From the NCBI GenBank assembly GCA_900317555.1, contig ONHF01000001.1, positions 114,467-178,466 of the forward strand: a DNA stretch of 64,000 bases, in the 5' to 3' direction. Below the pieces are notes generated by a model. That model did not search any database, was not told the origin of the DNA, and saw only the letters and a list, made by a program, of their open reading frames with translations. Shown here piece by piece: positions 1-64,000 of this stretch; the stretch's first letter is position 1, and each line of letters begins with the position of its first letter. Origin of the DNA: an uncultured Lachnospiraceae bacterium (lineage in GTDB: Bacteria > Bacillota > Clostridia > Lachnospirales > Lachnospiraceae). The position numbers were made by a program, and so were the translations under genes.

Positions 1-318
1 ATGATCAATACGGTGGACGGTAAGGTTGTCTATGATATCAAGCCCGGCACACAGACCGATACGCGTGTGCGCCTAAGAGGGAAGGGTGTCCCTACGCTGC
101 AAAACAAAAACGTCCGCGGTGATCACTACGTAACGCTGGTTGTCGAGACGCCGGTCAAGCTTTCCAAAGAGGCGAAGGAACTTCTGCGGCAGTTCGACGC
201 GCTGACAGGAGATTCTCTCGGCGAGGCGGACCGCGAGGCCATGGCCCAGCAGGAGAGCGAGAAGGAAAAAGAAAAGGAAACGAAAGGCCGCAAGGGCAAG
301 AAGTGGTTCGGCAAGTAA
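1..318 (+). CDS. dnaJ: Chaperone protein DnaJ, C-terminal part (5' truncated by window edge)
   Basis: Only the last 105 codons are inside the window, so the ATG at base 1 is taken as an internal codon. The visible residues match the end of the DnaJ C-terminal substrate-binding beta domain ([14 protein letters not shown], then RLRGKGVP, then [12 protein letters not shown]). They are followed by a highly charged tail rich in Lys and Glu. DnaJ is the cytoplasmic Hsp40 co-chaperone that stimulates DnaK ATPase activity. A prmA gene directly downstream is the usual order in Firmicutes heat-shock clusters (dnaK-dnaJ-prmA-rsmE). The J-domain and zinc fingers lie outside the window and cannot be checked. 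Confidence 0.93.
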
Positions 319-384
319 TACCGCCCGGGCAGGCTTTTACATGCGCGTCTTTACCGGGCGCGGCACATGGAAGGAGGTTCCCGC

Positions 385-1458
385 ATGCGCTGGATGCGAT
401 TTCGAATCCGCACAACGACAGCTGCGGAAGATATTCTTGTAAGCTCGATGGAAGACGTAGGCTTGTACGGGGCGCAGATCGAGGATCATGTGCCGCTTAC
501 GGCCGCCGAAAAAGAGCAGATGTTCGTTGACATCCTGCCGGAAGGACCGGCAGACGACGGAAGAGCGGTCCTGAGCTTCTATCTGCAGGAAGATGAAGAC
601 GGAAATCTTGTGATCGAGCACGGTGAAGCGGACAACAGCGCGGTATATTCCGGAGGATCCCTGCAGAGCATACAGCCGGGTCCGGAACAGGAGCATGTGA
701 CGCCGCAGGAAATGAAACGCAGGATCGAGGACAAGATCAAAGAGCTCCGGCAGTACTGTGATGATCTGGGCGATGGAACCGTTCTTGTCGAAGAAACGCA
801 GGACACGGACTGGGCGAACAGCTGGAAACAGTATTTTCATCAGTTCTGGATCGACGATATTCTTGTTTTGCCGTCCTGGGAGGAGCCTGCGGTGGCGGAA
901 ATCAAACCGGCGCTGGTCTTTCATATTGATCCGGGTACCGCGTTCGGCACAGGCGCGCACGAGACGACGCAGCTGTGCATCCGCGCGATCAGGAAGCACC
1001 TGACGGACAGAACACGGATTCTGGATGTCGGTACAGGCAGCGGGATCCTTGCGATTCTCGCTCTGATGCTTGGCGCGGAGCGCGCGGTCGGAACGGATCT
1101 GGACCCCTGCGCGGAGCCTGCGATCCGGGAAAACATCACCGTCAACAAAGTTCCCGCGGAAAAATTTCATTTTATTCTGGGCAATCTTGTAAACGATCCG
1201 AAAGTGCAGGAAGAGGTCGGAGAGCAGTGCTATGATATTGTCGCCGCCAACATTCTTCCGGACGTGCTTGTCCCTTTGACGCCTGCGGCGGTCAAAGCGC
1301 TGAAGCCCGGCGGATACTACATTACCAGCGGCATTGTAGACGGCAGGGAGCAGGAAGTTTCGTGCGCGATGGAGAAGGCAGGCCTTACGGATATTACAGT
1401 AACCAATCAGGGAGAGTGGCACTGTGTGACGGGCAGGAAGCCGGCGGCGGAGATTTAA
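385..1458 (+). CDS. prmA: Ribosomal protein L11 methyltransferase
   Basis: PrmA is a SAM-dependent enzyme that methylates ribosomal protein L11. The 357-residue product has the class I methyltransferase glycine motif VGTGSGILAI at about residues 213-222 and the post-I motif GTDLDP. The PrmA-typical AANILPDVL block is near residue 288. The start at 385 is chosen because AAGGAGG ends seven bases upstream; an ATG at 367 lies before this site. The N-terminal domain is somewhat longer and more acidic than in the roughly 310-residue family average. It lies between dnaJ and rsmE, the usual Firmicutes context. Confidence 0.93.
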   Translation: MRWMRFRIRTTTAAEDILVSSMEDVGLYGAQIEDHVPLTAAEKEQMFVDILPEGPADDGRAVLSFYLQEDEDGNLVIEHGEADNSAVYSGGSLQSIQPGPEQEHVTPQEMKRRIEDKIKELRQYCDDLGDGTVLVEETQDTDWANSWKQYFHQFWIDDILVLPSWEEPAVAEIKPALVFHIDPGTAFGTGAHETTQLCIRAIRKHLTDRTRILDVGTGSGILAILALMLGAERAVGTDLDPCAEPAIRENITVNKVPAEKFHFILGNLVNDPKVQEEVGEQCYDIVAANILPDVLVPLTPAAVKALKPGGYYITSGIVDGREQEVSCAMEKAGLTDITVTNQGEWHCVTGRKPAAEI

Positions 1459-1493
1459 CTCCGGCCACGGCTTTCGTTAATCAGGAGTAAAAC

Positions 1494-2240
1494 ATGCTGC
1501 ATCTGTTTGCGGATCCTGCAGATATGCAGGACGGGCTGCTGACAATTACAGGCAGCGAAGTGAATCATATCAGGAATGTCCTCCGTATGAAGCCGGGAGA
1601 CGAGCTGGACGTCAGCAACGGAACGGATGCGAAGGAATACCGCTATGGCATTGAAATGATGGACGCGGAGAAAATTGTCTGCCGCCTTCGTTTTGTAAAG
1701 GACAGCGACGTCGAACTGCCGGTGAAGGTGTACCTGTTTCAGGGAATCCCGAAATCGGACAAGATGGATCTGATTGTTCAGAAGTGTGTGGAGCTTGGCG
1801 TCTTTTCGGTTATTCCGGTCTCTATGGAGCGGTGCGTCGCGAAAATTGAACCTGCGAAAGCACAGAAGAAGATGCAGCGCTGGCAGAAAATCGCGGAAGC
1901 GGCTGCTATGCAGTCAAAGCGGCGTGTGATTCCGAAAGTCGCCCCGCCGATGACCATGAAGGAAGCCGTGGCGTTCGCGCGTGATAACACCGATGTCCGG
2001 ATTCTGCCCTACGAACTGATGAAAGAGGACGGCAGTACGAAAGCGCTGTTGGAGAGTATCCGTCCCGGCAGCAGTGTGTCGGTTTTCATCGGCCCCGAAG
2101 GCGGCTTTACGACGGAAGAGGTTGCAGAAGCGAAAGAAGCCGGTATTCTTCCGGTGTCACTGGGAAGACGGATTCTGCGGACCGAAACCGCGGGCATGAC
2201 CGTGCTGTCGTGGCTGATTTATATCTTGGAAATTTCCTGA
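1494..2240 (+). CDS. rsmE: 16S rRNA (uracil-1498-N3)-methyltransferase
   Basis: The 248-residue product matches RsmE, a SPOUT-class enzyme that methylates U1498 of 16S rRNA in the 30S decoding region. It has an N-terminal PUA-like part (HIRNVLRMKPGDELDVSNG), the central QKCVELGV segment and the SPOUT knot motifs FIGPEGGFTTEE (about residue 198) and LGRRILRTETA (about residue 222). A ribosome binding site (AGGAG) precedes the ATG. It follows prmA by 35 bases and is followed by the cysteine desulfurase after 12 bases, so the genes are probably co-transcribed. Confidence 0.94.
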   Translation: MLHLFADPADMQDGLLTITGSEVNHIRNVLRMKPGDELDVSNGTDAKEYRYGIEMMDAEKIVCRLRFVKDSDVELPVKVYLFQGIPKSDKMDLIVQKCVELGVFSVIPVSMERCVAKIEPAKAQKKMQRWQKIAEAAAMQSKRRVIPKVAPPMTMKEAVAFARDNTDVRILPYELMKEDGSTKALLESIRPGSSVSVFIGPEGGFTTEEVAEAKEAGILPVSLGRRILRTETAGMTVLSWLIYILEIS

Positions 2241-2252
2241 AAGAGGGAGCGA

Positions 2253-3413
2253 ATGGAAAAGGAAGTCTATCTGGACAATTCCGCGACGACGAAATGTTTT
2301 CCGGAAGCCGCGGAGCTGATGAACCGGATTTATCTCACGGATTACGGCAATCCGTCCAGCATGCATCATAAAGGCGTTGTGGCGGAAAACTATATCCGCG
2401 GCGCAAAGCAGACGTTTGCGGATATTTTAAAGTGCAGTCCGCGGAATATTTATTTTACCTCGTGCGGAACCGAGTCCGACAATCTTGCGCTCATTGGCGC
2501 GGCAAGAGCAAATCACCGGGCGGGGAAACATCTGATTACAACAAAGATCGAACATCCGGCGATTCTGGAAACCATGAAATTCCTGCAGTCGGAAGGCTAT
2601 GAAGTTACTTATCTGGATGTGGACGAGAACGGAAGGGTCGATCCCGCGGCAGTGTACGACGCGGTCAGGGATGATACGATTCTGGTCTCCGTTATGCATA
2701 CGAATAATGAAATCGGCGCACTGGAGCCTGTCGCGCAGATCGGCGAAGCCGTAAAACGAAAGAATCCGGGAACGCTGTTTCATGTTGACGCGGTGCAGGG
2801 ATTCGGAAAAGCGCTGATTCATCCGAAGAAAATGCACATCGATCTCCTGTCCGCGAGCGGGCACAAGATTCACTCGCCTAAAGGTGTCGGACTTTTGTAT
2901 ATCGGGGACGGCGTTAAAATCCAGAATATCATCTACGGCGGCGGCCAGCAGAACGGCATGCGCAGCGGAACCGAAAATGTCGCGGGCATTGCAGCTATGG
3001 CGCTTTCGGCGAAGAAGCTGTATGATCAGCTGGATGAAGACCGGGAGAGGCTGTATTCGCTCAAGCAGTTTTTTATTGAGAAAGTCACGAAACTGGACGG
3101 CGTTCACGTGAACGGCCTGCAGGGAACGGACAGCGCACCGCATGTGATCAGCCTTTCATTTGAAGGCGTGCGCGCGGAGGTGCTTCTGCACGCGCTGGAG
3201 GAAAAAGGCATCTATGTTTCGGCGGGCAGCGCCTGCGCGTCGAACCATCCGCATATTTCGGATACACTGCTGGCAATTCATACGAAAGAGGAACTGCTGG
3301 ACAGTACGCTGCGTTTCAGTACGTCTGTTTTGACGACAAAGGAAGAGCTGCAGTACACGTCAGATGCGCTGCAGGAACTGATTCCGTTCCTGCGAAAATA
3401 TACAAGACAGTGA
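2253..3413 (+). CDS. Cysteine desulfurase, NifS/IscS-like (sulfur donor for ThiI)
   Basis: This is a PLP-dependent class V aminotransferase-fold protein of 386 residues. It has the N-terminal YLDNSATT motif, the PLP-binding lysine in ASGHKIHSPKG (Lys205) and the catalytic cysteine loop SAGSACAS (Cys328). These enzymes remove sulfur from cysteine as a persulfide. Because thiI follows after 55 bases, the specific role is probably to supply sulfur for 4-thiouridine in tRNA, like B. subtilis NifZ. No iscU or sufU scaffold gene is adjacent, which argues against a dedicated Fe-S assembly role. The paralogue name is left blank because it cannot be settled by eye. Confidence 0.92.
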   Translation: MEKEVYLDNSATTKCFPEAAELMNRIYLTDYGNPSSMHHKGVVAENYIRGAKQTFADILKCSPRNIYFTSCGTESDNLALIGAARANHRAGKHLITTKIEHPAILETMKFLQSEGYEVTYLDVDENGRVDPAAVYDAVRDDTILVSVMHTNNEIGALEPVAQIGEAVKRKNPGTLFHVDAVQGFGKALIHPKKMHIDLLSASGHKIHSPKGVGLLYIGDGVKIQNIIYGGGQQNGMRSGTENVAGIAAMALSAKKLYDQLDEDRERLYSLKQFFIEKVTKLDGVHVNGLQGTDSAPHVISLSFEGVRAEVLLHALEEKGIYVSAGSACASNHPHISDTLLAIHTKEELLDSTLRFSTSVLTTKEELQYTSDALQELIPFLRKYTRQ

Positions 3414-3468
3414 CCGGAGAACCGTTTTTACATAAAGATCGTCCGCGAAACCGGACAGGAGACAGTAC

Positions 3469-4704
3469 ATGCGATATCATGCATTCTTAATTAAATACGC
3501 GGAGATCGGAATTAAAGGCAAAAACCGTTATCTCTTTGAGGAAAAGCTCTGTGACCAGATCAAGCTCGCGCTCAAGCGCTGCGAGGGGAAATTCCGCGTT
3601 GCGAGAACATCCGGGCGTGTTTTCGTCTACTGCGACGAGGAGTACGATTACGACGAGGTCGTCGAGAGTCTGCAGCTTGTTTTCGGCATTGTCGGCATCT
3701 GCCCCGTCCGCATCATGGATGTTGTGCCGCCTGCGGAGCTTAAAAGCGCAGCAGCGGCGTTTTTCGGTGAAGAGTATAAGGACCGGCATCTTTCGTTCAA
3801 GATTCATACAAGAAGACTTGTCAAGAACTATCCGATTGATTCGATGGAATGCAACGCGGAGCTGGGCGAAGCGATTCTGACCGCATATCCCGAGACACAC
3901 GTCGATGTGCATAATCCCGAGGTTATGCTGTATGTGGAAATCCGCGAGAGAATTTATATGTACTCGCACATCATTCCGGGACCGGGCGGGCTTCCGATCG
4001 GAAGCAGCGGAAAGGCGATGCTGCTCTTATCCGGCGGCATTGATTCTCCGGTCGCCGGCTGGATGGTCGCGAAACGGGGGATGAAGCTCGACGCCACATA
4101 TTTCAACGCGCCGCCGTATACAAGCGAGCGGGCGCTGCAAAAGGTCATTGATCTCGCGTCGATCGTTTCAAGATATACCGGACCCATTTATCTGCATAAT
4201 ATTAACTTTACGGAGATTCAGCTGTATATTTATGAAAAGTGTCCGCACGACGAGCTGACCATTATCATGCGCAGATACATGATGCGCATCGCGGAAATGA
4301 TTGCGAAGCGGACCTCCTGCGAAGCACTGATCACCGGAGAGAGCATCGGACAGGTTGCTTCCCAGACGACGAGGTCGCTCGCGGTTACGAACGAAGTCTG
4401 CACGCTGCCTGTTTTCCGCCCTCTGATCGCGTTCGATAAGGAAGACATCATTACAATTTCGAAAAAGATCGGCACGTTTGACACTTCGATACTGCCGTAT
4501 GAGGACTGCTGCACGATTTTTGTGGCAAAACATCCCGTAACCAAGCCGACAGCCGAAGTCATCCGGCGTCATGAGCAGAACCTGAACGAGAAGATTGACG
4601 AGATGGTACAAAGAGCTCTGGATACCGATGAAATTCTGGTGGTGGACAGAGGTCATGTGCGCAGACTCAAGGCAAGAGAAGACATGCTGCAGGAAGGACA
4701 ATAA
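3469..4704 (+). CDS. thiI: tRNA 4-thiouridine synthase ThiI (without rhodanese domain)
   Basis: ThiI adenylates and thiolates U8 of tRNA and can feed sulfur to thiamine synthesis. The 411-residue protein has an N-terminal ferredoxin-like/THUMP region and the PP-loop ATP-binding motif LLLSGGIDSPVAGW (from about residue 185). The C-terminal rhodanese domain of the E. coli enzyme is missing, as is usual in Firmicutes. A CAGGAGAC ribosome binding site precedes ATG 3469. The desulfurase immediately upstream supplies the likely sulfur partner. The gene is followed by a strong inverted repeat. Confidence 0.95.
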   Translation: MRYHAFLIKYAEIGIKGKNRYLFEEKLCDQIKLALKRCEGKFRVARTSGRVFVYCDEEYDYDEVVESLQLVFGIVGICPVRIMDVVPPAELKSAAAAFFGEEYKDRHLSFKIHTRRLVKNYPIDSMECNAELGEAILTAYPETHVDVHNPEVMLYVEIRERIYMYSHIIPGPGGLPIGSSGKAMLLLSGGIDSPVAGWMVAKRGMKLDATYFNAPPYTSERALQKVIDLASIVSRYTGPIYLHNINFTEIQLYIYEKCPHDELTIIMRRYMMRIAEMIAKRTSCEALITGESIGQVASQTTRSLAVTNEVCTLPVFRPLIAFDKEDIITISKKIGTFDTSILPYEDCCTIFVAKHPVTKPTAEVIRRHEQNLNEKIDEMVQRALDTDEILVVDRGHVRRLKAREDMLQEGQ

Positions 4705-4708
4705 GAAA

Positions 4709-4745
4709 AAGCGGGCGTCCCGGTGACCCGGAGCGCCCGCTTAAC
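4709..4745. terminator. Bidirectional terminator between thiI and the HPr-like gene
   Basis: Arms AAGCGGGCG and CGCCCGCTT flank a CCGG-containing loop. A-rich sequence lies on the left side (AAGAAAAAG) and TT on the right. The position between convergent genes (thiI on +, HPr-like on -) fits a shared terminator, stronger for the minus strand, where the A-run becomes a U-run. Confidence 0.75.
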
Positions 4746-4772
4746 TTCTGAAAATCAGTAATCTGTGATCTG

Positions 4773-5006
4773 CTATCCGATGATATACGGCTTCAATGTA
4801 TCCAGAATCTGATCGATGTTCTCCTCGGCATGGATGTTCAGGTCGATAGGCTTGGACAGATCGAGCGAGAAGATACCCATGATGGACTTCGCGTCGATGA
4901 CATATCTTCCGGAAACAAGATCGAAATCATAATCGAATTTCGTAATGTCATTGACGAATGCCTTCACTTTATCAATTGAGTTCAAAGAAATCTTTACGGT
5001 TTTCAT
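4773..5006 (-). CDS. HPr-like protein lacking the phosphorylatable histidine (Crh-like)
   Basis: The 77-residue protein has the HPr core DAKSIMGIFSLDL and the matching beta-alpha spacing. An ungapped match to B. subtilis HPr puts Ser10 at the position of His15 and Asp12 at the position of Arg17, while the regulatory serine is kept (Ser41, equivalent to Ser46). It therefore should not carry PTS phosphate but could still be an HPr kinase substrate, as Crh is in Bacillus. The start at 5006 has an AGGAGG site about 11 bases upstream; a longer reading frame to 5090 runs through the promoter and is rejected. It is monocistronic and opposite to its neighbours. Function in catabolite control is inference. 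Confidence 0.85.
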   Translation of the reverse strand: MKTVKISLNSIDKVKAFVNDITKFDYDFDLVSGRYVIDAKSIMGIFSLDLSKPIDLNIHAEENIDQILDTLKPYIIG

Positions 5007-5061
5007 AACAACGCTGCCCTCCTGACCAAAACCTTCCACAGGAACCCCTGTACTTGCTCTT

Positions 5062-5090
5062 ATACTACGTTTTCGCGGTTCAAAAGTCAA
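5062..5090 (-). promoter_or_regulatory. Promoter of the Crh-like gene
   Basis: Read on the minus strand, TTGACT (5090-5085) and TAGTAT (5067-5062) are separated by exactly 17 bases. The site is about 55 bases upstream of the start at 5006. Confidence 0.6.
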
Positions 5091-5134
5091 TGAGGCGCAG
5101 ATGCAAAAACAAGAACCTTCAGGAGAAAATTTTT

Positions 5135-6541
5135 GTGAAAAAAGCCGCTGTTCATAATCTCGGATGCAAAGTAAACAGCTATGAGCTTGACGTTATGACG
5201 CAGAAGCTTAAGGAAGACGGATACGAAATTGTTCCGTTCGATGAAAAGGCGGACGTCTATGTCATCAACACCTGTACCGTAACCAATATCGCGGACAGAA
5301 AGTCAAGGCAGATGCTGCACAGGGCAAAAGCCCTCAATAAGGACGCGGTTGTCGTCGCCGTCGGCTGCTATGTGGAAACCGATGAAGCCGGCGTCGAACA
5401 GGATCCGGCGATTGATCTGGCAATCGGAAATAACAGAAAAGGCGAGATCGCGCAGATTCTGGAAGCGTATTTGAAGAGCCGGGGAGAAGGAAATCCTGCG
5501 GAAAAGACCCTTGGAGGCGCGACGCTCGAAGATATTTCAAAGACGCCCTTGTTCGAAGACATGCAGCTGCGCACACCCGGCCGTACCCGTGCGGACATCA
5601 AGATTCAGGACGGCTGCAATCAGTTCTGCTCCTATTGCATTATTCCGTACGCGCGGGGGCGCATCCGCTCCAGAGATCCTCTCGAAATTCAGGAGGAGAT
5701 TACGGCGCTCGCACAGGAAGGCGTGAAGGAAGTCGTGCTGACCGGTATTCATATCGGTTCCTATGGCAAGGAGAAGGGACTTTCGCCGGACAAAGAGCTC
5801 TTATCGCTTCTTACCAGAATCCAGATGATCCGGGGAATTGAAAGAATCCGCCTGGGATCGCTGGAACCCCGGATCATGACCGAGAACTTTGTACGCGGGA
5901 TCAGCGGGCTCTCCAAGCTCTGTCCGCACTTTCACCTTTCACTACAGAGCGGATGCGACAGGACACTGCACCGCATGAACCGGCATTATACGGCGAAGGA
6001 ATATTATGACAGTGTTGTTTTGCTGCGGAAATACTTCGACCGGCCGGCGATTACCACCGATGTGATCGTGGGCTTCCCCGGAGAAACGGAAGATGAATTT
6101 GAGGAGAGCCGCGCGTTCTGCGAAAAGGTCGGCTTTTATGAGATTCATGTATTCAAGTATTCTGTACGCCACGGAACGGTAGCCGCGGGACTTCCGGATC
6201 AGAAGACAAACGCGCAGAAGGCTGCCCGCTCGGATGTACTGCTTGCTCTGACAAAAGAGCAGGCCGAAAGATACCGCGCAGGCTTCATCGGACAGGAGGA
6301 AGAGCTGCTTCTTGAGGAAGAAGTCACGTTAAACGGCGAGCATTTCTGCAAAGGGCATACGAAGCGGTATGTAGAGGGAATTCTCACCGCGGAAGCCGCG
6401 GAACGCGTGGCAGGAGACGCAGGCCTGCAAAGCCCCTGTGGAATGCTCGTGAAGGGGACGCTGCTCCGCGAAGCAGAAGGCACGGCGTGCCTGCGGATGG
6501 ACCCCGGAAGCGCAAAAGCATTGAAGAGTGACCCTAAATAA
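5135..6541 (+). CDS. mtaB: tRNA (N6-threonylcarbamoyladenosine(37)-C2)-methylthiotransferase MtaB
   Basis: MtaB converts t6A37 to ms2t6A37 in tRNAs reading ANN codons. It is a radical-SAM enzyme with two 4Fe-4S clusters. The 468-residue protein has the N-terminal cluster cysteines (NLGCKVNSYE, NTCTVT, VGCYVE), the radical-SAM motif CNQFCSYC (Cys161, 165, 168) and a C-terminal TRAM-like RNA-binding region. The start is a GTG at 5135 preceded by AGGAGA; an ATG at 5054 would extend it by 27 residues that do not fit the family and that overlap the divergent promoter. It is probably co-transcribed with ireB 30 bases downstream. Confidence 0.93.
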   Translation: MKKAAVHNLGCKVNSYELDVMTQKLKEDGYEIVPFDEKADVYVINTCTVTNIADRKSRQMLHRAKALNKDAVVVAVGCYVETDEAGVEQDPAIDLAIGNNRKGEIAQILEAYLKSRGEGNPAEKTLGGATLEDISKTPLFEDMQLRTPGRTRADIKIQDGCNQFCSYCIIPYARGRIRSRDPLEIQEEITALAQEGVKEVVLTGIHIGSYGKEKGLSPDKELLSLLTRIQMIRGIERIRLGSLEPRIMTENFVRGISGLSKLCPHFHLSLQSGCDRTLHRMNRHYTAKEYYDSVVLLRKYFDRPAITTDVIVGFPGETEDEFEESRAFCEKVGFYEIHVFKYSVRHGTVAAGLPDQKTNAQKAARSDVLLALTKEQAERYRAGFIGQEEELLLEEEVTLNGEHFCKGHTKRYVEGILTAEAAERVAGDAGLQSPCGMLVKGTLLREAEGTACLRMDPGSAKALKSDPK

Positions 6542-6571
6542 GGTAAGATTGTCGGAAAGGAGTATTGCAGT

Positions 6572-6859
6572 ATGAGAAAATACAGCGAAGAAGACCTTGG
6601 ACATACACAGTATTTCAGAGTAAAGCCGGATGAAGACACCGCGACGAAGAAGGTGCTCGCCGTAGTTTACGAGGCGCTTTCCGAGAAAGGCTATGATCCG
6701 GTTAATCAGATCGTCGGCTATATCATGTCCGGCGATCCGACATATATTACAAACTACAAGGGAGCCAGAAGCCTGATCATGAAGGTGGAAAGAGACGAGC
6801 TTGTAGAAGAGATCCTGGAGGCATATATCAGGAATAATCACTGGAACGATGCCCGGTAA
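6572..6859 (+). CDS. ireB: IreB family regulatory phosphoprotein (UPF0297)
   Basis: The 95-residue protein matches the IreB/YrzL family across its length (YFRVKPDED near the start, GYDPVNQIVGYIMSGDP, ITNYKGAR, IRNNH at the end). In Enterococcus, IreB is phosphorylated by the PASTA Ser/Thr kinase IreK and controls cell-wall stress and cephalosporin resistance. AAAGGAG lies nine bases before the ATG. The ireB-ruvX-(mltG)-trmR-trhP order is conserved with the B. subtilis yrzL-yrrK-yrrL-yrrM-yrrN region. The stop codon overlaps the ribosome binding site of ruvX, so translation is likely coupled. Confidence 0.93.
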   Translation: MRKYSEEDLGHTQYFRVKPDEDTATKKVLAVVYEALSEKGYDPVNQIVGYIMSGDPTYITNYKGARSLIMKVERDELVEEILEAYIRNNHWNDAR

Positions 6860-6869
6860 GGAGCATGCC

Positions 6870-7358
6870 ATGAGAGTGATGGGCCTTGATTATGGCTCCA
6901 AAACAGTAGGAGTCGCGCTGAGTGATGCGCTGCTTATGACTGCGCAGCCCAAAGAGACGATCTGGCGGGACCGCGAGGGTAAAATCCGTAAGACGCTGGT
7001 TCGGATCGAGGAGCTGATTGATGAATACGACGTCGGGCTGATTGTACTCGGCCTTCCTCTGAATATGAACGATACAGTCGGAGAGAGGGCAGAGGCGGCA
7101 CTGGCATTCAAGGACAGGCTGGAGAGAAGAACGTCTGTCCCGGTTGTCATGTCCGATGAACGCCTGACGACGGTTGAGGCGGACGAAATGCTGGATCAGA
7201 TGGGCATTCCGCCGCATTCGCGCAAGCAGTATATGGATCAGGTTGCAGCCAGTGTGATTCTGCAGGAGTATATGGAGAACCATAAGAAAGAACTGGAAGA
7301 CATTGACAGAGACTACAAATCAAGAGAAAACGACAAATCAAGAGAAAACAAAGAGTAA
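6870..7358 (+). CDS. ruvX: Putative pre-16S rRNA nuclease / Holliday junction resolvase-like YqgF
   Basis: This RNase H-fold protein of 162 residues has the first catalytic Asp in MGLDYGSKTVGVALSD and later acidic motifs VLGLPLNMNDT and SDERLTTVEAD. YqgF is implicated in maturing the 5' end of 16S rRNA. ATG 6870 is preceded by AAGGAG, which overlaps the ireB stop codon. The C-terminal tail contains the duplicated hexapeptide KSREND/KSRENK, produced by an 18-base tandem repeat that also lies inside the overlapping start of the RNase J gene. Confidence 0.92.
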   Translation: MRVMGLDYGSKTVGVALSDALLMTAQPKETIWRDREGKIRKTLVRIEELIDEYDVGLIVLGLPLNMNDTVGERAEAALAFKDRLERRTSVPVVMSDERLTTVEADEMLDQMGIPPHSRKQYMDQVAASVILQEYMENHKKELEDIDRDYKSRENDKSRENKE

Positions 7359-9054
7359 GACAGTAAAGAGCAGGACGACAAGAAGCAGGAGCGCAGCTAA
7401 ATCTGCGAAATCAAAACTGAAGATCATTCCTCTCGGCGGCCTTGAGCTGATCGGCATGAATATCACCGCGTTCGAATACGAGGACAGCATCATCGTCGTG
7501 GACTGCGGCATGGCCTTTCCGGAAGATGACATGTTCGGCATTGACAGCGTTATTCCGGATGTCACGTATCTCGAGGACAATCTGGACAAAGTCAAGGGCT
7601 TTGTCATTACGCACGGCCATGAGGACCATATCGGCGCGCTGCCGTATGTCCTTCGGAAAATCAACGTGCCGGTCTACGCGACGCGCCTGACAATGGGCAT
7701 CATCGAGAACAAGCTGACCGAGCACGGGCTGATGGACACGACGGAGCGCCATGTCGTACGGTTCGGTCAGACGGTCAACCTCGGCAAGTTCCGCGTCGAA
7801 TTCATCCGCACAAACCACAGTATCGTGGACGCCGCTGCACTGGCGATTTATTCGCCGGTTGGAACAGTTGTGCATACCGGCGACTTCAAGGTCGATTACA
7901 CACCGGTTTACGGCGACGCAATCGATCTGCAGCGCTTCGCCGAGCTTGGCAAGAACGGCGTTTTAGCCCTGATGTGCGACTCTACGAACGCGGAACGCCC
8001 GGGATACACGCAGTCCGAGCGGACAGTCGGCGTTACAATTGACAGGCTGTTCGCCGAGCACAAGGATACGAGAATTATCATCGCGACTTTTGCCTCCAAC
8101 GTGGACCGTGTGCAGCAGATCATCAATTCCGCGTATAAGTACGGACGCAAGGTTGCGGTCGAAGGCCGAAGCATGGTCAATATCATCGCGACAGCCTCCA
8201 AACTCGGGTGCCTCAATATTCCCGAGAACACGCTGATTGAAGAAGACGAGCTGAAAAACTACGCAGACGACAAAACTGTCATTATCACAACCGGGTCACA
8301 GGGTGAGAGCATGGCAGCCCTGACCAGAATGGCGGAAGATACGCACCGGAAGATTAAGATAAAGCCCGGCGACACGGTGATCTTCTCGTCCCATCCGATT
8401 CCCGGAAACGAGAAATCCGTAACCAACGTCATCAACAAGCTGCTTGTAAAGGGCGCGGACGTTATTTTCCAGGATGTGCATGTATCCGGCCACCCCTGTC
8501 AGGAGGAGCTGAAGCTGATTTATTCTCTGGTACAGCCGGAGTACGCAATTCCGGTGCACGGCGAATACCGGCATCTGATCGCACAGTCGCGCGTTGTAAA
8601 GAGCCTTGGTTATGATAATGACCACATCTTTATCCTGCATACCGGCGATGTGCTGGAGCTGGGTGAACATACTGCGAAAGTGACAGGTACGGTTCCGACA
8701 GGCTCCATACTTGTGGACGGCCTCGGCGTCGGAGACGTCGGGAACGCGGTTCTGCGCGACAGACAGCACCTTGCGGAAGACGGCATTGTCATTGTGTCGG
8801 CGGCGATGGACGCCGAGTCCCAGATTGTGGCGGGACCGGAGATCACATCCCGCGGCTTTGTTTACTTGAAGGAAGCGGATGTTCTGATGAACGAAGCGTC
8901 GGTCGTTACGGCTGACGCGATGGATAAGTATCTGCGTTCCGGTAAAAAAGACCGGAACAAGCTCGGCGTTGTGATCAGGGATTCGCTTGGCGAATTCTTC
9001 TGGAAGAAGACGAAAAGACGGCCGATGATTCTGCCGGTTATTCTGGATGTTTGA
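7303..9054 (+). CDS. rnj: Ribonuclease J
   Basis: RNase J is a metallo-beta-lactamase/beta-CASP enzyme with 5'-3' exo- and endonuclease activity in mRNA decay and rRNA maturation. The 583-residue protein has the zinc motif THGHEDHIGALPY (about residue 102), the downstream HTGDFKVDYTP, beta-CASP motifs and the C-terminal VHGEYRH block. The best start is a TTG at 7303, which overlaps ruvX by 56 bases. The conserved domain begins near residue 40 (KLKIIPLGGLELIGMN), after a Lys/Thr/Ser-rich leader with two copies of TNQEKT. The next in-frame ATG is inside the conserved domain, so a non-ATG start is needed. Confidence 0.93.
   Translation: MTETTNQEKTTNQEKTKSKTVKSRTTRSRSAAKSAKSKLKIIPLGGLELIGMNITAFEYEDSIIVVDCGMAFPEDDMFGIDSVIPDVTYLEDNLDKVKGFVITHGHEDHIGALPYVLRKINVPVYATRLTMGIIENKLTEHGLMDTTERHVVRFGQTVNLGKFRVEFIRTNHSIVDAAALAIYSPVGTVVHTGDFKVDYTPVYGDAIDLQRFAELGKNGVLALMCDSTNAERPGYTQSERTVGVTIDRLFAEHKDTRIIIATFASNVDRVQQIINSAYKYGRKVAVEGRSMVNIIATASKLGCLNIPENTLIEEDELKNYADDKTVIITTGSQGESMAALTRMAEDTHRKIKIKPGDTVIFSSHPIPGNEKSVTNVINKLLVKGADVIFQDVHVSGHPCQEELKLIYSLVQPEYAIPVHGEYRHLIAQSRVVKSLGYDNDHIFILHTGDVLELGEHTAKVTGTVPTGSILVDGLGVGDVGNAVLRDRQHLAEDGIVIVSAAMDAESQIVAGPEITSRGFVYLKEADVLMNEASVVTADAMDKYLRSGKKDRNKLGVVIRDSLGEFFWKKTKRRPMILPVILDV
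7315..7349 (+). repeat. 18-base tandem repeat in the ruvX/rnj overlap
   Basis: The 17-mer ACAAATCAAGAGAAAAC occurs at 7315-7331 and again at 7333-7349, a period of 18. Because 18 is divisible by three, the repeat gives a duplicated hexapeptide in both overlapping genes: KSREN in RuvX and TNQEKT in RNase J. Confidence 0.9.
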
Positions 9055-9056
9055 TG

Positions 9057-9080
9057 AGGGCGGCGATATGCTGCCCTTTT
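9057..9080 (+). terminator. Probable intrinsic terminator after RNase J gene
   Basis: Arms AGGGCGGC and GCTGCCCT (one G-U pair) with loop GATAT are followed by TTTTC. It sits 3 bases after the stop. The next gene starts 14 bases later, so it may act as a partial terminator within the operon. Confidence 0.6.
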
Positions 9081-9093
9081 CGGGGGACGCAAT

Positions 9094-9537
9094 ATGACAC
9101 CGTACAGAGCGCCTGTAAGGCACAGGAAGAGCCGCTACAATGACCGGCAGGGAATTTTTGACTATATCCTGACGGTTTTGAAGTACGTGATACTGGCAGT
9201 TGCGGTACTTTTTGTCATCAGTTTGTCGAGAAAAGCCTACAGCACCGGTTACCGCGTTTTTGCGGAGAGCGCGGTGGATACCCGCGAAAACGCAAAGACG
9301 GTTACGATTACCGTGAAAGAGGGCATGAACACGGCGCAGATCGGACAGCTGCTGGAGAAGGAAGGAGTTATCAGGGACGGGGATGTTTTTCCGTATCAGG
9401 AGAGGCTCTCTTCCTATCACAGCAAAATCAGGCCTGGCACGTACACGCTCTCTACGGATATGACGCCGCAGCAGATCATCAAGGAGATGGCAAAGAGCAC
9501 GGAGAACGGGGGCAAAGACGACGAAGCCGGCAAATAG
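9094..9537 (+). CDS. Short MltG/YceG-like membrane protein, no lytic transglycosylase catalytic domain
   Basis: The 147-residue protein has a basic N-terminus, one membrane segment (about residues 28-46, YVILAVAVLFVISL) and an extracytoplasmic region resembling the first LysM-like subdomain of MltG (VTITVKEGMNTAQIGQLLEKEGVI, then RPGTYTLSTDMTPQQIIKEM). Full MltG proteins are about 330-380 residues and carry the catalytic Glu further on; here the gene stops before it. The position between RNase J and trmR equals that of yrrL (mltG) in Bacillus, which supports homology. It ends with tandem stops (TAG TAA) 11 bases before trmR. Catalysis is unlikely; a glycan-binding or regulatory role is inference. 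Confidence 0.8.
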   Translation: MTPYRAPVRHRKSRYNDRQGIFDYILTVLKYVILAVAVLFVISLSRKAYSTGYRVFAESAVDTRENAKTVTITVKEGMNTAQIGQLLEKEGVIRDGDVFPYQERLSSYHSKIRPGTYTLSTDMTPQQIIKEMAKSTENGGKDDEAGK

Positions 9538-9548
9538 TAAGGAAACGT

Positions 9549-10196
9549 ATGGATACGCAGGAAAATATTCTGACATTCATGGAATCGCTGGATCCGGGCA
9601 ACACAGATCTCCTGAAGGAAATGGAAAGGGAGGCGCTTGCTGACGGGATTCCGATCATACGAACGCAGACGCAGAGCCTGATCAGGTTTCTGATGGAAGC
9701 CCGGAAGCCGGCTGCTATTCTGGAGGCAGGTACGGCGACGGGCTTTTCTGCGTCACTGATGTATACCTTCGCGCCGGAAAACGCGCGGATTACAACGATC
9801 GAAAAGGACCCGGAAAGAATACAAAAGGCGAGGGAGAACTTTGCAAAGATCGGCGCCGGAGAGAGAATACGGCTTCTATCCGGCGACGCGGCACAGATCT
9901 TAAAAGAGCTGGAAGGGCCGTATGACTTTATCTTCATGGATGCCGCGAAAGGACAGTATATTCGTTTTCTGCCGGATGTCCTGCGGCTGCTTTCGCCGTC
10001 CGGCATTCTTTTATCCGATAATATTTTTGAGGGCGGCGAAGTCCTGCGCTCGCGCTTTGCCGTGCCGCGGCGGGACCGCACAATTCACAGAAGGATGCGG
10101 GAATATCTGGAGGCAATTACAAGGGACGAACGGCTCGTGACCGTGCTCCTCGAGGAAGGAGACGGCGCGGCGCTGTCGGTCAGAAAGACGGAATAG
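9549..10196 (+). CDS. trmR: SAM-dependent O-methyltransferase, tRNA 5-hydroxyuridine methyltransferase TrmR-like
   Basis: This is a class I O-methyltransferase of the YrrM/COMT type, 215 residues. It has motif I LEAGTATGFSAS (about residue 58), TTIEKDPER, the SGDA segment and the metal/substrate motif FIFMDAAKGQY. In B. subtilis YrrM (TrmR) methylates 5-hydroxyuridine 34 of tRNA to 5-methoxyuridine, and the U32-family TrhP proteins encoded next to it make the hydroxyuridine. The same pairing is seen here, since trhP begins 6 bases downstream. Confidence 0.87.
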   Translation: MDTQENILTFMESLDPGNTDLLKEMEREALADGIPIIRTQTQSLIRFLMEARKPAAILEAGTATGFSASLMYTFAPENARITTIEKDPERIQKARENFAKIGAGERIRLLSGDAAQILKELEGPYDFIFMDAAKGQYIRFLPDVLRLLSPSGILLSDNIFEGGEVLRSRFAVPRRDRTIHRRMREYLEAITRDERLVTVLLEEGDGAALSVRKTE

Positions 10197-10202
10197 ATTT
10201 TG

Positions 10203-11501
10203 ATGGAAATGAAAGAAAAACGGAAACCGGAACTTTTGTGTCCGGCGAAGGACCTCGAGGTTTTGAAGACCGCGGTCGACTTCGGCGCGGACGCGGTGTA
10301 TATCGGCGGCGAGGCCTACGGGCTTCGTGCGAGGGCCAGAAACTTCTCACCGGAAGACATGGCGGAGGGCATCCGCTACGCGCACAAAAAGGGAGCCCGC
10401 GTACATGTCACGGCGAATATCCTTGCGCACAACAGCGATCTGGAAGGCGCTGCCGCTTATTTCAGGGAACTGGAAGAGCTGCAGCCCGACGCGGTCCTCG
10501 TCGCGGACCCCGGCATGTTCCTTCTTGCAAGGGAAAACTGCCCGGATATCGATATTCATATTTCAACGCAGGCAAACAATACAAACTACGGAACATTTAA
10601 CTTCTGGGCACGGCAGGGCGCGAAACGCGTCGTCTGCGCGAGGGAGCTTTCGATTGAAGAGATCCGGCAGATCAGGGAAAAGGTACCGGAGAGTCTGGAA
10701 GTCGAAGCGTTTGTGCATGGTGCCATGTGCATTTCCTATTCCGGCAGGTGTCTTCTTTCAAATTACTTTACAGGAAGAGACGCCAACCACGGAGAATGCA
10801 CGCATCCCTGCCGCTGGAAATACGCGGTCGCAGAGGAGTCGAGACCCGGAGAATATCTGCCGGTCGAAGAAAACGAGCGCGGAACATTCATTTTCAACTC
10901 CCGGGATCTTTGCATGATTGATCACATTCCGGAGCTTGTGGGTGCCGGCATTGACAGCCTCAAGATTGAAGGACGCATGAAGACGGCACTATATGTCGCG
11001 ACGGTCGCGAGAACCTACAGGAAGGCAATTGACGATTACTTCGAAAGTGAAGAGAAGTACCGCGCGAACATGCCCTGGTATCTGGACGAGATCAAAAAGT
11101 GCACATACAGAAGATTCACAACCGGATTCTATTTCGGCAAGCCTTCGGAAGAATCCATGGTCTATGACAACAATACCTATGTCAGCGATGCTGTGTGGCT
11201 TGGCATCGCGGAGCAGGTGTTTAACGGAGACCTCTCTTCGTTTGACAGGGATGCGCAGGCAGAGGCGGGCGGCTGCATCGTCCGGATTACGCAGCGCAAT
11301 AAATTCTGCGTCGGAGATGAAATCGAGATCATGAAGCCGGACGGCCGCGATGTGAAAACAAGAGTCCTTTCTATGATGAACGGAGAGGGAGACGCGGTTG
11401 AGAGCGCGCCGCACCCGTTGGAAACCATATATGTGCAGCTTTCACAGGAGGCACAGCCGGGCGATATTCTGCGGACGGCCGCGGCTTCCCGGAAAGTGTA
11501 A
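10203..11501 (+). CDS. trhP: Peptidase U32 family protein, prephenate-dependent tRNA uridine 5-hydroxylation protein TrhP
   Basis: The 432-residue protein has the N-terminal PELLCPAKDLEVLKTAVDFG barrel start and the U32 signature EAFVHGAMCISYSGRCLLSN. The four-cysteine region (GRCLLSN, GECTHPCRW) fits an Fe-S cluster site, and a C-terminal beta domain follows. The start is ATG 10203; a TTG one codon upstream is less likely. In bacteria with TrhP/YegQ this family hydroxylates U34 of certain tRNAs, the substrate for TrmR encoded just upstream. Only one U32 gene is present, whereas B. subtilis has two (yrrN and yrrO). Confidence 0.9.
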   Translation: MEMKEKRKPELLCPAKDLEVLKTAVDFGADAVYIGGEAYGLRARARNFSPEDMAEGIRYAHKKGARVHVTANILAHNSDLEGAAAYFRELEELQPDAVLVADPGMFLLARENCPDIDIHISTQANNTNYGTFNFWARQGAKRVVCARELSIEEIRQIREKVPESLEVEAFVHGAMCISYSGRCLLSNYFTGRDANHGECTHPCRWKYAVAEESRPGEYLPVEENERGTFIFNSRDLCMIDHIPELVGAGIDSLKIEGRMKTALYVATVARTYRKAIDDYFESEEKYRANMPWYLDEIKKCTYRRFTTGFYFGKPSEESMVYDNNTYVSDAVWLGIAEQVFNGDLSSFDRDAQAEAGGCIVRITQRNKFCVGDEIEIMKPDGRDVKTRVLSMMNGEGDAVESAPHPLETIYVQLSQEAQPGDILRTAAASRKV

Positions 11502-11522
11502 GCAGCAGGAACAGGAGTGAAG

Positions 11523-13634
11523 ATGGAAGACAGGATCAGACTTGAGGAACTCTATGGCAGGAATGTTTTCACGCTCAGCAAGATGAAGGAGCGCCTGCCC
11601 AAAAGCGTCTACCGCAATGTCCTTGAAGTCATGCAGGGAGGCGGGGAGCTTTCCAGAGCCGACGCGGACGTTGTCGCCAAGGCGATGAAAGACTGGGCGA
11701 TGGAAAACGGCGCGACGCATTACACGCACTGGTTTCAGCCTCTGACCGGAATCACAGCTGAAAAGCATGACGCGTTTGTGGCTTCTCCGGATGAAGACGG
11801 ACATATGGTAACGGCCTTTACCGGCAAAGATCTGATCAAGGGAGAACCGGATGCGTCTTCTTTCCCGTCCGGAGGCCTTCGCTCGACTTTTGAGGCGAGA
11901 GGTTATACCGCGTGGGACATCACTTCCCCGGCGTTTCTAAAAGAGGCCGGCACCGGCGTGACACTGTGCATTCCCACGGCTTTCTGCTCTTATAAGGGGG
12001 AAGCACTCGATAAAAAGACACCGCTCCTGCGTTCGATGGAGGCGATCAACACGCAGGCCCTCCGGATTCTGCGCCTGTTCGGCGATACGGAGGCCAGGCG
12101 CGTCACCACTTCAACCGGCGCCGAGCAGGAGTATTTCCTCGTCGATAAAGACAAGGCCTTGAAGCGCGAAGACCTCATCTTCACGGGCAGGACGCTGTTC
12201 GGAGCGCCCGCGCCCAAAGGACAGGAGATGGAGGATCATTATTTCGGAGTCATCAGGGAACGCGTCGGAGAGTTCATGAAGGATCTCAATGTAGAGCTCT
12301 GGAAACTGGGCGTTCCCGCCAAAACACAGCACAACGAAGTCGCTCCCGCCCAGCACGAGCTGGCGCCGATTTATGAAAACGCGAACCTCGCGACCGACCA
12401 TAATCAGCTTGTCATGGAGGCAATGAAGCGGGTCGCGGACCATCATAATCTGCGGTGTCTCCTGCACGAAAAGCCGTTTGCAGGCGTGAACGGCTCCGGC
12501 AAGCATAACAACTGGTCGCTGACCGCGGACACGGGTGAGAATCTTCTGGATCCCGGAGATTCGCCGGAGCGCAATATCCGGTTTCTTCTCGTGCTTTCCT
12601 GCGTGTTGAAGGCGGTGGATACACACGCGGATCTTCTGCGTCAGAGCGCTTCCGATGTCGGAAACGACCTGCGGCTTGGCGCAAATGAGGCGCCGCCCGC
12701 AATTGTGTCTGTTTTCCTCGGGGAGCAGCTCGAAGACGTCGTTAAACAGCTTGTCGAAACCGGCAGTGCGGACAGCCACACGGAGGGCGGCGTCCTGCGG
12801 ACCGGCGTTTCGACACTTCCTGATATTAACAAGGACGCGACGGACCGCAACCGCACATCTCCGTTCGCATTTACAGGCAACAAGTTCGAGTTCCGCATGG
12901 TCGGCTCCTCGGATTCGATGGCGGGATCGACGACAACGCTCAATACGATTGTCGCGGAAGCGTTCTGCGACGCCGCGGACAGGCTCGAGAAAGCAGACAA
13001 TTTCGAGCTCGCGGTGCATGATCTTATCAAGGAGAATCTGACGGAGCATCAGAGAATCATCTTCGACGGCAACGGATATTCCGAAGTGTGGGTGCAGGAG
13101 GCCGCAAGGCGGGGCCTTCCGAACATTCCGAGTATGATCGAGGCTGCGCCGGCGCTTACGACGGACAAGTCCGTCCGCCTTTTCGAGAAGTTCGGCATCT
13201 TCACAAAAGTCGAGCTTTTGTCCCGCGAAGAGATCATTTACGAGACCTATGCGAAGACGATCAATATCGAAGCTCTGACAATGATCGATATGGCGGCAAA
13301 ACAGATCATTCCGGCCTGCATGAAATACGAGCGGGATCTCGCGAATACGATTATCGCTGTGAAGACGGCCGGCGCTGTTTTCGGTGCGGAGGCGGAAAAG
13401 CTGCAGCATATCGCGGATAAAATCGACGAGGCACAGGAGGCACTCGACGCGCTGCGGGCACTGGAAGAGCAGGCGGGAAAGATCGAACAGGAGAAAGAGC
13501 GGGCGTTCTTCTACAAGGACCGTGTCCTTCCCGCGATGGCCGCGCTCCGCTCACCCTGTGATATACTGGAACAGATTGTAGACAAAGCATCATGGCCGTT
13601 CCCAACCTACGAAGATCTGATGTTCGAGGTTTAA
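11523..13634 (+). CDS. glnN: Glutamine synthetase type III (GSIII)
   Basis: GSIII is the large, Bacteroides/Clostridia-type glutamine synthetase that makes glutamine from glutamate, ammonia and ATP. The 703-residue length is typical and far above GSI (about 450). Visible motifs are AEQEYFLVD, the NEVAPAQHELAP metal/ammonium region, HEKPFAGVNGSGKHNNWS (nucleotide site) and the C-terminal GSIII-specific helical region rich in Glu and Ala. ATG 11523 is chosen because AGGAG ends five bases before it; an in-frame GTG at 11517 overlaps that site. Regulation is not evident from the sequence. Confidence 0.95.
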   Translation: MEDRIRLEELYGRNVFTLSKMKERLPKSVYRNVLEVMQGGGELSRADADVVAKAMKDWAMENGATHYTHWFQPLTGITAEKHDAFVASPDEDGHMVTAFTGKDLIKGEPDASSFPSGGLRSTFEARGYTAWDITSPAFLKEAGTGVTLCIPTAFCSYKGEALDKKTPLLRSMEAINTQALRILRLFGDTEARRVTTSTGAEQEYFLVDKDKALKREDLIFTGRTLFGAPAPKGQEMEDHYFGVIRERVGEFMKDLNVELWKLGVPAKTQHNEVAPAQHELAPIYENANLATDHNQLVMEAMKRVADHHNLRCLLHEKPFAGVNGSGKHNNWSLTADTGENLLDPGDSPERNIRFLLVLSCVLKAVDTHADLLRQSASDVGNDLRLGANEAPPAIVSVFLGEQLEDVVKQLVETGSADSHTEGGVLRTGVSTLPDINKDATDRNRTSPFAFTGNKFEFRMVGSSDSMAGSTTTLNTIVAEAFCDAADRLEKADNFELAVHDLIKENLTEHQRIIFDGNGYSEVWVQEAARRGLPNIPSMIEAAPALTTDKSVRLFEKFGIFTKVELLSREEIIYETYAKTINIEALTMIDMAAKQIIPACMKYERDLANTIIAVKTAGAVFGAEAEKLQHIADKIDEAQEALDALRALEEQAGKIEQEKERAFFYKDRVLPAMAALRSPCDILEQIVDKASWPFPTYEDLMFEV

Positions 13635-13676
13635 GCGGGATCGTGGCAGGCTTGATTTTATTTTTCAGGGGTAGGT

Positions 13677-15035
13677 ATGAGAGTTATTGTAATCGGCGGC
13701 GGTAAGGTTGGTCAGACCATTATCCGGCACCTGAGTACGGAAGGACACGACGTAGCTGTCATCGATACGGACAGCTCTGTCATTACGGATATTACGGACA
13801 ACTATGATGTCATGGGCGTTGTAGGCAACGGAGCCAGCTACTCGGTCCAGAAGGAAGCCGGCATTGAAGACGCGAATCTTGTGATCGCGGTGACGGACAG
13901 CGACGAGCTGAACCTTCTGTGCTGTCTGTTCGCGAGAAAGGCCGGTGGATGCAATACGATCGCGCGTGTCCGCAATCCTCTCTACAGCAGCGAGATCCGT
14001 TACATTAAAGAGGAACTTGGGCTTTCAATGACGATCAATCCGGAGTACGCAGCGGCGCTGGAAATCGCGCGACTGATCCGCGTACCCTCGGCCATCAAGA
14101 TCGAGACATTCGCACGCGGGCGCGTTGAAATGCTGCAGGTTGTAATCCCGCAGAACTCGGTTCTGGACGGCTGCAGTCTGATGAACATCTCCTCAAAGGT
14201 CGGTGTAAATGTGCTTGTCTGCGCTGTAGAGCGCGGAGGGGATGTCATTATCCCGAACGGACAGTTTGTGCTCCGGCAGGGGGATACGATCAGTATTGTC
14301 GCGGATCCTTCCCGGCAGCGGCACTTCTTCACGAAGATCGGCATCAATTATCACAGAATCAGCAATACCCTGATTATCGGCGGCGGAACGATCGCCTATT
14401 ATCTTGCGAAAGAATTAATCGCGGCGCATATTGACGTCAAGATCATCGAGCGGGACGAGCACCGCTGTGAAGAGCTGGCGGAGCTGCTGCCGGAAGCTGT
14501 TGTGATTAACGCGGACGCGACCGATCAGGATATGCTGATGGAAGAAGGACTCGACAGCTGCGAGTCTTTTGTTACGCTGACAGGCATAGACGAGGAAAAT
14601 ATCTTTCTTTCGCTGTTTGCGCAGCAGAAGAATCCGAATGCCAAAATCATTACCAAAACCAACAAGATTGCCATAGACAGCATCATCGGCCGGCTCAATC
14701 TCGGCAGTATGATTCACCCCAAGGATATTACGGCGGAGTATATTCTGCGTTATGTACGCGCAATGCAGAATACAATCGGCAGCAATGTCGAAACACTCTA
14801 CAATATCGTCGAGCACAAGGCAGAGGCTCTGGAATTTAATATTCAGGCGGACGCGCCGGTGATCGGAATTCCGCTTTCCGAGCTGAAAACCAGAGACGAT
14901 GTGCTGATCGCCTGCATCTTCCGCAGCGGCAAAATCATCCAGCCGAACGGACAAAGCAGGATTCAGGAAGGCGACAAGGTTATCGTTGTAACGACGAAGA
15001 AAGGTTTTGGCGATATCAAAGACATTCTTGCCTGA
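13677..15035 (+). CDS. trkA: Trk system potassium uptake protein TrkA
   Basis: This is the cytoplasmic gating subunit of the TrkH potassium channel. The 452 residues contain two tandem NAD-binding RCK_N domains, each with a glycine motif (VIGGGKVGQTI at the start and IIGGGTIAYYLAKEL at about residue 230), each followed by an RCK_C domain (SLMNISSKVGVN and PVIGIPLSEL). RCK_C domains of this family can bind c-di-AMP in Firmicutes, and a c-di-AMP cyclase is encoded 24 kb away. trkH follows after 18 bases. Confidence 0.94.
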   Translation: MRVIVIGGGKVGQTIIRHLSTEGHDVAVIDTDSSVITDITDNYDVMGVVGNGASYSVQKEAGIEDANLVIAVTDSDELNLLCCLFARKAGGCNTIARVRNPLYSSEIRYIKEELGLSMTINPEYAAALEIARLIRVPSAIKIETFARGRVEMLQVVIPQNSVLDGCSLMNISSKVGVNVLVCAVERGGDVIIPNGQFVLRQGDTISIVADPSRQRHFFTKIGINYHRISNTLIIGGGTIAYYLAKELIAAHIDVKIIERDEHRCEELAELLPEAVVINADATDQDMLMEEGLDSCESFVTLTGIDEENIFLSLFAQQKNPNAKIITKTNKIAIDSIIGRLNLGSMIHPKDITAEYILRYVRAMQNTIGSNVETLYNIVEHKAEALEFNIQADAPVIGIPLSELKTRDDVLIACIFRSGKIIQPNGQSRIQEGDKVIVVTTKKGFGDIKDILA

Positions 15036-15053
15036 TTCGCAAGGTACTGGGTA

Positions 15054-16499
15054 ATGCATTATCAGATTGTACGTTATATTCTCGGCATGGTGATGAAGGT
15101 GGAGGCAGTGCTTCTGCTGCTTCCGTTCCTTGCGGGCCTTGTGTACCGTGAGCCGCAGGCTTTCTCTTTCCTGATCATGGCCATTGTTTCGGCTGTTGCC
15201 GCTTTTGCCATGACATTCAAAAAACCGGCCAAATTTGTGTTTTATCCGAGGGAAGCCATTGTCAGTGTGTCCTTAAGCTGGATTCTGATCAGCATTGTCG
15301 GCGCGCTGCCGTTTGTCATAAACGGAGATATCCCCTCGTTCACAAACGCGCTTTTTGAGACGATTTCCGGTTTTACAACAACCGGAGCGAGTATCCTCGA
15401 AGATGTGGAGGCACTTTCTCACGCGAGTCTTTTCTGGAGAAGTTTTACACACTGGATCGGCGGCATGGGCGTCATTGTCTTCATGCTCGCGATTGTGCCG
15501 ATGACCGGAGGATACAATGCGCAGCTCATGCGCGCGGAGAGCCCGGGACCTACGTTCGGCAAGCTTGTGCCCAAGGTCAAGGAATCGGCGAAGATCCTGT
15601 ATCTGATCTATTTCGGCATGACGCTGGTGCAGATTGTTCTGCTTCTGATCGCAAAGATGCCGTTGTTCGATGCGCTCTGTATGACTTTCGGCTCGGCCGG
15701 CACCGGCGGCTTCGGCGTGCGTAATACCAGTGCAGCCGACTACACAATGCTGCAGCAGGCAATCCTGACAATTTTCATGATCCTGTTCGGCGTCAACTTC
15801 AACGCCTATTATTATCTGTACCTTGGCAAGGACAAGAAGCAGGCGTTCGAGATGGAAGAGGTGCGCTGGTATCTGATCATCATCGCGATATCGACGATGC
15901 TCATTGCGGTTAATGTCCGCAGCTATTTCTCGTCGGCGTTTGAGGCGTTCCATCACGCGTTTTTCCAGGTAGGATCCATCATTACGACAACGGGCTACAG
16001 TACGGTCGATTTTGACGTATGGCCGACGCTTTCCAAGGGAATTCTGGTGCTCCTGATGTTTATCGGCGCCTGCGCCGGCTCGACGGGCGGCGGTCTGAAG
16101 GTCTCCCGCGTCATCATTTTGTGGAAGAGCGTGCGGCAGCAGGTCAGCCAGTATCTGCATCCAAAGTCTGTCAGTGTTATCAAGGTTGACAGCCATACGC
16201 AGGAAAAGAGCGTTGTGACGGGCGTTCTCGTTTATTTTGCGCTGTACGCATTCCTGTTTGTGGGCTCCATGTTTGTTCTGATGCTCGACGGCCGGCAGGA
16301 TTTGCTGACGGATTTTACAGCAGTGACCGCAACTTTTAATAATATCGGACCCGGCCTTGCGGGCGTCGGACCCGCGAAGAACTTCAATGCTCTGAGCGTG
16401 CTGTCGAAGTATACGCTGATGTTTGACATGCTTGCCGGCAGACTTGAGCTGTATCCGATGCTGATGCTGTTCGTTCCTTCCGTATGGAAAAAACATTAA
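15054..16499 (+). CDS. trkH: Trk system potassium uptake protein TrkH
   Basis: This is the membrane pore subunit, 481 residues with about ten hydrophobic segments. The four pore-loop filter regions typical of Trk/Ktr proteins can be seen: ISGFTTTGAS, GSAGTGGFG, IITTTGYSTVD and FNNIGPGL. The intervening motif GACAGSTGGGLKV is characteristic of TrkH. It is translated from ATG 15054 behind AAGG and co-transcribed with trkA. No clear terminator is seen after it; the tRNA promoter begins eight bases after the stop. Confidence 0.95.
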   Translation: MHYQIVRYILGMVMKVEAVLLLLPFLAGLVYREPQAFSFLIMAIVSAVAAFAMTFKKPAKFVFYPREAIVSVSLSWILISIVGALPFVINGDIPSFTNALFETISGFTTTGASILEDVEALSHASLFWRSFTHWIGGMGVIVFMLAIVPMTGGYNAQLMRAESPGPTFGKLVPKVKESAKILYLIYFGMTLVQIVLLLIAKMPLFDALCMTFGSAGTGGFGVRNTSAADYTMLQQAILTIFMILFGVNFNAYYYLYLGKDKKQAFEMEEVRWYLIIIAISTMLIAVNVRSYFSSAFEAFHHAFFQVGSIITTTGYSTVDFDVWPTLSKGILVLLMFIGACAGSTGGGLKVSRVIILWKSVRQQVSQYLHPKSVSVIKVDSHTQEKSVVTGVLVYFALYAFLFVGSMFVLMLDGRQDLLTDFTAVTATFNNIGPGLAGVGPAKNFNALSVLSKYTLMFDMLAGRLELYPMLMLFVPSVWKKH

Positions 16500-16507
16500 A
16501 ATTATAC

Positions 16508-16536
16508 TTGCATTCATGCTCACAATAACGTATAAT
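16508..16536 (+). promoter_or_regulatory. Promoter of tRNA-Gln
   Basis: TTGCAT (16508-16513) and a perfect TATAAT (16531-16536) are separated by 17 bases. The tRNA begins about 37 bases downstream. Confidence 0.8.
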
Positions 16537-16573
16537 ACAAACTCGTAGCGACGAAAGATGCCGCTGCGAATAT

Positions 16574-16646
16574 TGGGATATAGCCAAGCGGTAAGGCAAC
16601 GGACTCTGACTCCGTCATTTCGTAGGTTCGAATCCTACTATCCCAG
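16574..16646 (+). tRNA. tRNA-Gln, anticodon CTG
   Basis: A full cloverleaf can be drawn: acceptor arms TGGGATA and TATCCCA, anticodon stem ACGGA/TCCGT with loop CTCTGAC (anticodon CTG, reading CAG), T-arm GTAGG-TTCGAAT-CCTAC and discriminator G. CCA is not encoded. It stands alone between trkH and cvfB with its own promoter and terminator. Confidence 0.96.
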
Positions 16647-16655
16647 GCAGATGCG

Positions 16656-16694
16656 CGAGTGTTCAGCAGGAATGCTGGGCACTCGTTTTGTTTT
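16656..16694 (+). terminator. Terminator after tRNA-Gln
   Basis: Arms CGAGTG (16656-16661) and CACTCG (16680-16685), with inner CAGCA/TGCTG pairing, are followed by TTTTGTTTT. It lies 10 bases after the tRNA. Confidence 0.85.
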
Positions 16695-16732
16695 ACAGAA
16701 AAACCGAAGATGTTCGGAAGCGGAGGAAGCAT

Positions 16733-17572
16733 ATGCTGGAACTTGGCAGAAAACAGACCCTGTTCGTTGAAAAGCCCGTCCCGATGGGCGTATTTCTGAA
16801 AGAAAAGGACGCGCCGGAAGGAGAGCATGTCCTGCTTCCGAGAAAGCAGGTGCCGGAAGGCTGCAGACCGGGAGATCCTGTGGAGGTGTTTCTTTACAGG
16901 GATTCGGACGACCGCCTGATCGCGACCGTGCGGGAACCGCTTCTGAAACTGCATGAAGTCGGCTGGCTGACGGTGCGCGAGGTCGGCAGGATCGGCGCGT
17001 TTCTCGACTGGGGACTCGAGAAGGACCTGCTTCTGCCGTTTCATGAGCAGCCGAAAAAAAGAGTGAAGGCCGGGCAGCGCGTGCTTGCCGCTGTATATAT
17101 CGACAAGAGCGGCAGACTCTGCGCGACCATGAACGTCTATCCGTATCTGCGTACGGATTCCCCGTATCATAAAGACGATCTTGTAACAGGAACCGTTTAT
17201 GAAACCAGTGACAATTTCGGAACCTTCGTTGCGGTGGATGACGTTTATTCGGGCCTGATCCCGAAGAAGGAACTGGTACGGCAGCCGGAAATCGGCGAAA
17301 GCGTCAGCGCGCGCGTCACCAGGGTCTGTGAGGACGGAAAGCTCGATCTGTCCCTGCGGGAAAAGGCTTATGTCCAGATCGAAAAGGACGCGGAGGCCAT
17401 CGAACGGCAGCTGGATCTGTGCGGCGGCATTCTCGCCGTCGGGGACAAGTCGGATCCTTCGCTCATACGCAGTCAGCTGCAGATGAGCAAGGCACAGTTT
17501 AAACGCGCGGCAGGACATCTTCTCAAGGAAGGAAAGATCACCGTGGACGCGGAAGAAATCCGCCGCAGATGA
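16733..17572 (+). CDS. cvfB: S1-domain RNA-binding protein, CvfB family
   Basis: The 279-residue protein has tandem S1-like OB folds (GVFLKEKD, GRIGAFLDWGLEKDLLLPF, then TVYETSDNFGTFVAVDD with GLIPKKELV) and a C-terminal winged-helix segment (MSKAQFKRAAGHLLKEGKI). CvfB affects virulence-factor and RNA expression in Staphylococcus; the B. subtilis homologue is YitL. ATG 16733 has GGAGG six bases upstream; the longer frame to 16688 runs into the tRNA terminator and is rejected. Confidence 0.9.
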   Translation: MLELGRKQTLFVEKPVPMGVFLKEKDAPEGEHVLLPRKQVPEGCRPGDPVEVFLYRDSDDRLIATVREPLLKLHEVGWLTVREVGRIGAFLDWGLEKDLLLPFHEQPKKRVKAGQRVLAAVYIDKSGRLCATMNVYPYLRTDSPYHKDDLVTGTVYETSDNFGTFVAVDDVYSGLIPKKELVRQPEIGESVSARVTRVCEDGKLDLSLREKAYVQIEKDAEAIERQLDLCGGILAVGDKSDPSLIRSQLQMSKAQFKRAAGHLLKEGKITVDAEEIRRR

Positions 17573-17576
17573 TCCT

Positions 17577-17592
17577 GCGCAGAGAACTGCGC
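17577..17592 (+). other. Perfect short hairpin after cvfB
   Basis: GCGCAG-AGAA-CTGCGC lies a few bases after the cvfB stop. No T-run follows directly; the next T-run starts about 17 bases later. It may add to transcription termination together with the following hairpin. Confidence 0.5.
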
Positions 17593-17623
17593 CTTACGGT
17601 GGGAGCAATCTTTTTCTGTGAAT

Positions 17624-17660
17624 ATCCACAAAATAAAAGCATATTTCTTGTGGATTTTTT
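17624..17660 (+). terminator. Terminator after cvfB
   Basis: ATCCACAA and TTGTGGAT, extended by AAATA/TATTT, form a long A/T-rich stem followed by six Ts. Confidence 0.75.
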
Positions 17661-17691
17661 AGCGAATCTGAATTAGAATGAATTCACTAGG

Positions 17692-17710
17692 GCCTTTCTG
17701 CGCGAAAGGC
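17692..17710 (+). other. Leader hairpin upstream of the PucR-type regulator
   Basis: GCCTTTC-TGCGC-GAAAGGC is a perfect 7-bp stem located 38 bases before ATG 17748, with no T-run. It could be a leader-RNA structure or a protein-binding palindrome. No convincing promoter with correct spacing was found in the 90 bases before it. Confidence 0.45.
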
Positions 17711-17747
17711 GAATGCAGACAGTACAGATCAGCGAAAAGAGTGCGGC

Positions 17748-18842
17748 ATGATATCAAATCAGGTTTTACAGTCGACAATCGAAGGTATTAAGGAAATCTC
17801 ACGCGTGGAGCTTGGAATAATGGACGCGGACGGCAGAGAGGTTGCCGTGACCGCCGATGTTTTCAAGGAAGCGGCGCCGGCGATTCCTGATTTCGCTGCA
17901 TCCGCGGCGGATTCGCAGTCTGCAGGACCTTATCAGTTTTTCAAGGTTTTTGATGACAAGCAGCTCGAGTATGTCATCGTTGTCTGCGGGGAAACGGACA
18001 ATACGCTCATGATCGGGCGCATGGCGGCGTTTCAGGTGCAGGGGCTGGTCGGCGCGTTCAAGGAACACTACGACAAGGATTCGTTCATGAAGAATCTGCT
18101 TCTGGACAATCTGCTGCTCATTGACATTTATGAACGCGCGAAAAAGCTGCATATCAAGGCGAATATGCCCCGCGTCGTTCTGCTTGTCGAAGCGGACAGA
18201 ACCCGCAGCAGAGATAAAGACGTTCTGACAACCATGCAGGAGTATATCGGAACATCGGCCGCGGACTTCGTTACGGCGGTCGACGAGAATGATGTCGTTG
18301 TGATCAGGGACGTTCTCTCTCCGCAGAAAACCGCAGAGATCGACAAGTTTGCCGCGGACGCACTGGACGCTCTTGATGCAGGCGGCATTGTCGGCGCCCG
18401 CATTTCCTACGGCACCGTCGTCGGCGAGCTCAAGGAACTCAGTCATTCCTACAAGGAAGCCAAGATGGCGCTGGATGTCAGCAAGATTTTCTTTGATGAC
18501 AAGAAGATCATTGCGTATAACCAGCTTGGTATCGGAAGACTTATATACCAGCTGCCGATTCCTCTTTGCAGAATGTTCATCAGGGAAGTTTTCAAGGACA
18601 AGCGCCCGGACGAATTCGATGAGGAGACGCTGACCACGATCAACAAGTTTTTCGAGAACAACCTGAATGTATCCGAGACCTCGCGCCAGCTGTTCATTCA
18701 CCGCAATACCCTTGTCTACCGGCTTGACAAGCTGCAGAAGAGCACCGGGCTGGACCTTCGTGTCTTTGATGACGCCATTACATTCAAGATCGCGCTGATG
18801 GTCGTCAAATACATGAACTATATGGAACGGGAGAACCAGTAA
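17748..18842 (+). CDS. PucR/CdaR-type transcriptional regulator with C-terminal helix-turn-helix
   Basis: The 364-residue protein has an N-terminal sensor-like region (residues 1-120), a central GGDEF-like/PucR region (VGARISYGTVVGELKELSHSYKEAKMAL) and a C-terminal PucR helix-turn-helix: NLNVSETSRQLFIHRNT followed by LVYRLDKLQKSTG. The sugar-diacid regulator CdaR and the purine regulator PucR share this architecture. The gene starts the ftsEX operon (6 bases to ftsE), a context suggesting control of cell-wall hydrolysis rather than catabolism; this is inference. The ligand is unknown. Confidence 0.85.
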   Translation: MISNQVLQSTIEGIKEISRVELGIMDADGREVAVTADVFKEAAPAIPDFAASAADSQSAGPYQFFKVFDDKQLEYVIVVCGETDNTLMIGRMAAFQVQGLVGAFKEHYDKDSFMKNLLLDNLLLIDIYERAKKLHIKANMPRVVLLVEADRTRSRDKDVLTTMQEYIGTSAADFVTAVDENDVVVIRDVLSPQKTAEIDKFAADALDALDAGGIVGARISYGTVVGELKELSHSYKEAKMALDVSKIFFDDKKIIAYNQLGIGRLIYQLPIPLCRMFIREVFKDKRPDEFDEETLTTINKFFENNLNVSETSRQLFIHRNTLVYRLDKLQKSTGLDLRVFDDAITFKIALMVVKYMNYMERENQ

Positions 18843-18848
18843 CCGACT

Positions 18849-19697
18849 ATGGCCAGAAAAACGAAAAGTATTTATGCAGGACCGCAGGATGAAAAGATCG
18901 TCATTTCCATGCGCGATGTGAGCAAAACATATTCCAAGGAAGCACCTGCCGTCAGCCACGCGAATCTGGAAGTCCGGGAAGGCGAGTTTGTCTTTGTAAC
19001 AGGGGAAACCGGCTCCGGCAAGTCGACCCTTATGAAGATGCTGATCCGCGAACTCAAACCCAGCAGCGGGGAAGTCTATGTCCTCGGCTACGATCTGAAC
19101 AGAATCCGGCACGGAAAGATTCCGCAGTTCCGCCGCAACATCGGCGTGGTCTTTCAGGATTTCAGACTTCTGCGGGACCGGAATGTTTTTGACAATGTCG
19201 CGTTCGCGCAGCATATTATCCAGGTACCGGGCAGAAGGGACATCCAGAAGAATGTACTGTTCGCCCTCGATCTGGTCGGTCTGAACGACAAGTACAGAAG
19301 GAGAACGAACGAGCTTTCGGGCGGAGAGCAGCAGAGAGTCGCAATCGCGAGAGCGATTGTCAACAAGCCCTATCTTTTGATTGCCGATGAGCCGACAGGA
19401 AACCTTGACGCTGATACGGCATGGGACGTCATGCAGTGTTTTGACAGGATTAACAGGGAATTCGGAACGACAATCCTGATTGTTACGCATGACCGCGGTA
19501 TCGTGTCCAGAATGGGCCGCCGCGTCATTGAGATGAAGAAAGGCGAGATCATTTCGGATACCGGAAGTGATGCGGATTTCTCCGGCGGCTATGACGGCTA
19601 TGCCGAAGAGAATTATCAGGATGTTGACGCCGATTACAACGACGTGTATGCCGGCGGCGATCCGTATCAGTATGATGAAGAGGACGACGGGTATTAA
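18849..19697 (+). CDS. ftsE: Cell division ATP-binding protein FtsE with acidic, tyrosine-rich tail
   Basis: FtsE is the ABC ATPase that with FtsX transmits cytoplasmic signals to peptidoglycan hydrolases at the septum. Walker A GETGSGKST, Q-loop VFQDFRLL, signature LSGGEQQR and Walker B LLIADEPTGNLD are all present. At 282 residues it is about 50 longer than a usual FtsE: after EMKKGEIISD there is a tail of about 47 residues containing about 16 Asp/Glu and 8 Tyr and almost no basic residues. ftsX begins 3 bases after the stop. Confidence 0.95.
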   Translation: MARKTKSIYAGPQDEKIVISMRDVSKTYSKEAPAVSHANLEVREGEFVFVTGETGSGKSTLMKMLIRELKPSSGEVYVLGYDLNRIRHGKIPQFRRNIGVVFQDFRLLRDRNVFDNVAFAQHIIQVPGRRDIQKNVLFALDLVGLNDKYRRRTNELSGGEQQRVAIARAIVNKPYLLIADEPTGNLDADTAWDVMQCFDRINREFGTTILIVTHDRGIVSRMGRRVIEMKKGEIISDTGSDADFSGGYDGYAEENYQDVDADYNDVYAGGDPYQYDEEDDGY

Positions 19698-19700
19698 TTT

Positions 19701-20591
19701 ATGCGGACATTTTTCTACACACTGGGACAGGGCATCCGGAACCTGTGGAGAAACAAAGGGTATACACTTGCATCCATCGCGACGATCGCTGCCTGCCTGT
19801 TTCTTTTCGGCCTGTTCTATTCCGTGATTTATAATATTCAGCATATCGTGGATAACGCGCAGCAGGATGTTTCCGTCACGGTTTTCTTTAAACAGGGAAC
19901 AACGGAAGATGACATCAAGAAGATCCAGATTGCGGTCAAGGAACGGCCGGAGGTCGCAGACGTCAAATATGTTTCCGCGGATGAAGCATGGGCGGAGTTC
20001 AGCAGGGAAAATCTTGGCGAATACGCGGAAGGCTTCGACGAGAATCCGCTCGCGGATTCCGCAAATCTGGAAATCTATCTTTCGGATGTGTCCAAACAGC
20101 CGGAGTTGGTCAGCTATCTGCAGGGCCTCGATGAAGTCCGGGAAGTCAACTATTCGGAAGTGGCAGCCAGCACGGTTTCCGGCGCGAACAGCCTGATCGG
20201 CTATGCTTCGATCGCGATTATCGTCATTCTGCTCGTCGTCGCGATTTTCCTGATCAGCAATACAGTCGCGACAGGCATCCGTAACCACGAGGACGAAATC
20301 CGGATTATGAAGTATATCGGTGCGTCGGACTTCTTTGTCCGCGGACCGTATGTCTTCGAGGGGCTGATCATCGGTCTTCTCGGATCCGTACTTCCGCTTG
20401 CTGCCATTTACGAGCTGTACAAGCGTGCAATTGTTTTTATTGACACACGTTTTCAGATTCTGACACAGCTGCTCAGTTTTGTCTCTGTGCATGAAATCTT
20501 CAAAAACCTTACGCCGGTACTGCTGTTTCTCGGCGCAGGCATCGGCTTCTTAGGGAGTATGCTCAGCGTAAGGAAAAACCTGCATGTTTAA
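19701..20591 (+). CDS. ftsX: Cell division protein FtsX
   Basis: The 296-residue permease-like protein has an N-terminal membrane segment, an extracellular domain of about 110 residues and three C-terminal membrane segments. The FtsX signature NTVATGIRNHEDEIRIMKYIGAS falls at the second membrane border. It anchors FtsE and activates hydrolases of the PcsB/CwlO type; such a hydrolase is the next gene and overlaps ftsX by 8 bases. Confidence 0.95.
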   Translation: MRTFFYTLGQGIRNLWRNKGYTLASIATIAACLFLFGLFYSVIYNIQHIVDNAQQDVSVTVFFKQGTTEDDIKKIQIAVKERPEVADVKYVSADEAWAEFSRENLGEYAEGFDENPLADSANLEIYLSDVSKQPELVSYLQGLDEVREVNYSEVAASTVSGANSLIGYASIAIIVILLVVAIFLISNTVATGIRNHEDEIRIMKYIGASDFFVRGPYVFEGLIIGLLGSVLPLAAIYELYKRAIVFIDTRFQILTQLLSFVSVHEIFKNLTPVLLFLGAGIGFLGSMLSVRKNLHV

Positions 20592-21822
20592 ATTTAAAAA
20601 ACCATCTGAAAAACCATTCCGGCGGTGCGTACTTGTGTGCGCACTGCTTTTTGGCATCTGCGCTGCCTCGCCGCCGCTTGGAGCGGGGGCTGCCGAACTG
20701 ACAAATGACAGCATCCGGCAGAAGGAAGCTTCGATCGAGCAGAGCAAGAAGGAACGCAAGCAGATCGAGAGCAACATCAGTGACCTGAAATCCATCAAGA
20801 AAGATCTGGAGTCGTCCAAGCAGAACCTGCAGCAGTATGTGACAAATCTGGATGCGCAGGTAACTTCGATGCAGGGAAAGATAGACGATCTCAATCAGAA
20901 GATCAGTACGAAGAAGACGGAGATTTCCGAGAAGGAAAAGGAACTTGCACAGGCCGAGAAACAGCGTGACGATCAGTACGAGGTGATGAAAAAGCGCATC
21001 AAATTCATCTATGAACGCGGGAACGGCTATTACCTGGAAATCCTGATCAAGTCCGGAAGCTTCTCGGATATGCTCAACCGGGCAACCTATGTCTCCATGC
21101 TGTCTGACTATGACCAAAAGCAGCTGGAGGAGCTTGCGCAGAAGGCAAAGGAGGTCAGCCTCGCCAAGCAGGACCTTGAAGAAGAGAAGAAAACGCTGGA
21201 TGCTGCCGAACAGAGCGTGCGCTCGGAGCAGAGCAGCATGCAGTCGCTGATCGCGGACAAGAAGACGCAGATCGACAGCCTCTCCTCCGAAATCACGACG
21301 AAGGAGGAGTCGATCCGCCAGTATGAAGCCGAAAAGGCGGAGCAGGATTCCACGATCGCGGCCCTCGAAAAAGCAGTCGCAGATGAGAAGGCCAGACTCG
21401 CCGAGCAGAACGCACGGCATTTTGCAGGCGGTGTTTTTACGTGGCCGTGCCCGAGTTACTCGTATATATCTTCTGAATTCGGTTATAGAATTCACCCGAT
21501 TTACGGTTATCAGCGCTTCCACAGCGGCCTTGACATGGCGGCGCCTTCCGGTTCGCCGATACTTGCCGCAGCGGACGGAAAGGTTGTCGCTGCCTCCTAT
21601 GAGGCTACAATGGGGAATTATGTAATGATTGATCACGGAGACGGACTGTACACTGTCTATATGCACGCATCCGCTTTGTATGTCTCCGCCGGGCAGGAAG
21701 TCAGCGCCGGGACACAGATTGCGGCAGTCGGAAGCACCGGCTCGTCGACGGGACCGCACCTTCACTTTTCTGTCCGCCTGAACGGGCAGTATGTTAATCC
21801 GCACAATTATCTTGGAGGCTGA
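20584..21822 (+). CDS. Secreted coiled-coil M23 peptidoglycan hydrolase (FtsEX partner)
   Basis: The 412-residue protein has a signal peptide (basic start, then VLVCALLFGICAASP), a coiled-coil domain of about 240 residues rich in Gln, Lys and Glu, and a C-terminal LytM/M23 metallopeptidase. The zinc motifs are HSGLDMAAP (HxxxD), and HLHF in STGPHLHFSVR. This combination is that of EnvC/PcsB/CwlO-like hydrolases activated by FtsEX; overlap with ftsX supports the pairing. All M23 zinc ligands are visible, so it is probably an active endopeptidase, unlike degenerate EnvC. Confidence 0.93.
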   Translation: MFKFKKPSEKPFRRCVLVCALLFGICAASPPLGAGAAELTNDSIRQKEASIEQSKKERKQIESNISDLKSIKKDLESSKQNLQQYVTNLDAQVTSMQGKIDDLNQKISTKKTEISEKEKELAQAEKQRDDQYEVMKKRIKFIYERGNGYYLEILIKSGSFSDMLNRATYVSMLSDYDQKQLEELAQKAKEVSLAKQDLEEEKKTLDAAEQSVRSEQSSMQSLIADKKTQIDSLSSEITTKEESIRQYEAEKAEQDSTIAALEKAVADEKARLAEQNARHFAGGVFTWPCPSYSYISSEFGYRIHPIYGYQRFHSGLDMAAPSGSPILAAADGKVVAASYEATMGNYVMIDHGDGLYTVYMHASALYVSAGQEVSAGTQIAAVGSTGSSTGPHLHFSVRLNGQYVNPHNYLGG

Positions 21823-21824
21823 TC

Positions 21825-23048
21825 ATGGAAGAAGACAAAAAGCGCTCCGGCGGAAAACGCTGGTTTTTTCTGGGCTTGTTCAGCGGCATCCTTGCCTGCC
21901 TGATCCTTGTGACGACGCTTCTTCGAAGCGGTACCATCACTTTGCTGCCTTCGGGAGAAGCGGAGGACTCCGCCGTCAATGCGAAGTCCATCGCAAAGCT
22001 GGAGAATCTGGAGCAGGCCATTTCGAAGCACTATTATCAGGCGGATGAAGTGACGCAGGAGCAGAAGGAGGATGGCCTGTATAAAGGTCTTCTCGAGTCT
22101 CTCGATGATCCGTACTCCGTTTACTACACGAAAGAGGAAGTCGCAAAGCTGAATGATATGCTCTCCGGAACCTACGGAGGCATCGGCGCTTATATCTCGC
22201 TGGATGAAACCTACAATATTGCGAAGATCGCGGGTGTCATGAAAGATTCTCCGGCGGAGAAGGCAGGCCTCAAGGCGGATGATCTGATTTACAAAGTCGA
22301 CGGCAAGCTGACCGACGGCATGTCGCTGGACGATGTTGTCAGCCTTGTGAAGGGCGAGGAAGGGACGACTGTAAACCTCACGATCGCGCGCAAAGGCGAG
22401 GATGATTATCTGGAGATCAAGGTGAAACGGGAAATTATCGACGCGCCGACCGTGGATACCAAAGTCCTTGATAATGATATCGGTTATATCGAAGTTGCCG
22501 GCTTTGAAAGCGTAACCGCCGATCAGTTCCGGGAAGGACTTTCCGATCTGCAGAGTAAAAACATCAAAGGCCTGATCATCGACCTCCGGAACAACCCGGG
22601 CGGCGATGTCGATGTCTGCGTCGATATGGCAAGACAGATCCTTCCGAAAGGACTTGTTTTCTACATGGTCGACAGCAGCGGCAAAAAGACGGAATATAAG
22701 TGCGACGGCAAAAACAAGCTGAAAATACCGCTGGCTGTTCTGGTAAACGGCAATTCCGCGAGCGCATCGGAAATTTTCTCCGGAGCCGTGCAGGATTCGA
22801 AGATTGGCACGCTCGTCGGCACGCAGACGTTCGGAAAGGGCATTGTACAGACCGTGTACTCGCTGACCGATGGCACGGCAGTCAAGATTACGACCGCAAA
22901 TTACTATACGCGTGGCGGCCATAACATCAATAAGGTCGGTATTACACCGGATATTGAAGTCAAGCTGGATGCGGACGCGTATCAGAAAGATGGAACGGAC
23001 ACACAGCTGGAAAAGGCGCTGGAAGTGGTCAGTACAAAACGGAAATAA
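21825..23048 (+). CDS. S41 family C-terminal processing protease (CtpA/CtpB-like) with PDZ domain
   Basis: The 407-residue protein has one N-terminal membrane anchor (WFFLGLFSGILACLILVTTLL), a PDZ domain (GGIGAYISLDE, then VMKDSPAEKAGLKADDLIY) and the S41 catalytic core. The core has the nucleophile serine in NGNSASASEIFSGA and the lysine in TQTFGKGIVQT, and ends with the usual TPDIEV. These enzymes cleave exported proteins from the outer membrane face. It is encoded 2 bases after the M23 hydrolase, so hydrolase processing is a plausible role, inferred from context. Confidence 0.94.
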   Translation: MEEDKKRSGGKRWFFLGLFSGILACLILVTTLLRSGTITLLPSGEAEDSAVNAKSIAKLENLEQAISKHYYQADEVTQEQKEDGLYKGLLESLDDPYSVYYTKEEVAKLNDMLSGTYGGIGAYISLDETYNIAKIAGVMKDSPAEKAGLKADDLIYKVDGKLTDGMSLDDVVSLVKGEEGTTVNLTIARKGEDDYLEIKVKREIIDAPTVDTKVLDNDIGYIEVAGFESVTADQFREGLSDLQSKNIKGLIIDLRNNPGGDVDVCVDMARQILPKGLVFYMVDSSGKKTEYKCDGKNKLKIPLAVLVNGNSASASEIFSGAVQDSKIGTLVGTQTFGKGIVQTVYSLTDGTAVKITTANYYTRGGHNINKVGITPDIEVKLDADAYQKDGTDTQLEKALEVVSTKRK

Positions 23049-23085
23049 CTGCGAAACCATTAACGAAAATACGAAAAATACGAAA

Positions 23086-23127
23086 CGGCTGTTACCGGAA
23101 GCCTCCCGGAGCAGCCGCTTCTTTTTA
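23086..23127 (+). terminator. Terminator after S41 protease
   Basis: CGGCTG and CAGCCG, with inner CCGG/CCGG pairing, are followed by a T-rich stretch (CTTCTTTTT). Confidence 0.75.
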
Positions 23128-23133
23128 CGTAAA

Positions 23134-23146
23134 TACGAAAACGATT
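23134..23146 (+). promoter_or_regulatory. Operator-like repeat TACGAAAACGATT, upstream copy
   Basis: This 13-mer is identical to the one at 23308-23320, which overlaps the start of the ABC-importer transcript. It resembles LacI-family and cre operators (central AACG). Short TACGAAA elements also occur at 23070 and 23079. The remaining A/T-rich sequence from 23147 to 23270 shows no gene or clear structure. Confidence 0.5.
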
Positions 23147-23273
23147 TAAACAAAGACGCTGTATAAATCGGACCTAGAGATTAACAATATATGTAATATG
23201 CACAAAATATAGGACAATAATTCAATAATCATAACAAATCTTAGTAATAAACGACAGAAACCTAAAAAAGGGC

Positions 23274-23302
23274 TTGCATTATTGGGCAAAAAGAACCATA
23301 AA
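23274..23302 (+). promoter_or_regulatory. Promoter of the sugar ABC importer
   Basis: TTGCAT (23274-23279) and CATAAA (23297-23302) are separated by 17 bases. Predicted initiation near 23309 falls inside the second TACGAAAACGATT copy. Confidence 0.55.
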
Positions 23303-23307
23303 GAAAG

Positions 23308-23320
23308 TACGAAAACGATT
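23308..23320 (+). promoter_or_regulatory. Operator-like repeat at the ABC importer start site
   Basis: This is the second identical copy of TACGAAAACGATT, 174 bases after the first. It covers the predicted start site, a repressor position. A small palindrome, GGAAC-AAGGG-GTTCC, follows at 23323-23337 in the leader. Confidence 0.5.
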
Positions 23321-23361
23321 AAGGAACAAGGGGTTCCTGTAAAACAATGGAGGGAAATGTT

Positions 23362-24789
23362 ATGAAGAAAAAGTTACTGAGTGTGGTACTTGCTTCGACA
23401 GTCGTTGCGGGTCTTGCAGCCGGCTGCGGATCCTCTAACAGCGCTGCCCCTGCAGCGTCCACAGCAAAGGATGAGGCTGCTCCTGCAGCTACACAGGCTG
23501 CGACAGAGGCAGCCACAGAAGCTGCAACAGAGGAGACTGCGGCAGCGGACGAAGGCAAGGTCCTGAACATTGAGTGCTGGAACACAGAATTCCAGAGCCG
23601 TATCACGGATCACTATCCGGGATATGAGAAGGTGGATGACACAACCGGCAAGATCGGCGATGTTACTGTCAACTGGCACATCACACCTTCTGACAACAAT
23701 GCTTACCAGAACAATCTGGACCAGGTTCTTCCGGACAATGCTTCTGCGGACGCAGACAAGAAAGTTGACCTGTTCCTGATGGAAGCCGACTACGCGAAGA
23801 AGTATGTCAACGCAGATGTCACGATGCCGATTAAAGATCTTGGCATTACGGATGACGATCTGAAGGATCAGTATCAGTACACGAAGGATATCGTTAAGGA
23901 CAGCAACGGCGATCTGAAGGGCCTGACATGGCAGGCTTGCTCCGCGGGCCTGATCTATAACAGAGAAGCCGCGAAGGCAGCACTTGGCACAGACGATCCC
24001 GAGAAGGTGCAGGAAGCAGTTAAAGACTGGGATGCTTTCAAGGCTACAGCCGAGAAGATGAAGAAGGCCGGCTACACGATGTGCTCTGTAAACGACACAT
24101 ATCGTGTATATTCCAACAATGTTTCCGCTCCGTGGGTGCAGGACGGCAAGGTCGTTGTAGATGACAATATCAAGGCTTGGGTAGATGACTCCAAGGCACT
24201 TGCAGACGCCGGCGAAGAGAACACCTTCGATCTCTGGGGCGATGACTGGGCGAAGGGCAAGTATCCGGATGGCAAGGTATTCTGCTACTTCGGACCTGCA
24301 TGGTTCTTCAACTTCTCGCTCTCCGCGGATGACGCGAAGTCCATCGCTGCAAACGGCGGCTGGGGCTATGTTGTAGGACCGCAGTCCTTCTACTGGGGCG
24401 GCACATGGATCGCTGCAGCGAACGGAACCGACAATCCTTCTCTTGTCAAGGACATCATGCTGAAGATGACGACAGATCCTACGATCATGAAGGAAATCGC
24501 GCAGAAGGATTCCGACTGCGTCAACAACAAGACTGTCCTTACGGATCTTGCTTCGGATGATTCCGGCAACCTTGCACTGCTCGGCGGCGAGAACCCTTAC
24601 AAGATGCTCGCGGACGGCGCTGAGAAGGTTGATATGTCCAACATCTCCGATTACGATCAGGGCTGCAACGAAGAGTTCCAGAAGGCTATGAAGGGCTATT
24701 TCGACGGAAACTACAAGACCTATGATGATGCTCTTGCAGCATTCAACAAGGCCATCACAGAGAAGTACCCTGATCTGACAACAGACTGA
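23362..24789 (+). CDS. Sugar ABC transporter substrate-binding lipoprotein
   Basis: This is an extracellular solute-binding protein (family 1) of 475 residues that captures a carbohydrate for the two permeases downstream. The lipoprotein signal is clear: basic start, hydrophobic segment and lipobox LAAGC with Cys22, followed by an Ala/Thr/Glu-rich linker before the folded domain (GKVLNIECWN). GGAGGG lies seven bases before ATG 23362; the upstream ATG at 23347 is rejected. The sugar cannot be read from sequence. It is separated from the permeases by a terminator-like hairpin, consistent with excess binding protein. Confidence 0.9.
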   Translation: MKKKLLSVVLASTVVAGLAAGCGSSNSAAPAASTAKDEAAPAATQAATEAATEAATEETAAADEGKVLNIECWNTEFQSRITDHYPGYEKVDDTTGKIGDVTVNWHITPSDNNAYQNNLDQVLPDNASADADKKVDLFLMEADYAKKYVNADVTMPIKDLGITDDDLKDQYQYTKDIVKDSNGDLKGLTWQACSAGLIYNREAAKAALGTDDPEKVQEAVKDWDAFKATAEKMKKAGYTMCSVNDTYRVYSNNVSAPWVQDGKVVVDDNIKAWVDDSKALADAGEENTFDLWGDDWAKGKYPDGKVFCYFGPAWFFNFSLSADDAKSIAANGGWGYVVGPQSFYWGGTWIAAANGTDNPSLVKDIMLKMTTDPTIMKEIAQKDSDCVNNKTVLTDLASDDSGNLALLGGENPYKMLADGAEKVDMSNISDYDQGCNEEFQKAMKGYFDGNYKTYDDALAAFNKAITEKYPDLTTD

Positions 24790-24814
24790 AAGTAATCTTA
24801 TTCCATGAATGAAA

Positions 24815-24901
24815 ACCGGGAGGCTGTCATCTGCACAGCAACCGGAATAGCAGATGCAACAGGCGAAGTGCCTGCCCGCGCAGGCGGACAGGCACTTTTT
24901 T
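24815..24901 (+). terminator. Intercistronic structured region with terminator between binding protein and permease
   Basis: Two parts are visible. First, CCGG..GCTGT-CATCTGC-ACAGC..CCGG forms one hairpin, and CATCTGC (24828) can alternatively pair with GCAGATG (24850). Second, AAGTGCCTG (24866-24874) and CAGGCACTT (24889-24897) form a perfect stem followed by a T-run, a good intrinsic terminator. The permease genes show no separate promoter, so they probably depend on read-through. Confidence 0.75.
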
Positions 24902-24937
24902 AGAGAAACCGGTATGCTTACACCGGAGGAAAACACA

Positions 24938-25849
24938 ATGAACAACAAGAAGAGCAAGGTTGTGCAGTACAACCGCTGGGGATATATTTTCCTGATCCCC
25001 TTCCTTGTAACATATGTCATTTTTCAGCTGGTACCGCTGGCAGATACAATCTGGAACAGCTTCTTTGAAAACTACCGGTCCGGGCTCAAGCAGATCGGAC
25101 CGAACTTCATCGGACTTGCCAATTACGCGAAGATTCTCTCACAGGGAGATCTCTGGAAGTATGCCGGCAACACGATGATCATGTGGTTAATCGGGTTCGT
25201 TCCGCAGATTGTGGTATCGCTCCTGCTCGGCGCCTGGTTTACGGATCCGTCTCTTCGCCTGAAAGCGCAGAGATTCTTCAAAACCGTAATCTATCTGCCC
25301 AACCTGATTATGGCTTCCGCGTTCGCAATGCTGTTTTTCACACTGTTTTCCGATGGCGGCCCGGTCAATTCGATTCTGATGAATCTGCATATCATCTCGC
25401 AGCCGTACCGTTTCTTTGCAAGTGTGGCGGCAAGCAGAATTCTGGTCGGATTCATGCTGTTTATCATGTGGTTCGGCAATACGACGATCCTTCTGATGGC
25501 CGGCATGATGGGCATTGATCAGTCTTTGTTTGAAGCTGCCGAAGTTGACGGAGCAACAGCGAGGCAGATCTTCTTCAAGATCACCCTTCCGCTCCTTCGT
25601 CCGATTCTCGTATACGTTCTGATCACTTCCCTGATCGGCGGCCTGCAGATGTTCGATGTGCCGCAGGTACTCACAAACGGGACCGGCGATCCCGCGCGTT
25701 CGACCATGACTATGATCATGTGGCTGAACAAGCATCTGTACAGCAAGAACTTCGGTATGGGCGGCGCCCTGTCTGTCCTGCTGTTTATCATTACCGGTAT
25801 CCTGAGCATTGTGGTCTTTAAGTTCACCGGCACGGATACGGACAAGTGA
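24938..25849 (+). CDS. Sugar ABC transporter permease (MalF/UgpA type)
   Basis: This inner-membrane permease of 303 residues has six predicted helices and the EAA motif EAAEVDGATARQIFFKITLP, which contacts the ATPase. The start at 24938 has CGGAGGA seven bases upstream; the longer frame begins inside the terminator. It pairs with the second permease 16 bases downstream. No ATP-binding subunit is encoded in the operon, so a shared MsmK/UgpC-type ATPase encoded elsewhere is likely. Confidence 0.92.
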   Translation: MNNKKSKVVQYNRWGYIFLIPFLVTYVIFQLVPLADTIWNSFFENYRSGLKQIGPNFIGLANYAKILSQGDLWKYAGNTMIMWLIGFVPQIVVSLLLGAWFTDPSLRLKAQRFFKTVIYLPNLIMASAFAMLFFTLFSDGGPVNSILMNLHIISQPYRFFASVAASRILVGFMLFIMWFGNTTILLMAGMMGIDQSLFEAAEVDGATARQIFFKITLPLLRPILVYVLITSLIGGLQMFDVPQVLTNGTGDPARSTMTMIMWLNKHLYSKNFGMGGALSVLLFIITGILSIVVFKFTGTDTDK

Positions 25850-25865
25850 CGGGGAGGCGATGATC

Positions 25866-26720
25866 ATGAAAATAAAGAAAGAAAACGGCGCGGGCATCCG
25901 CGCAAGGCGCGTTGTTGCGTACGTGGTACTGATACTTCTCTCGTTCCTGTGTCTGATCTGGTTTTATATCCTGTTTATCAACGCGACAAGATCTCACGCG
26001 GAACTCAGCAGAGGCTTTACGCCGATACCCAGCACATATTTTATCAAGAACTTTCAGGGAATGCAGCACAGCACACAGCCGATTATGCGCGGCATGCTGA
26101 ACTCTCTGATTGTGGCAGCCACGAGCGCAGTTCTGTGCACCTATTTCTCGACGATGACGGCGTACGCGATCCACGCGTACCGCTTCCGGATGAGAAAATT
26201 CCTGTACACGTTTATTCTCGCGGTCATGATGATTCCGACGCAGGTTACGGCGCTTGGCTTCATCCGTCTGATGCTGAAGATGGGACTGATGGACAATTTC
26301 ATTCCGCTTATCATTCCTTCGATCGCAGCGCCGGCTACGTTTTTCTACATGAAGCAGTACATGGATTCCGTCCTGTCTCTGTCGCTTGTCGAGGCTGCGC
26401 GTATCGACGGCGCGGGCGAGTTCCGGATTTTCAATGTCATCGTGCTTCCTCTGATGAAGCCGGCCATTGCCGTACAGGCAATTTTCACGTTTGTCGCGAA
26501 CTGGAACAATTACTTCACTCCGTCTCTGATTTTAAAGACGGAGAAAATGAAGACCCTCCCGGTACTTCTTGCGGAGCTTCGAAGCGCTGACTTTTTAAAG
26601 TTCGATATGGGTATCGTTTACATGACCATCGCGTTTTCGATTTTCCCGGTTATCATCGTTTACCTGATTCTTTCCAAGCAGATTGTCGGCGGCGTTACGC
26701 TGGGCGGCGTCAAGGAATAA
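25866..26720 (+). CDS. Sugar ABC transporter permease (MalG/UgpE type)
   Basis: The 284-residue permease has six hydrophobic segments and the EAA motif VEAARIDGAGEFRIFNVIVL. The C-terminal end VGGVTLGGVKE is typical of MalG-type subunits. GGAGG is eight bases before ATG 25866, preferred over ATG 25860, which would be only two bases from it. It is the last gene of the importer operon and is followed by a strong terminator. Confidence 0.92.
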   Translation: MKIKKENGAGIRARRVVAYVVLILLSFLCLIWFYILFINATRSHAELSRGFTPIPSTYFIKNFQGMQHSTQPIMRGMLNSLIVAATSAVLCTYFSTMTAYAIHAYRFRMRKFLYTFILAVMMIPTQVTALGFIRLMLKMGLMDNFIPLIIPSIAAPATFFYMKQYMDSVLSLSLVEAARIDGAGEFRIFNVIVLPLMKPAIAVQAIFTFVANWNNYFTPSLILKTEKMKTLPVLLAELRSADFLKFDMGIVYMTIAFSIFPVIIVYLILSKQIVGGVTLGGVKE

Positions 26721-26766
26721 AGGGCAAAGGTTTACAAATACATTTCATATGTTTTTCTCCTGTAAC

Positions 26767-26811
26767 ACCGCGGCTTCCGTGCAATTTCGCATGGAAGTTG
26801 CGGTATTTTTA
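26767..26811 (+). terminator. Terminator of the sugar ABC importer operon
   Basis: ACCGCGGCTTCC and GGAAGTTGCGGT, with inner TGC/GCA, form a long stem followed by ATTTTTATTT. Confidence 0.85.
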
Positions 26812-26824
26812 TTTGTGTAGGATA

Positions 26825-27697
26825 ATGGATGACATGGAAAATACAGCGAAAACAGGTATTGAGATTATCTTTCAGATCATCCGCATGGTCATTCCTCTTG
26901 TGATTTCCTGGGCAGTTGTACGCGTTGTTCTGCGTTCGATGAGCCGGGAAAGGCTCAAGGGGAATCTTGCGCTTACGCTTCTGCGGTCGGTTCTTGTTGC
27001 CTTGATCTGGGCAATCGGGATCTTTGCTTCGATGGGACAGATCGATGCTTTCACGAAGACATGGGAAACCGTGCTGGCATCCACTTCGGTAGCCGGCGTT
27101 GTTTTTGGTCTCGCGGCGCAGGATACGCTGGGGAATGTCTTTTCGGGAATATCGATGACACTCGGCTCTTCGAGACCGTTCAGCATCGGCGACAGAATTC
27201 AGATCGGCGATTCGGAGCCTGGTTATGTCGAGGACATTACGCTCCGCCACGTGGAGATCAGGACGTATTTCAATGAACGGATATATATACCGAATGCCAT
27301 GGCAGCTTCGTCCAAGATCATCAATTTCACAAAGGCGGAAGGGTATTCCCATACGATTGATGTTTCGATCGCGTACGAGTCCGATATCGGTAAAGCCATT
27401 GGAATCATGAAGGATGTGATCATTCACCATCCGAAGTATCAGGGAGACGGCGAACCTTCGGTCCTTTGCAAAGAGGCCGGAGAATCCGGAATTCTTCTGC
27501 GCGGTGTCGTATCCACAGGCTCGTTCGCGGACAACCCGGGAGCCTGCTCGGACTGCCTGATGGAAATCATCCGGCGGTACGCGGAAGAAGGTATCGAGAT
27601 ACCATACAACAAACTGGAAATTGTGAAACTGCCGGAGAAGAACGGCGATTTGGCGCGAAGGTCAGGCACTGCAGGAGGCGGACATGGGACTGTTTGA
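26825..27697 (+). CDS. mscS: Small-conductance mechanosensitive channel MscS family
   Basis: The 290-residue protein has three hydrophobic N-terminal segments. The pore helix and beta-domain signature is AAQDTLGNVFSGISMTLGSS, then RPFSIGDRIQIG and IYIPNAMAASSKIINFT. It releases solutes on hypo-osmotic shock. Start 26825 has only a weak AGGAT upstream; 26834 is an alternative. Its end overlaps the next gene by 14 bases, suggesting an operon with the unknown protein and uvrB. Confidence 0.9.
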   Translation: MDDMENTAKTGIEIIFQIIRMVIPLVISWAVVRVVLRSMSRERLKGNLALTLLRSVLVALIWAIGIFASMGQIDAFTKTWETVLASTSVAGVVFGLAAQDTLGNVFSGISMTLGSSRPFSIGDRIQIGDSEPGYVEDITLRHVEIRTYFNERIYIPNAMAASSKIINFTKAEGYSHTIDVSIAYESDIGKAIGIMKDVIIHHPKYQGDGEPSVLCKEAGESGILLRGVVSTGSFADNPGACSDCLMEIIRRYAEEGIEIPYNKLEIVKLPEKNGDLARRSGTAGGGHGTV

Positions 27698-28055
27698 AAA
27701 GAAGGTTACTATCTATAAGAAAAAGGACAGCGCGACTTTTAAACAGATCAGAGATGTTTTGAAGGGAGCCGGTTTCAAGGGCGTACGGGCAAGCCATTAC
27801 TCCAACGATTATGTGGCGGCCGGCGGGTGCGCGGCCAAGCTGGACCCCAGGGATTTCGGCGGGGGCGGCAAGATCGACCACGACATTTATTTTATCGAAG
27901 TCCGCGAAAGCGACAAAGAGGCGGCACTCGAAACAATCCGCAAAGCCGGTCTTGTTACAGTCGTAGATGATTCTGCGAGTGTTGACAGAGCCGTACAGAT
28001 CATGAACGAGAAAAAGAAAGAAGAGGCGGATGGACAGGTTCATTCTTCATTCTGA
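27684..28055 (+). CDS. Uncharacterized small protein between mscS and uvrB
   Basis: I do not recognise this 123-residue protein. The gene is supported by AGGAGG five bases before the ATG and by overlaps at both ends, 14 bases with mscS and 26 bases with uvrB. The pattern of alternating strands and helices ([46 protein letters not shown]) suggests an alpha/beta ferredoxin-like fold, perhaps akin to small signal-transducing DUF2007-type domains, but this is a guess. A glycine-rich stretch (DFGGGGK) and one cysteine lie mid-protein. It is soluble, with no membrane segment. Confidence 0.75.
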
Positions 28056-30033
28056 ATATCAGCCGACCGGCGACCAGCCGCGGGCCATCCGGGAACTTGT
28101 GGACGGCTTCCGCGCAGGGAATCAGTTCGAGACGCTGCTGGGGGTTACGGGCTCCGGCAAGACATTTACGATGGCCAATGTTATCGCCGCACTGAACAAG
28201 CCGACGCTGATCATCTCGCACAATAAAACACTGGCCGGACAGCTTTACGGGGAGATGAAAGAGTTCTTTCCCGAGAACGCGGTCGAATACTTTGTTTCCT
28301 ATTACGATTACTATCAGCCCGAAGCCTACGTGCCGCAGTCGGACACCTATATTGCCAAGGACTCGGCGATCAATGACGAGATCGACAAGCTGCGTCTTTC
28401 GGCGACAGCTTCGCTTTCGGAGCGCAGAGACGTGATTGTCGTCGCCAGCGTTTCCTGTATTTACGGCCTTGGCAGCCCGGATGAATTCAAGGGAATGTCC
28501 ATATCGCTGCGGCCCGGCATGAACAAGGACCGCGACGAGGTTATCAAAGAGCTGATCGCGATTCAGTATAAGAGAAATGACCAGAATCTGCAGCGCTGCA
28601 ATTTCCGGGTTCATGGAGACACGGTTGAAATTTATCCCGCGCAGGGCAGCGAGTATCTGATCCGGGTCGAGTTCTTCGGTGACGAGATTGACAGGATCAC
28701 CGAGGTGGAAGCGCTCTCGGGGAGAGTGCATGCGCAGCTGCAGCATGTCATGATCTATCCGGCTTCGCACTATGTTGTGCCGCAGGAGAAAATCAACAAA
28801 GCCTGTGACAATATCGAAGCGGAGCTCAAAGAGAGAATCCGGTATTTTAAAAGTCAGGACAAGCTTCTCGAGGCTCAGAGGATTTCGGAGAGAACCAATT
28901 TTGACATCGAGATGATGCGGGAGACAGGCTTCTGCTCCGGTATCGAAAACTATTCGAGACATCTGAATTTCATGCCGCCGGGAGCAGAACCGCTTACCCT
29001 GATGGATTTCTTCCCGGATGACTACCTGATTATTGTCGATGAGTCGCATATGACGATACCGCAGATCGGTGCCATGTATCACGGAGACAGGAACCGCAAG
29101 CAGACGCTCGTGGACTACGGCTTCCGTCTTCCGTCGGCGCTCGATAACCGGCCGCTGAATTTCGGGGAGTTCGAGAGCAAAATCGATCAGATGCTGTTTT
29201 GCTCGGCTACACCCGGCAAATATGAAGAGGAACATGAACTGCTCCGCGCAGAGCAGGTGATCCGTCCGACGGGACTTCTGGATCCGGAAATTGACGTCCG
29301 CGGGACGGACGGTCAGATTGACGATCTGATTTCGGAGATCCGGGGGGAAGTAGCGGCAAAGCACAAGGTGCTTGTCACGACACTGACCAAGAAGATGGCA
29401 GAGGATCTGACGGACTATCTCGCCGAAGCGGGTATCCGCGTCAAATATCTGCATTCGGATATTGATACGCTCGAGCGTTCGCAGATTATCCGGGATATGC
29501 GGCTGGACGTTTTTGATGTACTGGTCGGCATCAACCTTCTGCGGGAAGGCCTGGATATTCCGGAGATTACGCTCGTCGCGATTCTGGACGCGGATAAAGA
29601 AGGGTTCCTCCGCTCGGAAACGTCGCTGATTCAGACCATCGGACGAGCTGCACGCAACAGCGAAGGCCATGTTATAATGTACGCCGACACGATCACGGAT
29701 TCGATGCGCAAGGCGATCGACGAGACAAGGCGTCGCCGTACGATTCAGGAGAAATATAATGAAGAGCACCACATTACGCCGCAGACCATACACAAGGCGG
29801 TCCGCGATCTGATTGCGGTGACCCGCGAAGTTACGCAGGAGCAGGTGCGCTTTGAAAAGGATCCGGAGTCGATGTCGTACGACGAGCTGAAGAAGCTCAT
29901 CGCGAAGGTGGAAAAACAAATGCGCGCGGCAGCGGCAGACCTCAACTTCGAGGCAGCTGCGCAGCTGCGTGACCAGATGGTGGAGCTTCGAAAACACGCG
30001 CTGGAACTTGAAAACGAAGGCACACACAAGTGA
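28030..30033 (+). CDS. uvrB: UvrABC system protein B
   Basis: UvrB is the damage-verifying helicase-like subunit of nucleotide excision repair. The 667-residue product has Walker [11 protein letters not shown] near residue 40, the beta-hairpin region [18 protein letters not shown], helicase motifs DESH and [13 protein letters not shown], and a C-terminal UVR domain ([20 protein letters not shown]) that binds UvrC. The ATG lies inside the preceding gene, preceded by AAGAGG. uvrA follows after a GC-rich hairpin. Confidence 0.97.
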
Positions 30034-30041
30034 TACAGACA

Positions 30042-30072
30042 GGCGGCGGCCGCAGATAATGCAGCCGCCGCC
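30042..30072 (+). other. Strong intercistronic hairpin between uvrB and uvrA
   Basis: GGCGGCGGC (30042-30050) and GCCGCCGCC (30064-30072) form a perfect 9-bp GC stem with a 13-base loop. No T-run follows, so it is more likely to block 3' decay or set relative expression than to terminate. Confidence 0.6.
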
Positions 30073-30092
30073 AAATAACGTGAAAGGATACT

Positions 30093-33041
30093 ATGGCGGT
30101 TAAAATTCAAAAGCCCGACTACTGGCCGGCGCTGCGGAAGGCAGAAGAAGCAGCGCAGGGGCAGACAAAGAAGGATGAGCTGCGCAGAAAAAAGATCAGC
30201 AGAGAAGACTGCATCCGCATCCGCGGCGCCAGAGAACATAATTTAAAGAACGTCAGTGTGGATATTCCCCGCAATGAGCTGGTCGTCCTGACAGGTTTAT
30301 CCGGCTCCGGAAAATCTTCTCTCGCATTTGATACGATCTACGCGGAGGGTCAGAGACGCTATATGGAGTCTTTGTCTTCCTATGCGCGGCAGTTCCTAGG
30401 CCAGATGGAAAAGCCGGATGTCGACAATATCGAAGGACTTTCTCCAGCGATCTCAATCGACCAGAAATCGACGAACCGCAATCCGAGATCAACGGTTGGA
30501 ACCGTGACGGAGATTTATGATTATTTCCGGCTTCTTTACGCACGCGTCGGAATTCCGCACTGCCCGAACTGCGGCCGTGAGATCGCGAAACAGACCGTCG
30601 ACCAGATGGTGGACAAAATCATGAGCCTGAAGGAAGGTGCAAAGATACTGGTTCTTGCGCCGGTTGTGCGCGGCAAGAAAGGCCGGCACGAAAAAGTACT
30701 CGACAGAGCCAGGAAGGCCGGCTATGTCCGTGTGCGGATTGATGGTAACCAGTATGATCTCTCGGACGAAGAGACCACGCTCGACAAAAATATCAAGCAC
30801 AACATTGAAATTGTCATCGACCGCCTGATTGTCAGAGAGGGAATTGCAAGGAGACTGACAGACTCTCTGGAAAACGCACTTGCTCTGGCAGACGGCCTCG
30901 CGCAGGTGCAGATTGTGGACGGGGAACTGCTGCAGTTTTCCCAGAATTTTGCCTGCCCTGTCTGCGGCATCAGTATTCCGGAAATCGAGCCGCGGAGCTT
31001 TTCGTTTAACAATCCGTTCGGCGCCTGCCCGGACTGCGCCGGCATCGGCTACAAGATGGAGTTCGATGAAAAACTGCTGATTCCCGATCCATCGCTTTCG
31101 ATTAATGAGGGTGCGATTGCTCTGCCGGGCTGGCAGAGCGCCATGAAGGATACCAGCTGGGCGAACGCGATGTTTCTCGGGCTGTCGAAGAAATACGGCT
31201 TCAGCATGGATACGCCATGGGAAAAACTGCCATCCAATATCCGGGACATTATTCTGCACGGTGTGCCCGGGGAGTTCGATATTCAGTACAAGAGTCAGAG
31301 TAGCGTCAGAAAGGTCACGTACAGGATTACCTGGGAAGGGCTGATCGAAAATTCGTACCGCCGGTATAAGGAAGCAAGCGACCGGGTCAAAACAGAGTAC
31401 GAAAAATTCATGAGTATCAGCCCTTGCAAAACCTGCGGCGGCAAAAGGCTCCGCAGGGAATCGCTGGCAGTTACGGTCGGCGGGGTGAATATTTATGATC
31501 TGACTTGTTTTTCCATCAGAAAACTGCTTGATTTTCTAGAGGAGCTGCAGCTCTCGCCCCAGCAGATGCTGATCGGCAGCCAGATCTTGAAAGAGATCCG
31601 GGCGAGGGTTTCCTTCCTCGTCGATGTGGGACTGGACTATCTGACGCTCGCGCGGGCGACGGCAACGCTTTCGGGCGGCGAGGCGCAGAGAATCCGGCTT
31701 GCCACACAGATTGGTTCCGGACTTGTCGGCGTCTGCTATATTCTGGATGAGCCGAGCATCGGTCTGCACCAGAGAGACAATGACAAGCTTCTGCGGACGC
31801 TCAAGAATCTGCGTGATCTGTGGAACACGGTGATTGTGGTCGAACACGACGAAGATACCATGCGTGCTGCCGACTATATTGTCGATGTAGGGCCCGGCGC
31901 CGGTTCGCACGGAGGGGAGATTGTTGCCTGCGGAACAGCAGAGGAAATCATGAAAAACCCGGCGTCGGTAACAGGGCAGTATCTGTCCGGCAAGCGCTTT
32001 ATTCCCGTGCCGCAGGTACGCAGGAAACCGACCGGCTGGCTGAAGATCCACGGCGCCGCGATGAACAATTTAAAGCACATCGATGTAGATGTGCCGCTTG
32101 GCGTTCTGACACTCGTGACCGGCGTTTCCGGCTCCGGCAAAAGTTCTCTTGTGAACGAAATCCTGTACAAGCAGCTGGCGCGCGATCTGAACCACGCGCA
32201 GGTTACTGCAGGCCCGAACGACGGCATTGAAGGCACCTCACAGCTGGACAAGGTAATCGACATCGACCAGTCACCGATCGGGCGTACCCCGCGCTCCAAT
32301 CCGGCAACCTACACCGGTGTGTTTGACCTGATCCGGGCACTCTTTGCGGGGACGCCGGACGCGAAGGCGAAAGGTTACAGCAAAGGACGCTTTTCTTTCA
32401 ATGTGAAGGGCGGACGGTGCGAGGCATGCGGCGGTGACGGCATCATCAAGATCGAAATGCATTTCCTGCCGGACGTCTATGTGCCCTGCGAGGTCTGCGG
32501 CGGGAAACGATATAACCGGGAGACACTGGAGGTTAAGTACAAGGGTAAGAGCATTTTTGATGTTCTGGACATGACGATCGAAGAGGCAGTGAAGTTTTTC
32601 GAGAACGTGCCTTCCATCAGAAATAAAATCCAGACGCTCTATGACGTGGGCCTCGGCTATGTCAAGCTGGGACAGCCTTCGACCGAGCTTTCGGGCGGTG
32701 AGGCGCAGAGAATCAAGCTCGCGGCCGAGCTCTCCAGAAGAAGTACGGGCAAAACAATCTACATTCTGGATGAGCCGACGACAGGCCTTCATTTTGAGGA
32801 TGTGCGCAAGCTCACCGAAATCCTGCAGAAGCTCGTGGAAGGCGGCAACAGCGTGGTCGTGATCGAGCACAATCTGGATGTGATCAAAACCGCGGATTAC
32901 ATCATCGATATGGGACCGGAAGGCGGTGACGGCGGCGGAACCGTTGTCGCGTGCGGAACGCCCGAGGAGATCGCGCAGTGCCATCAGTCCTACACCGGCT
33001 ACTATGTGCGCAAGATGCTGGATAAAGCGAAAGTTATCTAA
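30093..33041 (+). CDS. uvrA: UvrABC system protein A
   Basis: UvrA is the ABC ATPase damage sensor. The 982-residue protein has two ATPase modules with Walker [10 protein letters not shown] and GVSGSGKSS, signatures LSGGEAQRI (twice), and zinc modules CPNCG, CPVCG..CPDC and [14 protein letters not shown]. It carries about 40 residues before the usual family start ([14 protein letters not shown]), rich in Lys, Arg, Glu and Ala. AAAGGA just upstream of ATG 30093 supports that longer start. Confidence 0.97.
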
Positions 33042-33058
33042 ATTTTATGTAGAACTCT

Positions 33059-33087
33059 TTGAAAAGTGGGGAACGGTAGTCTATACT
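33059..33087 (+). promoter_or_regulatory. Promoter of mreB-like gene
   Basis: TTGAAA (33059-33064) and TATACT (33082-33087) are separated by 17 bases. The start of transcription is expected near 33094. Confidence 0.75.
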
Positions 33088-33092
33088 ATTAA

Positions 33093-33126
33093 CGCATGGC
33101 ATTTTCATGCGCGCGGCATGTCCGCG
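33093..33126 (+). other. Twin-hairpin 5' leader of mreB-like gene
   Basis: CGCATG-GCATTTT-CATGCG is directly followed by CGCGG-CATGT-CCGCG. Both lie at the very 5' end of the predicted transcript and contain no T-run. They may stabilise the mRNA or regulate translation of mreB. Confidence 0.5.
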
Positions 33127-33162
33127 TTCGGTTTAAATTTTGTCAGATCATGAGGAAAGCGA

Positions 33163-34161
33163 ATGCAGCATTCGGATATCGGAATTGACTTGGGAACAGC
33201 CAGTGTTCTGGTTTATATAAGAGGAAGAGGCGTTGTGCTCAAAGAGCCTTCGGTTGTGGCGTTTGACCGCGATACCAACAGGATCAAGGCGATCGGAGAA
33301 GACGCGAGACTGATGCTCGGCCGTACGCCCGGGAATATTGTGGCGGTGCGTCCGCTCCGGCAGGGCGTTATCTCGGACTATACTGTCACCGAGAAGATGA
33401 TGAAGTATTTCATCCAGAAGGCGGTCGGCAAGAGGACGTTCCGGAAACCCCGTATCGCCGTCTGCGTCCCCAGCCAGGTAACCGAGGTCGAGAAGAAGGC
33501 CGTGGAAGACGCGACCTTTCAGGCAGGCGCGCGGGAGGTTTATATCATTGAGGAACCGATCGCGGCGGCGATCGGCGCCGGCATTGATATAGCCAAGCCC
33601 TGCGGAAATATGGTCGTCGATATCGGCGGCGGCACGACGGATATTGCGGTCATCTCCCTTGGCGGCACGGTGGTCAGCACATCCATCAAGGTGGCCGGCG
33701 ATGATTTTGACGACGCGCTCGTGCGTTATATGCGGAAGAAGTATAACCTTCTGGTCGGCGAACGCACCGCAGAAGATATCAAGATCAAGATCGGAAGCTG
33801 CTATCCGCAGGCTGAGGAGGAGTACATGGAAGTCCGCGGCAGAAACCTCGTCACGGGTCTTCCTAGAACGATCAAGGTTTCTTCCTCCGAGACCGAAGAG
33901 GCGCTGAAGGAATCCACCAACCAGATCGTGGAAGCCGTACACAGTGTTCTGGAGAAGACGCCGCCGGAACTCGCGGCGGATATCGCGGACCGCGGCATTG
34001 TCCTTACAGGCGGCGGCTCGCTCCTGAACGGACTCGAAGAGCTGATTACCAGCAAGACCGGCATCAGTGCCGTTACAGCGGAGGATCCGATGACGGCAGT
34101 CGCAATCGGCACCGGCAAGTACGTGGAATTCATTTCCGGTTCCGCCGGCATTGACGCCTGA
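33163..34161 (+). CDS. mreB: Rod-shape determining protein, MreB/Mbl family
   Basis: This bacterial actin homologue (332 residues) organises lateral cell-wall synthesis under the membrane. The actin phosphate-1 motif DIGIDLGTASVLVYI, the IIEEPIAAAIGAGID segment, phosphate-2 MVVDIGGGTTDIAVI and adenosine motif GIVLTGGGSLLNGLEE are present. It is not next to mreC/mreD, so it may be a paralogue of the Mbl or MreBH kind. It has its own promoter and terminator. The presence of MreB suggests a rod or ovoid cell shape. Confidence 0.93.
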   Translation: MQHSDIGIDLGTASVLVYIRGRGVVLKEPSVVAFDRDTNRIKAIGEDARLMLGRTPGNIVAVRPLRQGVISDYTVTEKMMKYFIQKAVGKRTFRKPRIAVCVPSQVTEVEKKAVEDATFQAGAREVYIIEEPIAAAIGAGIDIAKPCGNMVVDIGGGTTDIAVISLGGTVVSTSIKVAGDDFDDALVRYMRKKYNLLVGERTAEDIKIKIGSCYPQAEEEYMEVRGRNLVTGLPRTIKVSSSETEEALKESTNQIVEAVHSVLEKTPPELAADIADRGIVLTGGGSLLNGLEELITSKTGISAVTAEDPMTAVAIGTGKYVEFISGSAGIDA

Positions 34162-34221
34162 GACTGATATATGCTGCGGTGCCCGGAAATCCGGACACAC
34201 GCGTTTCTTTACTGATTTCTT

Positions 34222-34265
34222 CCGGGATGCCGGCGCAGTTCTCCTGCGGCCGGGTCCCGGTTTTT
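34222..34265 (+). terminator. Terminator after mreB
   Basis: A very long GC-rich stem (CCGGGA..CCGGCGCAG pairing with CTGCGGCCGG..TCCCGG) is followed by TTTTT. Confidence 0.88.
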
Positions 34266-34325
34266 CCTCATTTCTTCTGACCCTGCCGCCGGAGCTTTAC
34301 AGGGAAAGGGCTGTCTTTACGTTTC

Positions 34326-36578
34326 ATGGAGAATTATCAGGGATATATTTCACAAATCATATATCGAAATGACGAAAACGGTTATACGGTGTTCGAAGTC
34401 ACGGGAGAGGAAGGCCCTGTGACCTGTGTAGGCTACCCCGCGCAGATTTCAGAGGGGGAGAGCTGCAAAGTGACGGGAGAGTACACCGAACATCCGATGT
34501 ACGGTCAGCAGCTGAAAATTTCTTCGTATGAGCCGTGCGCGCCGGAGGATGACGCCGCTGTTTTCCGTTATCTGTCTTCGGGTGCTGTCAAGGGGATCGG
34601 AGAGTCTCTCGCGAAGAGAATTCTGAAGAAATTCGGCGGCGATACCATGCGCATCCTCGATGAGGAGCCGGAGCGCCTTTCGGAAGTCAAGGGCATCAGC
34701 GAGAAGATGGCAAGATCCATCGGCCTGCAGATTGCCGGCAAGAGAGAAAGCCGCGAGGCAATGATGTTCCTTGGAGATTACGGCATCTCCACCCGGCAGG
34801 CGATCCGGATCTGGGACACCTACGGCATGGAAATGTACGCAATTCTGCGGGAAAACCCGTACCGGCTTGCCGAAGACATCGGCGGGATCGGCTTTGCGCG
34901 GGCCGACGAGATCGCACGGAAGGCGGGCATCCTTCCGGATTCGGAATACCGAATCCGGAGCGGCCTTCTGTATATTCAGAATGAAGCGCTTTCGGAAGGG
35001 AGCACATGCCTTCCGAGACAGTTTCTGATGCAGAGGGCGGGCGATCTGCTGCAGGTGCCGCAGGAGGCCGTCTCGGCAGAGCTTGACAATATGATTGTAC
35101 TGCGGGAACTGTACATGAAAAAGAAGGACGGGGTGGAATTCGTCTATTCCTCGTACGCCTATCACAAGGAACTGCGGATCGCGAGACTCCTTTTTGACCT
35201 GGACGCGGCACCGGTCAGAGAACTGAGCGATGATGAGCTGTCCCTGCGCATCAGGGAACTTGAGGAAAAGGAAAACCTGCATCTGGATGAGCTGCAGAAA
35301 GAAGCAGTGAGCCTTTCGGCGCTCCGGCCGCTTCTGCTGATTACGGGCGGCCCCGGCACCGGAAAGACAACGACAATCAACACCATCATCCGGCTCCTGA
35401 TTTCATGCGGCAAGGCGGTAGTCCTGGCCGCGCCGACAGGGCGCGCGGCAAAACGCATGAGCGAAGCCACGGGCTTTGAGGCGATGACAATCCACCGGCT
35501 TTTAGGCTACAAGGTAACAGGAAACGCGCAGATGGAAAACGACGCGGAGGGGTACCGCTTTGAGCATGACGCTTCCGATCCCCTGGAGGCGGATGCTGTT
35601 ATCATTGATGAAATGTCCATGGTGGACATCTTTTTATTTGAGGCTCTTCTTTCAGCCCTGAAGCCGGGGACACGGCTGATTCTGGTCGGCGACGCCGATC
35701 AGCTGCCGAGTGTAGGGCCCGGACGCGTGCTCGGCGACATGATTGCCTCGGGCGCGTTCCGCACGATTGTTCTTCGCAAAATCTTCCGGCAGGCGTCGCA
35801 GAGCGAAATCATCATGAACGCGCACCGTATCATAAACGGGGAGCCGGTTGTTCTGGATAACAAGGGAAAGGATTTTTTCTTTCTGGAACGCAGGGATCCG
35901 ATGGTGATCTACAAGCATACCGTGCAGCTGCTGCAGGATTATCTGCCCAAGTATGTCGGCTGTACCAAAGAGGAAATCCAGGTTCTGACACCAATGCGCA
36001 AGGGAGCGCTTGGCGCGGTGCGGATGAACGAGGTGCTGCAGAGCGTTCTGAACCCGAAATCGGAAGGAAAGCAGGAATTTACTGCGCATGATGTTGTTTT
36101 CCGCGAAGGGGACAAGGTCATGCAGACGCGGAACAATTACCAGATGGAATGGAAGGTGCAGGGGAATTTCGGCATGGCACTGGAGACCGGCACCGGTATT
36201 TTTAATGGAGATTTCGGAAGAATTCTGGAGATTGACAGGGCGGCGCAGCTGATGCGGATCTGTTTTGACGAGCAGCGAATGGTCGAGTACCCGTTTTCGG
36301 AACTGGACGACCTCGATCTTGCCTACGCGATTACAGTCCACAAATCGCAGGGCTCGGAGTATCCGGCAATTATCCTGCCGCTCCTTGCGGGGCCGCCGGG
36401 ACTGTACAGCCGCAATCTCCTTTATACGGCCATTACGCGCGCACGCAGCTGCGTCATGATTCTCGGCAGCAGACAGTGTGTGATGAACATGGCCGCGAAT
36501 ACGAGTCAGTATACCCGTTACACGGGACTGGCGGAAAGAATCAGGGAGGTTTATGACGCCGCTTCAGCTTGTGACTGA
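34326..36578 (+). CDS. recD2: ATP-dependent helicase RecD-like (RecD2/YrrC)
   Basis: This is an SF1B 5'-3' DNA helicase of 750 residues. It has the N-terminal OB-like segment (YRNDENGYTVFEV), helix-hairpin-helix repeats (AVKGIGESLAKRIL, EVKGISEKMARSIG), Walker A ITGGPGTGKTTT, motif II DEMSMVD, LVGDADQLPSVGPG and motif VI YAITVHKSQGSEYP. RecD2 acts outside RecBCD in genome maintenance. The ribosome binding site is weak, but the start residues match the family start. comF overlaps the 3' end by 26 bases. Confidence 0.95.
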   Translation: MENYQGYISQIIYRNDENGYTVFEVTGEEGPVTCVGYPAQISEGESCKVTGEYTEHPMYGQQLKISSYEPCAPEDDAAVFRYLSSGAVKGIGESLAKRILKKFGGDTMRILDEEPERLSEVKGISEKMARSIGLQIAGKRESREAMMFLGDYGISTRQAIRIWDTYGMEMYAILRENPYRLAEDIGGIGFARADEIARKAGILPDSEYRIRSGLLYIQNEALSEGSTCLPRQFLMQRAGDLLQVPQEAVSAELDNMIVLRELYMKKKDGVEFVYSSYAYHKELRIARLLFDLDAAPVRELSDDELSLRIRELEEKENLHLDELQKEAVSLSALRPLLLITGGPGTGKTTTINTIIRLLISCGKAVVLAAPTGRAAKRMSEATGFEAMTIHRLLGYKVTGNAQMENDAEGYRFEHDASDPLEADAVIIDEMSMVDIFLFEALLSALKPGTRLILVGDADQLPSVGPGRVLGDMIASGAFRTIVLRKIFRQASQSEIIMNAHRIINGEPVVLDNKGKDFFFLERRDPMVIYKHTVQLLQDYLPKYVGCTKEEIQVLTPMRKGALGAVRMNEVLQSVLNPKSEGKQEFTAHDVVFREGDKVMQTRNNYQMEWKVQGNFGMALETGTGIFNGDFGRILEIDRAAQLMRICFDEQRMVEYPFSELDDLDLAYAITVHKSQGSEYPAIILPLLAGPPGLYSRNLLYTAITRARSCVMILGSRQCVMNMAANTSQYTRYTGLAERIREVYDAASACD

Positions 36579-37308
36579 TATGATCTATCCGAGACGCTGC
36601 CCCGTCTGCGACAGGCCGGTGAAACCGCCCGGCGCTTTGATCTGCGGAGACTGCGTGAATGTGCCGCTGAAGGTGGAAGGCAGAGACGGGAAAACCGCGC
36701 TTTGCGCAAAGTGCGGGAAACCGCTTGCGGATCCGGGGGAGGTATATTGCCCGGACTGCGCGCGGCTGCCGCACCTGTTTGACGAGGGCTGTGCTGTTTT
36801 CCGTTACCGCTCTGTTTCCGGAGCACTCTACAGGTTTAAATATGAGGGCAGACAGGAATATGCCGCGTGGTTCGGTAAGGTAATGGCGGACAAGCTTCTG
36901 CAGGCGTTCCCGGAAAGAAAACTCCTGGAGAGGTACGGAAAACCGCACCCGGATCTGCTGGTCCCGGTGCCTGTGTCGAAGCAGCGTATGGCGCAGAGAG
37001 GGTACAATCAGGCCGCGCTTCTTGCGAGGGAAATCTCGAAAAGGACAGGAATAGCGTCCGGAGAAGATGCGCTTATAAGAAGCAGGCATACGGCGCCTCT
37101 TCGCGGCATGAGCTTTTCGATGCGGCAGCGCTGCCTTGAAAGCACTTTCCATGCCGCATCAAATGATGTAAAATCAAAATTGATTGTGCTCGTCGACGAT
37201 ATCTACACGACCGGCGCTACAATGGACGCCTGCAGCAGGGCGCTGCTTTCGGCGGGAGCGCGCGGCATGCTTTTTATCACGCTTGCGATTGGAGAAAGCC
37301 TCACATGA
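36553..37308 (+). CDS. comF: ComF family phosphoribosyltransferase-like protein
   Basis: The 251-residue protein has an N-terminal zinc finger (CPVC, CGDC, then CAKCGKP and CPDC) and a C-terminal PRTase domain with motif VLVDDIYTTGATMDAC. ComF is needed for DNA uptake in naturally competent Firmicutes, where it works with the ComFA helicase; no comFA is seen here. AGGGAGG is just before ATG 36553. The stop overlaps the next start as ATGA, so translation is coupled to the unknown membrane protein. Confidence 0.93.
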   Translation: MTPLQLVTDMIYPRRCPVCDRPVKPPGALICGDCVNVPLKVEGRDGKTALCAKCGKPLADPGEVYCPDCARLPHLFDEGCAVFRYRSVSGALYRFKYEGRQEYAAWFGKVMADKLLQAFPERKLLERYGKPHPDLLVPVPVSKQRMAQRGYNQAALLAREISKRTGIASGEDALIRSRHTAPLRGMSFSMRQRCLESTFHAASNDVKSKLIVLVDDIYTTGATMDACSRALLSAGARGMLFITLAIGESLT

Positions 37309-37703
37309 TCAATGAACAGCGCGTCAGCCTGATGACGAGAATGGAAATATACAGAAAGCATAAAGGCCGCAGGGACGAACGGATCAGCGCCTATTTCATG
37401 GGAGATTATCTGGCAAAACAAGTGCTGCTCTCAGTGATCTGCGCAAGCGCGGCTTTTCTTCTGATTGCCGCAGTGTACGCCCTTTACAACTTTGAGGATC
37501 TGATGCTGTCTGTATACAACTTTTCTCTGTCCGGTCTGGCCGGCAGGATCGCGATTGCCTACGCGCTCTTTCTGGCCGCCTATATCGCGGTGACCGTCAT
37601 TGTTTACACCGGCCGTTACAGAAGAACACACCGGCGCCTCGAGCACTATTATAACGCGCTGGACCGGCTGTCCGAATACTATGAGCGCGAAGAGGAGTTA
37701 TAA
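37305..37703 (+). CDS. Uncharacterized two-helix membrane protein upstream of cdaA
   Basis: I do not recognise this 132-residue protein. It has a basic cytoplasmic start, two membrane segments (about residues 40-62 and 80-102) and a charged C-terminal helix (RRTHRRLEHYYNALDRLSEYYEREEEL) that could form a coiled coil. The start overlaps the comF stop by four bases (ATGA), and the next gene begins 5 bases after its stop, so it belongs to a comF-x-y-cdaA-cdaR-glmM transcription unit. Function is unknown; location suggests a link to c-di-AMP signalling or cell-wall precursor supply. Confidence 0.8.
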   Translation: MINEQRVSLMTRMEIYRKHKGRRDERISAYFMGDYLAKQVLLSVICASAAFLLIAAVYALYNFEDLMLSVYNFSLSGLAGRIAIAYALFLAAYIAVTVIVYTGRYRRTHRRLEHYYNALDRLSEYYEREEEL

Positions 37704-37708
37704 CCCGC

Positions 37709-38734
37709 ATGACATCCCTTCTACAGTTCCGGGAGAAACTGATCTCCTTTTACAGACAGTATGAGAATCTCGTCAGTATTGCGCTGAAGTTTCTTGTCGT
37801 TCTGACCGCGATTCTTTATATCAACGGCAGGATCGGATATCAGAAAACGCTTGCCGGCGTACTGCCTACACTGATCATCACGCTTTTATGCACGCTTCTT
37901 CCCGCGGGAGCGGTGGCGGGCATTCTCGCGGTGATGATTGTTGTTCACCTGTACTCGCTGGCCCTCGAAGCGGCTCTTGTCGGCGGCATCCTGCTCCTTC
38001 TGCTGCTGCTTCTGTATTTCCGTTTTACTCCGGGAGACACGCTGCTGCTTCTTCTGTATCCGTTATGCAGCATCGCCGGGACACCGAATGTACTGCCTGT
38101 TGCCGGCGGACTTTTGTATTCTCCTGCTTCCGCCCTGACGGTTTTCACCGGCGTCATCATCAATTCGTTTATAACTTTCGTAAAGGCGAATGAAACCGCG
38201 ATCGCGGCTAAGGCGGGGGATGAGGACCTGATTGCGAGGTTCCGTTTCCTTCTTGACGGCCTTTTACAGAACAAGGCGATGCTGGTCACGATCATTGCTT
38301 TTTCCGCTTCCTGTGTGTGTGTATATGTAATCCGCAGACTAAAGATCCGCTACGCGTGGTATGTCGCGTCGGCGGCGGGCTGCGTACTGCAGCTGATCAT
38401 CATTACGGCGGGAGAGCTGATTTACGACGCGGGCATTTCCGTCGGCGCTTCTTTCCTCGGCGTGGTTCTCGCGGCGCTTATTTCAGCTGCCATTACTTTC
38501 TTTGCGTTCAATCTGGATTACTCCGCGATTGAGAACACGCAGTTTGAGGATGACGATTATTATTACTATGTAAGGGCAGTGCCGAAGGTGCTCTATACGG
38601 AACCCAGCCGCAGCGTGAAGACGATCAGTACATCCAGAAACGCTTACGGAATGCAGGATGAAAATTTCTACGCGGATCAGGATGCGCCGGAAGGCGATTA
38701 CGGTCAGGATGAAGAGGATGACGCCGGCTTCTAA
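37709..38734 (+). CDS. Uncharacterized polytopic membrane protein upstream of cdaA
   Basis: I do not recognise this 341-residue protein. It has roughly eight hydrophobic segments between residues 20 and 268, including a run of Leu near residue 95. A cytoplasmic tail of about 70 residues follows, beginning EDDDYYYYVRAVPKV, containing the basic patch SRSVKTISTSR and ending in a very acidic stretch (DYGQDEEDDAGF). It lies 5 bases after the two-helix protein and 45 bases before cdaA. No transporter signature is obvious. The tail resembles the acidic, Tyr-containing tail on FtsE in this window. Confidence 0.82.
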   Translation: MTSLLQFREKLISFYRQYENLVSIALKFLVVLTAILYINGRIGYQKTLAGVLPTLIITLLCTLLPAGAVAGILAVMIVVHLYSLALEAALVGGILLLLLLLLYFRFTPGDTLLLLLYPLCSIAGTPNVLPVAGGLLYSPASALTVFTGVIINSFITFVKANETAIAAKAGDEDLIARFRFLLDGLLQNKAMLVTIIAFSASCVCVYVIRRLKIRYAWYVASAAGCVLQLIIITAGELIYDAGISVGASFLGVVLAALISAAITFFAFNLDYSAIENTQFEDDDYYYYVRAVPKVLYTEPSRSVKTISTSRNAYGMQDENFYADQDAPEGDYGQDEEDDAGF

Positions 38735-38779
38735 AAAGGCCTGCCGGTGCTCCTCCGGACAATTTTACGGGAAGAACGT

Positions 38780-39649
38780 ATGCAGATTTTACAGACGATT
38801 CTGTTCGGTTATCTGAAAAAAGTTCATATTCCAAGCGTACGCTGGACAGATATCGTCGAGATACTGATCATCGCGTTTCTTGTCTATCACATCATGCTCT
38901 GGGTGAAGAATACCAGAGCATGGTCGCTTCTGCGCGGTTTTGTCGTTATTATCGTATTCATTTTCTTTGCCGCTGTTTTCAACATGACAACGATTCTGTG
39001 GATCGTCCAGAATGTCATGAGCATCGCGGTGATCGCGATTGTGGTCATCCTGCAGCCGGAGCTTCGGAACGCGATGGAGGAGCTTGGCCGCAAAAACCTG
39101 ATTGCCAGCCTGTTCCGGATTGACAGCAGAACGCCGGATGGGCTTTATTCCGACCATACGATCGCGGAGATCGTGCGCGCCTGCACGGATATGGCAAAGG
39201 TAAAGACCGGTGCGCTGATCGTGATCGAGCGGAAGACTCCCCTGAATGAATACGAGAAAACAGGTATCGACATTGACGCGGTTGTCTCCAGTCAGCTTCT
39301 TGTCAATATCTTTCAGAAGAACACGCCGCTCCATGACGGCGCGGTTCTGATCCGCAGGGACAGAGTCGTATCAGCAACCTGTTATCTTCCTCTTTCGGAT
39401 AACAAGCTGGACAAGAATCTTGGAACGAGACACCGCGCGGGCGTGGGAATCTCCGAAGTGACAGATTCGCTGACTATTATTGTATCGGAAGAAACCGGAC
39501 AGATCAGCGCGGCTTACCGCGGAACGCTGGACCGGAATCTGGACGCGTCCATGCTGCGCGCCAAGCTTGTAGAACTGCAGAACAAGCAGGCCGCCGATGA
39601 CCGCCGCGGAATTATACCGCCGTGGAGGGGCAGAAAGAATGAGCAGTAA
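38780..39649 (+). CDS. cdaA: Diadenylate cyclase CdaA
   Basis: CdaA makes the second messenger c-di-AMP from two ATP at the membrane. The 289-residue protein has three N-terminal membrane segments and a DAC domain with the catalytic motifs LHDGAVLI (DGA) and GTRHRAGVGISE (RHR). c-di-AMP controls potassium and osmolyte transport and is essential in many Firmicutes. ATG 38780 is chosen over 38747 because family members start close to the first membrane segment. cdaR overlaps its end by 11 bases and glmM follows, the conserved cdaA-cdaR-glmM operon. Confidence 0.96.
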   Translation: MQILQTILFGYLKKVHIPSVRWTDIVEILIIAFLVYHIMLWVKNTRAWSLLRGFVVIIVFIFFAAVFNMTTILWIVQNVMSIAVIAIVVILQPELRNAMEELGRKNLIASLFRIDSRTPDGLYSDHTIAEIVRACTDMAKVKTGALIVIERKTPLNEYEKTGIDIDAVVSSQLLVNIFQKNTPLHDGAVLIRRDRVVSATCYLPLSDNKLDKNLGTRHRAGVGISEVTDSLTIIVSEETGQISAAYRGTLDRNLDASMLRAKLVELQNKQAADDRRGIIPPWRGRKNEQ

Positions 39650-40976
39650 ACGTCCAAAAATCTTCGAGAACATCGGACTGAAGCTGTTTGCGCTGGCTTT
39701 TGCCATTGTACTATGGCTGCTGGTCACGAATATCAACGATCCGGTATCGCGCATGACAATCAGCAATGTGCAGGTACGGCTTCTCAATACGGACCTGATT
39801 ACGAAGCAGGGAGATGTCTACAGCGTGCTCGACGACTCGGATGTTGTCCCCGTCGTTACGGTGACAGCCAAACGCTCGATCATAGACGCGCTCGATAAGG
39901 ACGATATCGCGGCTACTGCGGATGTCAACGATCTTTCGAGCCTTGATACCGTTGAAATCCGGTTTTCGTCTTATAAATTTAATAATGAAATCGACAGTAT
40001 TGAAGGCAGCACCGAGAACGTGAAGCTGAGTATCGAGAAGAAGCTGACATCAACCTTCACGCTCAAGACGGCAACAGCCGGAAAACTGGCTTCCGGGTAC
40101 GAACTCGGAAGCGTAATACCGGAGCAGAATCAGGTGCGTGTGTCCGGACCGCAGTCGGTTGTCTCTTCAATTTCCGAGGCGACTGCGACGGTTGATATCA
40201 GCGGCGCGACCGGTTCGATCAGCACATATTCGGACATCCGGCTTCTGGATTCTTCCGGAAACCCTGTGGATACACAGACGCTGACGATGAACATCAATTC
40301 CGTCAAGGTCAATGTTGTCGTCCTTCCGGTCAAAACAATTCCGGTCCAGGTCACAACCAGCGGATCGCCGGCGGACGGATATCTTGCAACAGGAAAGATC
40401 ACTGCGGACCCGGAGACGGTCAGTATCGCGGGCAAGAGTTCTGTCCTGCAGACAATTGAGAGCCTGCAGATCCCCGGAAGCGCGGTCGACATTTCTGGCG
40501 CGGACAGTGATGTTACCCGCACGGTTGATGTTTCCGGTTTCCTGCCGGAAGGGGTAGCATTCGAGGACAGCAGTTTTGACGGAAAGGTGCAGGTGACGGT
40601 TGGCATTGAACCAGCGCAGGATGCGGATGTTGACGTGAAAATCAGCAGCGTAAGCCTCAACAATGTGCCGCAGGGGTACGAGGCGAAAATTCTCGCCGTG
40701 AACGACGGGAGCAAAACCGTGTCGGCGTCCGAAGACGGGGCTTTTACCCTGCGCTTTCGCGGCCTTGCCGCGAATATTGACGGGATCCGGCTGGACACAC
40801 TGCAGCCCGGCGTGGATATCGGGGCTCTGACAGCGGATAAACAGGAAGAGAATCTTGCCGGAAATTACACTGCGGCGGTAGCGGTCACACTTCCGGACAG
40901 CGTAATGCAGACGAATACGGTGGTCGCGCAGATCCGTCTTGAGAAAAAGAGCAGCGATTCTTCGGGAAACGAATAA
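39639..40976 (+). CDS. cdaR: CdaA regulatory protein CdaR (YbbR-domain protein)
   Basis: The 445-residue protein has one N-terminal membrane segment (FALAFAIVLWLLV) followed by extracytoplasmic tandem YbbR repeats, recognised by recurrent VTAKRSIID, VRVSGPQSVVSSI and VSIAGKSSVLQTI segments, about four in all. CdaR binds CdaA and modulates c-di-AMP synthesis. GGAGGGG lies eight bases before ATG 39639, inside the end of cdaA. Confidence 0.94.
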   Translation: MSSKRPKIFENIGLKLFALAFAIVLWLLVTNINDPVSRMTISNVQVRLLNTDLITKQGDVYSVLDDSDVVPVVTVTAKRSIIDALDKDDIAATADVNDLSSLDTVEIRFSSYKFNNEIDSIEGSTENVKLSIEKKLTSTFTLKTATAGKLASGYELGSVIPEQNQVRVSGPQSVVSSISEATATVDISGATGSISTYSDIRLLDSSGNPVDTQTLTMNINSVKVNVVVLPVKTIPVQVTTSGSPADGYLATGKITADPETVSIAGKSSVLQTIESLQIPGSAVDISGADSDVTRTVDVSGFLPEGVAFEDSSFDGKVQVTVGIEPAQDADVDVKISSVSLNNVPQGYEAKILAVNDGSKTVSASEDGAFTLRFRGLAANIDGIRLDTLQPGVDIGALTADKQEENLAGNYTAAVAVTLPDSVMQTNTVVAQIRLEKKSSDSSGNE

Positions 40977-41026
40977 CAGATGTTTTTATGATCTGTATGA
41001 ATAATGATACTGGAGGGATTTTTCCG

Positions 41027-42379
41027 ATGGGAAGAATTTTTGGTACGGATGGTGTCCGGGGACTAGCAAACAAGGAGCTGACAGTTGAGCTTGCCATGAA
41101 GCTCGGGCAGGCGGGAGCGTATGTGCTCTCGAAGAAAAGCGGCGAACAGCCGAAGATTATGGTTGGCTGCGACACAAGGCGCTCCGGCGATATGCTGGCG
41201 AACGCGATCATGGCGGGCGCCTGCAGCGTTGGCGCGAACGTCATTTATCTCGGGATCCTTCCGACACCCGCGGTTGCTTACCTGGCGAAAAAGCATGGCG
41301 CGGACGCCGGCATTGTCATTTCCGCCTCTCACAATCCGATGGAATTCAACGGAATCAAATTCTTTGACGGGAACGGCTTCAAGCTGCCCGACGCGATCGA
41401 AGACGAGATCCAGGCGCAGATTGAAAGCGGCATGAGAGACGTCATTTTCCCGACGGGAGCCGGCGTTGGCAGCATAGAGTACCGTACGGACGGCTGGAAA
41501 GAGTATACAGATCATGCGATTGAAACCGTGCCGGTAAAGCTTTCCGGAATGAAGCTGGTTGTGGACACGGCAAACGGCGCCGCGTCCCTCTCGAATGTCA
41601 CGGCTTTGCAGAAGCTCGGCGCGGAAGTCATTCCGATTCACAATGATCCGAACGGCATCAATATCAATAAGGACTGCGGATCAACGCATATGGAAAGTCT
41701 GCAGAAGACGGTGCTGGAAGAGCATGCGGATATGGGACTTGCTTTTGACGGCGACGCGGACAGGTTCCTCGCAGTAGATGAAACGGGTGCCGTAGTTGAC
41801 GGTGACAAGATCATGGCGATTGTCGGCTGCAGCATGAAAAAGCATGGTACACTTCGGAAGAACACGATCGTTGTGACTGTAATGTCGAATCTCGGCTTTT
41901 TCAAGATGGGAGAGGCGCATGGCATCAACATCGACAGGACAAAGGTCGGCGACCGCTACGTTCTCGAGCATATGAAGGAAATCGGCTCCAATATCGGCGG
42001 CGAGCAGTCAGGACATATCATTTTTCTTGACGACAATACAACGGGCGACGGACTTCTGTCCGCGCTGCACCTGCTTTCTGTCGTGAAGGAAGAGGGAAAG
42101 CCGCTTTCGGAGCTTGCAAAGGTCATGAAAAAGTATCCGCAGGCGCTTGTCAACGCGGCCGTTCCGAACGACAAAAAAGATCATTACAGGGATTTCCCTG
42201 AAATTGCAGCCCGGATTGACGCCCTGGAAGAAGAGTTCTCCGGGAACGGGAGAGTACTGATCCGCCCGTCCGGCACGGAGCCTCTGGTGCGTGTCATGAT
42301 TGAGGGGGAAGATCAGGCTGTTATTCAGAAAAAAGCCGAAGAGCTTGCCGGATTCATTGAAAATGAGATGAATCTCTGA
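41027..42379 (+). CDS. glmM: Phosphoglucosamine mutase
   Basis: GlmM converts glucosamine-6-phosphate to glucosamine-1-phosphate for UDP-GlcNAc and peptidoglycan synthesis. The 450-residue protein starts MGRIFGTDGVRG and has the phosphoserine loop ISASHNPMEFNGIK, metal loop FDGDADRF, sugar loop GGEQSGHII and phosphate loop RPSGTEPLVRVM. TGGAGGGA precedes ATG 41027. In other Firmicutes GlmM also binds and inhibits CdaA, encoded in the same operon. Confidence 0.97.
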   Translation: MGRIFGTDGVRGLANKELTVELAMKLGQAGAYVLSKKSGEQPKIMVGCDTRRSGDMLANAIMAGACSVGANVIYLGILPTPAVAYLAKKHGADAGIVISASHNPMEFNGIKFFDGNGFKLPDAIEDEIQAQIESGMRDVIFPTGAGVGSIEYRTDGWKEYTDHAIETVPVKLSGMKLVVDTANGAASLSNVTALQKLGAEVIPIHNDPNGININKDCGSTHMESLQKTVLEEHADMGLAFDGDADRFLAVDETGAVVDGDKIMAIVGCSMKKHGTLRKNTIVVTVMSNLGFFKMGEAHGINIDRTKVGDRYVLEHMKEIGSNIGGEQSGHIIFLDDNTTGDGLLSALHLLSVVKEEGKPLSELAKVMKKYPQALVNAAVPNDKKDHYRDFPEIAARIDALEEEFSGNGRVLIRPSGTEPLVRVMIEGEDQAVIQKKAEELAGFIENEMNL

Positions 42380-42405
42380 TAACATTATTAAACCGTACGC
42401 CGGAT

Positions 42406-42427
42406 GGCCTTCTTCATCGAAGAAGGC
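42406..42427 (+). other. Leader hairpin upstream of HPr
   Basis: GCCTTCTT (42406-42413) and AAGAAGGC (42420-42427) form an 8-bp stem between glmM and the HPr gene. No T-run follows. It may insulate or adjust HPr expression. Confidence 0.5.
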
Positions 42428-42459
42428 GGCGGCAGGAAAGGTAGGTGCAGGTAGCTTCT

Positions 42460-42723
42460 ATGGTAAGTCAGAAAGTAACGATCAAAAATCCAACCGGGCT
42501 GCATCTGCGGCCTGCGGGCATCCTGTGCAAGGATGCAATGGAATTCAAATCTACAATTACATTCCGGTTCAAGGACACTACGGCGAATGCGAAAAGTGTT
42601 CTGTCGGTTCTCGGAGCCTGCGTAAAGTCCGGCGATGAGATCGAGCTTGTCTGTGATGGAGAAGATGAGAAAGAAGCACTGGCGTTTCTCGTCAAGGCGA
42701 TCGAAAGCGGCCTCGGAGAGTGA
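42460..42723 (+). CDS. ptsH: Phosphocarrier protein HPr with both His15 and Ser46
   Basis: The 87-residue protein carries the Enzyme I phosphorylation site NPTGLHLRPAG with His15 exactly at residue 15, and the HPr-kinase site NAKSVLSVLG with Ser46 at residue 46. It can therefore be both a PTS carrier and a catabolite-repression cofactor. The ATG at 42460 gives this exact alignment; an upstream GTG at 42445 would add five residues. It is not next to ptsI (which lies 18 kb away with another HPr) and ends in a terminator. Confidence 0.93.
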   Translation: MVSQKVTIKNPTGLHLRPAGILCKDAMEFKSTITFRFKDTTANAKSVLSVLGACVKSGDEIELVCDGEDEKEALAFLVKAIESGLGE

Positions 42724-42748
42724 AACGCCCGTATGACAACGCAGGCAG

Positions 42749-42782
42749 AGCCTGTCCGGCAGTCAGCCGGGCAGGCTTTTTT
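42749..42782 (+). terminator. Terminator after HPr
   Basis: AGCCTGTCCGGC and GCCGGGCAGGCT with a short AGTCA loop are followed by TTTTTT. leuA begins 30 bases later with no clear promoter between, so it may act as an attenuator for leuA. Confidence 0.85.
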
Positions 42783-42812
42783 AAAAAGACACAAAACCTG
42801 GAGGAGCACATT

Positions 42813-44510
42813 ATGTTAAATTATCAGCGCTACAGAAAGAATCCGGTCATGCGTTTCCCGGAGAGGGAGTGGCCGGAGAAGGAGATCACACAAGCCCCGG
42901 TATGGTGCAGCGTTGATCTGCGGGACGGCAATCAGGCTCTCATTGATCCTATGGTGGTCAGCGAGAAGCTGGAAATGTGGAAGCTGCTTATGAAACTGGG
43001 CTTCAAGGAGGTTGAGGTAGGCTTTCCGGCCGCCAGCCAGATTGAGTACGATTTTCTGCGGAAGCTGATTGATGACAACCTGATTCCGGAAGATGTAACC
43101 GTACAGGTCCTCTCACAGTGCAGAGAAGAGCAGATAGAGAGAACTTTTGAGGCGATTCGGGGTTGCAGCCGCGCGATTGTGCATATCTACAATTCGACTT
43201 CAACGCTGCAGAGAGATGTTGTTTTCCATATGAACCGGGAAGAGATCAAAGAGATCGCGGTACAGGGAACGAAGTGGGTCAAGGAGAGAGCGGAGAAATT
43301 CCCCGGGAAGATTATCCTCGAGTACTCTCCGGAAAGCTTTACGGGGACAGAGCCGGATTATGCGGTAGAGGTCTGCAACGCGGTCATCAATGTCTGGCAG
43401 CCGGATCCGGAAAATCCGATGATTATCAATCTGCCTTCGACCGTTGAAATGAATACCCCGAATGTCTACGCGGACCAGATCGAATACTGCTCGAAGAGGC
43501 TGGACAAAAGAGACAGCGTGGTTCTGTCGGTGCATCCGCATAACGACCGCGGAGAAGGCGTGGCCGCGACCGAGCTTGCTTTGCTTGCCGGCGCGCAGAG
43601 AGTCGAGGGAACACTTCTTGGAAACGGCGAGCGGACCGGCAATGTCGACATCCTCAATGTCGCCTACAATATGTTTTCACAGGGCATCAACCCGGAGCTG
43701 AATATCGAGAATATACGGGAGATCATAAGAATCTGCGAACGCCTTACGAAGATGAAGCTGGATCCGAGGCATCCGTATGCCGGGAAACTTGTTTTTACGG
43801 CTTTTTCCGGATCCCATCAGGATGCGATCAACAAAGGCATGCAGGCGATGCGCGAGCGCGGGGACAACATCTGGCAGGTGCCGTATCTGCCGATCGATCC
43901 TGCTGATATCGGAAGGGAATACGAGCCGATCGTGCGCATCAATTCCCAGTCCGGAAAGGGCGGCGTAGCCTTTGTCATGGACACGTACTTCGGCTTCAAA
44001 CTGCCGAAAGCAATGCAGCGTGAATTTGCGGATGTCATTCAGGCAGAGTCGGAGAAGGAAGGTGAAGTCGCTCCCGAGAAGATCATGGAGGCATTCCGCA
44101 GCGAATACCTCGACAGAAAAGAGCCGCTCCATTTCAGAAGGCTGCAGGTTGTTGATCTGTCCAATGACAGCGAGACACAGTTTGATACGCAGGTAACCGT
44201 GCGCTATACGGATGACGGAGCGGAGCATGAGTTCACGGCGGTCGGCAACGGACCTCTGGACGCGGTGAAGAGAGGGCTGTTGCAGAATCTGGGAATCGAT
44301 GTCCGGATTCTGGACTATGAGGAGCATGCGCTGAAATCCGGCGCGGACGCGCAGGCGGCTGCCTATATTCATCTGATGGACGCGGAAACCGGAAGGACCA
44401 CGTACGGCGTAGGCGTTTCTTCGAATATCACGAGGGCATCTGTACGCGGCATATTCTCGGCGCTGAACAGGCTCTCACTCGGATCGAGGGAAAGCTTCCA
44501 CAATTTCTGA
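42813..44510 (+). CDS. leuA: 2-isopropylmalate synthase, class II (LeuA2 type)
   Basis: LeuA condenses 2-ketoisovalerate and acetyl-CoA, the first step of leucine synthesis. The 565-residue protein belongs to the longer fungal/actinobacterial-like class (ITQAPVWCSVDLRDGNQAL at the start, metal motif HPHNDRGEGVA, C-terminal LeuA dimer/regulatory domain after about residue 430). GGAGGAG precedes ATG 42813; the longer frame to 42720 passes through the HPr terminator and is rejected. No leuBCD or ilv genes are adjacent, so it is an isolated leuA. Confidence 0.93.
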   Translation: MLNYQRYRKNPVMRFPEREWPEKEITQAPVWCSVDLRDGNQALIDPMVVSEKLEMWKLLMKLGFKEVEVGFPAASQIEYDFLRKLIDDNLIPEDVTVQVLSQCREEQIERTFEAIRGCSRAIVHIYNSTSTLQRDVVFHMNREEIKEIAVQGTKWVKERAEKFPGKIILEYSPESFTGTEPDYAVEVCNAVINVWQPDPENPMIINLPSTVEMNTPNVYADQIEYCSKRLDKRDSVVLSVHPHNDRGEGVAATELALLAGAQRVEGTLLGNGERTGNVDILNVAYNMFSQGINPELNIENIREIIRICERLTKMKLDPRHPYAGKLVFTAFSGSHQDAINKGMQAMRERGDNIWQVPYLPIDPADIGREYEPIVRINSQSGKGGVAFVMDTYFGFKLPKAMQREFADVIQAESEKEGEVAPEKIMEAFRSEYLDRKEPLHFRRLQVVDLSNDSETQFDTQVTVRYTDDGAEHEFTAVGNGPLDAVKRGLLQNLGIDVRILDYEEHALKSGADAQAAAYIHLMDAETGRTTYGVGVSSNITRASVRGIFSALNRLSLGSRESFHNF

Positions 44511-44549
44511 GCGCGGCACAAAGGACGGAGCCGTCATGCGATGCAGGGT

Positions 44550-44640
44550 GCGGTGACGACGATGTTTTGCCTCGGCGGGGACCCGCAGTTTCGGGATGAG
44601 GAGCGCCGCAGCCCGGATTGACAAAACACCGCGGCACTTT
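44550..44640 (+). other. Candidate structured RNA in the leuA-proS spacer
   Basis: The 209-base GC-rich spacer holds nested complementary segments: GCGGT (44550)/ACCGC (44628), GTTTTG (44564)/CAAAAC (44622), CGGCG (44573)/CGCCG (44604) and CCCG/CGGG innermost. The sequence then ends in CACTTTT. This could be a leuA terminator or a leader element of proS. T-box consensus (AGGGTGGNACCGCG) is not found. Confidence 0.4.
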
Positions 44641-44646
44641 TAAGAT
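44618..44646 (+). promoter_or_regulatory. Promoter upstream of proS
   Basis: A perfect TTGACA (44618-44623) and TAAGAT (44641-44646) are separated by 17 bases, about 75 bases upstream of the proS start. The -35 element overlaps the 3' side of the nested hairpin. Confidence 0.6.
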
Positions 44647-44719
44647 GGAAAAGCACTGCAGGTCAAGGGAACGCGCATGGCGCGCGGCGACGACGGAGGC
44701 AGGCTGACAAGGAGAGATT

Positions 44720-46153
44720 ATGGCAGATCAAAAGAAACTGGTTGCTGAAGTGACCTCAATGGACGAGGACTTCACCCAATGGTACACGGATGTCTGTATT
44801 AAGGCAGACCTCATCGCTTACTCGCAGATCAAGGGATTCATGGTGATCAAACCGTACGGATATGCGATCTGGGAGAATATGCAGCAGCTTCTGGACAAAC
44901 GCTTCAAGGCTACAGGCGTCCAGAACGTCTATATGCCGATGCTGATTCCAGAGAGTCTTCTGAAAAAGGAAGGCGAGCTTGTGAACGGCTTCGCGCCGGA
45001 AGTTGCATGGGTGACGCAGGGAGGTACAGAGCCGTTAACCGAAAGACTGTGCGTACGTCCGACGTCGGAAACCGTTTTCTCGGATTTCTACAAGGATGAT
45101 GTACATTCCTACCGTGATCTGCCAAGACTTTATAACCAGTGGTGCTCGGTTGTCCGCTGGGAGAAAGAGACGAGGCCGTTTCTGCGCTCCAGAGAGTTCC
45201 TCTGGCAGGAGGGACATACGATTCACGCGACCAGGGAAGAAGCCGAGGAGCGTACGCAGATGATGCTGGATGTCTATTCGGATTTCCTGGCAGAGGACAT
45301 GGCGATCCCGACGATCAAAGGACAGAAGACCGAGAAGGAGAAGTTCGCCGGAGCCGAGGCAACGTATACGGTCGAGGCAATCATGCATGACGGCCGTGCC
45401 CTGCAGTCCGGTACCAGCCACTTCTTCGGGCAGAAATTCTCGAAGGCGTACGATATTACCTTCACGGACAAGGACAACCAGCTCAAATACGTATGGCAGA
45501 CTTCCTGGGGCGTTACGACCAGAATGATCGGCGCCATGATCATGGTACACGGAGACAACAGAGGTCTGGTGATACCTCCCAGAATCGCTCCGGTTCATGT
45601 GGATATCATTCCGATCCAGCAGCGCAAGGAAGGCGTCCTGCAGAAGGCATACGAAATCCGGGATATGCTCTCCGGCTTTAAAGTCAAGGTGGACGATTCC
45701 GACAAGAGTCCGGGATACAAATTCTCGGAGCAGGAAATGCGCGGTATTCCGCTCCGCATTGAAATAGGTCCGCGGGACATACAGAACAACGTATGCGTCA
45801 TTGTCCGCCGCGATACCTTTGAGAAGACGGAGTGCCCGATTGACAAGGTGGCGGAGACGGTATCTTCGCTTCTTGAAACGGTGCAGAACGATATGCTCGA
45901 ACGGGCACGCCGGCACCTGGAAGAGGAAACATTTGAGGCGAAGACGCCGGAGGAATTCGCACGTCACTTTGAGAATCAGAACGGGTTTGTCAAGGCAATG
46001 TGGTGCGGAGACCGTGCCTGCGAGGACAAAATCAAGGAGATGTACGGCGTAACCAGCAGGTGCATTCCCTTCCACCAGGAGGAAATCGCGGGGACCTGTG
46101 TCTGCTGCGGGAAGCCCGCGAAGAAGATGGTATACTGGGCGAAGGCATATTGA
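44720..46153 (+). CDS. proS: Prolyl-tRNA synthetase, type 3 (archaeal/eukaryal-like)
   Basis: The 477-residue class II synthetase lacks the large editing insertion of the bacterial type and has the C-terminal zinc-binding-like domain ending CVCCGKPAKKMVYWAKAY. The class II motifs are seen as LCVRPTSETVF, RWEKETRPFLRSREFLWQEGH and the C-terminal GDNRGLVIPPRIAP. It charges tRNA-Pro. AAGGAGAG precedes the ATG. Its stop codon overlaps the start of cca (TGATG). Confidence 0.96.
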   Translation: MADQKKLVAEVTSMDEDFTQWYTDVCIKADLIAYSQIKGFMVIKPYGYAIWENMQQLLDKRFKATGVQNVYMPMLIPESLLKKEGELVNGFAPEVAWVTQGGTEPLTERLCVRPTSETVFSDFYKDDVHSYRDLPRLYNQWCSVVRWEKETRPFLRSREFLWQEGHTIHATREEAEERTQMMLDVYSDFLAEDMAIPTIKGQKTEKEKFAGAEATYTVEAIMHDGRALQSGTSHFFGQKFSKAYDITFTDKDNQLKYVWQTSWGVTTRMIGAMIMVHGDNRGLVIPPRIAPVHVDIIPIQQRKEGVLQKAYEIRDMLSGFKVKVDDSDKSPGYKFSEQEMRGIPLRIEIGPRDIQNNVCVIVRRDTFEKTECPIDKVAETVSSLLETVQNDMLERARRHLEEETFEAKTPEEFARHFENQNGFVKAMWCGDRACEDKIKEMYGVTSRCIPFHQEEIAGTCVCCGKPAKKMVYWAKAY

Positions 46154-47505
46154 TGCGGGAGTGCGGAAACTGGAAATTCCATATTCCGTCCGGAGCGGGC
46201 AGAATCCTGGATACGCTGCACGAGGCCGGCTTTGAGGCCTATATTGTCGGCGGCTGTGTACGCGACTGCATTCTCGGAAGAACACCGACCGACTGGGACA
46301 TTACGACATCGGCTTCTCCACAGAAGATGAAGCAGCTTTTCCGCAAAACAGTTGATACGGGCATTCAGCATGGTACCGTTACGGTACTGATGCCGGACGG
46401 ACAGTATGAAGTGACAACATACCGCGTTGACGGAGAATATCTGGACGGCCGGCATCCGGAGGAAGTGACATTTACCGCGAGCCTGACCGAGGATCTGAAG
46501 CGCCGGGATTTTACAATCAACGCAATGGCCTACAGTGAAGAGACCGGTGTGATCGACGAATTTGACGGAATCGGAGACATCCGGAGGAAAATGATCCGCG
46601 CCGTCGGCAATGCTGACCGGCGTTTTTCAGAGGACGCACTGCGGATCATGCGCGCTCTCCGGTTTTCCGCGCAGCTGGATTACTCGATTGAGGAGAAGAC
46701 AAGAGAAGCCATCACACGGTTCGCGCCGAGGCTCTCTCTTGTCAGCGCCGAACGGATCCGCACGGAGCTGGAGAAGACGATCTGCTCGGATCATCCGGAG
46801 AGGCTGCGGGACGCGTACATGCTCGGCCTTACGAAGTATTTCCTTCCGGAATTCGATGTCTGCATGAGCTGCGCGCAGAACAATCCGCATCACCGTTACA
46901 CGGTGGGGGAGCATATCCTGCATGCCATGCAGGCGGTCCGCGCGGACAAAGTGCTGCGTCTTACAATGCTGTTGCATGATATCGGCAAGCCTTCCTGCAA
47001 GACAACGGATGCGGAGGGCATTGATCACTTCCACGGGCATGTCAATAAGAGCGCGGAAATGGCCGGCAGAATCCTGAAAAGACTCCGCTACGACAACGCG
47101 ACGATAGATACAGTTGTCCGGCTGGTCAGCTGCCATGATATGTACATGGAGAATACCGAGAGCGCTGTGCGCTTCGGCATGGTTCGGGTCGGACCGGAAC
47201 TCTTTCTGCCTCTGATGGAAGTCAAGCTCGCGGATGGCGCCGCACAGAGCAGCTACCGGATCGGGATGAAGCGCCGGCAGGTGGATACATGGATCCGGCT
47301 TTACAGGGAAATCATCCGGCGCGGAGACTGCCTTGATCTGAAACACCTTGCCGTGACAGGAAAGGATCTGATAGCGGCTGGCGTGCCGCGGGGGCCGGAA
47401 CTCGGAACGGTGCTCAAGCGCATGCTGCAGGATGTTCTGCAGGAGCCTTCCCATAATGAAAAAACATATCTGATGAACAGATATGTACTGCGCGAAAACC
47501 TCTGA
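46153..47505 (+). CDS. cca: CCA tRNA nucleotidyltransferase with HD domain
   Basis: This enzyme adds or repairs the 3' CCA of tRNA, matching the tRNA-Gln gene here that lacks an encoded CCA. The 450-residue product has the nucleotidyltransferase motif VGGCVRDCILGRTPTDWDI, the RRDFTINAMAY and RIMRALRFSAQL blocks, and an HD-type phosphohydrolase segment (MLLHDIGKPSC, then HFHGH). The ATG overlaps the proS stop (TGATG); the longer frame from 46000 is a shadow inside proS. Confidence 0.94.
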   Translation: MRECGNWKFHIPSGAGRILDTLHEAGFEAYIVGGCVRDCILGRTPTDWDITTSASPQKMKQLFRKTVDTGIQHGTVTVLMPDGQYEVTTYRVDGEYLDGRHPEEVTFTASLTEDLKRRDFTINAMAYSEETGVIDEFDGIGDIRRKMIRAVGNADRRFSEDALRIMRALRFSAQLDYSIEEKTREAITRFAPRLSLVSAERIRTELEKTICSDHPERLRDAYMLGLTKYFLPEFDVCMSCAQNNPHHRYTVGEHILHAMQAVRADKVLRLTMLLHDIGKPSCKTTDAEGIDHFHGHVNKSAEMAGRILKRLRYDNATIDTVVRLVSCHDMYMENTESAVRFGMVRVGPELFLPLMEVKLADGAAQSSYRIGMKRRQVDTWIRLYREIIRRGDCLDLKHLAVTGKDLIAAGVPRGPELGTVLKRMLQDVLQEPSHNEKTYLMNRYVLRENL

Positions 47506-47530
47506 AAATGCCGGAAATACACGGGTTTTC

Positions 47531-47559
47531 TTGACAAAAGCAAGGAATGATCATATAAA
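47531..47559 (+). promoter_or_regulatory. Strong promoter of hup
   Basis: Consensus TTGACA (47531-47536), a 17-base spacer and TATAAA (47554-47559), about 52 bases before the hup start. This is one of the best sigma-A promoters in the window. Confidence 0.85.
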
Positions 47560-47610
47560 TATAACTAGATTATGCCTGCCGGATGCAGGAGTTATTATCA
47601 GGAGGATACA

Positions 47611-47886
47611 ATGAACAAGACCGAATTAATCGCAGCCGTCGCTGAAGAGACAGAGCTTTCCAAGAAGGACGCGGAGAGAGTTCTGAAGGCGTTCACGGAT
47701 ACAATCGCTTCCGAGCTTAAGAAGGGCGACAAGGTTCAGATCGTAGGCTTCGGCACTTTTGAAGTTTCCGAAAGACAGGCGAGAACAGGACGCAATCCGC
47801 ATACCGGAGAGACAATGGAGATTGAAGCTTCCAAGGCTCCCAGATTCAAGGCGGGCAAGGCCCTGAAGGATGCAATCAACGCATAA
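47611..47886 (+). CDS. hup: DNA-binding protein HU
   Basis: This 91-residue nucleoid protein starts [20 protein letters not shown] and contains the HU/IHF signature in [21 protein letters not shown], whose arm intercalates DNA. A full CAGGAGGATA ribosome binding site precedes the ATG. A strong promoter and terminator make it largely monocistronic, fitting high expression. Confidence 0.97.
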
Positions 47887-47912
47887 TCATCAAGGGAAAG
47901 TGACAGAATGGC

Positions 47913-47944
47913 AGAGCAGCATCCGCGGAGGGTGCTGCTCTTTT
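47913..47944 (+). terminator. Terminator after hup, overlapping the possible 5' end of rqcP
   Basis: AGAGCAGCATCC and GGGTGCTGCTCT with loop GCGGA are followed by TTTT. An ATG with a ribosome binding site at 47908 lies just before it, in frame with rqcP. Confidence 0.85.
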
Positions 47945-47955
47945 CGCATGAATTT

Positions 47956-48195
47956 ATGAGATTAGATAAATACCTGAAAGTATCAAGGCTGATTAAACGA
48001 AGAACCGTCGCCAACGAGGCCTGCGACAACGGCCGCGTAAGCGTCAATGACAGGATCGCACGCGCAAGTCAGGAAGTAAAGCCGGGCGACCGGATCGCCA
48101 TCTCATTCGGCGACAAGACCGTACAGGTTGAGGTTCTTTCCGTTACGGAATCCGTGAGAAAAGAAGACGCGGCGGATATGTTCCGCTACCTGTAA
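47956..48195 (+). CDS. rqcP: RNA-binding S4 domain protein, RqcP/YabO family
   Basis: RqcP assists RqcH in adding C-terminal alanine tails to stalled nascent chains on 50S subunits (ribosome quality control). The 79 residues are almost entirely an S4 domain (MRLDKYLKVSRLIKRRTVAN, then NGRVSVND and KPGDRIAI). The start is uncertain: family members begin at MRLDK (47956), but no ribosome binding site precedes it, whereas ATG 47908 has AAGGGAAAG and would add 16 residues encoded by the terminator hairpin. divIC follows after a short spacer. Confidence 0.88.
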   Translation: MRLDKYLKVSRLIKRRTVANEACDNGRVSVNDRIARASQEVKPGDRIAISFGDKTVQVEVLSVTESVRKEDAADMFRYL

Positions 48196-48264
48196 ACGGC
48201 GAAGACGGCGCAGGCAGACAGGATGAGGGAAGGGTGATTCTCCCCGGAAAAACGGCAGGTGGAA

Positions 48265-48585
48265 ATGAGCAGAGGAAGAAAGCGGAGTACAGGCAGAAGA
48301 AAATCGCAGAACAGGCTGAGCATACTTCTGGCAGCGGTCGTCATGCTTGTGCTGCTGGCGGTGACCTTTGTCCGGGGGTATCAGATCCGTAAATCCCTGT
48401 CGGTCTATCAAACAAGGCAGGAAGAGCTGACGAGCCAGATCACGAAAGAACAGCAGCGGGCAAAGGAAATCAAAGAGTACGGGAAGAAGACGCAGACGGA
48501 CGAATATATTGAGGAAGTTGCCCGCGACAAGCTGGGACTGGTGAAACCGGGAGAGATCATTTTCCGGAACAGCAGTAAAGAATAA
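48265..48585 (+). CDS. divIC: Septum formation initiator, DivIC/FtsB-like
   Basis: The 106-residue protein has a basic N-terminus, one membrane segment (LSILLAAVVMLVLLAVTFV) and an extracellular coiled coil (YQTRQEELTSQITKEQQRAKEIKEY) ending with EEVARDKLGLVKPGEIIF, the typical DivIC/FtsB end. It is part of the DivIB-FtsL-DivIC divisome module. An in-frame GTG at 48259 is an alternative start. In spore formers yabP and yabQ lie between rqcP and this gene; here there are only 69 bases. Confidence 0.88.
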   Translation: MSRGRKRSTGRRKSQNRLSILLAAVVMLVLLAVTFVRGYQIRKSLSVYQTRQEELTSQITKEQQRAKEIKEYGKKTQTDEYIEEVARDKLGLVKPGEIIFRNSSKE

Positions 48586-48605
48586 GAATATACCCGCGGG
48601 CAGGG

Positions 48606-48647
48606 AAGCCGTGCAGACAGAAGATGTGCTGTACGGCTTTCTTTGTT
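48606..48647 (+). terminator. Terminator after divIC
   Basis: AAGCCGTGCAG (48606-48616) and CTGTACGGCTT (48629-48639), with one mismatch, are followed by TCTTTGTT. Confidence 0.7.
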
Positions 48648-48664
48648 CCGCAGTGAGCTCGGAT

Positions 48665-50161
48665 ATGGACGAATTTTTACGGAAAATGGACAAAACAATG
48701 CAACGCTGCCACATGGCACCAGACGGGAGCCGAATTATTGCCGGCGTCTCCGGCGGCGCTGATTCGGTATGCCTTCTGACGGCGCTGTGCCGGCTGTCCG
48801 GACAGCGGAAATTCCGGATCCGCGCGGTGCATGTCCATCACGGCCTGCGCGCGAATGCGGACGGAGATGAGGCGTTTGTCAGGAAGCTTTGTGATGCGCT
48901 ATCGGTTCCGCTTACCGTTGTGCACGCGGATGTACAGGCGGCAGCGAAGCAGGGGAAAACCGGCGTTGAAGAAGCCGGGAGGGAAATCCGCTATCAGGCA
49001 TTCTTCCGGGCAGCTGCCGCATGGGACAGGGAAGAGCAGAGCGCAGGCAGTTCTGCTCACCCGGGCGCTTTGCCGGAAAGCCCGGCTGAGCAGGAGCAGG
49101 GCGCGGTCATCCGGCAAAACGGGCAAGCCCTGATCGCGGTGGCGCACCATATGGAAGATCTTACGGAAACCGTACTTTTCAACCTCTGCAGAGGGAGCGG
49201 CCTTTCCGGCCTTTGCGGCATCCGCCCGGTGAGCGGCAGGATTATCCGTCCCTTCATTGAAATGACGCGCGGCGAAATTGAAGCGGAGCTTACCCGCGAA
49301 GGACAGCCTTTCCGCACGGACGAAAGCAACGGGAACACGGCTTATACCCGGAACTTCCTGCGGCTGCAGATTATTCCGATGCTGCAGAAAAATGTGAACG
49401 CGGCCGCGCAGGCGAATATCGCGCGGGCAGCAGGAGAAGCTTTGGAAGCACGGGAATATATCGAAGGCAAAGTCAGGGAGTGCTGTGAAAAATGCGTATC
49501 GAACCGCGGTGCCTTCCGATGCGCGGATCTTTCCGCACTTGCGGCGGAAGCCCCTTTTTTACAGCGGCAGGTGCTCTACCGGATGGTGGCAGAGGCCGCA
49601 GGAAAACGAAAGGACATTACATCCGCACACATAGATCTTTTGCAGCAGCTCTGTGTATCAGGCGGAAGCGCGGAAATTTCACTTCCATATGGACTTGTGG
49701 CAAGGAAAGTCTATAAGGAACTGTTCATTGGCCCGGCGGGGGATGTTTTGCCGTGGAAGAAGGACCTCCGGACAGGCTCTTCCGGCGCAGGGCGGTTTCC
49801 TTCTGACGTTTGTCGGTACCGGTGGCGCATTATCGCCGCGGCGCAGGTGCCGCGGCCCGTGCCTGCAAATGAGTATACGAAATGGTTCGATTATGATAAA
49901 ATAGGCTCGTTTCCCGTGTTTCGCACCAGAAAACCGGGAGACAGAATCACGGTGACGGAGGACGGCAGCCGCAAGACGCTTTCGCGCCTTTTCATTGACT
50001 GCAAGGTGCCGGCGGATCTGCGTGGCAGGATTGTTTTTCCGGCTTCCGGAGATGAAGTTCTCTGGATTCCCGGCTGCCGGATGAGCGCCCGTTACAAAGT
50101 GAGTGATACAACAAAGACAGTACTGGAGATATCTGCAGCGGATGGAGGGCAAGATGGCTGA
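48665..50161 (+). CDS. tilS: tRNA(Ile)-lysidine synthase
   Basis: TilS converts C34 of the tRNA-Ile CAT anticodon to lysidine so that it reads AUA. The 498-residue protein has the PP-loop motif GVSGGADSVCL near residue 27, the VHVHHGLRANADGDEAFV segment and the C-terminal TilS domain (TRKPGDRITV, KTLSRLFIDCKVP). ATG 48665 is preferred; a GTG at 48611 lies inside the divIC terminator. A loop around residues 117-160 (rich in Ser, Glu, Ala and Gln) is longer than usual. hpt overlaps the end by 8 bases. Confidence 0.93.
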   Translation: MDEFLRKMDKTMQRCHMAPDGSRIIAGVSGGADSVCLLTALCRLSGQRKFRIRAVHVHHGLRANADGDEAFVRKLCDALSVPLTVVHADVQAAAKQGKTGVEEAGREIRYQAFFRAAAAWDREEQSAGSSAHPGALPESPAEQEQGAVIRQNGQALIAVAHHMEDLTETVLFNLCRGSGLSGLCGIRPVSGRIIRPFIEMTRGEIEAELTREGQPFRTDESNGNTAYTRNFLRLQIIPMLQKNVNAAAQANIARAAGEALEAREYIEGKVRECCEKCVSNRGAFRCADLSALAAEAPFLQRQVLYRMVAEAAGKRKDITSAHIDLLQQLCVSGGSAEISLPYGLVARKVYKELFIGPAGDVLPWKKDLRTGSSGAGRFPSDVCRYRWRIIAAAQVPRPVPANEYTKWFDYDKIGSFPVFRTRKPGDRITVTEDGSRKTLSRLFIDCKVPADLRGRIVFPASGDEVLWIPGCRMSARYKVSDTTKTVLEISAADGGQDG

Positions 50162-50687
50162 GACGATTGATATACTGATCAGCGAAGACGAAGTCGAGAA
50201 GAGAGTAAGAGAGCTCGCGGAGAAGATTTCCGCGGACTATGAAGGACGCGAAGTGTGTCTGGTCGGCATTCTCAAGGGAGCATGCTTTTTCATGTGCGAT
50301 CTCGCGAAGAGAATTTCGGTGCCGGTCACCATTGACTTCATGCAGGCGTCCAGCTATGGCGGAGCAACCGAATCGAGCGGTACCGTGCGCATCAAGAAGG
50401 ACGTGGACGATTCGATTGAGAACAAAGATGTCATCATTGTCGAGGACATTGTGGATTCCGGAAGAACACTGGCGTTTCTTGGTGATTTCCTGCGCAGCAA
50501 GGGAGCTTCGAGCATCCGCTACTGCACACTTCTGGACAAACCGGAGAGACGCGTCGTCAGCCTGCATGTAGATTATGTCGGATTTAAGATCCCGAATAAA
50601 TTCGTTGTCGGCTACGGCATGGATTATGATCAGAAATACCGCAATCTTCCGTATATAGGTGTCGTACATTTAGACAACGGAAAATAA
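50154..50687 (+). CDS. hpt: Hypoxanthine phosphoribosyltransferase
   Basis: This purine salvage enzyme uses PRPP. The 177-residue protein has the PRPP motif VIIVEDIVDSGRTLAFL, the flexible-loop FMQASSYG segment and VGILKGACFF. GGAGGG is just before ATG 50154 inside tilS. The tilS-hpt-ftsH order is conserved in Firmicutes. Confidence 0.95.
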   Translation: MAETIDILISEDEVEKRVRELAEKISADYEGREVCLVGILKGACFFMCDLAKRISVPVTIDFMQASSYGGATESSGTVRIKKDVDDSIENKDVIIVEDIVDSGRTLAFLGDFLRSKGASSIRYCTLLDKPERRVVSLHVDYVGFKIPNKFVVGYGMDYDQKYRNLPYIGVVHLDNGK

Positions 50688-50711
50688 AGCTTCCGCGGCA
50701 AGGAGAAGATA

Positions 50712-52544
50712 TTGAATAACGATACTAGAAATACCGGCCGCCTGATTGCCGGTGTCGTCGTTCTGGTGCTGTTTCTGGCTATGCTCCAGTTCGCGCGAAC
50801 TTCATTCTCAAATCAGGAAACGCCCTACACGCTGGAAACCTTTGAACAGGATCTTTCCAAGGGGCGCGTTGATAAAGTGGAAATTGTGCCGAACAGCGAA
50901 ACACCGACCGGCTCCGCGAACATTACACTGAAGGACGGAACCGTCAAGGTACTGTACGCGACGGACATCACGAAGGTGGAGAAGACCGTGCGGGAAGACG
51001 GAATCTCACCGGTTGTCAGGGATGTGCCGCGGGAAAGCTGGTTTATGACCAGTATTCTGCCGGTGCTGCTTGTGGCGGTGATCTGCTTCTTTTTCTTCTA
51101 CATTATGAACGCGCAGGCAATGGGAGGCGGCGCCAACGCGAAAATGATGGATTTCGGCAAGAGCCGCGCCGTGCGTGCGTCCTCCAAGGACAGAGTTACG
51201 TTCGCGGATGTCGCAGGCCTTAAAGAAGAAAAGGAAGATCTGCAGGAGATCGTTGATTTTCTGAAAGATCCCGGTAAATACACAAAACTCGGTGCGCGTA
51301 TCCCCAAGGGCGTCCTTCTGGAGGGGCCGCCCGGCACCGGAAAGACATTACTTGCCAAAGCTGTTGCCGGTGAAGCCGGCGTGCCGTTCTTTTCGATTTC
51401 CGGTTCGGACTTTGTCGAGATGTTCGTCGGTGTCGGCGCATCCCGCGTGCGGGACATGTTCGAGGAAGCCAAGAAGAACGCGCCGTGCATTGTTTTTATT
51501 GATGAGATCGACGCTGTCGCCAGAAGAAGAGGTACCGGCCTCGGCGGCGGCCATGACGAGCGGGAACAGACGCTCAACCAGCTGCTGGTTGAGATGGACG
51601 GCTTCGGTGTGAATGAAGGCATCATTGTCATGGCGGCAACAAACCGTGCGGATATTCTGGATCCCGCGATTCTGCGGCCCGGCCGTTTTGACCGGAAAGT
51701 TGCGGTTTCCCGCCCGGATGTCAAAGGCAGGGAGGAGATCTTAAAGGTACACGCGAAGAACAAGCCGCTTGGAGACGATGTCAATCTGGAAGAAATTGCG
51801 AGAACGACAGCCGGCTTTTCCGGTGCGGATCTCGAGAACCTCCTGAACGAGGCAGCGATCGACGCTGCAAAGGAAAACCGCGCATATATCATTCAGGCGG
51901 ATATTCAGAAGGCGTTTATCAAAGTCGGCATCGGTACGGAGAAGAAAAGCCATATCATTTCCGAGGAGGAAAAGCGCATTACCGCTTATCATGAAAGCGG
52001 GCACGCGATTCTGTTCCACGAGCTGAAGGATATCGGTCCGGTCTACACGGTATCGATCATTCCGACCGGCGCAGGAGCAGCAGGATATACGATGCCGCTG
52101 CCCGGCAAGGACGAAATGTTCATGACCAGAGGCCGTATGCTGCATGAGATCATGGTGGATTTCGGAGGCCGCATTGCAGAGGAACTGGTTCTTGACGATA
52201 TTACAACCGGCGCTTCAAACGATATTCAGAAGGCAACGTCCATGGCTTACCAGATGGTAACCAAATACGGTATGTCTTCGGAAATCGGAACGATCAACTA
52301 TTCGACGCAGGAAGAGGATGTCTTCCTCGGCTATGACCTCGGTCATGAAAAGCGCAACAGCGAGTATATCGCGGGCGAGATTGACAAGGAAGTCCGCAGA
52401 ATCATTGAAAGCTGCTATCAGGACGCGCGGGAGATCATCCTGAAGCATGAAGATGTGCTGCACGCAAGCGCCAGACTTCTGATGGAAAAGGAAAAGATCT
52501 CGGGGCAGGAATTTGACGCGCTGTTTGCACAAGGCTCCTGCTGA
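50712..52544 (+). CDS. ftsH: ATP-dependent zinc metalloprotease FtsH
   Basis: FtsH degrades membrane and short-lived cytoplasmic proteins. The 610-residue protein has two N-terminal membrane segments around an extracytoplasmic domain, Walker [14 protein letters not shown], Walker [12 protein letters not shown], the SRH region [17 protein letters not shown] and the zinc motif HESGH (His427, Glu428, His431). The start is a TTG at 50712 with AAGGAG six bases upstream. The first 96 bases after the stop are A/T-rich without gene or terminator, then the ncRNA promoter begins. Confidence 0.97.
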
Positions 52545-52605
52545 TATTTGTGCAAAATGAATAAAATAGAGCTATGCAATTTGTAAAATTCGTAGATTTT
52601 CAATC

Positions 52606-52634
52606 TTGCTCGCAAAAGAGGAGTTTGCTATTAT
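52606..52634 (+). promoter_or_regulatory. Promoter of the C-rich RNA
   Basis: TTGCTC (52606-52611), a 17-base spacer and TATTAT (52629-52634) preceded by TGC, an extended -10 element. Transcription is expected to start near 52641. Confidence 0.55.
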
Positions 52635-52640
52635 ACTAAG

Positions 52641-52787
52641 CGTAACCCCCCAATACATTTATATAAGTTTTTGCTATACCCCAATTAAGAAGTGCTCCGG
52701 AAACAGCTTCCCCAAGTGCTGTTTTCAGTAAGGAACAACTTCTACCCCATTGCAGGAATGTGTCCCCCAACACATTCCTGTTTTTTT
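52641..52787 (+). ncRNA. Candidate small RNA with five CCCC motifs, between ftsH and fba
   Basis: No open reading frame with a ribosome binding site is present, but the stretch has a promoter, regular structure and a strong terminator. C-runs lie at 52646-52651, 52679-52682, 52710-52713, 52745-52748 and 52764-52768, each followed by AA or AT. The third is in the loop of GAAACAGC-TTCCCCAAGT-GCTGTTTTC; the fifth is in the loop of the terminator; AGAAGT/ACTTCT can close a central domain. AUACAUU near 52653 could also pair with the left terminator arm. The layout resembles Firmicutes sRNAs with exposed C-rich loops that pair with Shine-Dalgarno sequences (LhrC, RsaE classes). A regulated fba leader is the alternative. 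Confidence 0.55.
52753..52787 (+). terminator. Strong terminator of the C-rich RNA
   Basis: CAGGAATGTGT and ACACATTCCTG form a perfect 11-bp stem, loop CCCCCA, followed by seven Ts. Confidence 0.93.
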
Positions 52788-52863
52788 ATGGCTGCTTGCA
52801 GACATGTGCCTGCCGGAGGTGTTTTGGTGTATTTGCGGTGTTCCTTTTTCCATGCCGGTGCGT

Positions 52864-52869
52864 TATAAT
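52864..52869 (+). promoter_or_regulatory. Probable -10 element of fba
   Basis: A perfect TATAAT lies 66 bases before the fba start; the -35 region (TTCCTT at 52841-52846) is weak. The A/T-rich leader that follows holds TTAGTTAACAATACTG without clear structure. Confidence 0.5.
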
Positions 52870-52934
52870 TTCATCGAAACATTATTGGTTATTTAGTTAA
52901 CAATACTGTTATTTCAAGAAAGGTGGTATTCGTT

Positions 52935-53873
52935 ATGCCCATTGTTACAAGTACAGAACTTTTCAAGAAAGCTTATGACGGCGGTTACGCTATCGGTGCT
53001 TTCAACATCAACAACATGGAAATCGTTCAGGGAATCACCGACGCGGCGGCAGAGCTGAAGAGCCCTGTTATTCTGCAGGCTTCCCAGGGCGCGAGAAAGT
53101 ACGCGAATTCCGTATATCTTGTAAAGCTGGTTGAGGCGGCTTCCGAACTGCATCCGGAACTTCCGATCGTCCTTCATCTGGATCACGGCGCGGATTTCGA
53201 GACTTGCAAGGACTGCGTTGACAACGGGTTTACTTCTGTCATGATCGATTATTCCGGCCATCCGTTCGCCGAGAATATCGAGGTTTCCAGAAAGGTTGCG
53301 GAGTATGCGCATGCGCACGGCGTCGTTGTAGAGGCTGAGCTCGGTACACTGGCAGGACAGGAAGACGCTGTTTCCGTAGAGGCGGATAAGGCTTTCTACA
53401 CACATCCGGAGGAAGTTGAGGAATTCGTAGAGAAGACCGGCGTTGATTCCCTCGCAATTGCAATCGGAACATCGCACGGCGCTTACAAGTTCAAACCCGG
53501 CACAAAGCCGCAGCTTCGTCTTGATATTCTTGATGAAGTCGCGAAGAGACTTCCGGGCTTCCCGATCGTTCTGCACGGCTCTTCTTCGGTTCCGCAGGAA
53601 TATGTCAAGATCATCAACGAGAACGGCGGCAAGCTGATTGACGCAATCGGCGTTCCGGAAGATCAGCTTCGTGAAGCGGCAAGACGCGCGGTCTGCAAGA
53701 TCAATATCGATTCCGACCTTCGTCTTGGCATGACGGCTGGCATCCGCAAGCATTTTGTGGAGCATCCGGATCATTTCGATCCCCGTCAGTATCTGGGCGA
53801 TGGCCGCGCGAATGTCAAGGCTATTGTCGAGCACAAGATTAAAGACGTTCTTGGTTCCGACAACAAGATCTGA
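52935..53873 (+). CDS. fba: Fructose-bisphosphate aldolase, class II
   Basis: This zinc-dependent glycolytic aldolase of 312 residues has the metal/active-site motif LHLDHGADFETCKDCVDNGF, VEAELGTLAGQEDAV, AIGTSHGAYKF and VLHGSSSVP. AGGTGG lies eight bases before ATG 52935; the GTG at 52923 is rejected. It is expressed from its own promoter and ends in a strong terminator. It feeds the same central carbon flow as the PTS genes downstream. Confidence 0.96.
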   Translation: MPIVTSTELFKKAYDGGYAIGAFNINNMEIVQGITDAAAELKSPVILQASQGARKYANSVYLVKLVEAASELHPELPIVLHLDHGADFETCKDCVDNGFTSVMIDYSGHPFAENIEVSRKVAEYAHAHGVVVEAELGTLAGQEDAVSVEADKAFYTHPEEVEEFVEKTGVDSLAIAIGTSHGAYKFKPGTKPQLRLDILDEVAKRLPGFPIVLHGSSSVPQEYVKIINENGGKLIDAIGVPEDQLREAARRAVCKINIDSDLRLGMTAGIRKHFVEHPDHFDPRQYLGDGRANVKAIVEHKIKDVLGSDNKI

Positions 53874-53890
53874 CTTTAAACATCATGCGG

Positions 53891-53909
53891 TACCCCGAAA
53901 TTCCGGGTA
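53891..53909 (+). other. Small hairpin after fba
   Basis: TACCC and GGGTA flank CGAAATTCC. It lies between the fba stop and the main terminator and may protect the mRNA 3' end. Confidence 0.35.
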
Positions 53910-53932
53910 TGCGCGGTAACGTAATCATAAAG

Positions 53933-53975
53933 AGCGTCCGCGCCGGTATGAAAATTACCGGTGCGGACGCTTTTT
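53933..53975 (+). terminator. Terminator of fba
   Basis: AGCGTCCGCGCCGGTA and TACCGGTGCGGACGCT form a 16-bp stem with one mismatch, followed by TTTTT. Confidence 0.93.
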
Positions 53976-54063
53976 ATATATTCTATGGAGCGGCCGCCGG
54001 ATCAAATCGGAAATTTAGAAATTATCAACAAAAATCCGGCATCTTTTTCTCTTTTCCATCTAT

Positions 54064-54092
54064 ATCACACGGTTGCTTTTTTATTCTATAAT
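54064..54092 (+). promoter_or_regulatory. Promoter of the amylosucrase-type gene
   Basis: ATCACA (54064-54069), a 17-base spacer and perfect TATAAT (54087-54092). The start is expected near 54099. The 135-base leader up to ATG 54235 includes the operator and then G/C-rich sequence with no gene. Confidence 0.6.
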
Positions 54093-54100
54093 TTCAATTG

Positions 54101-54114
54101 TGATAACGATTTCA
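54101..54114 (+). promoter_or_regulatory. LacI/cre-type operator at the amylosucrase promoter
   Basis: TGATAACGATTTCA differs from the cre consensus TGNAANCGNWWNCA at one base and matches the operator at 58208 in 12 of 14 positions. Its place just after the start site fits repression by a LacI-family protein. Confidence 0.6.
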
Positions 54115-54234
54115 ACTTGTTTTCATGGCAGGCGGGCGGTACGTGAGCGGAGAAACGGAGGTGCCGCGGGTAGCCTGTACATCTTGCGGCGTCCCGGGAT
54201 CCGGGGCACAGGGTTTTCTTGCGGAGGGGCTGAC

Positions 54235-56271
54235 ATGTTCGAAGACAGAAACTGGGAAGCGCAATTTACGAAACGCCTCGAGACACACTACGAGGAAATG
54301 AAATGGCTCTATCAGGAACTCTACGGCGACGAGCACGCGTTTGACTACTTCATTACGATGCTGCATCACTACTATTCCGAAAGAAGGCAGGTGCTCAGGG
54401 AATGGGATGAGGCGCGGGAAGTTGTCACGGACTGGTATGCCGGAAACGACATGTACGGCATTCTGATGTACACGAACTGTTTTGCCGGAAACCTGAAAGG
54501 TGTGCGCTCGCATCTGGATTATATCAAGGAATGCGGCCTGAACTATATTCACCTGATGCCCCTCCTGCAGAGCCCGGCCGGCAGAAGCGACGGCGGCTAC
54601 GCCGTTTCGGATTTCCGGAAGGTGCAGCCGGAGCTGGGAACGATGCAGGATCTTGCGGACCTTGCGGATGAATGCCATGAAAAAGGCATGAGTGTCTGCC
54701 TGGATTTCGTCATGAACCATACCAGCGAAGATCATGAGTGGGCCAGAAGAGCCAGAGCCGGAGAGAAGGAGTTTCAGGACAGGTATTTCTTCTTCGACAA
54801 CTGGGATATTCCGAATCAGTTCGAGAAGACGGTTCCGCAGGTATTTCCTCAGACGGCGCCCGGAAATTTCACCTGGTGCGAAGAAGCGCATAAGGTGGTT
54901 ATGACGACGTTTTATCCGTATCAGTGGGACCTGAACTACAGGAACCCTACAGTTTTCAACGACATGACCGCGAACATGCTGAACCTGTGCAACCACGGCG
55001 TGGATATTATCCGTCTTGACGCGGTGCCTTATATCTGGAAGACACTGGGAACGACCTGCCGCAATCTTCCGCAGGTCCATACGCTGGTCCGCATTATGAG
55101 AATGGCCTGCGAAGTTGTCTGCCCCGGAACACTGCTTCTCGGAGAAGTGGTTATGGAGCCTTCCAAGGTTGTCCCGTACTTTGGAACGGTAGAGAAGCCG
55201 GAATGTCATATGCTGTATAACGTAACGACGATGGCGAGCACGTGGCATACCGTTGCGACGAGGGATGTAAGGCTGCTGAAGCATCAGCTGGGGACCGTTT
55301 TTGCGCTGCCCAAACAGTATATGTTCCTCAATTATCTGCGCTGCCACGATGATATCGGCTGGGGCCTCGACTATGATTTCCTGAAACAGTTCGGCATCGA
55401 GGAAGTCGCGCACAAGAAATATCTGAATGACTATCTGCGTGGTGCATGGTACGGCAGTGATTCCAGAGGCGAGCTCTATAATGACGATCCGCGCCTTGGT
55501 GACGCGCGTCTTTGCGGTACGACGGCGTCCCTGTGCGGGATCGAAGCCGCTGAGTATGAGCAGAATAAAGACAAACTGGCGAAGGCAATCAGTCTGGATA
55601 TCATGCTGCACGCATTCCTGTTTACGCAGAGCGGCATTCCGGTGCTGTACAGTGGTGATGAGATCGGACAGCTCAATGAATACAGCTACCACAAGGATCC
55701 GTTGAAGGCAGATGATTCGAGATATCTGCATCGCGGAAATTTCAACTGGGATGAGGCGGCACTTCGAAACGACACCTCTACGCGGCAGGGGATTCTCTTT
55801 CAGGCGATCCGCCGCCTGGCAATGCTGCGGCAGCGTTATGAGGTGTTCGAGACCGAAGCCGACGCGTGGATCGTCGAAACCTGGAATGACCATGTCCTCG
55901 GTATCGGCCGCTATTACAAGGGAGAGAAACTGATTGCGCTGTTCAATTTCTCCGAGTTCAACCAGACCGCCTGGATAGATGAGCAGGAAGACTATTATGA
56001 CATGCTGACCGGCCAGAGGCGCCCTGCCAGGGCGGTAGGCGTTCCGGGATACGGCTTCGCATGGCTTCTTACGGATTTTACGAAGGCGGGAAGCCCGCTG
56101 AAGGATGAGGATAAAATGCGGGATCCCGGGAAGGAAGTCCTGAAAGAAACGCCGGCAAAACAATCCGCTTTGCCGGACGCGCAGAAAGTTTCTTCGAAGA
56201 AAGCCGCAGCAGCTGCGCAGCCTCATGCGAAGAAAACCTCCGCACGGCGGAATTCAGCCGGCAGGAAATGA
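54235..56271 (+). CDS. GH13 subfamily 4 enzyme, amylosucrase-type sucrose glucosyltransferase/hydrolase
   Basis: The 678-residue protein has the amylosucrase layout: N-terminal helical domain (residues 1-90), then a TIM barrel with motifs YIHLMPLLQSPAGRSDGGYA, FVMNHTSEDHEWA and QWDLNYRNPTVF. The nucleophile is Asp262 in IIRLDAVPYIW, the acid/base Glu304 in LGEVVMEP, and His371-Asp372 sit in LRCHDDIGW. The D-to-E spacing of 42 equals that of Neisseria amylosucrase. Such enzymes use sucrose as glucosyl donor to build alpha-glucan or hydrolyse it. Start 54235 has GGAGGGG upstream. A Lys/Ala-rich basic tail of about 50 residues is unusual. There is no signal peptide, so it acts in the cytoplasm. 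Exact product (polymer or free sugars) is not decided by sequence. Confidence 0.88.
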   Translation: MFEDRNWEAQFTKRLETHYEEMKWLYQELYGDEHAFDYFITMLHHYYSERRQVLREWDEAREVVTDWYAGNDMYGILMYTNCFAGNLKGVRSHLDYIKECGLNYIHLMPLLQSPAGRSDGGYAVSDFRKVQPELGTMQDLADLADECHEKGMSVCLDFVMNHTSEDHEWARRARAGEKEFQDRYFFFDNWDIPNQFEKTVPQVFPQTAPGNFTWCEEAHKVVMTTFYPYQWDLNYRNPTVFNDMTANMLNLCNHGVDIIRLDAVPYIWKTLGTTCRNLPQVHTLVRIMRMACEVVCPGTLLLGEVVMEPSKVVPYFGTVEKPECHMLYNVTTMASTWHTVATRDVRLLKHQLGTVFALPKQYMFLNYLRCHDDIGWGLDYDFLKQFGIEEVAHKKYLNDYLRGAWYGSDSRGELYNDDPRLGDARLCGTTASLCGIEAAEYEQNKDKLAKAISLDIMLHAFLFTQSGIPVLYSGDEIGQLNEYSYHKDPLKADDSRYLHRGNFNWDEAALRNDTSTRQGILFQAIRRLAMLRQRYEVFETEADAWIVETWNDHVLGIGRYYKGEKLIALFNFSEFNQTAWIDEQEDYYDMLTGQRRPARAVGVPGYGFAWLLTDFTKAGSPLKDEDKMRDPGKEVLKETPAKQSALPDAQKVSSKKAAAAAQPHAKKTSARRNSAGRK

Positions 56272-56293
56272 GTGCAGGAAGGGTGATTTCACT

Positions 56294-57289
56294 ATGACCA
56301 TCAAAGAAGTTGCCACGCTCGCCGGAGTATCTCCGGCCTCGGTCAGCCGCTATATGAACGGCGGTTCGATCAGCGAGGAGAAAAGGGAACGTATCCGTGC
56401 TGTAATCGAAAGGACAGGCTACCGTCCGAATCCGGCCGCGCAGACGATGCGTACCGGCCGGTGTGACGAAGTCGGTGTTATTGTTCCAAAGATTGATTCG
56501 GATTCCGTTTCAGCGATTGTCGCGGGAATTTCAGAAGGCCTGAAGGATAAGAACTATATGGTTGTGCTCGGCAGCACTGCCGGCGTGAGAGAAGAGGAGA
56601 TCCGCTATCTTTCCGCGATGCAGAGCAGTAATGTCGCCGGCATTATCCTGATGGGAACCGTTATGACACCGTTTTTAAAAGACGCGATTACCGCCAGCGA
56701 AAAGCCGGTGGTTGTAACCGGACAGAATTTTGAAGGTGTGCCGAGCGTTTTTCATGATGACTTCAATGCGGTGAAAGAGCTGATGAACCGCATGATCGCG
56801 AGAGGAAGAAAGGAAATCGTGTATATCGGCGTTCTGGAGGAGGATCTTGCAGCCGGTGCCGCAAGGCATAACGGAGCCCTTGCCGCATGGAAAGAGGCCG
56901 GCTTCCTGCAACCTCTTCCCTGCGAGATCGCAACGTTTGATACGGACGGAGGCGTCCGCTGCATGGAAAAACTTCTGAAAACACACCCCGGTCTCGATGG
57001 TGTTGTCTGTGCGACGGACCGGATAGCCCTCGGAGCCATGCAGTATCTGCAGAGCGCAGGGCGAAAAGTCCCGGAGGATGTAAGCGTTGCCGGCGTAGGA
57101 GACAGCTGGGCAGGCCGGCTTTCCGCTCCGCCGCTTACGACGGCACACCTGTATTTCCGCCAGTGCGGCGCAGCTGCTGTGGACATGCTGCTGCAGAAAA
57201 TCAACGCCGCGGAAGATCAGGTCTATACGACCAGCCCGATCCAGCAGATCATGCTGGAATATACCATCGTCGAGAGAGGATCCATATGA
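56294..57289 (+). CDS. LacI-family transcriptional regulator
   Basis: The 331-residue repressor has the LacI helix-turn-helix and hinge (TIKEVATLAGVSPASVSRYM, then TGYRPNPAAQTMRTGR) and a periplasmic-binding-protein-like sensor domain (VGVIVPKIDSD, CATDRIALGAMQYL). It sits between the sucrose-type enzyme and the PTS gene, so a ScrR-like role on the two nearby operators is likely. ATG 56294 follows AGGAAGGG. The stop overlaps the next start as ATGA. Confidence 0.92.
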   Translation: MTIKEVATLAGVSPASVSRYMNGGSISEEKRERIRAVIERTGYRPNPAAQTMRTGRCDEVGVIVPKIDSDSVSAIVAGISEGLKDKNYMVVLGSTAGVREEEIRYLSAMQSSNVAGIILMGTVMTPFLKDAITASEKPVVVTGQNFEGVPSVFHDDFNAVKELMNRMIARGRKEIVYIGVLEEDLAAGAARHNGALAAWKEAGFLQPLPCEIATFDTDGGVRCMEKLLKTHPGLDGVVCATDRIALGAMQYLQSAGRKVPEDVSVAGVGDSWAGRLSAPPLTTAHLYFRQCGAAAVDMLLQKINAAEDQVYTTSPIQQIMLEYTIVERGSI

Positions 57290-58110
57290 GAAAGAAGCTG
57301 ATTTTTATCGATATTGACGGAACGCTGACAGAGCCCGGCTCCAATGTGCCGCCGGAAAGCGCTCTGGAGGTAATCCGCAGCGCGCAGGCAAACGGCCACA
57401 AGGTGTTCCTGTGTACCGGAAGAAATTATGACATGCTGTCTCCTCTTTTGAAGTACGGCTTTGACGGTATGGTCGCCAGCTCCGGCGGTTACGTAATGGC
57501 AGGGGACAAACTGATCTTCGACTGTCCGATGACGGACGTGCAGCGGGATACAGCGCTGGATTCGCTGCACAGGCACGGCGTGTTCTGCACAATTGAAGCC
57601 GCGGATGGTTCCTACGGAGACGCGGATCTGAAGGACTTCCTGAAAGATCAGCCAGAAGGCAACAGCGAGATCGAACGATGGAGAAAAGCACTTGCCGAGA
57701 ATCTCAATATCAGGCCGATGGAGCAGTACGACGGCGCACCGGTTTACAAAGTCGTGATCATGTGCAGGGAGCTTTCCCAGCTGGATGAGGCAAGGAGCCT
57801 TCTGGAAAAGGACTTCGACTTCGTCCTGCAGGAAGTTCCGGCGCACGGGTGCCTGAACGGAGAACTGATCAACCGCAGCTTTGACAAGGGACGCGGAATT
57901 CTGCGACTGTGCGATTATTACGGTGTCCCCGTAGAGGATACGGTCGGTTTCGGCGACAGCATGAATGACCTTGAAATGATCCGCACCGTCGGCACGAGTG
58001 TTTGCATGGAAAACGGTGCGAAGGCGTTGAAGGAAATCAGCACCATGGTAGCGCCTTCCGTTACAGACGACGGCCTCGCAAAGGCCTTCCGAAAACTCGG
58101 GCTTGCGTGA
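57286..58110 (+). CDS. HAD-superfamily phosphatase, Cof-type
   Basis: The 274-residue protein has HAD motif I FIDIDGTL, motif II CTGRN, the Cof-type C2 cap and motif IV GFGDSMNDLEMI. Cof enzymes usually dephosphorylate sugar phosphates or nucleotides. Translation is coupled to the LacI gene by a 4-base overlap. Between a sucrose-type enzyme and a PTS that delivers phosphorylated sugar, dephosphorylation of the imported sugar phosphate is a plausible but untested role. Confidence 0.88.
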   Translation: MRKKLIFIDIDGTLTEPGSNVPPESALEVIRSAQANGHKVFLCTGRNYDMLSPLLKYGFDGMVASSGGYVMAGDKLIFDCPMTDVQRDTALDSLHRHGVFCTIEAADGSYGDADLKDFLKDQPEGNSEIERWRKALAENLNIRPMEQYDGAPVYKVVIMCRELSQLDEARSLLEKDFDFVLQEVPAHGCLNGELINRSFDKGRGILRLCDYYGVPVEDTVGFGDSMNDLEMIRTVGTSVCMENGAKALKEISTMVAPSVTDDGLAKAFRKLGLA

Positions 58111-58161
58111 TTACGTCGATATGCACAAAAAAACAGAAATACTATTGACAAAATAGGACAA

Positions 58162-58190
58162 TTTACAAAACAGTATCAACACAATACAAT
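58162..58190 (+). promoter_or_regulatory. Promoter of the PTS operon
   Basis: TTTACA (58162-58167), a 17-base spacer and TACAAT (58185-58190). The start is expected near 58197. A TTGACA at 58145 has no -10 at proper spacing. Confidence 0.65.
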
Positions 58191-58207
58191 ATATATTGAA
58201 AACAGCA

Positions 58208-58221
58208 TGAAAACGTTTTCA
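58208..58221 (+). promoter_or_regulatory. Perfect LacI/cre operator upstream of PTS IIBCA
   Basis: TGAAAACGTTTTCA is a perfect 14-base palindrome that fully fits the cre consensus TGNAANCGNWWNCA. It lies about 11 bases after the predicted start site, a roadblock position. It may be bound by CcpA, the local LacI-family protein or both. Confidence 0.78.
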
Positions 58222-58275
58222 AATATAGATTTTTCTTAATGAGGGGCAGCTGAAAGAGTAGGAAGGGAGGCTCTT

Positions 58276-60192
58276 ATGGCACTGGATTACCGGAAATGTG
58301 CTGAAGACATCGCGAAGTATGTCGGAGGAAGGGAGAACCTTGTAAGCGCGGCGCACTGCGCGACGAGGCTCCGGCTTGTTGTTGTGGACAACAGCAAGAT
58401 CGATGTCAAGGCAATTGAGAACACGGACGGTGTAAAGGGAACATTCAATTCGAACGGCCAGTTCCAGATCATCATCGGAACAGGGACAGTCAACAAAGTT
58501 TATGACGAATTTCTGGATATTACGGGAATGTCCGCAGCAACGAAAGACGACGTGAAGGCGGCAGCGGCGGCCAAGGCGCCGGTATGGAGGAGAATGCTCA
58601 AGACGGTCGGTGATGTTTTTGTGCCGATTCTGCCTGCGATCGTTGCGTCCGGTCTGATGATGGGACTGGTAGAGGCGCTCGGCAAAGCGATTCCCGGCTT
58701 CTCCGGAACAGCCTGGTACGGCTTCCTTGATATGGCAGCCAATACGGCGTTTGCGTTTCTTCCGGTTATCGTGGCAATATCTTCCGCCAGAGTTTTCGGC
58801 GGCAATATTTTCCTCGGTGCGGTCATCGGTCTTATGATGGTTCACCCGAACCTGACCAACGGCTGGAATGCCGCGCAGGGATATGATGTCTGGTATATGT
58901 TCGGGCATGCCTTGAAAATCGGTAATTATACCTTCGGCCAGATTAATCAGCTGGGATATCAGGGACACGTCATTCCGGTTATCATGGCTGTCTGGCTGAT
59001 GAGTCAGATTGAAAAATGGCTGCACAAGCATATTCCGGAAATTCTCGATCTGTTTATCGTTCCGCTGGTTACCGTGCTTCTGACAGGACTTGTGACGTTC
59101 ATGTTTATCGGACCGGTTTTCTCGACAGCGGAGACTTATATTCTGAAGTTCGCGGAGTGGCTGGTTACGGTTGGCTATGGCGTCGGCGCTGCGGCAATGG
59201 GTGCCCTGTATCCGTTCACGGTTGTCATGGGCCTGCATCATATGTACAACGTGATTGAGGCCGGCATGCTTTCCAGTGCCGAATTCAATAACCTGAATAT
59301 CTGGATGCCGATCGCGTCCGCGGCAAACTTCGCGCAGTTCGGCGCCTGCCTTGCCGTCGGTATTAAAACGAAGAACGCGAAGAGAAGATCTGTTGCGGTT
59401 CCGTCATCGCTTTCAGCATCCCTGGGCATTACCGAGCCCGCTATCTTCGGTGTCAACCTGCGGCTTCTGCGTCCGTTCGTGGGCGGCGTAATCGGCGGCG
59501 CAGTCGGTGCGTGGTTCGGCTCTGTTATGGGCCTTGGCGCAACGGCGTACGGCGTTACCGGTATTCCCGGCTATCTGACGATCAACCATCCTCTTACCTA
59601 CACGATCATGCTTCTGATCGCGGGCGGCATTGCTTTCGGCATCACATTTACGAGCTGGAAGGAGGATCCGGATGATGACGACAATAAGAAGGTGGTGGAG
59701 AACAAATCTATCGGACAGTCCATCGCCGATGTTCCGGTGGAGCTGGGCAAGGTCTGCATCAAGAGTTCCGGCGGCGATGTCGCGCAGCCGATCAACGGCA
59801 CGGTGATTCCTTACACCAAGATTCAGGATGAGACTTTTGCTTCGGGCGCGCTCGGACAGGGCGTGGGAATTGAGCCCGGAGACAGCGAGATCGTCTACGC
59901 GCCTTTCGACGGAACCATTTCTTCGGTTGCGGAAAGCAAGCATGCAATCGGTATTACAGGCCCGAATGATCAGGAGCTTCTGATTCATGTCGGCATTGAT
60001 ACGGTTGAAATGAACGGCGATGGCTTTACGCCGTATGTCAAGGAAGGAGATACTGTAAAGACCGGCCAGCCGATCCTGCGCTTTGACCGAGAGAAGATCA
60101 AGGCGGCAGGACACCCTGCAACCGTTGTTGTCCTTCTTACGAACAGCGATGATTTTGACGATGTCCGTTACGGCTCCGACTTGAACAAATAA
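58276..60192 (+). CDS. PTS transporter subunit EIIBCA, sucrose/beta-glucoside family
   Basis: The 638-residue protein imports and phosphorylates a sugar. It has EIIB (residues 1-85) with the phosphocysteine in SAAHCATRLRL (Cys28), EIIC (about 105-460, ten hydrophobic segments, with VGYGVGAAAMGALYPFTVVMG-like core and SLGITEPAIFGVNLRL) and EIIA (about 495-638) with His556 (KHAIGI) and His571 (LIHVGIDTV). MVHPNLTNGWNAA and GYQGHVIPVIMAVW resemble ScrA-type sucrose permeases more than bgl or trehalose types. AGGAAGGGAGG precedes ATG 58276. HPr and Enzyme I follow in the same operon. Confidence 0.92.
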   Translation: MALDYRKCAEDIAKYVGGRENLVSAAHCATRLRLVVVDNSKIDVKAIENTDGVKGTFNSNGQFQIIIGTGTVNKVYDEFLDITGMSAATKDDVKAAAAAKAPVWRRMLKTVGDVFVPILPAIVASGLMMGLVEALGKAIPGFSGTAWYGFLDMAANTAFAFLPVIVAISSARVFGGNIFLGAVIGLMMVHPNLTNGWNAAQGYDVWYMFGHALKIGNYTFGQINQLGYQGHVIPVIMAVWLMSQIEKWLHKHIPEILDLFIVPLVTVLLTGLVTFMFIGPVFSTAETYILKFAEWLVTVGYGVGAAAMGALYPFTVVMGLHHMYNVIEAGMLSSAEFNNLNIWMPIASAANFAQFGACLAVGIKTKNAKRRSVAVPSSLSASLGITEPAIFGVNLRLLRPFVGGVIGGAVGAWFGSVMGLGATAYGVTGIPGYLTINHPLTYTIMLLIAGGIAFGITFTSWKEDPDDDDNKKVVENKSIGQSIADVPVELGKVCIKSSGGDVAQPINGTVIPYTKIQDETFASGALGQGVGIEPGDSEIVYAPFDGTISSVAESKHAIGITGPNDQELLIHVGIDTVEMNGDGFTPYVKEGDTVKTGQPILRFDREKIKAAGHPATVVVLLTNSDDFDDVRYGSDLNK

Positions 60193-60213
60193 CAGATTAT
60201 TTCGTACAGCCGT

Positions 60214-60236
60214 TGCTGCCGGAATTTCCGGCAGCA
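60214..60236 (+). other. Intercistronic hairpin between PTS IIBCA and HPr
   Basis: TGCTGCCGG-AATTT-CCGGCAGCA is a perfect 9-bp stem with no T-run. It may define a processing or stability boundary that lets HPr and Enzyme I accumulate differently from the membrane subunit. Confidence 0.55.
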
Positions 60237-60295
60237 GGTAAAAGGGGACGCCGGAAGACGCCGCCCTGCAATATATAGCAGAAAGGATAAACACC

Positions 60296-60568
60296 ATGAA
60301 AACATTCGAGTATACGATCACAGACCCCGTAGGTATCCACGCACGTCCCGCAGGACTTCTTGTCAAGGCTGTCAAGGAGCACGCGAGCAAGGTAACCATC
60401 ACGAAGAAGAATCCGGACGGAACGGAAAAGAGCGCGGACGCGAAGAAGCTTCTGGCGCTGATGAACCTCGGTATCAAGCAGGGAGACACCGTTACGGTTT
60501 CTGTTGACGGCGAGGATGAAGACGATACATTCGAGGCAATTTCCAGATTCATGAGCGAAAATCTGTAA
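60296..60568 (+). CDS. ptsH: Phosphocarrier protein HPr of the PTS operon, His15 present, Ser46 position replaced by Lys
   Basis: The 90-residue protein has the Enzyme I target DPVGIHARPAGLL with His15. Aligning the second motif (DAKKLLALMNLGI) with B. subtilis LKSIMGVMSLGI puts Lys51 at the place of regulatory Ser46, after a five-residue insertion in the preceding hairpin. There is a serine at residue 46 by count, but it lies in the insertion. It should carry PTS phosphate but may escape HPr kinase control. AAAGGA precedes the ATG. Confidence 0.92.
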   Translation: MKTFEYTITDPVGIHARPAGLLVKAVKEHASKVTITKKNPDGTEKSADAKKLLALMNLGIKQGDTVTVSVDGEDEDDTFEAISRFMSENL

Positions 60569-60598
60569 GCGGACTTTGCGCTCAAGGGGGAACAGAGT

Positions 60599-62239
60599 AT
60601 GCAAGTTGCAACAGGTACCAGTATTCTGAACGGCATTGCCATCGGTAAAATCAAGATTTACAAGGCTCCGGTCTACAAGATTGATGATTCCCTGGTAAAT
60701 GATCCGATTCCGGAACTCAAGCGTTTTGAAGATGCCCGCGTGAAGGCGCAGGATCAGCAGAACGTTCTGTATGAGAAGGCGGTGGACAGCGCCGGTGAGG
60801 ACAGTGCCGCTATTTTCCAGTTCCACGCGGACATGCTGGATGACGACGATCTTCTCGACGCGGTCAAGACCATTATTGTTGATCAGCATCATACTGCCGA
60901 GTACGCTGCCAAGCAGGGATTCGCGAACGTCGCGGAAATGTTCAAGGAGATGGATGATCCGTATTTCCAGGCAAGGAGCGCAGACGTCATCGATGTAGGC
61001 AATGCGGTGATCGAATATCTTCTTGGTATAGATACGACGAGTCTGCAGGGAACGGAACCCACGATTCTTGTCGCGGAAGACCTTGCACCGTCTGAAACCG
61101 TCAAGCTGGACAAGTCGCTGCTTCTCGGAATGATTACAAGAGAGGGCAGTTCCAACAGCCATACAGCGATTCTTGCGCGCAGCATGAATCTGCCGGCTCT
61201 GATCCAGTGCAAGCAGATCAGTGATGACTGGGATGGAAAGTTTGCGATTCTCGACGGATATAACTCCTGCGTTTATATTGATCCGACGCAGGATCTGATT
61301 GATTCACTGACTGCCAAGCACAACGAGGACCTTCGCAAGGAAGCACTGCTGCAGGAATTGAAAGGCAAAACAAATACAACGATCGACGGAAAAACGATCA
61401 AGGTATTTGCCAATATCGGTGGTCCGTCCGATGTCGGAGCGGTACAGCAGAATGACGCGGAAGGCGTCGGGTTGTTCCGATCGGAGTTTGTTTATCTGAA
61501 CAGCCCGGAAGATCCTTCGGAGGAGACACAGTTCCTTGCGTATAAGAGGGTGCTCGAGACACTTGCGCCGAAGCTGGTTGTCATCCGCACCTGCGATATC
61601 GGCGCCGACAAGACGATTGATTATATGGACCTCGATAAAGAGGTCAATCCGGCGCTCGGATACCGGGCAATCCGCATCTGTCTGACCAGAAAGGACTTTT
61701 TCAAGAGGCAGCTGCGGGCGCTTCTGCGGGCATCGGTCTATGGCAATCTGGGAATCATGTTCCCGATGATCATCAGTGTCCGGGAGGTCCGTGAGTGTAA
61801 GGAGATTCTAGCGGAATGCAAGAGAGAGCTTGAGAACGAGGGACAGAAATACAGCGATATAATTCAGGTCGGCATTATGATCGAGACACCGGCGGCGGCA
61901 CTCTGCGCCGATGAGCTTGCTTCCGAAGTGGATTTCTTCTCTCTCGGAACGAATGATCTGACGCAGTATACCTGCGCGATTGACCGGCAGAACGCCAAGC
62001 TGGAGCCGTTCGCCGATACGCATCATCCCGCGGTGATGAAGGAAATCAAGATGACGATTGACGCGGCGCACAGACACGGCATATGGGCCGGCATCTGCGG
62101 TGAACTGGGAGCGGATCCTACACTGACAGAGACGTTCCTACGGATGGGCGTCGATGAGCTGTCTGTAAATGCCAAAAGTGTGCTCCCTTTGCGGAAAAAG
62201 ATCCGCAGCATTGATCTTTCAAAACCGGCACAGTCATAA
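60599..62239 (+). CDS. ptsI: Phosphoenolpyruvate-protein phosphotransferase (PTS Enzyme I)
   Basis: Enzyme I passes phosphate from PEP to HPr. The 546-residue protein has the phosphohistidine in SSNSHTAILARS (His188), the PEP-binding motifs GVGLFRSEFVYL, IRTCDIGADKT, MIETPAAALCADELA and FFSLGTNDLTQYT, and the C-terminal GICGELGAD. The segment before His188 reads REGSSNSH rather than the usual GGxTSH. AAGGGGG precedes the ATG. It is the last gene of the PTS operon. Confidence 0.95.
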   Translation: MQVATGTSILNGIAIGKIKIYKAPVYKIDDSLVNDPIPELKRFEDARVKAQDQQNVLYEKAVDSAGEDSAAIFQFHADMLDDDDLLDAVKTIIVDQHHTAEYAAKQGFANVAEMFKEMDDPYFQARSADVIDVGNAVIEYLLGIDTTSLQGTEPTILVAEDLAPSETVKLDKSLLLGMITREGSSNSHTAILARSMNLPALIQCKQISDDWDGKFAILDGYNSCVYIDPTQDLIDSLTAKHNEDLRKEALLQELKGKTNTTIDGKTIKVFANIGGPSDVGAVQQNDAEGVGLFRSEFVYLNSPEDPSEETQFLAYKRVLETLAPKLVVIRTCDIGADKTIDYMDLDKEVNPALGYRAIRICLTRKDFFKRQLRALLRASVYGNLGIMFPMIISVREVRECKEILAECKRELENEGQKYSDIIQVGIMIETPAAALCADELASEVDFFSLGTNDLTQYTCAIDRQNAKLEPFADTHHPAVMKEIKMTIDAAHRHGIWAGICGELGADPTLTETFLRMGVDELSVNAKSVLPLRKKIRSIDLSKPAQS

Positions 62240-62245
62240 AAAATC

Positions 62246-62294
62246 GGCAGGCATTGTTTTCACGAAGATGCGTGAAAACAATGCCTGCCTTTTT
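62246..62294. terminator. Bidirectional terminator between ptsI and murG
   Basis: GGCAGGCATTGTTTTCACG and its exact complement form a perfect 19-bp stem with loop AAGATG, flanked by AAAAA on the left and TTTTT on the right. The genes on either side converge. Confidence 0.95.
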
Positions 62295-63355
62295 CATTTC
62301 TTCGAATACTCTTCAATCAGTCCCATGATAATTTTCGTGGAATTGATCTGGGAGCTTTCCGCCATCCTGTCGATATATTTCTGACGGTTTTCATACAATT
62401 CATGAACCTTTTCAAGGATCACATCCGGAAGATCATCGTCACTGACGCAAATACTGTATCCCTGCTGTGCGAACGAGCCTGCGTTGAGCTTCTGGTCGCC
62501 GCGTCCGGTCGGAAGCGGAACCAGAATGTTCGGCTTTTTCAGTGCCAGCAGCTCGCAGATCGCATTCGCCCCCGCACGGGAAATCACAATGTCTGCCATG
62601 GCGTACAGATGGCAGAGGTCTTCCTGCACATATTCGAACTGCTTGTATCCCGGAGTTGTCAGAAGCAGATTATCCATTTTTTCCTTACCGCACAGATGAA
62701 CAACCTGAAAATCCTGCAGCAGGGCGCCGAGGTTGTCCCGGACGGTTTTATTGACGGATGCCGCGCCAAGACTGCCGCCGATGACCATGAGCACCGGTTT
62801 ATCTTTGGTGAAGCCGCAGATCTGCCTGCCTTTTTCCGCGTCTCCGTGAAAAAGCTCGGCGCGGATCGGCGTGCCGGTCAGAACAGCCTTTTCTGCGGGC
62901 AGATCCTGCATTGTTTCAGGGAAGTTGCAGCAGACTTTGACGGCAAACGGCGTGCAGAGTTTGTTCGCAAGGCCCGGTGTCATATCGGATTCATGGCAAA
63001 TCGACGGGACATGGCAGGCGGCAGCAGCCTGTACAACAGGAACACTGACATAGCCGCCTTTGGAAAAGACAATATCCGGCTTCCACTGGTGAATAAAATG
63101 GTGTGCCTGAGAGAAGCCTTTGGCGACACGGAAAGGATCTGTAAAATTTTTCGGATCAAAGTAGCGGCGGAACTTTCCTGTCTCAATCGCCAGATACGGG
63201 ATGCCGTAGTCTTCAATCAGCGATTTTTCAATGCCGTTGATAGAACCTATATAGTAAATGTCGTAGCCCGCATCTTTCAGACACGGAATCAGCGCGAGAT
63301 TCGGTGTAACGTGCCCGGCAGTGCCTCCGCCGGTCAGAACAATCTTCTTGGACAT
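62294..63355 (-). CDS. murG: UDP-N-acetylglucosamine--N-acetylmuramyl-(pentapeptide) pyrophosphoryl-undecaprenol GlcNAc transferase
   Basis: MurG makes lipid II from lipid I at the inner face of the membrane. The 353-residue GT28 protein starts KKIVLTGGGTAGHVTPNLAL and has FSKGGYVSVPVV, HESDMTPGLAN, LMVIGGSLGAASVN and the UDP-GlcNAc site SRAGANAICELLALKKPNILVP. The start at 63355 is chosen because AGAAGGAAAG lies directly upstream; ATG 63370 is alternative. It stands alone, away from the mur/dcw cluster, on the minus strand. Confidence 0.94.
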   Translation of the reverse strand: MSKKIVLTGGGTAGHVTPNLALIPCLKDAGYDIYYIGSINGIEKSLIEDYGIPYLAIETGKFRRYFDPKNFTDPFRVAKGFSQAHHFIHQWKPDIVFSKGGYVSVPVVQAAAACHVPSICHESDMTPGLANKLCTPFAVKVCCNFPETMQDLPAEKAVLTGTPIRAELFHGDAEKGRQICGFTKDKPVLMVIGGSLGAASVNKTVRDNLGALLQDFQVVHLCGKEKMDNLLLTTPGYKQFEYVQEDLCHLYAMADIVISRAGANAICELLALKKPNILVPLPTGRGDQKLNAGSFAQQGYSICVSDDDLPDVILEKVHELYENRQKYIDRMAESSQINSTKIIMGLIEEYSKK

Positions 63356-63394
63356 ATCTTTCCTTCTCATTCTTTCGTTATCAGCAGTGCCTAT

Positions 63395-63400
63395 ATTATA
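63395..63400 (-). promoter_or_regulatory. Probable -10 element of murG
   Basis: On the minus strand TATAAT lies 40 bases before the murG start. The -35 region (CCGACA with a 19-base spacer) is weak. It is immediately beyond the end of the decayed Rpn fragment, whose last codons overlap this promoter region. Confidence 0.5.
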
Positions 63401-63408
63401 CGCTTTTG

Positions 63409-63507
63409 TTACAAATTTGTGTCGGAAAAATCAAAGCGCATTTGCGAGAGCAGTGCCGGAGGGAAGTCGTCCATGGGATCGGCGGCATTCAGGAAGATTC
63501 TGCTCTG
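63409..63507 (-). pseudogene. Decayed fragment of an Rpn-family gene
   Basis: On the minus strand this stretch encodes QSRIFLNAADPMDDFPPALL and 12 further residues, then a stop. The first part matches the neighbouring larger gene (QSRIFLNAAGRMNDVPPEL) in protein and at about 80 percent of bases over some 50 positions. No start codon or upstream part is present. It is a diverged partial duplicate or remnant of an older copy. Confidence 0.7.
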
Positions 63508-63519
63508 TCAGACATCATC

Positions 63520-64000
63520 TTAAACATCCTTCGATTGCAGAATATCGGAAGCCCTGCGCATCGCCTGCTCCATTGTAAGAGAGTCATCCAGAGATTTCAG
63601 GTAAGCAGCAAGGGTTTTGGTGTTCTCAGCGAGCACTTCAGCCTTGCCCTCAGCCTTGCCTTCGGCTCGTCCCTTTTTTAGCGCCATCCATTCGATTTCT
63701 TTCTTCTCCATTTCCCAATCCATGTATTGTTTCCTCCAGACAGCATTTTTCTTAGCCCTTCGGACCGCTCTGTCAATCTGCTGAACATAGGAATCGTCTG
63801 ATCTGCCGGCCGGTTTTCCGCCTACGTAATCGAGAAATGCGCGCAGCTCCGGAGGGACATCGTTCATGCGTCCTGCAGCATTCAGGAAGATCCTGCTCTG
63901 CCCGTCGCCAAGTTCCAGATCCGGGCAGCCGACACAGGTGGAGCGGAAGACGTAACAGTACTTACCCCTTTTGAACGGGTCGAAAGAACAAAGGAAGATC
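63520..64000 (-). CDS. Rpn family recombination-promoting nuclease / PD-(D/E)XK transposase-like protein (5' part outside window)
   Basis: The open frame runs from the right edge to a TAA at 63520, about 159 codons, so the gene enters from outside the window and the ATG at 63867 is internal. Visible residues IFLCSFDPFKRGKYCYVFRS, then CVGCPDLELGDG, SRIFLNAAG and DVPPELRAFLDYV match the conserved middle of this family. The C-terminal half is helical, with the repeated AEGKAEGKAEVLAE segment common in Rpn proteins and a last helix. The PD-(D/E)XK nuclease residues lie off the edge. These genes are often mobile and multicopy. Confidence 0.82.
   Translation of the reverse strand, partial: IFLCSFDPFKRGKYCYVFRSTCVGCPDLELGDGQSRIFLNAAGRMNDVPPELRAFLDYVGGKPAGRSDDSYVQQIDRAVRRAKKNAVWRKQYMDWEMEKKEIEWMALKKGRAEGKAEGKAEVLAENTKTLAAYLKSLDDSLTMEQAMRRASDILQSKDV

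What the first reader, a model, noticed from the sequence alone, without database searches (positions are those of the whole stretch)
52641..52787. Candidate C-rich-loop small RNA between ftsH and fba
A 147-base stretch with no credible gene has an extended -10 promoter, a perfect 11-bp terminator and five runs of four to six Cs, each followed by AA or AT. The first four are spaced 31-35 bases apart. At least two C-runs are in hairpin loops, including the terminator loop. Known Firmicutes sRNAs with several exposed C-rich loops (LhrC, RsaE/RoxS) block Shine-Dalgarno sequences. A/U-rich pairing between AUACAUU at the 5' end and the left terminator arm could add conditional termination. This may be an undescribed multi-site regulator or a sensor leader for fba.
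Basis: partly seen in the sequence, partly recalled or inferred. Interest (0 to 1): 0.75.

Follow-up and report, generated by a model that had tools for sequence, protein, structure and literature searches.

The report
New C-rich Lachnospiraceae small RNA
Just after the ftsH gene lies a small-RNA gene that belongs to a strongly conserved Lachnospiraceae family missing from the public RNA-family library; its C-rich start probably pairs with ribosome-binding sites of some mRNAs, perhaps those of sugar-use genes, and lowers their translation.

Summary
In detail: promoter-like site, five C-runs and a terminator in 147 nt. It marks an RNA gene conserved across one bacterial family, taken to be Lachnospiraceae: 132 of 200 family genomes match, usually 85-396 nt after ftsH on the same strand (28 of the 30 best-scoring loci, window included). 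Rfam 15 has no family for it. Aligned members are 88-100 nt: a conserved, G-poor, mostly unpaired 5' part and a covarying terminator. The window's copy is an enlarged 147-nt variant with extra C-runs. It is not an fba leader. Most likely it is a trans-acting antisense RNA that covers Shine-Dalgarno regions. Moderate support: the number of As before the C-run differs by lineage, and matching complements before ATG differ with it (odds ratio 2.46, permutation p 0.0017; backwards control 1.12). Against: the two candidate targets checked are not conserved, GUAAC genomes show no excess over the backwards control, one of three sampled genomes gave no clear signal, and relatedness was not modelled. 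A sugar-gene role is a hypothesis. No expression data were available.

The parts
52606..52634 (+). Promoter-like site: TTGCTC, 17 nt, extended -10 TGCTATTAT
   Evidence: Sequence; an extended -10 pattern TGnTAnnnT lies in the last 35 nt before the C-run in 73 of 88 distinct family copies
52641..52787 (+). Small RNA gene, enlarged 147-nt member; start inferred near GUAAC (52642), end in the terminator T-run
   Evidence: Conserved in 132 of 200 family genomes; model hit 51.7 bits in this genome; transcript not observed
52642..52660 (+). Module A: 5' GUAACCCCCCAAUACAUUU, proposed seed
   Evidence: Most conserved part; complements of its 5' side over-represented in start regions of this genome
52670..52689 (+). 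Module B: second C-run, UUUGCUAUACCCCAAUUAAG
   Evidence: Conserved as CUAYACCCCAUAA; no clear target enrichment
52688..52743 (+). Hairpin with CUUCCCCAAG-type loop (third C-run), replaces AAUACCUUCUC of typical members
   Evidence: Minimum-free-energy fold; present in the window and its close relative L031
52745..52748 (+). Fourth C-run, unpaired, CUUCUACCCCAUUG
   Evidence: window and L031 only among the members printed
52752..52787 (+). Intrinsic terminator with CCCCC loop (fifth C-run) and T-run
   Evidence: the terminator hairpin covaries in the family, 8 of 8 pairs

Best explanation
The window holds one gene of a family of small non-coding RNAs that, as far as tested, belongs to Lachnospiraceae and usually sits just after ftsH. 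It has its own promoter-like site and terminator. Its 5' part is G-poor, C-rich and mostly unpaired, so the C-runs stay free. It most likely acts in trans: the 5' GUAA(A)nCCCC seed pairs with mRNAs whose Shine-Dalgarno region reads GGGG(T)nAC just before the start codon and lowers their translation. Likely targets include some carbohydrate-use genes. Shown here: the gene, its conservation, its usual place and the lack of an Rfam entry. Inferred: the transcript and its start, the pairing, the direction of the effect and the role.
For: 132 of 200 family genomes match, 110 of 200 hold an exact 5' motif, 29 of 41 in the genus. Conserved sequence with a covarying terminator. Reciprocal test over 43 GUAAC and 18 GUAAAAAC genomes: odds ratio 2.46, label permutation p 0.0017; without the two discovery genomes 2.10, p 0.0076; backwards controls 1.12 and 1.04. 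Sites lie before GH94, GH78, GH43 and MOFRL genes. Known C-rich Firmicutes sRNAs block Shine-Dalgarno sites (passages).
Against: The GH94 and lipoprotein sites of G000 recur only in one sister genome among 30 and 10 homologous loci. Module B shows no clear enrichment and G440 none for its own seed. GGGGTTAC..ATG sites in GUAAC genomes do not exceed their backwards control (356 against 341), and these genomes do not differ from 21 genomes without a hit in the first form of the test (p 0.22). Measured against the control odds ratio, the permutation p is 0.032, and 0.061 without G000 and G102. Genome relatedness was not modelled. No test of functional enrichment was made. No expression data.
Confidence: 0.6

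Rival explanations
1. The RNA acts mainly by binding a protein: its unstructured, C-rich, G-poor stretch with the conserved CAAUACAU and AAUACCUUCUC segments is a binding array or decoy, for example for an RNA-binding protein or for Rho.
For: Conservation of whole stretches beyond the C-runs; 16 C and 5 G in a 60-nt consensus 5' part; no conserved long complement elsewhere: many listed ATGTATTGGGG places are the RNA gene itself and counts are otherwise near those of the backwards control.
Against: The reciprocal seed-target test points to pairing; the over-represented complements sit at the 5' seed and at start regions.
Confidence: 0.2
2. The element is a cis-acting leader or attenuator for the next gene (fba here, a GH13 alpha-amylase-type gene in many relatives).
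For: Same strand as the next gene in many loci; a gene of one GH13-type cluster is next in 48 of 93 loci (three related proteins tested, all Pfam Alpha-amylase, one of them from a locus without the RNA).
Against: The downstream gene differs among lineages while the RNA stays the same; it ends in a terminator; it is inverted in L033 (L125 is the same contig); extra copies lie away from ftsH (L009, L024, L123); fba has its own promoter-like site.
Confidence: 0.07
3. It is only the 3' UTR and terminator region of ftsH: an RNA made by read-through and processing, without a regulatory role.
For: It follows ftsH on the same strand in 28 of 30 best-scoring loci; no RNA-seq was available.
Against: Conserved extended -10 at a fixed place (73 of 88 copies); conservation drops outside the RNA; tandem copies in L062 and copies away from ftsH; inverted in L033.
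Confidence: 0.08

Closest known systems
LhrC of Listeria monocytogenes (passages of PMC4132741 seen)
   Same: G-poor, several C-rich sites in loops, linker and terminator loop, multicopy, blocks the Shine-Dalgarno region of a target; UCCC motifs occur in two loops of the window RNA.
   Different: Typical members here carry ACCCC in linear stretches and have no stable stem-loop except the terminator; no Rfam match; other taxon and neighbourhood; no target proven.
RoxS/RsaE and FsrA of Bacillales (passages of PMC8216469 seen)
   Same: C-rich regions serve as target-binding sites; RoxS and FsrA target central-metabolism transcripts.
   Different: No Rfam match; linear 5' seed with a lineage-dependent number of As before the C-run.
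Clostridiales-1 RNA (Rfam RF01699)
   Same: Another unexplained sRNA family in the same bacteria; one copy lies next to a family member in L018.
   Different: Separate sequence; no overlap with the RNA.

Membership tests
Any Rfam 15 family | Covariance-model match at or above the gathering score | tested here: not met
   Window, 20 homologous loci with E up to 5, 7 loci at gathering score: nothing at the RNA; one search gave only sub-threshold eukaryotic snoRNA matches (best E 0.75)
C-rich Firmicutes sRNAs (as a functional kind) | Discrete transcript with own promoter and terminator | not testable with these tools
   Promoter-like site and terminator present and conserved; no expression data
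C-rich Firmicutes sRNAs (as a functional kind) | Several accessible C-rich sites | tested here: met
   Five C-runs, two in loops and three unpaired in the predicted fold; two or more C4+ runs in the first 60 nt of 63 of 65 distinct members
C-rich Firmicutes sRNAs (as a functional kind) | Pairing with Shine-Dalgarno regions of targets | tested here: inconclusive
   Reciprocal seed-target test positive; target conservation, module B and G440 negative or unclear
LhrC | Two stem-loops with UCCC in loop A, linker and terminator loop | tested here: not met
   Only the terminator helix covaries in the family; the other two tested helices have no pair changed on both sides
fba leader | Conserved position upstream of fba | tested here: not met
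   fba (over 50% identity) was found near the RNA only in the window, L031-L038 and L042 (not all of them) and same-genus loci; the constant neighbour is ftsH

The most novel reading that the evidence does not exclude
A Lachnospiraceae-wide carbohydrate regulator RNA in which the register of the seed itself, the number of As between the 5' GU and the C-run (2, 3, 4 or 5), has shifted between lineages together with the Shine-Dalgarno regions of its targets, so that whole regulons were retuned by single-base length changes at the 5' end of one RNA.
Probability: 0.3. Interest if true: 0.8.

Novelty: new member of a known kind. Interest (0 to 1): 0.62.

Why it matters
Lachnospiraceae are major fermenters of gut and rumen (general knowledge), and the listings of three text searches that named the group or its members (two searches showed only 25 of 254 and 12 of 520 papers) held no paper on an sRNA of theirs. 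A conserved, easily recognised RNA gene at a fixed place after ftsH gives an entry point with a candidate seed, candidate targets and a lineage test. It also illustrates a class that structure-based searches may miss: linear RNAs conserved in sequence, with only a terminator to covary.

Tried and rejected
fba leader and 5'/terminator switch: rejected. Small ORF: no shared frame seen. A conserved internal fold beyond the terminator: helix 26-30/40-44 and helix 52-56/70-74 have no pair changed on both sides; some lineages (for example L062, L063, L093) fold a different hairpin with CCCC in its loop. GH94 and the lipoprotein as conserved targets: not conserved. Long complement of CCCCAAUACAU as a conserved target: not supported. 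GGGGTTTTT without AC as the type-3 target: T0 against T3 p 0.005, T0 against no-hit genomes p 0.22; replaced by the full complement GGGTTTTTAC after I had seen two such hits in G102. The hairpin loop of the window copy: 9-mers over-represented in start regions (8 against 2.5, 7 of 200 shuffles) but not 8- or 10-mers, and 4 in mid-gene controls; not pursued. Module A 8-mers are not over-represented (147 of 300 shuffles reach the count). L122 (39.8 bits, another family of the class) judged chance; L121 (40.4 bits, same order) a plausible distant relative from CCCCATAAAAATACCTTCTC plus terminator. Literature by five sequence strings: no paper; by words: no listed title or abstract start names this RNA. 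Only listings were seen, apart from passages of two papers.

Limits and rows dropped. Members were found by blastn with the window's core and then anchored on C4+AA or C4+AATACAT, so those letters are conserved partly by selection; L061 reads AATATAT. From the alignment left out the window copy and L031 (enlarged), L002, L013 and L028 (wrong terminator end), L057, duplicates and three members without a terminator in reach. The model hits at ftsH loci include the sequences it was built from. Start regions come from a simple ORF caller that favours strong Shine-Dalgarno sites. Types were read from the capped list and from fetched loci; GUAAAC, GUAAAAC and ambiguous genomes were left out of the 43 + 18 comparison. 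GGGGTTAC counts were not cleaned; 4 of 101 fetched copies match that pattern on their own antisense strand. The 21 no-hit genomes are part of the 68.

Full report
What is there. Between ftsH (50712-52544) and fba (start at 52935) the window carries TTGCTC-17-TATTAT with an extended -10, five runs of four to six Cs, and a terminator of 12 pairs (11 perfect, one G-U at the base) with a T-run. The stretch folds 5.6 standard deviations better than dinucleotide shuffles. Such a cluster of C-runs is rare: 7 of 244,416 windows in 856 kb of the same genome, both strands, have five or more; 4 are this place and 3 are one place antisense to a coding gene.

It is a conserved RNA gene. A blastn search with 201 nt matched 132 of 200 genomes of the same family, each from another genus; 110 of 200 hold an exact 5' motif. 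With a model built from 59 members, 12 of 291 genomes of the class matched, 10 of them, the own genome included, in the same family; of the other two, L121 looks like a distant relative and L122 like chance. In the genus 29 of 41 genomes matched. Of 80 ftsH loci fetched by protein, 48 have a model hit at E below 1e-5 and one more a hit cut off by the contig end; many of these sequences helped to build the model, and some loci end soon after ftsH. Roseburia faecis, Eisenbergiella porci and Oliverpabstia intestinalis are among the named carriers.

Anatomy of the family. The alignment of 59 members of 88-100 nt shows three conserved stretches, CCCC(C)CAATACAT, CTAYACCC(C)AT and AATACCTTCTC, and a terminator. 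All 8 terminator pairs have changes on both sides; for the whole structure tested, 41 cells change on both sides against 9.3 in shuffles; the two other helices have no such pair. In 88 distinct copies anchored on C4+AATACAT, the mean frequency of the commonest base is 0.41 at -40 to -20 before the C-run and 0.72 to 0.97 at the five positions after AATACAT; C-run 1 has 4 to 9 Cs. Two or more C-runs stand in the first 60 nt of 63 of 65 distinct members; three or more runs in 22 of 65. The window and L031 have, in place of the third stretch, a larger hairpin with a CCCC loop and a further C-run, giving 147 and 152 nt. Some genomes have several copies: three tandem ones in L062 and several places in G051, G159, G067, G046 and G119.

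Neighbourhood. In 28 of the 30 best-scoring loci (the window is one of them) the RNA begins 85-396 nt after the end of the FtsH match on the same strand; the exceptions L009 and L024 come from genomes with further copies. A gene of one cluster is next in 48 of 93 loci; two of its members tested are Alpha-amylase-type proteins, and so is the gene after ftsH in L081, where no RNA was found. So the order ftsH - amylase exists without the RNA and says little about function. fba is near the RNA only in the window's clade.

Is it known? Rfam 15 has no match at the RNA in the window (only sub-threshold snoRNA matches), in 20 homologous loci at a permissive threshold or in 7 loci at gathering score. 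Five sequence strings occur in no paper of the library; seven word searches list no paper that names it (long lists were capped). The library lacks most subscription journals and preprints, so an earlier description cannot be excluded.

How it may work. C-rich sRNAs of Firmicutes block Shine-Dalgarno sites (passages of PMC4132741 and PMC8216469). In 732 crudely called start regions of the window's genome the complement of the RNA's 5' end stands out: GGGGTTAC occurs 9 times in the sample and 4 of these are in start regions; after allowing for the excess of G-runs there, 0.37 are expected (p 6e-4, uncorrected, looked at after the first hits). Two start regions have perfect 11-nt matches to the first 27 nt (2 of 300 shuffles reach this; 8-nt matches show no excess): a GH94 phosphorylase and a lipoprotein without Pfam match.

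The 5' end differs by lineage: GUAAC, GUAAAC, GUAAAAC, GUAAAAAC. I noted beforehand that targets should follow (there as GGGGGTTTTT). In G102 (GUAAAAAC) both GGGTTTTTAC sites of 800 kb lie in start regions, before a GH78 rhamnosidase and a Gfo/Idh/MocA protein. In G440 (GUAAAC, with a second GUAAC copy) one GGGGGTTTAC lies before a GH43 gene, which is not significant by count, and no GGGTTAC lies in a start region. Over 43 GUAAC and 18 GUAAAAAC genomes the counts of GGGGTTAC..ATG and GGGTTTTTAC..ATG are 356/49 and 115/39: odds ratio 2.46, label permutation p 0.0017; without G000 and G102 2.10, p 0.0076; the same patterns read backwards give 1.12 and 1.04. For the difference to the control, p is 0.032 and 0.061. 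With three further possible self matches removed the ratios are 2.27 and 1.90. Relatedness of the genomes was not modelled.

Results against. The GH94 and lipoprotein sites are kept only in one sister genome, G490. Module B shows no clear enrichment in any of the three genomes, and G440 gives no clear signal. In GUAAC genomes GGGGTTAC..ATG does not exceed its backwards control (356 against 341), and these genomes do not differ from 21 no-hit genomes in the first form of the test. Not all sites are at sugar genes: in G000 the GGGTTAC sites also precede a lactate-racemase-type gene, a metallophosphoesterase-like gene (by eye) and an AraC-type gene whose start call is doubtful. I made no enrichment test for function.

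Verdict. A real, so far uncatalogued RNA family (about 0.9 in my judgement), which works most likely like the C-rich sRNAs of Firmicutes (0.6) but is not a member of a catalogued family tested here. The carbohydrate role is a hypothesis.

Noticed in passing
upstream of the RNA in relatives, e.g. L018, L023, L026, L062, L077: A TTTGTGnA[CG]A element near the -35 position (typically GTTTGTGCACACTT) in 33 of 88 distinct copies, absent from the window copy by eye; possibly an operator.
   Followed up: no
L121:1400-1640 (minus strand): Plausible distant relative in another family of the same order: CCCCATAAAAATACCTTCTC followed by a terminator; no FtsH match within the 3-kb locus.
   Followed up: partly
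L062:5887-6398: Three tandem copies of the RNA after ftsH, each with its own terminator.
   Followed up: partly
L018:1724-1948 (minus strand): A Clostridiales-1 RNA (RF01699, 93 bits) about 100 nt beyond a family member.
   Followed up: no
   Followed up: no
window 53929-53975: Very strong 20-pair terminator-like hairpin shortly after fba.
   Followed up: no
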